Below are positions 1-38,799 of a stretch of DNA of 38,799 bases, in pieces. This DNA comes from Geobacter sp. (GTDB taxonomy: Bacteria; Desulfobacterota; Desulfuromonadia; Geobacterales; Pseudopelobacteraceae), in contig VFJM01000157.1 in assembly GCA_009886055.1 (NCBI GenBank), positions 1 through 38,799 on the forward strand, read 5' to 3'. The translations under genes and the position numbers were made by a program. Every line of letters starts with the position of its first letter. The first letter of the stretch is position 1. Below the pieces are notes generated by a model that worked only from the letters and a program-made list of their open reading frames with translations, ran no database searches and was not told the DNA's origin.

Positions 1-560
1 ATGAACAGGTACGGGATGGAGAAGGTATCGCAGACGCTTTTCAGATGGCCGATGATCTGGAAGCGCAGAGTGTCATCCAGGGCCGAAAGCGGTTCGTCCA
101 TCAGCAGCAGTCTCGGATTGGAAAGCACGGCGCGCCCGATGGCTACCCGCTGCTTCTCCCCCCCGGAGAGATTGTTGACCCCCCGCTTCAGCAGGTGGCC
201 GATCTGCAGGACCTCCACCAGGGTGTCGAAATCCACCCTGCGCTGGTCGGCGGGACAGCGGTTGAGGCCGTAGAGCAGGTTACCCTGCGTGCTCAAGTGC
301 GGGAAGAGATGAGGGTGCTGAAAAATAATGCCGATGCGGCGCTTTTCTGGCGGGATGTCTGTTCTGCCGTCAAAGAGGGTTTCTCCGTTCAGCTGGATCA
401 GGCCGCTGTCCGGCCTCTCCAGCCCGGCAATCATGCTCACCAGCGTCGACTTGCCGCTCCCGGACGCCCCGAAGACGCCGGTCCTGAAATGGGAAATGAC
501 AACATCCATATCGAGGTCGAAACTGCCGAACCGCTTCTGCAGTGCAATGCGGAGTTCCAT
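1..560 (-). CDS. modC: Molybdate ABC transporter ATP-binding protein ModC (3' end truncated by window edge)
   Basis: Minus-strand reading from ATG at 558-560 gives MELRIALQKRFGSFDLDMDVVISHFRTGVFGASGSGKSTLVSMIAGLERPDSG...NLSGGEKQRVAIGRAVLSNPRLLLMDEPLSALDD: Walker A, ABC signature and Walker B. Lies directly downstream of modB. Confidence 0.9.
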   Translation of the reverse strand, partial: MELRIALQKRFGSFDLDMDVVISHFRTGVFGASGSGKSTLVSMIAGLERPDSGLIQLNGETLFDGRTDIPPEKRRIGIIFQHPHLFPHLSTQGNLLYGLNRCPADQRRVDFDTLVEVLQIGHLLKRGVNNLSGGEKQRVAIGRAVLSNPRLLLMDEPLSALDDTLRFQIIGHLKSVCDTFSIPYLF

Positions 561-561
561 G

Positions 562-1248
562 TCAATCCACCCTGATCATGCGACGGCTGAGGTATTCGTG
601 AAACAGCAGCACAATCACCGAAATGAGAACGGAAACCAGGCAGAGCAGCATCGCCATCGCATCGCCGTCGGGAGAGCTGGCATATTCGTAGATTGCCAAA
701 GGAATGGTCTGCGTCACCCCCGGTATGTTGCCGGCCACGATGATGGTGGCCCCGAACTCACCCAGGGCACGGGCGAACATCAGCGCCGAACCGGCAATCA
801 CCCCCCGCAGTGAAAGAGGAATGACAACCGAGAACATCGCATCCAGCCAGCCGGCCCCCAGGGTGCGTGATGCCTGGATGATTCGCGGATCGATGCCCTC
901 CATGCCGATGCGGATCGAGCGCACCAGCAGCGGAAATCCAACCACAGCCGTGGCGATCACCGCCGCTTTCCAGGTGAAGATCACCCTGATCCCCAATGGC
1001 TGCAGCAGGTGTTGGCCGATGAATCCCTTCTGACCGAGCAGGATCAGCAGCAGGTAGCCGATGACCACCGGCGGCAGCGTCAGGGGGAGGTTGACGATCA
1101 CATCCAGCGCCACCTTTCCCCGAAAACGGCAGTACGTCATCAGGTAGGCCACCCCGAACCCGAACGGGAGCGACACCAGCGTTGCGGTGAATGCCACCTT
1201 CAGCGACAGGAGTATCGCGCTGTATTCTGCTGTTGAAAAACTCTGCAT
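562..1248 (-). CDS. modB: Molybdate ABC transporter permease ModB
   Basis: 228 aa; ModB-like permease with LPLTLPPVVIGYLLLILLGQKGFIG and RALGEFGATIIVAGNIPGVTQTIPLAIYEYASSPDGDAM. Confidence 0.93.
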   Translation of the reverse strand: MQSFSTAEYSAILLSLKVAFTATLVSLPFGFGVAYLMTYCRFRGKVALDVIVNLPLTLPPVVIGYLLLILLGQKGFIGQHLLQPLGIRVIFTWKAAVIATAVVGFPLLVRSIRIGMEGIDPRIIQASRTLGAGWLDAMFSVVIPLSLRGVIAGSALMFARALGEFGATIIVAGNIPGVTQTIPLAIYEYASSPDGDAMAMLLCLVSVLISVIVLLFHEYLSRRMIRVD

Positions 1249-1254
1249 ATCGTC

Positions 1255-2172
1255 CTATCTGGTCTGAAATCCGTACTTTGTCAAGACCGCCTTTGCGGCG
1301 GAAGTTTTCAGGAAGGCGAGAAAAGCCGCCGCTTCAGGTTTTTTTGCTCCGGACGCCGTCAGCGCCAGGGGATAGCTCACGCGAGGATAGAGATCCTGGG
1401 GCACAGTGAACAGTATCGTGGCATGTTTGGCCACCTGCACGGCATCGGTTTTGTAGACGAATGCGCCGTCTACCTCACCACGTTCAGCATACATCAGGCA
1501 TTCACGCACGTCCTTGGCCATGACCAGCTTTTTTTCGAGCAGTTTGTCGATGCCCCCCCTCCTGAAGGCTTCCATGGCATATTCCCCGGCCGGGACGCTT
1601 CTGGGGCTGCCGATGGCGATTTTAGCAAGTGCGGCAACATCCCGGATACTGCCGAGCTTTTGCGCCCCCCTCCCCGCGAAGACCAGCACGTTGTAGGCAA
1701 AGGTATCGATGCTCTTCTCGTCGACCACTCTCCTGGCTTTCAGGTACTCCATCCATTCGGGGTTGGCGGATATGAAGATATCGACCGGCGCCCCCTGTTC
1801 GACCTGCTTGGCCAGCTGGCCGGAGCCGCCATAGTTCTTGATGAACTTCACCGCCGGATGTTTTTTTGCATATCCCTCAGAGAGCTCATTCATGGCCTCT
1901 TTCAGGCTGGCGGCGGCGGAAATGAATACTTCGGCGGCGTAGAGCGGCGGAGCGGCGAGCAGAATCAGGCCGGCTATCAGTAAGCTGGAAATAATTTTCT
2001 GCGCTGTTTTGCAGAAAATCTGTTCGTTACCGCACTTATCCGGATTTATCGGGGCCAGCGCCTTAGAAGTGATTTCCCGAGAGTTACCGGCAGAAATCAA
2101 CCTCGGCAGCGCCCTCATCCTGTTGATCAGGGCTGCTGCTGACAGAGCAGGCAGTTTATTCAGCAGACACAT
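1255..2172 (-). CDS. modA: Molybdate ABC transporter substrate-binding protein ModA (start uncertain)
   Basis: AEVFISAAASLKEAMNELSEGYAKKHPAVKFIKNYGGSGQLAKQVEQGAPVDIFISANPEWMEYL is ModA-like. No ATG/GTG/TTG lies close to the signal-peptide-like segment; the frame stays open through a repeat to ATG codons at 2118 and 2172. Confidence 0.88.
   Translation of the reverse strand: MCLLNKLPALSAAALINRMRALPRLISAGNSREITSKALAPINPDKCGNEQIFCKTAQKIISSLLIAGLILLAAPPLYAAEVFISAAASLKEAMNELSEGYAKKHPAVKFIKNYGGSGQLAKQVEQGAPVDIFISANPEWMEYLKARRVVDEKSIDTFAYNVLVFAGRGAQKLGSIRDVAALAKIAIGSPRSVPAGEYAMEAFRRGGIDKLLEKKLVMAKDVRECLMYAERGEVDGAFVYKTDAVQVAKHATILFTVPQDLYPRVSYPLALTASGAKKPEAAAFLAFLKTSAAKAVLTKYGFQTR
1978..2150. repeat. 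Two-unit palindromic interspersed repeat, copy 1 (units at about 1978-2055 and 2056-2150)
   Basis: Unit 1 CAGTAAGCTGGAAATAATTTTCTGCGCTGTTTTGCAGAAAATCTGTTCGTTACCGCACTTATCCGGATTTATCGGGGC aligns with 19528-19606. Unit 2 ...TTAGAAGTGATTT...GCAGAAATCAACCTCGGCAGCGCCCTCATCCTGTTGATCAGGGCTG...CTGACA aligns with 19607-19691. Confidence 0.75.
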
Positions 2173-2356
2173 TATTACTGAACCTTTCCGGGGTCAACCA
2201 CTAAGGGAGCTATTGTCAGATGCACGATAGTAGCGCTATTTGCCTCATACTTCAATATGATGGTTTACATCCCGCATCAGGGCACCAGCAGAAATTGACA
2301 TCGTCAAGAGGTGTGATATCATGAAAAAATGCAAAAACTAATCAAGGAGGTTGCAC

Positions 2357-2626
2357 ATGAGACTAGCCGCAGCGTTGGCAGGAATAGCCCTGCTTGCCGC
2401 ATCCGCCGCCTTTGCCGGTGCCCCGAAGACCTATCAGGTTACCGGGCCGGTTCTGGAAGTGAAGGACGACATGGTCGTTGTTCAGAAAGGAAAAGAAAAG
2501 TGGGAGATCGCCAAGGACAAAGATGCAAAGGTAACCGGTGATCTCAAGGTCGGGAGCAAGGCAACAGTCACGTACACCATGAAGGCCGCGACCATCGAAG
2601 TCAAAGGTGATGCCAAGAAGAAGTAG
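2357..2626 (+). CDS. Small secreted/periplasmic protein, function unknown
   Basis: MRLAAALAGIALLAASAAFAGAPKTYQVTGPVLEVKDDMVVVQKGKEKWEIAKDKDAKVTGDLKVGSKATVTYTMKAATIEVKGDAKKK: signal peptide plus a short basic beta-rich domain; SD AAGGAGG upstream. Confidence 0.75.
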   Translation: MRLAAALAGIALLAASAAFAGAPKTYQVTGPVLEVKDDMVVVQKGKEKWEIAKDKDAKVTGDLKVGSKATVTYTMKAATIEVKGDAKKK

Positions 2627-2650
2627 CTCCTGTTTGCCCGCCGCGAGACA

Positions 2651-2680
2651 AATCGGGGGATCCGTACGGATTCCCCGATT
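2651..2680. terminator. Near-perfect 30-bp palindrome downstream of the small secreted protein gene
   Basis: AATCGGGGGATCCGTACGGATTCCCCGATT; the arms differ from perfect symmetry at one position. No strong T-run follows. Confidence 0.5.
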
Positions 2681-2857
2681 CCCATTTGACAGCACTTCAC
2701 GGAGGTTGCCGCCACGGCTTTTCTCCCTCTCCGCTCTCCCGCATCTTATCAAATCCCGGATCGACCTGCATACTCATCGGGCTCGCCCTGATGAGCAGTT
2801 TATCATCACAAATCAGTATGGTTTTACTCATCGCGTTTCTCATCGGGAGTTATTTTG

Positions 2858-3844
2858 ATGCCTGCATGGCATTTTCTCACGTTAGTGGTTATAGTTGCAT
2901 CCATGGACCTTCCAGATAAGCATCATGACGTGGATACCAGCTCCTGGAGAGCACTCCCCGCAAGAGACGGCACCTTTCTGACCAGGCAGCAGGCGCGTTC
3001 CTGGGCGCTCGTGCTGGACTCACGATCGATCCCCTGCTGCATCGAGTCCGACGGCAACGGCTGGCTGCTGCTGGTGCCGGAACATCAGCTGGAGAGCGCC
3101 CGCAGGGAGCTGCGCCTGTACGAGGAAGCCAATCAGGACTGGCCCCCCGCCGTCCCGGCCGCACGGCAGCTGATTGAGAACACCCTGCCGACCGTTTCGG
3201 TCCTGCTGCTTCTGGCGACCTTTTACAACCTGACCCTTATCGGCCTCTCCGTTCCGGAGCGCGGCATTCTCGACCTGTACGAGCTCGGCGCCGCCCACGC
3301 AGCAGGCATCAGGGGCGGCCAGTGGTGGCGATGCGTCACCGCTCTCACCCTGCATGCCGGTTCGGTGCATCTGCTCAGCAATCTGGCTATCGGCGGCGCC
3401 TTCATCATCCTGCTCTGCCGGGAGCTCGGCTCCGGTTTGGCCTGGAGCCTGCTGCTGGCTTCCGGCACCCTCGGCAACCTGATCAATGCCTGGGTACAAT
3501 CACCGGATCACCGCTCGGTCGGGGCTTCCACCGCCGTTTTCGGCGCGGTGGGTATTCTTGCGGCCATCAGGCTGGTACGCGACCGCCATCATCTGCAGCG
3601 GCGCTGGTTTATCCCGGTCGCCGCGGGATTGGCTCTGCTGGCGATACTGGGTACCGAGGGGAGGCAGACCGACCTGGGTGCACACCTGTTCGGATTCTGC
3701 TTTGGCGTGTTCTTCGGGGTTTGTGCGGAATCTTTGATGGGGAAATACGGACGTCCCGGAGCTGTTCTGAACTTCCTGCTTGCAGTTTTGAGCGTGGCAC
3801 TGGTGGGAGCGGCATGGTGGGCTGCGCTGGAGTTTCCCGGATGA
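2858..3844 (+). CDS. Rhomboid family intramembrane serine protease
   Basis: GGQWWRCVTALTLHAGSVHLLSNLAIGGAF and HRSVGASTAVFGAVG (GxSx catalytic motif), several TM segments; SD GGGAG at 2845-2849. Confidence 0.88.
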   Translation: MPAWHFLTLVVIVASMDLPDKHHDVDTSSWRALPARDGTFLTRQQARSWALVLDSRSIPCCIESDGNGWLLLVPEHQLESARRELRLYEEANQDWPPAVPAARQLIENTLPTVSVLLLLATFYNLTLIGLSVPERGILDLYELGAAHAAGIRGGQWWRCVTALTLHAGSVHLLSNLAIGGAFIILLCRELGSGLAWSLLLASGTLGNLINAWVQSPDHRSVGASTAVFGAVGILAAIRLVRDRHHLQRRWFIPVAAGLALLAILGTEGRQTDLGAHLFGFCFGVFFGVCAESLMGKYGRPGAVLNFLLAVLSVALVGAAWWAALEFPG

Positions 3845-3924
3845 CAGGACGCTCTGGAAGTTCGTTTTTTTTGTTGCTCTAGCGGGAATTAGCGTCATAC
3901 TTGCCGGGAAAGGAAGGGGCATCA

Positions 3925-6900
3925 GTGCGACAGCATCAGCTTCAGGAAAAATACCCGAAATACCGGTTACTGATTGAGCAGAGCGAACACGGCAACAGCA
4001 TCCGCGGCGCCATCAAGCGCGGTGAGGAGTCCGTGTATGGCTGGACAGCGCACGGCCTGCCGACCGACCTGGCGCGTTTTCTGGCGTCTCACTACTCCTA
4101 CGACTCTACACAGCGTTATTTCGAGATGTTTCAGCAGATGACCGGTGATGCCTATCCGATCGTATTCCGCGATGCGGACGGCCTTGAGACCGCACTTGCC
4201 TACAAGGGAGACCAGCCGTGCAGCGCCGGGATCACCTTCGACATCCGGGGCGATGAAGTCCACATCTCCCGTTCCTTTGCGGACGGCGTTCCGCTCCCGT
4301 CCGCCGCCGTCGTGCATGGGCAGATGCTGTTCGACCTTGCCGCCGGTGTCGTCGTCCCGGTTGCGAATCGTGACGCCTGGAAAAGATGGGAGACGGTTTT
4401 CGAGGAACTGGACGGAACGCAGGATGACTTTGACGGCGACGAGTGGGATGAGGAGGAATGGGACGAAGAAGAGGTTACCGAGCCTGCAGCAGACGTCCCG
4501 GAACTCCGCAGCCTGCGCCACACCGTCATCGCGCCGCTTGAGCTCTTTAATCGCTCCGCCATCCGGCTTTCACCGGAAGCAATCGATGATCCGGACACCC
4601 ATTGCTATTTCCGGCTGAATGGTGTTTCCCCTGCAGCGTTTTTCACAAGCGCCCTGAACTACCTGCTGGATATTCCAGGCGGCCTGACCGGCACAACCGC
4701 ATTACTGGAACCGGTCAGCCTGTATGAACAGATGAACTTTCCCCTTTCCAATTCTGCATTCTGGCTGTTCAACCCGCAGCGCCGCTCGAACCTCCCGACA
4801 CCGATGAAGGCCAAAAAGCGGGTGCGGACGGTTATCGAGACGGCTTTTGCATTGCTGGATGAAACCAGGCCCACCGCACGAAACGCGATTATCCGTTCGG
4901 TGACCTCTTCCTCCGATTTCTTGAAAAGGGATGTGAAACGGGAAGCTAAAAAGCTTATTACCGTACTAAGCGAATCATGGGCTCAATCACTGATCATCGT
5001 CATGGCGAAACCGGACGGCTGGCTTTTTCTGAAGGATGACCACCGCTCCCAGGCGCGGCTGATGCGGATTCTGTACGAGATGTTCGGGCTGGAGACCTTT
5101 ATTGGCGGATCTGTGCCGGTGAGGATGGAGCTTGCCTCAGCCAGAGTGCTGAAAGAGTTGCCGCACTTGACGGCACGCCTGCAGGGAGAAGGATTTTCGC
5201 TGCGGATCGGCAGCGAGCCGCTGACAGCGGCATCGTGGGAATTCTCGCTTGACGCTACCCGGAGCAGTCAGGACTGGTTTGAACTGAAACCGGAAATCCG
5301 CTGTAACGGCGAGATGTTGACGGAGGAGGAGCTGCGCTCCCTGCTGGACGGCAGCGGCATGCTGCGCCGTGACGGCAGGCTGATGCTGCTGGATGAGGTC
5401 AGCGCCCAGGTGCTGGCCATGTTCGCAGGTGCCATGCCGTCAGCTAAAAAGAAGAAAAAGGGGGGGCAGGATCTGGTCCGTGTGCCGCGCCTGCAGATTC
5501 TGGACTGGCTGCAACTGCGCAGCCACGGCGTACAGGTCAGGCTGTCGCCGGACGATGCCGGGACCCTGGAGAGCCTGCTCAATTTTTCATCCATACCGGC
5601 GCGTCCGGTGCCGGCTGGGCTTAACGCCACCCTGCGCCATTACCAGGTCGACGCCTGGCACTGGCTCGCCTTTCTGTACGAGCACCGTTTCGGCGCCTGC
5701 CTGGCCGATGACATGGGTTTGGGCAAGACCGTCCAGGGGATCACCCTGCTGGCCGGGATCATGTCCGGCGAGCTTCTCAGCGCCGCCGCTCCGGGAACGC
5801 CGCACCTGGTGGTTGCGCCGCCGTCACTGCTCTTCAACTGGGAGGCGGAGATAGCCCGTTTTCTCCCGGCCGCCCGGGTCATGCTTTACAGCGGCAGCGG
5901 GCGCAGCAGTGCCGAATTCGCCAATCACGATATCATCATCACCAGCTACGGCATTGTCCAGCGCGACTGCGACCTGCTGGCAGATCAGCGCTTCAATGTC
6001 CTCATTTTCGACGAGACCCAGATGGTCAAGAATCTGCAGGCAGCCACCACCAACGCCGTCCGCAAGCTGAAAGGCGCGTTTACTCTGGCGCTGACCGGTA
6101 CGCCCGTGGAAAATCATCTGGGAGAATACTTTGCGATCATGGATCTCTGCCTCCCCGGACTGCTGGGAACGCGCGAAGAGTTCAGCCGCAAACTCAGCCG
6201 GGATGGCGCTGCCGGTACGGCACGGCTGATCGGGCGCACCCGCCCCTTTGTGCTCCGCCGGACAAAACAGCTGATTGCCGCGGAGCTGCCGCCAAAGATA
6301 GAGATGGACATCCCGCTTGAACTGACGACAAAACAGAGAGTCTTTTACCAGCGTACCGTGGAGGAGGTGCGCGGCAAGGTCAGGGAAGCCTACGAAAGCC
6401 GCGCCCCTGCCCAGGCCCGCATCATCGCCCTGACCGCCATCCTCCGCCTGCGCCAGATCTGCCTGGCCCCGGCCCTGGCCTCACCCGGAGCCAGCGACGC
6501 CTCGCCGAAACTGGAATTTTTGGCCGAACAGCTGGCTGAACTGCGTGATGAAGGGCACAGCGCCCTGGTGTTCTCCCAGTTCACCGGCTACCTTGACATC
6601 ATCGAAAAAGGGCTGAAGGAACAGGGGTTCGCCTGCCTGCGGCTGGATGGCTCGACACCGGTTCCCCAGCGGAAAAAGCTGGTGCAGACATTTCAGCATT
6701 CAGCGGAACCGGCCGTCTTTCTGATCAGCCTCAAGGCGGGTGGCAAGGGGCTCAACCTGACCCGCGCCACCTACGTCTACCACATGGATCCCTGGTGGAA
6801 CCCGGCGGTTGAAAACCAGGCTTCCGACCGGGCCCACCGCATCGGCCAGACCGGGCAGGTCACCATCACCCGCCTGATCATGCGGCATACGATTGAAGAA

Positions 6901-7017
6901 AAGATGATGGCCTTGAAGGAGCAGAAACTTCAGCTGTACCGGGCTATTCTGGAGGATGGAACCGGTGGCGGAGGGGCGGGGCTGACTCGGGAGGATTTCG
7001 ATTTTCTGCTCGGATGA
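3925..7017 (+). CDS. SNF2-family (DEAD/DEAH) ATP-dependent helicase
   Basis: LADDMGLGKTVQGITLLAGI, IFDETQMVKN, LALTGTPVENHLGEYFAIMDL, LVFSQFTGYLDIIEKGL, VFLISLKAGGKGLNLTRATYVYHMDPWWNPAVENQASDRAHRIGQ. Probable GTG start at 3925 preceded by AAAGGAAGGGG; the track starts at an upstream TTG (3901). Confidence 0.93.
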   Translation: MRQHQLQEKYPKYRLLIEQSEHGNSIRGAIKRGEESVYGWTAHGLPTDLARFLASHYSYDSTQRYFEMFQQMTGDAYPIVFRDADGLETALAYKGDQPCSAGITFDIRGDEVHISRSFADGVPLPSAAVVHGQMLFDLAAGVVVPVANRDAWKRWETVFEELDGTQDDFDGDEWDEEEWDEEEVTEPAADVPELRSLRHTVIAPLELFNRSAIRLSPEAIDDPDTHCYFRLNGVSPAAFFTSALNYLLDIPGGLTGTTALLEPVSLYEQMNFPLSNSAFWLFNPQRRSNLPTPMKAKKRVRTVIETAFALLDETRPTARNAIIRSVTSSSDFLKRDVKREAKKLITVLSESWAQSLIIVMAKPDGWLFLKDDHRSQARLMRILYEMFGLETFIGGSVPVRMELASARVLKELPHLTARLQGEGFSLRIGSEPLTAASWEFSLDATRSSQDWFELKPEIRCNGEMLTEEELRSLLDGSGMLRRDGRLMLLDEVSAQVLAMFAGAMPSAKKKKKGGQDLVRVPRLQILDWLQLRSHGVQVRLSPDDAGTLESLLNFSSIPARPVPAGLNATLRHYQVDAWHWLAFLYEHRFGACLADDMGLGKTVQGITLLAGIMSGELLSAAAPGTPHLVVAPPSLLFNWEAEIARFLPAARVMLYSGSGRSSAEFANHDIIITSYGIVQRDCDLLADQRFNVLIFDETQMVKNLQAATTNAVRKLKGAFTLALTGTPVENHLGEYFAIMDLCLPGLLGTREEFSRKLSRDGAAGTARLIGRTRPFVLRRTKQLIAAELPPKIEMDIPLELTTKQRVFYQRTVEEVRGKVREAYESRAPAQARIIALTAILRLRQICLAPALASPGASDASPKLEFLAEQLAELRDEGHSALVFSQFTGYLDIIEKGLKEQGFACLRLDGSTPVPQRKKLVQTFQHSAEPAVFLISLKAGGKGLNLTRATYVYHMDPWWNPAVENQASDRAHRIGQTGQVTITRLIMRHTIEEKMMALKEQKLQLYRAILEDGTGGGGAGLTREDFDFLLG

Positions 7018-7077
7018 TTCCACGCACCATCAGGAATCACCATGTCCGGATTGATCCGCGCACAAGATGAAGCTGTA

Positions 7078-7569
7078 TTATGCCGGCTCTTCCAGATCTT
7101 CTTCGAGGAGCGGCGTGATCACAACCCTGATCTTCCCCTTGCCCCAGAGACCGATCTTCTTGGCGGCGGCGCGGGAAAGATCGATGAAGTGAAAAGACTT
7201 GGGAGCACAACGGTCGTTGATGGTGACAGAAACTTCCTGTTTGCTGACCGGATTAACGACCCGTACCACGGTGCCGAGCGGCAGGCTCTGGTGGGCACCG
7301 GTCATTTTTTCCGGGTTGTAGCGTTGGCCGGAGGATGTGCGCCGCCCCTCGAATTTTCGCGCATAGTACGACGCAAACCCTTCGACCGATTCAAACGAGC
7401 TGCTTTTCAGGACAAGTTCTTCCAGATTGGTCGGTGCCGGCGAGGAGATCTCATGCAACAGGGGCTGTACACCCCCTGGCGGGTCATCCGCGCGGGCTGA
7501 CGGCGACAACACCAGTACGGCAACGAGGGTGACAGTTGCGGCTATCATATTGAAATACAGTCGGTTCAT
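7078..7569 (-). CDS. RlpA family (septal ring lytic transglycosylase-like) protein
   Basis: GFASYYARKFEGRRTSSGQRYNPEKMTGAHQSLPLGTVVRVVNPVSKQEVSVTINDRCAPKSFHFIDLSRAAAKKIGL is the RlpA double-psi beta-barrel core; signal peptide from MNRLYFNMIAATVTLVAVLVLSPSARA. Confidence 0.9.
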   Translation of the reverse strand: MNRLYFNMIAATVTLVAVLVLSPSARADDPPGGVQPLLHEISSPAPTNLEELVLKSSSFESVEGFASYYARKFEGRRTSSGQRYNPEKMTGAHQSLPLGTVVRVVNPVSKQEVSVTINDRCAPKSFHFIDLSRAAAKKIGLWGKGKIRVVITPLLEEDLEEPA

Positions 7570-7600
7570 GCGAACCTTATACAATATCTGCGCATTCCGG

Positions 7601-8485
7601 TCAAGTTTTGTGCAGATATTCAGCTATCCCGTCCTGTAAACCACGCGGTTCAAATCCGAACACTTTCTGCCATGTACCGTCGCAGATACTCTCCTCAAGC
7701 AGCAGCTGCAACTGATCGGTTGTAATCGGAAACTGCGGGATCTTCTGCATAATCGGGATAATCAGTTTCATTAATCCCAGCGGGAGGTGCGGTTTGAACG
7801 GTCGCGAGCGACCCAGAGCGGCGGCGGTCATATCGAGCAGCGCTTCATAGCTCAGGCGGTCGGTGCCGCACAATTCATACGTCCGGCCGATCGTACCCGG
7901 CATCTCCAGTGCGAGCCTGAAACAGCGGGCCACGTCATCGGCATGGATCGGCTGCAGCCGGTAGCTGCCGCTGCCGATGACCGGCATGATCGGGGCACGC
8001 CGCAGCTGTGCCGCCAGCATGTTGATGAACGCATCATGCGGTCCGAATACCAGCGAAGGGCGGAAGATCGTCCACTCAAGGGCGCTTCCCCGCACCAGTT
8101 CCTCCGCCCGCCACTTGGTCCGGTGATAGGCCGTAACCGCAGCCGGCCGTGCTCCAAGGGCCGACATCTGCAGGTAGCGGCTGATGCCGTTCCCGGCAGC
8201 GGCCGCCAGCAGATTTGCCGTGGCCTGAACATGCAGACGCTCGAAGGTGACCCCTTTTGAAGGAAACTCCCGGATGATGCCGACCAGGTTGATGACCGCA
8301 TCGCACCCTTTGAAACCCTGCTCGAAGGTCTCCGGCCTGGTTATGTCCCCCGCCACCTGCTCGGCCTCCCCCCGAAGAGTGCTGCGGCTATGCACCAGGA
8401 GGCGCACGGAATGCCCCCCCTTCTGAAGCTCCCTGACCAGGTGCCCCCCTACGAAACCTGTCCCTCCGGCAATAAAGATCTTCAT
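7601..8485 (-). CDS. NAD(P)-binding epimerase/dehydratase-like protein (NDUFA9-like complex I family)
   Basis: MKIFIAGGTGFVGGHLVRELQKGGHSVRLLVHS Rossmann motif; FRPSLVFGPHDAFINMLAAQLRRAPIMPVIGSGSYRLQPIHADDVA. Confidence 0.88.
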   Translation of the reverse strand: MKIFIAGGTGFVGGHLVRELQKGGHSVRLLVHSRSTLRGEAEQVAGDITRPETFEQGFKGCDAVINLVGIIREFPSKGVTFERLHVQATANLLAAAAGNGISRYLQMSALGARPAAVTAYHRTKWRAEELVRGSALEWTIFRPSLVFGPHDAFINMLAAQLRRAPIMPVIGSGSYRLQPIHADDVARCFRLALEMPGTIGRTYELCGTDRLSYEALLDMTAAALGRSRPFKPHLPLGLMKLIIPIMQKIPQFPITTDQLQLLLEESICDGTWQKVFGFEPRGLQDGIAEYLHKT

Positions 8486-8512
8486 GGCAGCTCCTTTCTC
8501 TTCAGCACTTTG

Positions 8513-9337
8513 TCAGCACTGCTTCTGGATCACCAGCAGCAGCGCCACCAGCAGCGGGAAACAGTTGATATAGGGAAAAAGCAGGTTTCCCGAGCGAAAC
8601 AGGGAAAGAAACACGAGCGGCACCGGAAAAAGGGCATACCACAGTGCGCCGGGGCGCTCGATGAGGCCAAAGGCCGGCAGGAGCATGGCACCCGCAGAGA
8701 AGGCAACCATCCAGAGCCAGAAATATGAGCCGAGGCCCGTATTGACGTGAATACCGAACAGCGGGATCCCCGCCGACCGGTATTCATCGGCATGACGCCG
8801 CTGGAACAGCCAGAAATGAGGCACCTGCCACAGAAAGAGAAGGCCTGCCAGCATGATGATCCGGTAATCACCGGGGTGACCGCCGGCCATGCACCAGCCG
8901 ACGAGTGGCGGAAATGCTCCGCAGAGCGCACCAATCGGCAGTGCCAGCGATGTTTTTGTTTTCAGGGGCGTGTAGACGGCCAGATACCATACCAGAGCTG
9001 CGGCACCGAGCAGTGCCGTTGCAACACCCCCCGCGACGCCCAGCAGCAGAAGGCCGGTCAGAACCGTACCCGCGCCTGCTGCGGCAGCGCCTGCTGGTGT
9101 CAGCTGCTGCTGCGGTACGGGGCGCATCCGGGTCCGGGTCATCCTGGCATCAAGATCACGCTCCAGCACCTGATTAAGCGCAGATCCGCCGGCGGCCAGC
9201 AGGGACACACCGGCAAAGGCAGCCACAGCGGGGAGTATCCCGACAGGGGAAGGAAAAAGGAGATAGCCGGCCACCGCAGAGATTCCATTCAGGAATGACA
9301 ACTTCAGCCGGAATAATGTGGCATGTGCGCGCATCAT
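8513..9337 (-). CDS. ctaB: Protoheme IX farnesyltransferase
   Basis: AAGGSALNQVLERDLDARMTRTRMRPVP (UbiA-type N-x3-D-x2-D) and YTPLKTKTSLALPIGALCGAFPPLVGW; next to cox genes. Confidence 0.93.
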   Translation of the reverse strand: MMRAHATLFRLKLSFLNGISAVAGYLLFPSPVGILPAVAAFAGVSLLAAGGSALNQVLERDLDARMTRTRMRPVPQQQLTPAGAAAAGAGTVLTGLLLLGVAGGVATALLGAAALVWYLAVYTPLKTKTSLALPIGALCGAFPPLVGWCMAGGHPGDYRIIMLAGLLFLWQVPHFWLFQRRHADEYRSAGIPLFGIHVNTGLGSYFWLWMVAFSAGAMLLPAFGLIERPGALWYALFPVPLVFLSLFRSGNLLFPYINCFPLLVALLLVIQKQC

Positions 9338-10251
9338 TTGACGCTTTTTATAAACTCGATCAATGCCGTTACCTGTTCGTCCGGCATATCCGGATTACCC
9401 GGCATGATCGGTGGAAAACCTTCAACAATCGTCGCCGCCGGTTGGCGGATCGACTCCGTCAGGAAAGCTTCGTCAGCGGTAAGCGTGACTGTTTTCCCCC
9501 CCTTTACAACCGTAACCTGACCGGCAAAGAGCCCTTTGAAGGTTGGCCCGACTCCGGGGCTGCCGTCCAGGGAATGGCAGCCGAGACACCCTTTCTCGGT
9601 GGCCAGCTTCCGCCCATCCGGCCTGGCAGCTGCGGTTCCGCGCTTGTCCTCATTAAGCCAGGCGGCAAACTGCGCCTCCGGCAGCGCTTCAACCGTTGTC
9701 ACCATGGCCGAGTGTTGTGTGCCGCAGTACTGGGAGCAGAACAGGTCATAACTCCCCGGTTTCGTGGCCACGAACCAGGCGTAATTGCTCATGCCCGGCA
9801 CCACGTCCCGTTTGACCCGGAAGGCGGGGAGAAAAAAACCGTGGATAACATCTGTGGATATCAGCTCGACCCGCACCGGCTTACCTACCGGCACATACAG
9901 CTTGGGACTGCTCTTGCCGTTGGCGTATCTGAACTCCCAGGACCACATGCGCGCCGTGGCGGTAACCGGAAGGGCCCCCGTCGGAACGGTGCGCAGCACC
10001 AGGTACTCTTTCCAGCCGTACCAGAACATGCCCAGCACCAGCAGGGTCGGCAGTACGATCCAGACTATCTCCAGCCAGAGGTTCCCCTCGGCCTGCGATG
10101 TCGGATGCGGCGCCCGGGAACGGTGGTAACGCAGCACGAAGATCACCATGGTCACGGTTATGCCGAGCAGCAGCACCAGGCAGGCGCCGAAGAGAAACAT
10201 GAAGACCGGGTCGACAGCCGCGGTGGTGGATATGAAAGGCAGTTGGTTCAC
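9334..10251 (-). CDS. coxB: Cytochrome c oxidase subunit II with fused C-terminal cytochrome c domain (caa3 type)
   Basis: CuA motif CSQYCGTQHSAM; C-terminal KLATEKGCLGCHSLDGSPGVGPTFKGL (CxxCH). Confidence 0.93.
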   Translation of the reverse strand: MNQLPFISTTAAVDPVFMFLFGACLVLLLGITVTMVIFVLRYHRSRAPHPTSQAEGNLWLEIVWIVLPTLLVLGMFWYGWKEYLVLRTVPTGALPVTATARMWSWEFRYANGKSSPKLYVPVGKPVRVELISTDVIHGFFLPAFRVKRDVVPGMSNYAWFVATKPGSYDLFCSQYCGTQHSAMVTTVEALPEAQFAAWLNEDKRGTAAARPDGRKLATEKGCLGCHSLDGSPGVGPTFKGLFAGQVTVVKGGKTVTLTADEAFLTESIRQPAATIVEGFPPIMPGNPDMPDEQVTALIEFIKSVK

Positions 10252-10276
10252 GTCATTCCTTTAGGAGCAGGCAACC

Positions 10277-10558
10277 TTACCGGTAGAGTACGTCGAAAAA
10301 GGTGAGGCCGATGAAAATAGCCAGGGTGAGCAGTGCCAGAAACAGCAGCCAGCGCAGCAGCCGCCCTTCGTACTTCATGTGCATGAAGACGGCGATGACC
10401 AGCCCCGCCTTGGCGCAGGCGATAACCAGCGCCCCCAGCACCTTGTACCCCCCCAGCTCCACGCGGGTGATCGCCACGGTCAGGGCGGTCAGGGCCAGCA
10501 GCGCCAGCCAGATGGCGGTCAGTTTTTTGTAACTTATGATGTGATGGTGTTCATTCAT
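10277..10558 (-). CDS. Cytochrome c oxidase subunit IV family protein
   Basis: 93 aa, three TM segments (MNEHHHIISYKKLTAIWLALLALTALTVAITRVELGGYKVLGALVIACAKAGLVIAVFMHMKYEGRLLRW), between subunits II and III. Confidence 0.88.
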   Translation of the reverse strand: MNEHHHIISYKKLTAIWLALLALTALTVAITRVELGGYKVLGALVIACAKAGLVIAVFMHMKYEGRLLRWLLFLALLTLAIFIGLTFFDVLYR

Positions 10559-10568
10559 AATCAGGCCG

Positions 10569-11171
10569 TCACAGAATCAGGTAATAGAGCGGGAAGATGA
10601 AGATCCATATCAGATCGACCAGATGCCAGTACAGCGCCCCGTTCTCCAGGAGAATATCGTTACCGGCATTGACCTCCCCCCCTTTTATCTTCAGTGCGAT
10701 CCAGGCCAGAAGCGCCCCGCCGATCAGTACATGCAGGCCGTGGATGCCGGTCGTAATGAAGTACAGGCTGAAGAAGACCGATTCACCCGGCGGGCCGCTC
10801 TTCAAATGTTCGGAGCCGGGATAGATGCCGTGTCCGATCTTGGCGCTCCATTCGACGTACTTGATGACCATGAAGCCGGCGGCGCAAAGTATCGTCCCGC
10901 CGATCAGAGCCACAGCGCGGCGCAGTTCATCGCGCTGAACCGCGGTGACGGCCATCGCGGCACAGAGACTGCTGGTGAGCAGGATCACGGTGTTGACCGT
11001 CCCCATGATCCAGTCAAGCTGCCTCCCCCCCGCGGCGAACTCCTGCGGGTAGCGTTTGAAATACACCGAGTAGAGCAGAAACATCCCGCCGAACAGCAGC
11101 AGCTCGGTGAACAGGAACAGCCACATGCCGAGCTTGGCGCCGGCGTAGTCTTTGTGCGGGTGGGTGGTCAT
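10569..11171 (-). CDS. coxC: Cytochrome c oxidase subunit III
   Basis: GMWLFLFTELLLFGGMFLLYSVYF...FFSLYFITTGIHGLHVLIGGALL...ENGALYWHLVDLIWIFIFPLYYLIL. Confidence 0.93.
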   Translation of the reverse strand: MTTHPHKDYAGAKLGMWLFLFTELLLFGGMFLLYSVYFKRYPQEFAAGGRQLDWIMGTVNTVILLTSSLCAAMAVTAVQRDELRRAVALIGGTILCAAGFMVIKYVEWSAKIGHGIYPGSEHLKSGPPGESVFFSLYFITTGIHGLHVLIGGALLAWIALKIKGGEVNAGNDILLENGALYWHLVDLIWIFIFPLYYLIL

Positions 11172-12793
11172 CTGCCGATTCCGGTAAAATCATACGGTCC
11201 ATGGGTCACGGTCGGCTCCTCAACAAAATTCTCCGTCGGCGGCGGCGTCGGGATGCTCCACTCCAGCGTGGCCCCACCCCAGGGGTTCCCCTCGAACGGT
11301 GCCCCCCACCAGAGGCCCCGGAACAGGTTTACCAGCATGATGACGAGCCCTGCGGCCAGAATCCAGCTGCCGACCGTGGCAACCAGGTTGAGGGTGGCAA
11401 ATTCGGGCAGATAGTCGTAATAGCGGCGCGGCATCCCCTTCATCCCCAGTACCTGCATGGTAAAGTAGAGTACGTTGAAACCGGTGAACATCAGCGCCCA
11501 GGCCACGACTGCCGGCTTTTCAGCATAGCGGCGGCCGTAGAATTTGGGGAGCCAGTAATGCATGGCGGCGAAGATGGCAAAGCCGGTGCCGCCGAACATG
11601 ACGTAGTGAAAATGGCCAACGACAAAATGGGTGTCATGAACGTGCACATCTGTGGCGGCCGATCCGAGGATCAGGCCGCTTAAGCCCCCGATGGAGAAGA
11701 GCAGGATGAAGGAGAGGGCGAACAGCATCGGGGCTTCGAGAGAGATCGACCCCCGGTAGAGCGTTGAGACCCAGTTGAAGACCTTGATGGCCGATGGTAT
11801 GGCGACGACGAACGTCAAAAAGGAGAAGACCATCACGGCGGTGTCGCTCATGCCGCTGGTGAACATATGGTGCCCCCAGACCAGAGATCCGGCGGCGGCA
11901 ATGGCGATACTGGAGAAGGCTATCATCTTGTAGCCGAAGATCGGCTTGCGGGAAAAGACCGGAATGATGTCAGACACGATTCCCATCGCCGGCAGGATCA
12001 TGATGTAGACCGCCGGGTGGGAGTAGATCCAGAACAGGTGCTGGTACATGATCGGATCGCCGCCACGGGCGGGGTCGAACAGGCCGGCGCCGAGCAGCCG
12101 CTCGGTCATGATCAGCACCAGGGTGATCGCCAGAATCGGTGTCGCCAGAATCTGCACCCAGGCGGTGGCATACAGCGACCAGGTGAAGAGCGGCAGACGT
12201 CCCCAGGTCATCCCCTCGGCGCGCAGCCGGTGGATCGTGGTGACGAAGTTGACCCCGGTCAGGATCGAGGAAAAGCCGACGATAAAAACGCCGAAAACCG
12301 CCAGGGAAACGTTGGTGCCGGTACGGGAGCTGAAGGGGACGTAAAAGGTCCAGCCGGTATCGGGAGCCCCGCCGCCGCTGAAGAGCGACGTCAGTATGAT
12401 AATGGCGCCGGTAATATAGAGCCACCAGGAGAGCAGGTTCAGGCGCGGAAAGGAAACGTCTCTGGCGCCGACCTGTATCGGCATGACCATGTTGCCGAAA
12501 GCGCCCGGTATGCCGGGGATGATGAAGAGGAAGATCATGACCACGCCATGCACGGTGAAGAGGGCGTTGTAAGTCTGCGGTCCCACGATGGTCCGGCCGG
12601 GCGCCATCAGTTCAACGCGCAGGAGCAGGCCGAGCAGGACACCGGTCAGGAAAAAGCCGAAGGTCGCATAGAAGTAGAGCAGGCCGATCCTCTTGTGGTC
12701 AGTGGAGAAAATCCAGGATGTCAGACCGGATTTCCCGGTATCGTTCCAGAAGCAGCTGGGTTGAGCCGTCACTTTTTGCACATTCGAATCCAT
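11168..12793 (-). CDS. coxA: Cytochrome c oxidase subunit I (A2-type, YSHPAV motif)
   Basis: 541 aa; HGVVMIFLFIIPGIPGAFGN, WIYSHPAVYIMILPAMGIVSDIIPVFSRKPIFGY, VWGHHMFTSGM, HDTHFVVGHFHYVMFGG. Confidence 0.95.
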   Translation of the reverse strand: MDSNVQKVTAQPSCFWNDTGKSGLTSWIFSTDHKRIGLLYFYATFGFFLTGVLLGLLLRVELMAPGRTIVGPQTYNALFTVHGVVMIFLFIIPGIPGAFGNMVMPIQVGARDVSFPRLNLLSWWLYITGAIIILTSLFSGGGAPDTGWTFYVPFSSRTGTNVSLAVFGVFIVGFSSILTGVNFVTTIHRLRAEGMTWGRLPLFTWSLYATAWVQILATPILAITLVLIMTERLLGAGLFDPARGGDPIMYQHLFWIYSHPAVYIMILPAMGIVSDIIPVFSRKPIFGYKMIAFSSIAIAAAGSLVWGHHMFTSGMSDTAVMVFSFLTFVVAIPSAIKVFNWVSTLYRGSISLEAPMLFALSFILLFSIGGLSGLILGSAATDVHVHDTHFVVGHFHYVMFGGTGFAIFAAMHYWLPKFYGRRYAEKPAVVAWALMFTGFNVLYFTMQVLGMKGMPRRYYDYLPEFATLNLVATVGSWILAAGLVIMLVNLFRGLWWGAPFEGNPWGGATLEWSIPTPPPTENFVEEPTVTHGPYDFTGIGR

Positions 12794-13674
12794 TATTTCC
12801 TCGACGGGGGTTGTGTGCGCTTTCTGCCGGCAACCACCAGAAACAGCAGAAATCCTCCGGTGCAGAGGATGACAACAGTAGCACTAACCCGCAGGAGATT
12901 AAAAGCATATGTTTTTTGGTCCGGATCGAAGGTAAAGCAGTAATCCACAATCTTCCGGATGGTGGTGCCCGATATGCCGTCACGTGCCTCGATCAGAGCC
13001 AGGGCCAGATCCTTGGCAAGAAAGGTCGTGCCGTAGAGGTAGCGCACAATCGTACCATCCCCGGTGACGATAAGGCTGACAGACGGATGGAGAAAATCCC
13101 GCCCCCGGCGCTGAAAACCAAAGCCGGCCGCATCTGTCAGTCTATGAATATTTTCGACATCTCCGGTCAGAAAGCGCCAGCCATCTTCGGGAAAAGGCGC
13201 ATGCATTGCGGTCAGATAGACACGCTTGAACTTCGAGGCCAGTTGTGGTGAATCATTCTCGTCAAAGCTTACGGAAATGACCCGGTACTCTTCACCCGGC
13301 CTGCTCTTGATCTTGGGGAGAACCTGCGCCAAACCCCACTGCAGATTATAGCAGACATTTGTGCAGCTGTAATATACCGGCAGGATGATGGTCGGGCCGG
13401 TGACCAGTTCAGCCAGCCGGACCGGTCTGCCGGCTTCATCACGGAAGACGATGTCGAGTGGAATTCTGGAACCAAGGCGCTCGTTGATGCCGACAGGCGT
13501 TACTTCGGTACCGTTTGCATCGGCAACGTGCGTGTGCTCCACCCCTTTGTCAGCGCTCCGCGCTTCATTACAGACGAAGAGCAGCGGCAGTACCAGCAGT
13601 GCAGCCCGGCAACGCAGAAAAGACGGGATAGTACCGGTAATGCTGCGCAGGAAAGGGAACCGTTTTTTATCCAT
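12793..13674 (-). CDS. SCO1/SenC family copper chaperone-like protein
   Basis: GPTIILPVYYSCTNVCYNLQWGLAQVLPKI (CxxxC) and DFLHPSVSLIVTGDGTIVRYLYGTTF; stop overlaps the coxA start (TAATG). Start chosen at MDKKRF; the track ORF extends upstream into recD. Confidence 0.9.
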   Translation of the reverse strand: MDKKRFPFLRSITGTIPSFLRCRAALLVLPLLFVCNEARSADKGVEHTHVADANGTEVTPVGINERLGSRIPLDIVFRDEAGRPVRLAELVTGPTIILPVYYSCTNVCYNLQWGLAQVLPKIKSRPGEEYRVISVSFDENDSPQLASKFKRVYLTAMHAPFPEDGWRFLTGDVENIHRLTDAAGFGFQRRGRDFLHPSVSLIVTGDGTIVRYLYGTTFLAKDLALALIEARDGISGTTIRKIVDYCFTFDPDQKTYAFNLLRVSATVVILCTGGFLLFLVVAGRKRTQPPSRK

Positions 13675-15376
13675 TCTGTTCTCCTGCCGCAAGCCGTTCG
13701 GCGAGTCCCGATTTTCTGACCGTGCGCCGGTCGACCGTCTGACGAAAGACCTCTTCCGTACCCCATATTTCAATGGAGCGGCGGGCACGGGTGACCGCCG
13801 TGTAGAGCAGCTCGCGGCTAAGTACTTCCGACAGATGGTCCGGCAGGATCAGCAGCACCCGGTCAAATTCGGACCCCTGGCTTTTGTGGACGGTCAGGGC
13901 AAAGGCGGTATCAAAGGGGGGTAACCGGAGGGTGGAAAGGTGCCGGACTCCCCCCTCCGGGTTTTCGAACCAGACGGCCGGAGTGCCGTCACTCTCCATG
14001 ACCACCCCGGTATCGCCGTTGAACAACCCAAGTTCATAGTTGTTTCCGGTGATCATGACCGGCATCATGCGGAAGCTCGGGGGGTCATTGTTTCGCTCCG
14101 GATCGAGAGCGGCGCCGCAGAGCCTGTTCAGATTTTCTATGCCATACGGTCCCGAGCGGAGCGGTGACAACACCCTGAACGAACCCAGCTCCGCAAGCGC
14201 TTCACCGGGAGAGGCCGCCCGGACATACCCCGCGAAGCCATCCCGGACAACGGTGCTGAAGGCCGCTTCGAACGCCCGGCCGGTCGGCAGCGGGCGCCAG
14301 ATGATGTCCGGGTATTCCCCCGATTTCAGCAGTTCTGTGGCAGCAGCGCTCTCTCCGCCGTTGATCAGGTGACTTAAGGCGGCAATACCGCTGTCGCCGC
14401 CGAAGCGGTAGCTTTTGGTCAGCTGCGTAACCGGAACGCCCCCCTGAACCGCGCTGTCACAGATGTCCGCCAGCACCGCCCCGGCTTCGACCGAGGCCAG
14501 CTGGTTCCGGTCTCCCAGCAGGATGACCCGGGCATCATCACGGAGCGCTTCCAGCAGGCTGGCCATCAGCTGAAGATCAACCATGGATGCTTCGTCAACG
14601 ACCAGGATCTCGCAGGGGAGCCGGTTGTCGCGGGTATGGCGGAAGCCCCCCCCGCGGCTCTGTACACCCAGCAGCCGGTGGATCGTGCAGACTCCGGTCG
14701 GCAGGAAACCTCTGATTTCATCGGGGAGAGCGAGGCGGTCGGCAGCGTGCAGGATCGACTGATGGAGGCGCAGTGCGGCTTTGCCGGTCGGGGCTGCCAG
14801 GGCGATCTCCGGACGGGAATCCCCTGCCACTTCGAGCAACAGGGCCAGAATACGGGCTACGGTGGCGGTTTTTCCGGTGCCCGGTCCTCCGGAAATGACC
14901 GAGAAACGGCGGGTCAGCGCCATCCGGGCAGCCGAACGCTGCAGGTCAACTGCAGGGAAATAGCGGTCGAGAGCGGCCTCAAGGCGGATTTCGTGTATTT
15001 CCAGCGGCAGGGCGCGTGAAAGGATACCCCCCGCGACCTGTTGTTCATACCGCCAGCAGCGGTGGAGGTACAGACGGCCGGCCGGATCAAGCACCAGCGG
15101 GGTATATGCCCCCGGGGCGCCGACGGCGTCGCAGAGCATCAGAGAGTCCCGCCAGTGACGCGCGTCATCCGGCGGCGGTTCCCGCGGGATGGGCAACAGA
15201 GGAACTGCGCAAGCACTCAGCGCCTCGGAAAGGTTGGTACAGCTGTGGCCGCGTCCGGCAAAATAGCTGGCCAGGGCTGCGCCCCACCAGAGTCCGTTTC
15301 CGGGATGCCGGTCGATACGGACGATAAAATCGGCAAAGTGAGTGTCAAGAGGAGAAAGCTTGATTGTTTCAGTCAT
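13667..15376 (-). CDS. recD: Exodeoxyribonuclease V alpha subunit, RecD-type helicase
   Basis: RRFSVISGGPGTGKTATVARILALLLE; LVVDEASMVDLQLMASLLEAL; FALTVHKSQGSEFDRVLLILPD...LSRELLYTAVTRARRSIEIWG. Confidence 0.92.
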   Translation of the reverse strand: MTETIKLSPLDTHFADFIVRIDRHPGNGLWWGAALASYFAGRGHSCTNLSEALSACAVPLLPIPREPPPDDARHWRDSLMLCDAVGAPGAYTPLVLDPAGRLYLHRCWRYEQQVAGGILSRALPLEIHEIRLEAALDRYFPAVDLQRSAARMALTRRFSVISGGPGTGKTATVARILALLLEVAGDSRPEIALAAPTGKAALRLHQSILHAADRLALPDEIRGFLPTGVCTIHRLLGVQSRGGGFRHTRDNRLPCEILVVDEASMVDLQLMASLLEALRDDARVILLGDRNQLASVEAGAVLADICDSAVQGGVPVTQLTKSYRFGGDSGIAALSHLINGGESAAATELLKSGEYPDIIWRPLPTGRAFEAAFSTVVRDGFAGYVRAASPGEALAELGSFRVLSPLRSGPYGIENLNRLCGAALDPERNNDPPSFRMMPVMITGNNYELGLFNGDTGVVMESDGTPAVWFENPEGGVRHLSTLRLPPFDTAFALTVHKSQGSEFDRVLLILPDHLSEVLSRELLYTAVTRARRSIEIWGTEEVFRQTVDRRTVRKSGLAERLAAGEQNG

Positions 15377-15391
15377 AGGGATGTGTCCCGT

Positions 15392-15880
15392 TTATCCGGC
15401 CGCAGCCAGGGTTATCCAGGCCGTGACGGCATATCGTACCAGCTTGCCGGATGCGACCAGCAGCGTAAACAGACCAAAATTGACCCGCAGCATCCCCCCC
15501 ACCAGGCAGAGCGGGTCACCTACGATCGGCAGCCAGGAAAAAAAGAGCGAAAAGGCGCCGTAGCGGCGATAATACTGCCTGGCCCGTTCCTGCTGCTGCG
15601 GGGAAACCCGCAGGACCTTTTCAATCAGCCAGCTGCCGCCGCCGATTCCGATCAGATAGGTCACAACGCCACCCAGATAATTGCCGACGGTAGCGATGGC
15701 AACGGACGACAGCGGGTCGTAGCCGCCAGCCAGCATCATCACCAGCAGCCATTCCGACCCGAGCGGGATCAGTGTCGAGGCCAGAAAGCTCATGAAGAAC
15801 AGAGACGCATAGCCGGGCTGGTTGAGCCAGTCATGCAGCATGACAGTATATGTCAGAAATTGGTTGTCAAAATGACTCAA
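15392..15880 (-). CDS. YqaA/DedA-like (VTT-domain) membrane protein
   Basis: MSFLASTLIPLGSEWLLVMMLAGGYDPLSSVAIATVGNYLGGVVTYLIGIGG...FFSWLPIVGDPLCLVGGMLRV. Confidence 0.85.
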   Translation of the reverse strand: MSHFDNQFLTYTVMLHDWLNQPGYASLFFMSFLASTLIPLGSEWLLVMMLAGGYDPLSSVAIATVGNYLGGVVTYLIGIGGGSWLIEKVLRVSPQQQERARQYYRRYGAFSLFFSWLPIVGDPLCLVGGMLRVNFGLFTLLVASGKLVRYAVTAWITLAAAG

Positions 15881-15904
15881 ACCGCTACAATACTCCCTGA
15901 TGCC

Positions 15905-15976
15905 AACCCCCCTCTATCCCCCTTATCAGGGAAGCCTTTTAGCCTCCCCTGATAAGGGGAGGTTTGGAGGGGCTTG
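15905..15976. repeat. Intergenic interspersed-type inverted repeat
   Basis: AACCCCCCTCTATCCCCCTTATCAGGGAAGCCTTTTAGCCTCCCCTGATAAGGGGAGGTTTGGAGGGGCTT. Core arms CCCCTTATCAGGG / CCCTGATAAGGGG are perfect 13-mers, with outer imperfect C-rich/G-rich arms. Confidence 0.75.
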
Positions 15977-16034
15977 GTACTGATCTATAGTGCAGACATT
16001 GTAGCAATAAATTCAGATTCGGCAAGGAAGAACC

Positions 16035-17072
16035 ATGCTGAAAGGAAAACCGGCGAAAAAATATTCCCAGGCGGGACGGCTGCATTCGATCATCCGGCTG
16101 CTGGAAACCAGGCGCGGCCTGACACTGGACGAACTGGCCGAAGAGTGCGACGTCGATCGGCGCACCATTCACCGTGACCTGAACGCTGTGGAGCAGGCCG
16201 GCTACTCGTTGACGGCCGAGTGGAACGAGGGGAAAAAGGTCTACAGTTTTCTGGCCAGGTCACGCAACCTCCCCCCGATTACCTTTACCCTCCCGCAGCT
16301 GATGTCGCTCTACCTGCTCCGCTCGCTCGGGGCACATCTGGCCGGCACCCCGTTTCAGGCCGAGATAGATGAACTGTTCAAAAGCATCCATTCGATCCTT
16401 CCCGATCGCCATGCCGCGCATCTGGAACGGATCGCGCGGGTTTCCTTGCCGCTTCTGCACGGAGCGCGTGATTACTCGCCGTCGGCGCCCTTTGTTGGCG
16501 ACCTGCAGAAAGCGCTGCTGCAGCAGTACCGCATCCGGCTGAACTATGCCAAGAAGGGGAAAGATGAGATCGAAGACTATGAGGTTGACCCCTATACGCT
16601 GGTCTTCCACAAGGGGGGGATCTATCTGCTCGGGAATGCTCACAACCGTTCCGGCATGCGCCTTTTTGCCCTGGAGCGTATCCGCGGGGTAGAGGTCACC
16701 CGCCAGCGCTTTGAGATCCCGGACAGCTACCAGCCGGAGGCCCATTTCAGCAGCGCCTTCGGTCTGGTGAGCGACACCCCGATGAAGGTGCGGGTCCGCT
16801 TTTCCGCCGGGATCGCCCACGCGGTCAGGGATCGGATCTGGATGCCGGGGCAGAAAATCGGCAGCGATGTCGAAGGGAGGGTAGTCGTCGAATTCGAGGC
16901 GGCGGGTCAGATGGAGCTGGTATCGTGGATCCTTTCCTACGGGATTCATGCTGAGGTGCTTGAACCGGCGGAGCTGCGCAAGGAGGTCAAGCGTCAGGTC
17001 AAAGAGATGCGGGAGATGTATCGAGGCAAGGCGAAAACGAAGCAGATGACAGCTTCTAACTTACTACCGTGA
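16035..17072 (+). CDS. HTH/WYL-domain transcriptional regulator
   Basis: GRLHSIIRLLETRRGLTLDELAEECDVDRRTIHRDLNAVEQAGYSL (HTH) and EDYEVDPYTLVFHKGGIYLLGNAHNRSGMRLFALERIRGVEVT (WYL region). Confidence 0.9.
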   Translation: MLKGKPAKKYSQAGRLHSIIRLLETRRGLTLDELAEECDVDRRTIHRDLNAVEQAGYSLTAEWNEGKKVYSFLARSRNLPPITFTLPQLMSLYLLRSLGAHLAGTPFQAEIDELFKSIHSILPDRHAAHLERIARVSLPLLHGARDYSPSAPFVGDLQKALLQQYRIRLNYAKKGKDEIEDYEVDPYTLVFHKGGIYLLGNAHNRSGMRLFALERIRGVEVTRQRFEIPDSYQPEAHFSSAFGLVSDTPMKVRVRFSAGIAHAVRDRIWMPGQKIGSDVEGRVVVEFEAAGQMELVSWILSYGIHAEVLEPAELRKEVKRQVKEMREMYRGKAKTKQMTASNLLP

Positions 17073-18274
17073 ACACCATGCGAAACGACCACCACAATCA
17101 TACAAAGCGGCTTCCCAGGTTTATCCGCCTGCTCGGCCGGCTGCGCCCTCTGGAGCTGCCGGTCACCCACCGTCATAACAGCGTCGAACTCTTCCAGGGA
17201 GGGAGACAGTTTTTTGAGGCGCTGTTTGCATCGATCCGCTCTGCAGAACGAACCATCCTGCTGGAATACTACATCATAAAAAATGACCATATCGGCACCG
17301 GGGTGGCGAGTGAGCTGGTCGCCGCGGTCCAACGGGGGGTTACGGTCAGGCTGATCTACGATTATATCGGCTGTCTTGACACGCCCGCCTCCTATTTCAA
17401 AAACCTTTCCAAGCAGGGAGTCAAACTGCTCCCGTTCAACGTCCCCTCTTTCAAGCGGGGGGTCTACTGGTTCGATAAACGGGATCATCGCAAGATGGTG
17501 ATTGTCGACGGTATGCTGGCCTTTCTGGGAGGATTCAATATCGGTGATGAGTATGCCGGCTGTGTGGACGAAAAACAGAGCTTCCGGGATCTGGGCTTCA
17601 GTATCCGGGGTGAGGCGGTGTGTGAACTGGAGGCGATATTCGACGAAACCTGGTACGGTGAGCGGGGTAAGGCTGCTCCGCTGGCGGCGGCAGAACGGCC
17701 ACGGCAGCCCGACAGCAAAAGCGGTGATGCAGCTGTCAATATCATCAGCGGCGGCCCCCGTCAGCGGCGTTCCTACATCCGTGAGGCGTTTCAGGTCAAT
17801 ATCGCCTCCGCTGCCGAAGAGATCCTGATTGCCACTCCGTACTTCGTACCCGGCCCGCGCATCATCCGCTCCCTGCTGCGGGCTGTCCGACGTGGTGTGC
17901 GGGTGCGGCTGCTGTTGCCGGCCCGTAGTGACGTGCCGCTGATGCTTTTACTCGGCAGGAGCTCATACGCCACGCTGCTGCGGGGCGGGGTCGAGATATT
18001 CGAGATGGGACGGGAGATTCTGCATGCGAAGGTTATGCTGATTGACGCCGAGCGGACGGTCATCGGCTCTGCCAACCTCGACCAGCGCAGTTTTCATCGC
18101 AATTTCGAGATCAACTGCCTGGTGGATAACGTCCGGTTCGGCGGACAGATCCGGGCGCTGCTGCTGGAGGATATCGACAGCTCCTCCCCGGTAGATCTTG
18201 ATGTCCATGAGCGGCGCGGTATGGTGATCCGGATCATTGAACGGGTGGTCGGCCTGTTCGGGTGGTTTTTGTGA
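17069..18274 (+). CDS. Phospholipase D-like protein, cardiolipin synthase family
   Basis: Two HKD-type motifs: DHRKMVIVDGMLAFLGGFNIGDEY and HAKVMLIDAERTVIGSANLDQRSF; N-terminal LLEYYIIKNDHIG. Confidence 0.92.
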   Translation: MNTMRNDHHNHTKRLPRFIRLLGRLRPLELPVTHRHNSVELFQGGRQFFEALFASIRSAERTILLEYYIIKNDHIGTGVASELVAAVQRGVTVRLIYDYIGCLDTPASYFKNLSKQGVKLLPFNVPSFKRGVYWFDKRDHRKMVIVDGMLAFLGGFNIGDEYAGCVDEKQSFRDLGFSIRGEAVCELEAIFDETWYGERGKAAPLAAAERPRQPDSKSGDAAVNIISGGPRQRRSYIREAFQVNIASAAEEILIATPYFVPGPRIIRSLLRAVRRGVRVRLLLPARSDVPLMLLLGRSSYATLLRGGVEIFEMGREILHAKVMLIDAERTVIGSANLDQRSFHRNFEINCLVDNVRFGGQIRALLLEDIDSSSPVDLDVHERRGMVIRIIERVVGLFGWFL

Positions 18275-19098
18275 ATTTCATACAACGTGGCCGGAAACGG
18301 CCATATGAGCGCTTTGGCGACAGTGGAGGCCTGATCGACAGTCATTGCCATCTCGATCTGGAACCGCTCAACTCCGTGTTTCAGCACATTGTGCAGGAGG
18401 CCACCGCTGCAGGAGTCCAGGGCTTTGTCGTCCCCGGGGTGCACCCCGATGGATGGTCCGGAATCTCCGCAATCGCTGCAGAAACCCCCCGGATCATGCC
18501 GGCATACGGCATCCATCCGATGCACGCGGGATGTGCGAATGACCAGGTTATTGACCGGCTGCTGGAACTCGCTGCTCAGGGAGTTGCCGTCGGTGAAACC
18601 GGTCTTGATCCGGCCTATCAGGTGCCTATGGAGCTGCAGGAGCGGGCGTTTCGAGAGCAGCTCCGGGTAGCAGGAACGTACGGGTTGCCGGTACTGATTC
18701 ATTGCAGGCGGGCGTTTCAACGGGTAGCGCAGATTCTGCGCGAAGAGCGTGCCGACCGGTTGGGGGGGATCATGCACGCCTTCTCCGGCTCTGTGGAAAT
18801 GGCGCGCGAGTTCATCCGGCTCGGCTTTGCCATCTCGATTTCCGGGACCGTTACCTGGAATAATGCCGTCAAACCGTTGCGTGTTGCCCGGGAGCTGCCT
18901 CTGGAGCATCTGGTGCTGGAGACCGACGCCCCCGATATGACCCCTGAGCGGTATCGCGGAGGTTTCAACCGCCCGGCGTGGATAACGGAAACAGCGCTCC
19001 GGGTTGCGGAGGTGAGGGGGATATCTCTGGAAGATGTTGCCAGGATGACTACCGGCAATGTCCGGCGCATCCTGCGGCTGGGAAGCATTTCTGCTTGA
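18271..19098 (+). CDS. TatD family metal-dependent hydrolase
   Basis: LIDSHCHLDLEPL, AYGIHPMHA, AVGETGLDPAY, PVLIHCRRA, GGIMHAFSGSVEMA, LVLETDAPDMTPERYRG. GTG at 18271 overlaps the upstream stop. Confidence 0.92.
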   Translation: MNFIQRGRKRPYERFGDSGGLIDSHCHLDLEPLNSVFQHIVQEATAAGVQGFVVPGVHPDGWSGISAIAAETPRIMPAYGIHPMHAGCANDQVIDRLLELAAQGVAVGETGLDPAYQVPMELQERAFREQLRVAGTYGLPVLIHCRRAFQRVAQILREERADRLGGIMHAFSGSVEMAREFIRLGFAISISGTVTWNNAVKPLRVARELPLEHLVLETDAPDMTPERYRGGFNRPAWITETALRVAEVRGISLEDVARMTTGNVRRILRLGSISA

Positions 19099-19197
19099 AT
19101 ATGGATTTTTGTCGATTCTGTGCTACTATTTCAAATCAGGTGTGATGTATCGCACGAGTCCCGATAACAACTTCCAACTTGACTAAGGAGCGACTCG

Positions 19198-19530
19198 ATG
19201 AACTATGCCCTTTTATTTCTTTCCGTATGTGTCGTCACCATAAGCGGCTGCGCCATGTTCACCGCCTGGAAAAGCATCCCTCCGCCCGGGGGATGCGACC
19301 AGTGCCATACCACGGCGATCAGCGCCAACTGGCAGGCAGCCTACACACCGGCCACGGTATCAGATGAGCGCGGGCGTCTCCCCTTCCAGACCCCCGAATA
19401 CAACCAACCTTCCCTGGGTGGGCAGCAGTCGCCGCTGGAGGAGAAAAAAGTGGAGGAAAAGGCATGTTTCGACTGCCACAAATCCCCTACACCTGCACAT
19501 AAGGAACGTAAAGGGCGCTTTCATCATTAG
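19198..19530 (+). CDS. Small di-heme c-type cytochrome, predicted lipoprotein
   Basis: Lipobox TISGC; two CxxCH motifs (CDQCH, CFDCH) in 110 aa; SD AAGGAGCGA upstream. Confidence 0.8.
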   Translation: MNYALLFLSVCVVTISGCAMFTAWKSIPPPGGCDQCHTTAISANWQAAYTPATVSDERGRLPFQTPEYNQPSLGGQQSPLEEKKVEEKACFDCHKSPTPAHKERKGRFHH

Positions 19531-19691
19531 TAAGTCAGAAGAGATTTTCTGCGGACTCTATGCAGAAAATCTCTTCGTTAACGCACTCATCCCGATTTTC
19601 CGGGGCTAGTAAGCTAGAAGAGATTTTCAGCGGAATGTTGCAGAGAATAACTTCGGTACCGCCCGTATCCTGTCTATAAGTGCTGACATAA
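19528..19691. repeat. Two-unit palindromic interspersed repeat, copy 2 (units 19528-19606 and 19607-19691)
   Basis: Units start TAGTAAGTCAGAAGAGATTTTCTGCGG and TAGTAAGCTAGAAGAGATTTTCAGCGG. Unit 1 hairpin GATTTTCTGC..GCAGAAAATC. The same two-unit order occurs at 1978-2150. Confidence 0.75.
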
Positions 19692-19736
19692 GCGAGCGAT
19701 CAAGCAGATAACCCCGCCGCACGAAGGATACCGATC

Positions 19737-22397
<2,661 letters not shown>

Positions 22398-22424
22398 AAC
22401 GGCATTAAAAGGTCTTTCCCGCGC

Positions 22425-23132
22425 TCAATCGCCTTCGCGGCTGAATCGGTATCCGACCGCGCGCACCGTCTGAAAATGTTTCGGATGGGAGGGGTCCGGT
22501 TCGAAGTATTTCCGGAGCCGGACGATAAAGTTGTCCAGCGTCCGGGTCTCGGTGTCGCTGCTGTACCCCCATACGGACTGCAACAGATCGCTGCGATGGA
22601 TCGCCTGCCCCTCTTTCTGGAAAAAGAGGGAGAGCACCCGTACTTCCATCTCGGTCAGGTCAATCTCCCCCTGGGCTGTTCTTGCCCGGTACGAAAGCAG
22701 GAACACCTCATTGTCGCCAAAGCGATACCCCTCCTCAACCGGCTCCGGGCGATACCATGAAGAGCGGCGCAGCATCCCTTTGACCCGCAGCAGAAATTCC
22801 ACCAGATTGAACGGTTTGGTGAGGTAATCATCGGCGCCGTTTTCCAGCCCCTCCACCCGGTCGGCATCTTCGGAGCGGGCGGTCAGCATCAGAATAGGAA
22901 CACGCGGATCGACCGCCCTGATGGCGCGGCACGCCTGGAAACCATCCATGCCGGGGAGCATGACATCCAGAATAACCAGGTCAAAGCGTTCTATCTCGAG
23001 AGTTGCAAGAGCCCGCTCTGCGTTTTCAAAATGGCTGACCCGGTGCCCCTCTTCTTCCAGATTGAAGCAGATGCCGCGCGCCAGATGCATCTCGTCTTCA
23101 ACCAGCATGATATGTGGCTTGTCGTCACTCAT
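22425..23132 (-). CDS. OmpR/PhoB-family response regulator
   Basis: IMLVEDEMHLARGICFNLEEEGH...DLVILDVMLPGMDGFQACRAIR...LMLTARSEDADRVEGLENGADDYLTKPF, plus winged-helix DNA-binding region. Confidence 0.93.
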   Translation of the reverse strand: MSDDKPHIMLVEDEMHLARGICFNLEEEGHRVSHFENAERALATLEIERFDLVILDVMLPGMDGFQACRAIRAVDPRVPILMLTARSEDADRVEGLENGADDYLTKPFNLVEFLLRVKGMLRRSSWYRPEPVEEGYRFGDNEVFLLSYRARTAQGEIDLTEMEVRVLSLFFQKEGQAIHRSDLLQSVWGYSSDTETRTLDNFIVRLRKYFEPDPSHPKHFQTVRAVGYRFSREGD

Positions 23133-24078
23133 TCAGGTCACCTCGCGCTGCGGGAAATTTTACGGTAAACGTGCACCCTTTGCCCGGCCCGTCGCTTGTC
23201 ACGCCGACCGTGCCGCCATACCCCTTGATTACGGATTCCACGATGTAGAGACCAAGCCCGGTTCCGCGGACATGGTCGCCCGGAGGCTGGACGCGGTAGA
23301 AGCGGTCGAATACCTTTTTTTGCTCTTTCCTGTCAAGTCCGCGCCCCTGATCCTGCACCGTGAGCTGCAGCCATGCCCCGACCTTGACGAGTCGGACCGA
23401 TATCTCCGGACTCTGCGGTGAATAGAGCACCGCATTTTCAAACAGGTTGCGCACCACCATTCCCATCTCTTCGGGATCGACCAGCGCCATCAGCGAGGAT
23501 GCCGCTTCGAATGAAATGCTCCCCCCCTGCGGCAGGGTGCCCCGCTCACGCTCGACATGCTCGCCCACCAGATGTGTCAGATCGGTCAGCCGCCGCTCGG
23601 AGAGCTTGCGTCGCTGCTCCAGGCGTGCGGCCATCAGCAGATTATTGATCAGATAATGGAGCCGGTCGGTATCCTGCAGCATGGTGCTGACGAACGAATC
23701 GAGTCGCTCTTCAGAGGGCCTGCGCAGACGGATCGTCTCCAGGTGGAGCTGGATTGAGGCGAGCGGGGATTTCAGCTCATGCGTCACCTGGGAGATGATG
23801 TTGCGCTGCTGAAGATACAGGTTTGACTGGCGGTTCCAGTAGACAAAGATCACGTACACGCCGATCAGGATCAGCACCAGCATGACCAGACCTTCTACCA
23901 TGACCGGCCAGTTAGCCCCCTGACCGAGCAGTTCGGGGCGGTATTTTTCAGCCAGTTCGCGGAACTCGCGGTGCTTGCCGATGAACCAGTAGATCCAGAA
24001 CACGACAACGGTGATCCAGACCAGCTGGATGGCGATCAATGCCATGATCGGATGGAAGATGCGGCGAAGAATGTTCAT
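23125..24078 (-). CDS. Membrane sensor histidine kinase
   Basis: Two TM segments; ISQVTHELKSPLASIQLHLETI (H-box), NLFENAVLYSPQ (N-box), DQGRGLDRKEQKKVFDRFYRV, GTGLGLYIVESVIKGYGG. Confidence 0.92.
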   Translation of the reverse strand: MNILRRIFHPIMALIAIQLVWITVVVFWIYWFIGKHREFRELAEKYRPELLGQGANWPVMVEGLVMLVLILIGVYVIFVYWNRQSNLYLQQRNIISQVTHELKSPLASIQLHLETIRLRRPSEERLDSFVSTMLQDTDRLHYLINNLLMAARLEQRRKLSERRLTDLTHLVGEHVERERGTLPQGGSISFEAASSLMALVDPEEMGMVVRNLFENAVLYSPQSPEISVRLVKVGAWLQLTVQDQGRGLDRKEQKKVFDRFYRVQPPGDHVRGTGLGLYIVESVIKGYGGTVGVTSDGPGKGCTFTVKFPAARGDLNE

Positions 24079-24236
24079 GATTTCTGCCACCTCGTGATGT
24101 AATCTGCGTCTGTGCGGCAGGTTGAGATGCCGCTGGAATAATGGTAGTGCCGTTTTGCACGCTTGTGCATCCAGCCGCTTTCTGATACGTTAGCACGCTG
24201 AATCAGAGTTATAAATGCCTTACGGAGTATGTGTCA

Positions 24237-24716
24237 ATGGCCAGTATTGATTTCAAGAAACTTAACCGGCAGATGATGATCTACCGGATCGTACAGACAA
24301 TATTAACGGGGCTGCTGATCGTCCTGGCGATAATTTTCCAGGGTCGCTTTGCCTCCCTCCAGAAGCCGGGACAGTTCATCAGCAGTATCGTGTTTGCCAT
24401 CGTTGTGCAGCTGCTGCTGATCTATCCGGTCTACCGGCTGGCCTGGCGCGATGCCGGAGTTGAAATAGAAGGGAGCCAGCCAAAATTGACCACCGAGCAG
24501 CTGTCCGCTCTGCGTAAAAAACGGCTGATCGGGGATCTGTGGAAATTCTGCGGCGTGGCTTTTTTTATTGTCTTTGTCACGCTTATCCCGGATGCAAAGA
24601 AGGCGGCCGGGGCGCCGCTGGTTCTCGCCTCTACAATCTTCTCGTTTCTGCTGACCTGCCTGATGTATTTCCAGTGCTTCAACTTCTGCGCCAAAAAGCG
24701 GATGAAATCATTGTAA
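24237..24716 (+). CDS. Predicted membrane protein, function unknown
   Basis: About 160 aa with several hydrophobic segments; GGAG SD about 10 nt before ATG 24237. Confidence 0.7.
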   Translation: MASIDFKKLNRQMMIYRIVQTILTGLLIVLAIIFQGRFASLQKPGQFISSIVFAIVVQLLLIYPVYRLAWRDAGVEIEGSQPKLTTEQLSALRKKRLIGDLWKFCGVAFFIVFVTLIPDAKKAAGAPLVLASTIFSFLLTCLMYFQCFNFCAKKRMKSL

Positions 24717-24726
24717 TCATCCGATA

Positions 24727-24750
24727 AGGGGCGCGGCACGCAGCGCCCCT
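24727..24750. terminator. Hairpin between convergent genes
   Basis: AGGGGCGCggcacgcaGCGCCCCT, overlapping the 24749-24751 stop codon of the helicase gene. Confidence 0.45.
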
Positions 24751-27250
24751 ACGCCCCCCTGAAAAACTCCTCCATCCTGGCAAACAGCTCAGTTGAATCC
24801 CCTCTGACTATTTCCGTATCCGGCAGCGAGCGGAGAAAAATCCTGCCGTAACTCTTGTTGAGTACGCGACGGTCAAGGATCAGTACCGCTCCACGGTCAT
24901 CGCGGCTCCGGATCAGCCGCCCGAAACCCTGACGGAACTTGATAACCGCCTGCGGCACGGAAAAATCGCGGAACGGGTCACCGCCATCGGCCTTGATTTT
25001 TTCGGCGCGCGCCTGTTGAACCGGCTCGGTCGGCACCTGGAACGGGAGCCGGGCGATGATCACCAGCCGCAGCGCCTCTCCCTTGACATCGACCCCCTCC
25101 CAGAACGAATCGGTGCCGAACAGCACGGCATTACCCTCCGCGCGGAACTTCGTCAGCAGGGCGTGGCGACCGGTTTCCCCCTGTTTGAGGGAGGTCAGCC
25201 CGAGGCGTGACAGCGCAGGGGAGAGAACCTGGTACACACGGTTGAGCATATCGTAGGAGGTGAAGAGGATAAAGGCTCCTCCGCGTGAGATCGTAACCGC
25301 CCGGAGGATATGGCTCTCCAGTGCTTCCCGGTAGCCGGGCGCCGTCGGCTCCGGCATCTCATCCGGTATCGCGACAAAAACCTGGCGCGCATAGTCAAAT
25401 GGGGATGCCAGCTGCAGTTCGGTGAGGCGTTCCTTGGGGAGCAGGGCGAAGCCGGTCCGCTTTTTGAGATAGCCGAATTCCCCCCCCACCGTCAGCGTGG
25501 CGGAGGTGACGATAATGGTTTTGAGCCGGTCGAGGACGCTCTCCTTCAGCTGGGCCGAGATGTCGAGCGGCGCGGCGGTGAGCCGGGCCTGGACGCCCCG
25601 GCTCCCCCGCCTGGTCTCGATCCAGCGGCAGTATCCTTCGGCTTCGGTCGTGAAGAAGAGCAGTGCGTCTGCCATCGCCTGCAGCCGCCCTTCAATCCCC
25701 CCCGTATCGAGCAGCTGGTCGGCCAGCTTTTCCTGCAGCTTCTCCGGGAGATCCTTTGAGCGCCGCAACAGAGTGCGCAGCGACGAGGTATAGTCATTCA
25801 CGGCATCCGCCAGAACGTGGAGCCGCTGCCGGCACTCCTGCCAGAAGGGGGTGCGCTCCACCTCAGGGGTGATCCGCAGCTTCTGCTCCCTGCCGGCCGC
25901 ACCCCCTGCCCCATGCTCTACACTCACCGCCAGCCAATCCATGGTCTGCTCCGTCACTCCGGTCAGATCATGGGCTTTGGGGAGGAGATGACTTTCAAGC
26001 AGCCCCGACAGCTCGGTGTAGAGCCCCTCCTGCGATTCCGGCAGGTCACGGGTGATGCGGGAGGAGATGATCGTCAGCAGACCGGCACGGCCGGCCTTCT
26101 GCGGCACCAGCCGCTGCAGTTGCTTGAGGATCCCGCTCCGGGCGATCGTCAGTGACAGATGGCTGGTGGCGACATCCTCCAGATGATGACCCTCGTCGAA
26201 TATCAGGCGGGTAAACGGGGGGAGGATGGCGGTGGCATCGTAGCCGGTCTCCTTGCGGAGGACGATGTCCGACAGCAGCAGGGCGTGGTTTACCACCAGC
26301 ACCCGTGCGGTAGATGATTCGCGCCTGGCCCGGTAGAAGAAGCAGCGGTTGAAATGCTTGCAGCGTGAGCGGCCGCACTGGTCGGCTTCGCAGCAGACCT
26401 CCTCCCAGGTGCCGCCGTGCGGCGTGAAGGCGAGATCACTGCGGCAGCCGTCCTGACTGCTGCGGCTCCACTCGATGATGGTTGTCAGCTCGGCAGACGA
26501 TTCATCCGGGAAAAGCGACGGTTCCGCCTCCGCATGTTCCAGTTTGCGCAGACAGGCGTAGTTGCTGCGACCCTTGACCAGCGCCGCCTTGAACTCCACG
26601 GCGCAGTTGCGGGCCAGGAAGGGGAGGTCTTTTCTGATCAGCTGTTCCTGCAGATTGATGGTGTTGGTGGATACCACCACCCGCTCATTGTTCCGCACCG
26701 CCCAGAGAATGGCCGGAATCAGGTACGCCAGCGACTTTCCGGTGCCGGTGCCGGCCTCTACGAGTACCACCCGGTCATGGTTGAAGGCTTCGGCGACGGC
26801 AAAGGCCATTCTCACCTGTTCCTCGCGCTGCTCAAATCCCTTGAGGTGCGCCATCATGCCGTCAGAAGCAAAGACACGGCCGATCTCCTCCAGGGAGAGG
26901 AGCTCACCTTTCTTCTCGGTAAAAGGGGCGACTACCTGATAACAGCGGCTGCAGTCGTTGTTGACGATGGCAAAGCCGATCCCCTGGTTGCCGCAAACCG
27001 AGGCGATGTCCATATCCGCAGATGAGGGTGTCAAGTCGCCGGAGGGATGGTTGTGGATGACGACGTCGCCACCCGATGCGCGGGTGATAATGGCGGGCAC
27101 CGCCACCTTGCTGCCGCGGGCGATGACCTCCGCTTCACAGACGATGCCGTCTACGTTGGTGCGACCGATGAAGAACACCTCGTTGCCCCCGGCAGCGGCA
27201 ATCTCGTGGCGCATCAGGGCGCGGCAATCGGAGGTAAATTGAGTTTCCAT
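24749..27250 (-). CDS. Fusion protein: N-terminal RadC-like JAB/MPN(JAMM) domain plus DinG/XPD-type helicase
   Basis: IHNHPSGDLTPSSADMDIA (HxH...D JAMM/RadC motif), then VLVEAGTGTGKSLAYLIPAIL, CCEADQCGRSRCKHFNRCFFY (probable Fe-S cysteines), LIFDEGHHLEDVATSH, TIIVTSATLTVGGEFGYLKKRTG. Confidence 0.9.
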   Translation of the reverse strand: METQFTSDCRALMRHEIAAAGGNEVFFIGRTNVDGIVCEAEVIARGSKVAVPAIITRASGGDVVIHNHPSGDLTPSSADMDIASVCGNQGIGFAIVNNDCSRCYQVVAPFTEKKGELLSLEEIGRVFASDGMMAHLKGFEQREEQVRMAFAVAEAFNHDRVVLVEAGTGTGKSLAYLIPAILWAVRNNERVVVSTNTINLQEQLIRKDLPFLARNCAVEFKAALVKGRSNYACLRKLEHAEAEPSLFPDESSAELTTIIEWSRSSQDGCRSDLAFTPHGGTWEEVCCEADQCGRSRCKHFNRCFFYRARRESSTARVLVVNHALLLSDIVLRKETGYDATAILPPFTRLIFDEGHHLEDVATSHLSLTIARSGILKQLQRLVPQKAGRAGLLTIISSRITRDLPESQEGLYTELSGLLESHLLPKAHDLTGVTEQTMDWLAVSVEHGAGGAAGREQKLRITPEVERTPFWQECRQRLHVLADAVNDYTSSLRTLLRRSKDLPEKLQEKLADQLLDTGGIEGRLQAMADALLFFTTEAEGYCRWIETRRGSRGVQARLTAAPLDISAQLKESVLDRLKTIIVTSATLTVGGEFGYLKKRTGFALLPKERLTELQLASPFDYARQVFVAIPDEMPEPTAPGYREALESHILRAVTISRGGAFILFTSYDMLNRVYQVLSPALSRLGLTSLKQGETGRHALLTKFRAEGNAVLFGTDSFWEGVDVKGEALRLVIIARLPFQVPTEPVQQARAEKIKADGGDPFRDFSVPQAVIKFRQGFGRLIRSRDDRGAVLILDRRVLNKSYGRIFLRSLPDTEIVRGDSTELFARMEEFFRGA

Positions 27251-27277
27251 AAGGTCTGGTACCATAGCACACTGCAC

Positions 27278-27316
27278 GAAAAAAGGCACCGGGGAAACCG
27301 GGTGCCTTTTTTAAAT
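27278..27316 (-). terminator. Rho-independent-type terminator after the chromate transporter genes (symmetrical, may act both ways)
   Basis: AAAAAAGGCACCGGGGAAACCGGGTGCCTTTTTTAAA: GC-rich stem flanked by A-run and T-run. Confidence 0.85.
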
Positions 27317-27342
27317 ACTGACAAACAGAAATGCGGTAACGG

Positions 27343-27861
27343 TCAGTTCAGCAGCAGTCCAACGACCCCCGCACCCAGTATAACAAACATCGGCGTGACT
27401 TTTGTCCATTTGAAGAGCGCAAAGCCGACCGCCAGGATCAAAAACTCCTTCGCTCCCGTAAGTGATGCAACCCCCAGGTTCCAGGCAGCGGCGGCCACCA
27501 GTCCGACCACCGCCGGGAGCAGGCCGTCGAGGGTGCTGCTGATGATGTCGATTTTCTTCAGGCGATCGTAATTGCGCCCGACGACCAGCATCAGCACGAC
27601 ACAGGGGAGGAAAATAAAGATCGTGGCGATCAGGGCGCCCGGAAAGCCCCCGGCCCGGAAACCGGTAAAGGTGGCCAGCATCGCAAGCGGTCCGGGGGTC
27701 AGTTGCGAGAGCGCCAGGCCGTCGAGAAACTGCTGCAGGGTCAGCCACCGGTACTGTTCGACCATGATATGGTTAAGGAGCGGAATAAGCACGTAGCCGC
27801 CGCCGACAAACATCAGGCCGATGCGGAGGTAGATCCAGGCAATCGTAAACAGGGAGGTCAT
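27343..27861 (-). CDS. Chromate transporter, second short-chain subunit (ChrA half)
   Basis: MTSLFTIAWIYLRIGLMFVGGGYVLIPLLNHIMVEQYRWLTLQQFLDGLALSQLTPGPLAMLATFTGFRAGG; ATGA overlap with the upstream half. Confidence 0.88.
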   Translation of the reverse strand: MTSLFTIAWIYLRIGLMFVGGGYVLIPLLNHIMVEQYRWLTLQQFLDGLALSQLTPGPLAMLATFTGFRAGGFPGALIATIFIFLPCVVLMLVVGRNYDRLKKIDIISSTLDGLLPAVVGLVAAAAWNLGVASLTGAKEFLILAVGFALFKWTKVTPMFVILGAGVVGLLLN

Positions 27862-28418
27862 CAGCTGAGCCTCCGGCGGATGTAGGAGTTGGCGAGCGAC
27901 CAGAGCGCCGCTCCGAGAAGGATCCAGGCGGCATTGAGTTTGAGAAATACCGATGCGCCGAAGGCAGCGAGTGCCATCAGGACGCCGACCCCCCCCTTGA
28001 TCTGCTTGCGTCCCATATCGATGGCGACCACGACGATCAGTCCGATGATCACCGGATTGGTCCCCTTGAGGGCGGCCTGCAGTTGTGGCAGCTTGTGGTA
28101 GGTAAAATAGATCCAGGAGAGCAGTGATACCAGCAGGAAGGAGGGGAGGATAAAGCCGATTGCTGCTATGATTCCCCCGCGGATGCCGCGCAGGTGGTGA
28201 CCGGTAAAGGTGCAGACGTTGAGCGAGAATGGCCCCAGAATCTGGCCGAAAGCCAGGCCGTGCAGAAACTCTTCCGACGTAATCCACCCCTTTTCACGGA
28301 CACAGGTCCGCTCCACCAGCGCCACAATGGCCATGCCGCCGCCAAAACCGGTCAGACCGATCATGGCAAAGGCAAGGAAAATATCGGTCAAACTGACCCT
28401 CTGTGCGCTGTCGCTCAT
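27861..28418 (-). CDS. Chromate transporter, first short-chain subunit (ChrA half)
   Basis: MSDSAQRVSLTDIFLAFAMIGLTGFGGGMAIVALVERTCVREKGWITSEEFLHGLAFGQILGPFSLNVCTFTGHHLRG. Confidence 0.88.
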   Translation of the reverse strand: MSDSAQRVSLTDIFLAFAMIGLTGFGGGMAIVALVERTCVREKGWITSEEFLHGLAFGQILGPFSLNVCTFTGHHLRGIRGGIIAAIGFILPSFLLVSLLSWIYFTYHKLPQLQAALKGTNPVIIGLIVVVAIDMGRKQIKGGVGVLMALAAFGASVFLKLNAAWILLGAALWSLANSYIRRRLS

Positions 28419-28803
28419 GCCGGATGTATAGCAGGAAGAGCGAGGCCGCGGCAAGGGGAAATGGCGGTGCGGCGCCTGGATAATGGTTTGCTGTTTAATT
28501 TGCTTTAACGATCTGAGAAAGTGTGGTAATGAAAATTATAAAATACTGTTTTTGCCTGGGATCGGAGGGAAGCCATGCTGAAGATGATGAAACGCAAACC
28601 CGCCACCGGGGCAGAATGACAAAGAGGCCCGCAGAGAAGTATGGAAATCGCTCATCTGCATACGGTATCGGGGGAATTCCGGGAACTTCCACAGAACATC
28701 CAGAACTCCCTGAACTACCTCAAAAAATCACCTCCATATCATCCAAAAATATGATAGATTGGCCGCACTCTTACGCAGAATAAACGAGCCGGGATACGGG
28801 AAA

Positions 28804-30735
28804 ATGATCAAGACTATACTCCAATTGATTATATCGTTGATTTCTTTAACAATCATTGGTTGTGCAGATAAAACCAGAGACAGCATCTTGCGGGGCGATG
28901 CGGGTATCGTGAACAGCAACTTCTGCGATGCCGTCACACACTACCGCACGGCCCTGGCGTTGTCCCCCGATCGTGCAAGGGACCAGAGATTCGACGCAAA
29001 CCTCCGGTACGCAAAAAAAGAATGTGCAAAGTCCCATTACAGGGAAGGGACGGAATATGCCGCCAAACAGCAGCTGGACGAAGCGGCAAATGCGTTCAAG
29101 AGCGCTCTGACTGTTGATCCAGACAACAAAAAGGCTCAGCAGGCGCTTGAGCAGACCCTCAACATCAAAGCTGACAACATTATGACCGCGGTTGATTGTT
29201 ATCAGGACGGGATGGCAACCGCCGCTAAAAAGGATTGGCGAAACGCCGTGAAACATTTTCAACGGGCGCTAACGGTCAACGCAAACCATCGTCAGACACA
29301 AGAACAGATCGACAGCGCTCTCCAGCAAATCAAGCGGGGTGACGAGATCTATAGCGCAGCCCTGGGGATGTTTGAAAAGAAGAAGTGGACGAATGCGGTC
29401 GGGGAATTTGGGAAAGTGCTGGCCATTGACCCCGCGCACCCGAACGCCCCTGATAAAATCCGGCTTGCCCAGGCCGAGATAGCGGGCGGACGGGATAACT
29501 TACTGAACGGAAAGAGTGCTCTCAAGCAGGATAACCGCCCGGAGGCAATCAAGTTTTTCAAAAAAGCCTTGCAGCAGGATGCCGAACAATCAGAGGCGCG
29601 CAGTGCGCTTGCAGACATCTATTACAGCATTGCCAGCGGACAGGCGGAAAAAGGGAATGCGGGGAACGCGGTTCTCTTTCACACGAAAGCACTCTCCTTG
29701 CAACCGAATCACAAAGGAGCCGGCGTAACGGTGACGACGCTTGAGGATGAAATCAGGCTGCGGATTTCCTGCAATCTGGCGTTGCTTCCACTCAGGGAGT
29801 ATTCGCGTGATCCGGAGCTGTCGAATGGATTATACACCGCCTTGAGAAACAAAATGCTGGCTAACGAGAATAGCTTTGTAAAAATTATCGATAACAAGCC
29901 GCTCGAAATGCTCGCGGAAGAGAAGGACATCCCTGTTGAAAAACTGAATGAAGGCAAAAATATCCATTTTTTAAAGGCATTGCCCAAGGTCAGCGCCGTC
30001 TTGACGGGAAAAATTGCCGCCTTTAAAATATCATCCGAGAAGAAAGCAGAAAATCTTTCAAAACAGTACCAGTCCGGGACGAATCGAGTCAAAAATCCGG
30101 AGTACGAAACCGCCGTGACAAATGCGCGTCACGCAAACGAGGCGGCTGAGGCCGCCAGGCGTGCGGCGGCACAGGTGGGAGGGGCGCTTGGCTTTCTCGG
30201 TAAAATGGTAAGTACCGTCACGGAGATCAACACAAGCATAGACGTGGCCAATACACCGGAATACATCGAAGAGCCGGTTTTCAGCACGTGGCGCTACAAG
30301 ATCAATCACCACAAGAAAAAAGCGAACATATCTGTGGCTTTCCGTCTTGTGGATACACAGACCGGTGAATTGCTCGCTGATGAGTCGATTCCTGCCCATG
30401 TCGAGTTCACCGCTGATTCCGTCGAGAATCCGAACCCGGAGATCGGCATTGAAGACAAACCGTTGCCCTTTGAGTCAGACGACGACCTGAAGAGCGCAGT
30501 TATTTCAAAGGCTACGGACCAGATCGCCGCCAAGCTCACCTTGACGTTGCAAAAATACGCAAGCAAGTATCTCCTCGCCGCAACGCGTTTCGATGCCACG
30601 GCCGACAGGATTCAGGCTGTTGAGAATTATATGAATTTTGTGTATGCCATTCCCAATGACAGCCCAACGTATGCAAACGAGCTCAAAAAGGTCAAGGAAT
30701 ATTTGGAGTCCGTTGACATCAACAATCAAATGTAA
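28804..30735 (+). CDS. TPR-repeat lipoprotein with CsgG/LpoB-like C-terminal region
   Basis: MIKTILQLIISLISLTIIGCADK lipobox; TPR-like helices (e.g. EGTEYAAKQQLDEAANAFKSALTVDPDNKKAQQAL, FEKKKWTNAVGEFGKVLAIDPAHPNAPDKI, QDNRPEAIKFFKKALQQDAEQSEARSAL); then LALLPLREYS...LTGKIAAFKIS...ISVAFRLVDTQTGELLADESI. Confidence 0.8.
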   Translation: MIKTILQLIISLISLTIIGCADKTRDSILRGDAGIVNSNFCDAVTHYRTALALSPDRARDQRFDANLRYAKKECAKSHYREGTEYAAKQQLDEAANAFKSALTVDPDNKKAQQALEQTLNIKADNIMTAVDCYQDGMATAAKKDWRNAVKHFQRALTVNANHRQTQEQIDSALQQIKRGDEIYSAALGMFEKKKWTNAVGEFGKVLAIDPAHPNAPDKIRLAQAEIAGGRDNLLNGKSALKQDNRPEAIKFFKKALQQDAEQSEARSALADIYYSIASGQAEKGNAGNAVLFHTKALSLQPNHKGAGVTVTTLEDEIRLRISCNLALLPLREYSRDPELSNGLYTALRNKMLANENSFVKIIDNKPLEMLAEEKDIPVEKLNEGKNIHFLKALPKVSAVLTGKIAAFKISSEKKAENLSKQYQSGTNRVKNPEYETAVTNARHANEAAEAARRAAAQVGGALGFLGKMVSTVTEINTSIDVANTPEYIEEPVFSTWRYKINHHKKKANISVAFRLVDTQTGELLADESIPAHVEFTADSVENPNPEIGIEDKPLPFESDDDLKSAVISKATDQIAAKLTLTLQKYASKYLLAATRFDATADRIQAVENYMNFVYAIPNDSPTYANELKKVKEYLESVDINNQM

Positions 30736-30758
30736 CGTTCGTTCACCAAGGAGAGATT

Positions 30759-32075
30759 ATGACCAGATTGAATTTATTCCGAGTTCTTATTGCAGTAATG
30801 GCATTCTGCACTTTCTGCCCTATGCAGGCGTATTCTCTTTCTTTTCCATGGTCAACTACTCCGATAAACAGAGAGATAACCTCGACTCCGGACGGAGCAG
30901 CGATCTATTACTCACTAAAAGAGGACGAACCAGGAACAAAGCTGGGAAATACACCCTTCAAAGACGTGATCAAGGACAGCAAAAAGTCCCCGGGCGGATA
31001 TTACCGGATCGAAATGGAGGGGTACAAACCAAAGACGATATTTGTGCCTAATCAGGAAAAACCTGCCGACATTAAACAGGATATCGAACTCCAGCCGATC
31101 ACGACGATTCGCCTTAAAGTCACTTCCAACCCGCCGGGAGCGGTGATTCTGTTTGGGAGGGACAAAAACAACATCACCAAGGAACTTGGTCCTGCGCCGT
31201 ATACTGAATCAAAAACAGACGCTGCTTCAGAACAGAAACCATACTGGGAAAAAGGTTTTTACAAGGCGCTTCTGAAGGGTTACCGCCCAAAAGTTATCGC
31301 CAGTGATCGAAGTGGGGAAAACAGGCAGATCAATTTCGAACTTGAGCCGCTCCCCCTGCCGCCTGAGCCGCCAAAGGCCGAGTATCCCGACAGGAAAACC
31401 GTCGCATGGAAACCTGTCAACCTGGATGCCTTCAAGAATCCGGACGTGGATCTTTCGTCAGGCCTTCCGTTGGCTGTCATGAATTTCAAGGGAAACAGCG
31501 CGCAGGAAATCGGGAGCCTGGTGGCTGATTCGCTCATACTTAAGCTGCAAAGAAAAGGTTTCGTGGTCATCGAGCGTGAACTCATTGAAAAGGCCATCAC
31601 TGACCTGAAAGGTACTGCATCTGCACCCGGAATCGAACTTATCAATAGCCTGAGCGCGCCTCTTAAAACACGCTATTTCATGATCGGTTCCATACACGAA
31701 TACGTCTCAGGCAATGAAAATGTCACCATTATTCCCTTCATACCCGACAGGGAGAAGGAACGGTATCAGAAGGAATATGATGCATATACGGCCTATTTCA
31801 AGGGAGAGAACATACCCAACCCACAACCTGTCAAAACCTTGCAGGAGTGGGAGCTTGAATTTAATGCCAAATTACAGACATTTTCCATGCCGATTGCCCG
31901 GGTAAGCATTACCGCAAAAATACTTGATGTTAAGAGCGGCAAGACGGTGTGGACCGGCATCGCCAACGTCTCTGAAAACGGGCTGCAGAGGGGTATGAAT
32001 ACAATACTGTCTGCCATGGCGGACAGCATTGCCGATCAGGGAGAAGGCAAGGCGGAGAATAAGAACAAACACTAG
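30759..32075 (+). CDS. Exported protein with two PEGA-like domains and a CsgG/TolB-N-like C-terminal domain
   Basis: N-terminal hydrophobic export signal; ITSTPDGAAIYYSL...GNTPFKDVI...YYRIEMEGYKPKTIFV and LKVTSNPPGAVILFGRDK...GPAPYTES...FYKALLKGYRPKVI; then LPLAVMNFKGNSAQEIGSLVADSLILKLQRKGFVVIERELIEKAI...ARVSITAKILDVKSGKTVWTG. SD AAGGAGAG. Confidence 0.8.
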   Translation: MTRLNLFRVLIAVMAFCTFCPMQAYSLSFPWSTTPINREITSTPDGAAIYYSLKEDEPGTKLGNTPFKDVIKDSKKSPGGYYRIEMEGYKPKTIFVPNQEKPADIKQDIELQPITTIRLKVTSNPPGAVILFGRDKNNITKELGPAPYTESKTDAASEQKPYWEKGFYKALLKGYRPKVIASDRSGENRQINFELEPLPLPPEPPKAEYPDRKTVAWKPVNLDAFKNPDVDLSSGLPLAVMNFKGNSAQEIGSLVADSLILKLQRKGFVVIERELIEKAITDLKGTASAPGIELINSLSAPLKTRYFMIGSIHEYVSGNENVTIIPFIPDREKERYQKEYDAYTAYFKGENIPNPQPVKTLQEWELEFNAKLQTFSMPIARVSITAKILDVKSGKTVWTGIANVSENGLQRGMNTILSAMADSIADQGEGKAENKNKH

Positions 32076-32155
32076 AAAGCATACAAGTTTCCGAATTCAT
32101 GATTTGAGTTTTGGAGACCACTTCAGAATTTTCCGTACCTTATTATTTCATGATA

Positions 32156-32276
32156 TTCCCCTGAATACTGGTCCGGTTTTCAGGGGAAGATCCCAACAGC
32201 AATGGGCTACAGGCATAACTTGTAGCCCATTGCTGTTGGGAAGAATTCAGGGGACTACTTTTTGTACCAGGGAGTA
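32156..32276. repeat. Compound palindromic element (two hairpins plus TTCAGGGGA repeat), REP/RAYT- or IS200/IS605-like non-autonomous candidate
   Basis: Hairpin 1 TTCCCCTGAA (32156-32165) / TTCAGGGGAA (32179-32188). Hairpin 2 TCCCAACAGCAATGGGCTACA (32191-32211) / TGTAGCCCATTGCTGTTGGGA (32221-32241), perfect 21 bp. Then GAATTCAGGGGACTACTTTTTGTACCAGGGA. Confidence 0.75.
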
Positions 32277-32284
32277 ATTGCATA

Positions 32285-33433
32285 ATGATCGCCGAAAAAA
32301 CACCCTTGAACGACATCATCGCCGCACGCATACAACAACAGGGGCGCATCACCTTTGCCGACTTCATGGCGGCCTGCCTCTACGAACCGGGTCTAGGCTA
32401 CTACACCTCTCCGGGGCGCAAAGTCGGCGCCGAGGGGGATTTTTACACCAGCATCACCGTGCATGCCGCCTTCGGGCGTGTGGTCGCCCGCGAGATCGCC
32501 CAGATGTGGCGCGGCATGGGGGCACCCGCCGCTTTTACCCTGGTGGAGTGCGGGGCCGGCAATGGTCGTCTGGCGTGCGACATCATGGATTTTCTGGCGG
32601 AGCGCGAGCCGGTGATGTACCAAAGCCTGCGTCTGCGGCTGGTAGAGCAGGAGCCTTCTCTCGAATCGGCGCAGCGCGAGATGCTTGCCTCCCACAGCAA
32701 CCGGCTTTCCTGGCTGTCACCGGATGAATTTGCTTCAGGGAGTTTCACCTTCAGCGGCTGCCTCTACTCCAATGAACTTATCGATGCGCTGCCAACCCAT
32801 CGGGTAGTAATGACCGCCGAAGGGGTGAGGGAGGTGTACGTCACCCTGAATGATGGCGAGTTCGCCGAAGAGGCGGGGGTACCATCGACGCCGGAGATTG
32901 AAGCATATCTGAAGCGCGTCGCCGTGAAGCTCCATCCCGGCCAGCAGGCCGAAGTCAACCTGAACGCTCCGAAATGGCTGGCAGCGGCATCAAAAGCGCT
33001 CAAGCAGGGCTTCATCCTGACGATCGATTACGGGCTTGCTGCGCCCGAACTCTACACGCCGCGGCGCAAGCTGGGGACACTGCTCTGTTATTACCGCCAT
33101 CAGATCGAGGAGAATCCCTACCTCCGCCCGGGGCTGCAGGACATCACCTCCCACGTCGACTTCACGACGCTGATGAAGCGCGGAGAAGAGCTGGGGCTGC
33201 AGAACGTCTGGTTCGGGGAACAGTACCGTTTCCTCCTCTCCGCCGGCATCATCGAGGAGATTGAAGATATTGAGCGTTCTCCCAGAACTGACGAGGAGAA
33301 GCTCCGGCTCCGTTTGACCCTCAAAAAGCTGATCCTGCCCGAAGGGGGGATGGGGGACACCTTCAGGGTGCTGATCCAGTCCAGGGGAGTAGATGCTCCC
33401 AGTCTGCTCTGCCAGCGCAGGATCGGAGGGTAA
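32285..33433 (+). CDS. SAM-dependent methyltransferase, MidA/NDUFAF7 (DUF185-type) family
   Basis: ITFADFMAACLYEPGLGYYTSPGRKVGAEGDFYTSITVHAAFGRVVAREIAQMW, LVECGAGNGRLACDIMDFL, ILTIDYGLAAPELYTPRRKLGTLLCYYRH. Confidence 0.9.
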   Translation: MIAEKTPLNDIIAARIQQQGRITFADFMAACLYEPGLGYYTSPGRKVGAEGDFYTSITVHAAFGRVVAREIAQMWRGMGAPAAFTLVECGAGNGRLACDIMDFLAEREPVMYQSLRLRLVEQEPSLESAQREMLASHSNRLSWLSPDEFASGSFTFSGCLYSNELIDALPTHRVVMTAEGVREVYVTLNDGEFAEEAGVPSTPEIEAYLKRVAVKLHPGQQAEVNLNAPKWLAAASKALKQGFILTIDYGLAAPELYTPRRKLGTLLCYYRHQIEENPYLRPGLQDITSHVDFTTLMKRGEELGLQNVWFGEQYRFLLSAGIIEEIEDIERSPRTDEEKLRLRLTLKKLILPEGGMGDTFRVLIQSRGVDAPSLLCQRRIGG

Positions 33434-34129
33434 ATGTCACGACTAACGTCAACTGAAGTCCGCGGCATAGTTTTCGACCTTGACGGCACCCTGTATGTGT
33501 GTGATCGATTCGCCGCCGAGATCCAGGGTGCCGCTGCTGCATACATTGCCGGACTCAAACAGATCAGTCAACCGGAAGCGGAGAAGTTGATGGCCGCCAC
33601 CCGGCAGAGGCTTACGACAGAGAGCGGCACGGTTCAGACGCTCTCTGCGGTCTGCAGAGAGCTGGGGGGGAGTGTACAGGAGCTGCATCGTTTCTTTGAG
33701 CGAACCCTGCGGCCGGAAGCGTATCTTGTGAGGGACGAACGGGTAATAGGGCTGCTGGAGCGCCTTTCAGAGCAGTTTTCACTCTACATATACACGAACA
33801 ACAATCGTGTCCTGACGACCCGTATCATGAATTATCTGGGGCTGGACGGTGCGGTGCACGGCATCTATACAATTGATGACACCTGGCGGGGCAAACCGGA
33901 TGAGGGGATTGTAAACAGGATATTGGAAGAGATCGGGCTCCCTCCGAACGAGGCGCTGTTTGTCGGAGATCGATATGACGTTGATCTGCGCGTGCCGGAA
34001 CAGCTCGGCTGCCCCGTGTACCTGAGCCAGAATCTGGAGCAGCTGTTGCGGCTGGGAGAGTTGCTTACTCCGTCTTCCCCCGCAGATACGTCAGCAGCTC
34101 CTGCAGGTCCTCAGGCGGTTCGGTCGTAA
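33434..34129 (+). CDS. HAD family hydrolase
   Basis: GIVFDLDGTLYVCDRFA; LYIYTNNNRVLTTRIMNYLGLDGAVHGIYTIDD; KPDEGIVNRILEEIGLPPNEALFVGDRYDVDLRVPEQLG. Confidence 0.9.
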   Translation: MSRLTSTEVRGIVFDLDGTLYVCDRFAAEIQGAAAAYIAGLKQISQPEAEKLMAATRQRLTTESGTVQTLSAVCRELGGSVQELHRFFERTLRPEAYLVRDERVIGLLERLSEQFSLYIYTNNNRVLTTRIMNYLGLDGAVHGIYTIDDTWRGKPDEGIVNRILEEIGLPPNEALFVGDRYDVDLRVPEQLGCPVYLSQNLEQLLRLGELLTPSSPADTSAAPAGPQAVRS

Positions 34130-35021
34130 ACTCCACATACTCACCACTCGATGGATGAATAAATCCGAGACAACGGGCGTGCAGGGCCTGACGGCCAAGA
34201 CGGTTGATCATGCCGCGCAGCTTGGTGTCGGGGATGTTGTTGCAGCGCCCCCCGTCCGGGTAGAGAGGATCTCCCAGCAGCGGGAAACCTGCTTCGGTCA
34301 GATGTACCCGGATCTGGTGGGTACGCCCGGTCTCAAGCCTCAGTTCCACCAGTGAAACCCTGCCGTAGCGTTCCTTCACCTTCCAGCGGGTAACCGCGTG
34401 TTTCCCGTTTTTTGCAGTTCCGGATAGCCGCAGCCGCTCGGTCGGATGGCGCCCGATGATCCCCTCGATCTTGCCGGTATCCTCCGGCGGTGAGCCGTAG
34501 ATCAGCGCCTGATAGATGCGCTTGACGGTGTGGGCGCTGAACTGCTCCGAAAGCGCCTGATGTGCCCGGTCATGTTTTGCGGCCACCAGCACACCGGAGG
34601 TCCCCTTGTCAAGGCGGTGGACGATGCCGGGGCGCAGTTCCCCTCCAATGCCGGCCAGATCGCTGCAGTGCGCCAGCAGGGCGTTGACCAGGGTTCCGCT
34701 GGTGTTGCCGGCTCCGGGGTGTACCACCATTCCGGCCGCCTTGTTGATCACGATCAGATCGCCGTCCTCATAGAGCACCTCAAGCGGGATCGCCTCAGGT
34801 AACGGCTGTGCCGGCAGCGGCGGCGGGATGTCGACCTCGATCTGCTCCCCCCCCTTCAGTTTCAGCGAAGTGCGCACCTGTTTACCGTCAACCAGTACGC
34901 TGCCGGTTTCGATGAGTCTCTGGACCGTAGACCGGGATTCTCCTCCCATCTCGCGGCTCAGAAAAAGATCAATTCTTGTCGGTTCGTTTTCGGGGGAGAA
35001 TGTGAATGAATGATGATTCAT
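34065..35021 (-). CDS. rluD: RluA-family pseudouridine synthase (RluD-like)
   Basis: S4-like N-terminus STVQRLIETGSVLVDGKQVRTSLKLKGGEQIEVDIP; GIVHRLDKGTSGVLVAAKHDRAHQALSEQF; LETGRTHQIRVHLTEAGFPLLGDPLY. Confidence 0.93.
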   Translation of the reverse strand: MNHHSFTFSPENEPTRIDLFLSREMGGESRSTVQRLIETGSVLVDGKQVRTSLKLKGGEQIEVDIPPPLPAQPLPEAIPLEVLYEDGDLIVINKAAGMVVHPGAGNTSGTLVNALLAHCSDLAGIGGELRPGIVHRLDKGTSGVLVAAKHDRAHQALSEQFSAHTVKRIYQALIYGSPPEDTGKIEGIIGRHPTERLRLSGTAKNGKHAVTRWKVKERYGRVSLVELRLETGRTHQIRVHLTEAGFPLLGDPLYPDGGRCNNIPDTKLRGMINRLGRQALHARCLGFIHPSSGEYVEFTTEPPEDLQELLTYLRGKTE

Positions 35022-35093
35022 GGCGTTCCTCAATAAACAGCAAAGGCGCACCAAGAAGGCACGCCTTGCAGAAATAATCAGTATGGCGATTCG

Positions 35094-35357
35094 TTACCAG
35101 ATGGATGATTCGATCTTGCCGGCCCGCTTGATAAGGACATCCACCACAGCGGTTCCGTAGATGATTTCCGGGTTGATATCGGTGGATACCCGGGAGAGAA
35201 AATGCTGGCGTCCCTCTTCAAGCTCCTCTTTGAGAACGTCAAAAATATTGTCGTTCTTGATGCCGTTCTCGACCTTTTCCCTGTTATACATGGCCACGTC
35301 GGAGAGAATGGCTCTGGCAAGGCGCTTGGCCTGATCCGGATTATCTATCATGTTCAT
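35094..35357 (-). CDS. Small conserved-looking protein, function unknown
   Basis: 87 aa MNMIDNPDQAKRLARAILSDVAMYNREKVENGIKNDNIFDVLKEELEEGRQHFLSRVSTDINPEIIYGTAVVDVLIKRAGKIESSIW; plausible SD (AGGAAT) and non-random composition. Confidence 0.75.
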   Translation of the reverse strand: MNMIDNPDQAKRLARAILSDVAMYNREKVENGIKNDNIFDVLKEELEEGRQHFLSRVSTDINPEIIYGTAVVDVLIKRAGKIESSIW

Positions 35358-35398
35358 GGATGATATTCCTCATGGAGTAAAGTTTTAACTTTATAGCA

Positions 35399-36835
35399 CT
35401 ATTTTACGCGTAATGCAAAGTAGATGCTCGCATTGCCGCGCCGTACCAGAATTGTCAGCCTGCCGCCCGGGGCGGCCTGCTGGATGACACGGGCATATTC
35501 AGCCGTGCTGCCGGTCCTTTTGCGGTTTATTAAAACAATCACATCCCCCCGCTTAATGCCCGCTTCCGCGGCTGCTCCGCCACGCACAGCATCAACGACA
35601 ACAACACCTTCACCCCCTTCGGCATTTTCAACGATCAGGCCGAGCATATCTGCTTCACCCTCCTGCTGCCGGCCACTCCGCTCCTCACGCTGCCGTTGTT
35701 TGGGTGCGCTGTCGGCACTTGCCAGTGTTATGCTCAGCTCAAGCGCCTTGCCGTCACGAAAGACGGAGATTTTGGCCACCTTGCCGATGCCTGCATCGGC
35801 AACCAGGCGCTGGAGATGGGACGGGTCCTTGACCTCGCTGCCGTTCAGGGCGGTGATAACATCCCCCTGCCTGACACCGGCCTTGTCTGCCGGTCCCCCT
35901 TTGATAACATCGTTAACCAGAGCGCCTTTGGCCTGTTTCAGACCGAATGACTGCGCCAGCTCTTCGGTTACCGGCTGGATCGTGACCCCCATGTAGCCGC
36001 GGCTGACGCTCCCTTTCTGGATCAACTGGGAAAAGACCGGCTTGGCCATGTTAATCGGGATGGCAAACCCGATCCCCTGCCCGGCGGCCACGATGGCGGT
36101 GTTGATGCCGACCACTTCGCCATAGACGTTCAGGAGCGGCCCCCCCGAGTTGCCGGGGTTGATGGAGGCATCCGTCTGGATAAAATTTTCGTAGGTTTCA
36201 ATACCCATATTGGAGCGACCGGTTGCAGAGATGACACCGACCGTCATGGTTCGGTCCAGACCGAAGGGGTTACCGATTGCAATCGCCCACTGTCCGACAT
36301 CAAGCTTGTCCGAATCGCCCAATACCGCAACCGGAAGATCCGTCGCACTGATCTTGATCACGGCGATGTCGGTTTTCTGATCGCCTCCGACCACTTTGGC
36401 GTCATACACCTTGTCGTTGGAGAGCTTGACCTGAATACTCTCGGCATCGCGGATAACATGGTCATTGGTTACGATGTAGCCATCCTTGCTGATCAAAAAG
36501 CCGGAGCCGAGGCTCTTATCCCGCCGGGTCTGGGGAGCGCCGAAAAATTCTTCGAAAAGGGGGTTGGTTTCAAAAAATGGCTGAATGCTTTTTTTTCTGC
36601 TGACCGTCGAGATATTGACGACCGAGGGGGTCACCTTTTTTGATACGTTACTGAATGCTTTCTGGGTGGAGAGAATATCGGTCGGTACATCCTTGACCGG
36701 GGCTTCTGCTTCCCTTCCCTTGCGATTCGATTCAAGAAACAGCGGGGTCTCTTTTTTTTCGCTGCAGCCACCCAGAGCACCGGCGCAGAACAAGACCGCC
36801 AGGAGTAACGGAAAGAGACGTGTCAGATGATTCAT
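35399..36835 (-). CDS. Do/DegQ (HtrA) family periplasmic serine protease
   Basis: Lipobox-like LGGCSEKK; SLGSGFLISKDGYIVTNDHVI, TDIAVIKI, FIQTDASINPGNSGGPLLNVYGEVVGINTAIVA; two PDZ regions. Confidence 0.94.
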   Translation of the reverse strand: MNHLTRLFPLLLAVLFCAGALGGCSEKKETPLFLESNRKGREAEAPVKDVPTDILSTQKAFSNVSKKVTPSVVNISTVSRKKSIQPFFETNPLFEEFFGAPQTRRDKSLGSGFLISKDGYIVTNDHVIRDAESIQVKLSNDKVYDAKVVGGDQKTDIAVIKISATDLPVAVLGDSDKLDVGQWAIAIGNPFGLDRTMTVGVISATGRSNMGIETYENFIQTDASINPGNSGGPLLNVYGEVVGINTAIVAAGQGIGFAIPINMAKPVFSQLIQKGSVSRGYMGVTIQPVTEELAQSFGLKQAKGALVNDVIKGGPADKAGVRQGDVITALNGSEVKDPSHLQRLVADAGIGKVAKISVFRDGKALELSITLASADSAPKQRQREERSGRQQEGEADMLGLIVENAEGGEGVVVVDAVRGGAAAEAGIKRGDVIVLINRKRTGSTAEYARVIQQAAPGGRLTILVRRGNASIYFALRVK

Positions 36836-37019
36836 TTTGAGCAACACCTGTATTTGATGGAATGAGTTAACCTGTCGAAACAGTAGTCAAATTCTTCAGC
36901 CGTGTCAAGGAATTAGGGTGCTGTACGCCTTGCGTTCTATCCAGCATAATTATGTTATTGTAACGCCGCTCCGTTTGTGTAAAAGTACCTTCTCAACAAA
37001 ATATTGCGGGGGGAATGTG

Positions 37020-37625
37020 ATGACCGACATCAAAGCGCAGATCAGGGAATTCCGAATCGGCGAGAAGATCAGGGGGCTCCGTCAGCAGAAGCGGCTGACT
37101 CTTCAGGAGCTGTCTGAACTAACGACCCTTTCCAAACCCCTGTTATCGCAGATCGAGAACCAGCAGGTCATCCCCCCTCTGGCAACCCTGCTCAAGATCG
37201 CCAAGGGGCTCAAGGTCGATATCCATTTTTTCTTTGCAGACGCCGGCAATAGCCAGAAGTACGTGCTGACGAGACGCGAGGATGTCCGTGAGGATGAAAA
37301 GGTCCCGCGGACGATAACCAATGAAATTGCCAGGCCGTACGCCTATCACTCGCTGGCCCAGGGACTCAGGCACAAGCATATGGAGCCGTTTCTGGTCGAG
37401 TTTGAAAACAAGGCGTGGGATGACAGCCTGTTCTTCAAGCATGAGGGTGACGAGGAATTTATCTACATCATCGCCGGGGAGCTCGATTTTCACTACATCA
37501 ATGAAGTGCTCCGCATGAGGACAGGCGACAGCATCTACTACGATTCCAGCCAGCCGCACGGCTGGGTGGCGGTCGGAGACGGCAATGCCCGGGCGGTGGC
37601 GGTGATGTACTACACTAAGGAATAA
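37020..37625 (+). CDS. XRE-family HTH regulator with C-terminal cupin domain
   Basis: IGEKIRGLRQQKRLTLQELSELTTLSKPLLSQIENQQVIPPLATLLKIAKGL; cupin region HEGDEEFIYIIAGELDFHYINEVLRMRTGDSIYYDSSQPHGW. Confidence 0.9.
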   Translation: MTDIKAQIREFRIGEKIRGLRQQKRLTLQELSELTTLSKPLLSQIENQQVIPPLATLLKIAKGLKVDIHFFFADAGNSQKYVLTRREDVREDEKVPRTITNEIARPYAYHSLAQGLRHKHMEPFLVEFENKAWDDSLFFKHEGDEEFIYIIAGELDFHYINEVLRMRTGDSIYYDSSQPHGWVAVGDGNARAVAVMYYTKE

Positions 37626-37645
37626 TTCTGAAGCGGATGGCGGCG

Positions 37646-38799
37646 CTATGAGGGGGGGATTGATTCTCCCCCTTTTTGCGTGGTGCTCCACTCCCGCAAC
37701 GTTCGTACCCGCTCCACCGCCGGTGGATGGGAATAGTAAAAGGAGGCGTAGAAGGGGTGCGGGAACAGGTTGGACAGATTCTCGACTGACAGTTTGACCA
37801 TCGCCGAGGCCAGATCCTCCGGTTTTCCGGTCAGGTCGGCGGCAAAGCGGTCGGCCTCCCGTTCGTGGCAGCGCGAGCGCCAGGCAGAAAACGGCCCGAG
37901 CGGAAACAGAACCAGCGACGCGACAAAACCGAGCACGACCATCCTGGCCGGGAGCGAAACATCGCCCGGCAGGCCCAGAAGCCCCGGCAGTCCTGGCCAG
38001 GCGAGCAGCTTAAAGCTGATCCACGAACCGGCCAGCGCCATGATCTCCGCCCACAATAAACGTTTCCAGATATGCCCCTTCTTCCAGTGCCCGATCTCGT
38101 GGGCCAGCACCGCCACGATCTCGCCATGGCTCATCTGCCTGATCAGCGTATCGAACAGCACGATCCGCTTGACCTTGCCGATGCCGGTAAAATATGCGTT
38201 GGAATGCTTGCTGCGCCTGGATGCGTCCATCTGCATCACCCGCCCCACCTTCAGCCCGGCCCTCTCCATCATAACCCGGATTTCGTCCTCCAGCCCATCT
38301 TCGGTCACCGGCTCGAACGTGTTGAAGAGCGGTTCGATCACATAGGGGGAGATGAACATCATGAACAGGGTGAAGAGCGCCATGAAGCCCCATACCCAGA
38401 GCCACCAACTCTGCGGACTCCACTCAATCAACCGGAAGACGACGGTGACCAGGAACACCAGCAGGATCGCGCCGATGGCCTGTGATTTGAAAAAGTCAGC
38501 GATCCAGATGCGGGGGGTCGTGGTGTTGAAGCCGTAGCGCGCCTCGATACGGAAGGTGCCGTACAGGTCAAAGGGGATGCCGAGCAGGGTCGATACCCAG
38601 GTCAGCAGCAGAAAGAAGATGATGGCCGAGACGGATGACGAGCCGCCCAAGGTGCTGACGTACCGGTCATAGGTCGCAATCAACCCGCCGAACAGGAAGA
38701 CGATCAGTACGGCGTTGTCGAAGAGCGAATCCCACAACCCGAGTCGGCTTGAGTCGAAGGTATAGGCGGAGCTGCTGCGAAGCTTCTCCTCGTCGATGG
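37646..38799 (-). CDS. M48-family metallopeptidase, Ste24/CAAX-protease-like (5' end beyond window)
   Basis: VAVLAHEIGHWKKGHIWK (HExxH), SNAYFTGIGKVKRIVLFDTLIRQM, CHEREADRFAADLTGKPEDLASAMVKLS. The reading frame continues to the window end (IDEEKLRSSSAYTFDSSRLGLWDSLF), so the track start at 38737 is internal. Confidence 0.92.
   Translation of the reverse strand, partial: IDEEKLRSSSAYTFDSSRLGLWDSLFDNAVLIVFLFGGLIATYDRYVSTLGGSSSVSAIIFFLLLTWVSTLLGIPFDLYGTFRIEARYGFNTTTPRIWIADFFKSQAIGAILLVFLVTVVFRLIEWSPQSWWLWVWGFMALFTLFMMFISPYVIEPLFNTFEPVTEDGLEDEIRVMMERAGLKVGRVMQMDASRRSKHSNAYFTGIGKVKRIVLFDTLIRQMSHGEIVAVLAHEIGHWKKGHIWKRLLWAEIMALAGSWISFKLLAWPGLPGLLGLPGDVSLPARMVVLGFVASLVLFPLGPFSAWRSRCHEREADRFAADLTGKPEDLASAMVKLSVENLSNLFPHPFYASFYYSHPPAVERVRTLREWSTTQKGGESIPPS
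37650..37676 (+). terminator. Possible terminator of the XRE-cupin gene, inside the 3' end of the M48 gene
   Basis: AGGGGGGGATTGATTCTCCCCCTTTTT: G/C stem followed by T5. Confidence 0.5.

Follow-up and report, generated by a model that had tools for sequence, protein, structure and literature searches.

Periplasmic proteins of the CsgG superfamily are well known. The Escherichia coli curli channel CsgG has two amphipathic transmembrane hairpins, and GNA1162-like proteins, LpoB and PelC are lipoproteins. TraC of Myxococcus (MXAN_0804), a lipoprotein of about 600 amino acids with TPRs, is predicted to reside in the outer membrane and localises to the envelope; it is required for efficient outer membrane exchange and affects the levels and function of TraAB, and its C-terminal domain has been called uncharacterised (PMC8546572).

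The window analysed here, a stretch of 38,799 nucleotides from Geobacter sp. (contig VFJM01000157.1), encodes two adjoining proteins which resemble these systems in part. The product of gene 1 is like CsgG in its domain fold and like TraC in being a lipoprotein of similar length with TPRs and a homologous C-terminal domain. In place of the two CsgG hairpins, however, its model shows a single long arm that has a helical tip and one hydrophilic strand, and unlike TraC, to whose equivalog cut-off it does not come near, it is accompanied by a gene for a PEGA-CsgG partner. The C-terminal domain of that partner, gene 2, finds its best sequence and structure matches in the GNA1162-like, LpoB and PelC lipoproteins, from which the protein differs by lacking a lipobox, by two PEGA-like repeats and by an insertion of roughly 50 residues. 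No account of TPR-CsgG or PEGA-CsgG proteins turned up in full-text searches of the open-licence literature with the term sets used.

Results

Open reading frames and their translations place both genes side by side on the forward strand, where they fill a low-GC segment of 3.8 kb. Gene 1 (28804..30735, +) encodes a TPR plus CsgG-type lipoprotein of 643 amino acids and gene 2 (30759..32075, +) an exported PEGA plus CsgG-type protein of 438 amino acids; two neighbouring same-strand genes had been called in an earlier sequence-only reading of this DNA. The gap of 23 nt between them contains the ribosome-binding site of gene 2, AAGGAGAG (30748..30755, +), as read from the sequence. Consensus promoters upstream of the pair did not exceed chance, and no tandem repeats were found. 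A review that connects c-di-GMP/glycine tandem riboswitches with csgG prompted us to consider riboswitch control, which was rejected: no Rfam family matches the window, and eight related loci gave only two tRNAs.

The gene 1 product starts with the lipoprotein signal MIKTILQLIISLISLTIIGC, a signal peptide with lipobox (LTIIGC, Cys20; 28804..28863, +) recognised in the translation, of which G19 and C20 are invariant across 20 relatives. About eight TPRs (TPR_1, E 1.9e-17) form a solenoid in residues 23-321 (28870..29766, +) according to profile matches and the AlphaFold model, which bears out the proposed lipoprotein with serial TPRs. A CsgG/TolB-N-type domain follows in residues 322-541 (29767..30426, +), supported by the model, by the TraC match described below and by Pfam CsgG (PF03783), against which it scores 27.3 bits, above the gathering cut-off of 20.8; together with a confident model this upholds the CsgG-type domain suspected in gene 1. 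The AlphaFold model (pLDDT 87, pTM 0.56; 20 relatives as input) runs from the TPR solenoid through an alpha/beta domain, whose two-stranded arm is exceptionally long (residues 398-430 and 487-517, with a helical hairpin tip at 432-483; 29995..30354, +), to C-terminal helices. Since Foldseek matched the whole model to TPR proteins only, the evidence for the fold of its second half is the Pfam match plus homology. Pfam LpoB is matched by two members of the gene 1 alignment.

Among named families, gene 1 comes closest to NCBIfam NF040658 (TraC), with 62.6 bits where the equivalog cut-off is 500. TraC residues 18-131 match the start of the TPR region and residues 442-568 the C-terminal domain, where the matching part of gene 1 comprises residues 483-610; gene 1 thus encodes a lipoprotein whose TPRs and TraC-type C-terminal domain are arranged as in TraC itself. 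As the TraC cut-off is missed, the relation is, as judged by sequence comparison, one of homologous parts and not of family membership. C-terminal halves alone matched TraC in all six TPR-CsgG proteins tried (E 1.4e-7 to 2.9e-3), and the TraC C-terminal domain (about residues 440-569) therefore appears to be a CsgG-superfamily domain, which would tie a domain hitherto uncharacterised to this superfamily.

Gene 2 encodes a signal peptide ending in AxA-type sites, and a lipobox is found in none of the four orthologues. Two PEGA-like units follow, in residues 36-112 (30864..31094, +; profile score and internal repeat) and 114-200 (31098..31358, +; internal repeat). The units match each other with an hhalign probability of 91% (E 1.2e-6), against 0.1% in the control comparison with the C-terminal domain, and agree with the two PEGA-like repeats read earlier in this exported protein; the Pfam PEGA score (PF08308) is sub-threshold in the one orthologue concerned, that of genome G037 (17.3 against a cut-off of 20.8), while the internal repeat and a sequence motif speak for PEGA. 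For residues 235-425 (31461..32033, +), a CsgG/GNA1162-type domain was assigned from profile comparison, Foldseek and Pfam. The gene 2 C-terminal profile aligns with the CsgG part of the gene 1 family at 94% (E 1e-7); two further profiles compared by hhalign reached about 1%. The AlphaFold model, built from four sequences, is poor (pLDDT 44), and its top solved structures in Foldseek are GNA1162 (E 7e-4), CsgG, HpaA, LpoB, PelC, FlgT and TolB; being all of one kind, these matches support the assignment of a CsgG-type domain to the predicted structure without deciding it. Pfam scores stay below their cut-offs both for GNA1162-like in gene 2 (PF05643; 21.8 against 25.9) and for CsgG in the G037 orthologue (18.3 against 20.8). 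The CsgG/LpoB/TolB-N pattern proposed for gene 2 was accordingly right in kind, by hhalign and Foldseek, and falls short of the Pfam thresholds.

The pair occupies an inserted low-GC segment (28485..32262), delimited by loss of synteny with relatives and by GC content, which is 0.491 compared with 0.591 +/- 0.013 in 111 flank windows of the same size. On the left, the syntenic block (DinG-type helicase, chromate transporter) stops at 28388-28484, and on the right another (methyltransferase onward) begins at 32263-32340. The blocks are not neighbours in relatives; in G019 about 100 kb of one contig separates them. The gene pair therefore sits at a junction, which may be a chimeric assembly join. 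Neighbours checked were a two-component pair, the DinG-type helicase, chromate transporter halves, the methyltransferase, HAD, a pseudouridine synthase, a Deg-type protease and an M48 peptidase; curli, lpo/mrc and tol-pal genes are absent among them, as the earlier reading had stated. Palindrome search and folding located, at the insert's right edge, two adjoining hairpins with 10-bp and 23-bp stems (32156..32241; folding z = -9.6), one with perfect 21-nt arms at 32191-32241 and a second at 32156-32188, which presumably resemble palindromes of REP/IS200-type elements; GAATTCAGGGGACTAC comes after them. A search of the own genome for this palindrome returned only itself and its reverse-strand match. 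Carriage by phages or plasmids was considered and rejected: gene 2 relatives are absent from the viral contigs searched, PHROGs and PADLOC gave nothing weighty, and neither protein nor DNA matched the plasmids searched.

Gene 2 orthologues of significant length occur in 4 of 117 relatives, and about 85,000 species genomes, scanned with conserved patterns, yielded the same three other holders: two Geobacteraceae MAGs and Geomesophilobacter sediminis Red875, which carries the G113 locus. In G019 and G113 gene 2 has gene 1 immediately before it, and the order of the two is kept in three of the four genomes, all four loci having different surroundings. In G037, a genome 88% complete, an intact gene 2 directly follows a 36-codon remnant of gene 1 (L039:558-665), a deletion scar adjoined by a tadA-like gene; the locus may be decaying, or gene 2 may function there by itself. 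The co-occurrence expected of the pair is thus seen as adjacency at three loci and as a gene 1 stub at the fourth. Where measurable, dN/dS is 0.11-0.14 in both genes. GC content of the pair genes is 0.41-0.44 in G019 and G037, within regions of 0.46, and 0.63 in G113. The A/T-rich patch and the palindrome at its right edge, both noted before, are real features of the window, and the suggested accessory cassette fits the low GC and the sporadic, insert-like distribution.

Relatives of gene 1 are less rare than the pair itself. A colinear TPR-CsgG lipoprotein, 19-21% identical overall, is present in 20 of the 117 relatives, and a 395-genome sample of the phylum added more than 20 other genomes with strong matches (E below 1e-25), mostly open frames of 626-707 amino acids. 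Of 24 other loci examined, 19 (L041-L049, L192-L201) have a CsgG+fn3 protein right behind the TPR-CsgG lipoprotein (9/9 Geobacterales loci and 10/15 more distant ones), and at 18 of these 19 the lipoprotein is preceded by a protein that has a CsgG domain, a FlgT_N domain or both, such as a FlgT-like protein with FlgT_N at E 1e-11. This three-gene core module is conserved across Desulfobacterota and apparently undescribed. A small exported protein often comes after the module, which in Geobacteraceae has a fixed site between recA-pilT-recX and alaS.

The core module resembles the window pair in having a full-length colinear homologue of gene 1 and, behind it, a second CsgG-domain protein that bears beta-sandwich repeats, but it comprises three genes, with fn3 instead of PEGA and a reversed domain order; its three genes in order are not seen at the window pair, where the TPR-CsgG homologue is the only counterpart. 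A tree of the C-terminal halves separates the gene 1 clade on a long branch. The pair looks like a rare, laterally moved variant of this conserved module. Neither the core lipoprotein nor the CsgG part of the fn3 partner was found in the four pair-bearing genomes. Replacement of the module by the pair is not claimed, since the lack of a genome with both is statistically uninformative (chance P = 0.47).

Discussion

A reading for which we see even chances is that the pair constitutes an outer-membrane-anchored periplasmic scaffold or an assembly and stability factor, forming a hetero-oligomer through its CsgG-type domains. What we infer about sorting to the outer membrane, the physical complex, its client and its role can be put as follows. 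Expressed from one operon, gene 1 would yield a TPR lipoprotein presumably anchored in the outer membrane, a location suggested by the lipobox, and gene 2 a soluble periplasmic PEGA protein. The CsgG/TolB-N-superfamily domains would probably join the two on the periplasmic side of the outer membrane. A client protein might be bound by the TPR solenoid, and a bridge to the cell wall or other components of the envelope could be formed by the long beta arm together with the PEGA repeats. Like TraC or LpoB, such a complex would act on surface or envelope proteins; it would not form a secretion pore. In favour of this reading are the TPRs and above-threshold CsgG domain of gene 1 with its confident model, the profile and structure matches of the gene 2 C-terminal domain, the gene order kept at different sites, the low dN/dS and the relation to TraC; the recurrence at 19 other loci of a TPR-CsgG lipoprotein with a second CsgG-domain protein behind it lends co-assembly indirect support. 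The long branch of gene 1 with its 19-21% identity, the poorly modelled gene 2 and the gene 1 stub in G037 speak against the scaffold.

An export pore had been among the functions suggested earlier. The Pfam CsgG match of gene 1, the presence of CsgG among the structural matches of gene 2 and the very long beta hairpin arm, whose strand 2 has a distal hydrophobic face of 0.78, would all suit a secretion channel in which a CsgG ring inserts its arms as a barrel and gene 2 serves as periplasmic gate or specificity factor. The distal part of strand 1, taken like strand 2 from the predicted model, is however hydrophilic, its best face reaching -0.31 with 7 of 20 residues charged, compared with 0.48-0.56 in the transmembrane hairpins of E. 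coli CsgG used as control. Each chain, moreover, has one arm and not two hairpins, and ends it in a 50-residue helical hairpin, unlike CsgG, while csgA/B/E/F-type genes are absent among the neighbours checked. With neither amphipathic transmembrane hairpins in the predicted model nor linked curli genes, the pore becomes less likely, and we regard it as quite improbable. An LpoB-like activator or a FlgT/FlgO-type component of a flagellar or peptidoglycan-linked ring, placing wall enzymes or motor parts, is rather unlikely. The Foldseek matches of gene 2 to LpoB, FlgT and PelC, the FlgT-like protein of the core module and the LpoB matches within the gene 1 alignment point to it, but genes for penicillin-binding proteins or flagella are absent near the pair, and rarity and unrelated insertion sites are not what a motor part would show.

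That the genes encode two independent envelope proteins travelling together, their adjacency reflecting co-transfer, would agree with only four known loci and with the intact gene 2 that outlasted gene 1 in G037. The pairing of a TPR-CsgG lipoprotein with a second CsgG protein nevertheless recurs at the 19 core-module loci, and purifying selection is similar on both genes, which makes independence unlikely. Returning to the scaffold, the pair and the core module offer a testable place to seek binding partners of TraC-like lipoproteins. As a long shot, TraC-like lipoproteins with a CsgG-fold C-terminus could be the mobile half of a general two-component machine for outer-membrane remodelling or surface-protein assembly, with specificity set by a CsgG plus PEGA/fn3 partner and the window pair being a horizontally traded specificity variant.

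Two observations on related proteins may be added. A CsgG protein of the core module (L041:10434-11621) matches the Leptospira LipL46 model at E 4.7e-22, below the cut-off of that model, and a caspase-domain (Peptidase_C14) lipoprotein-like protein of a same-genus genome (L097:7067-8686) is weakly similar to PEGA-like unit 2 of gene 2.
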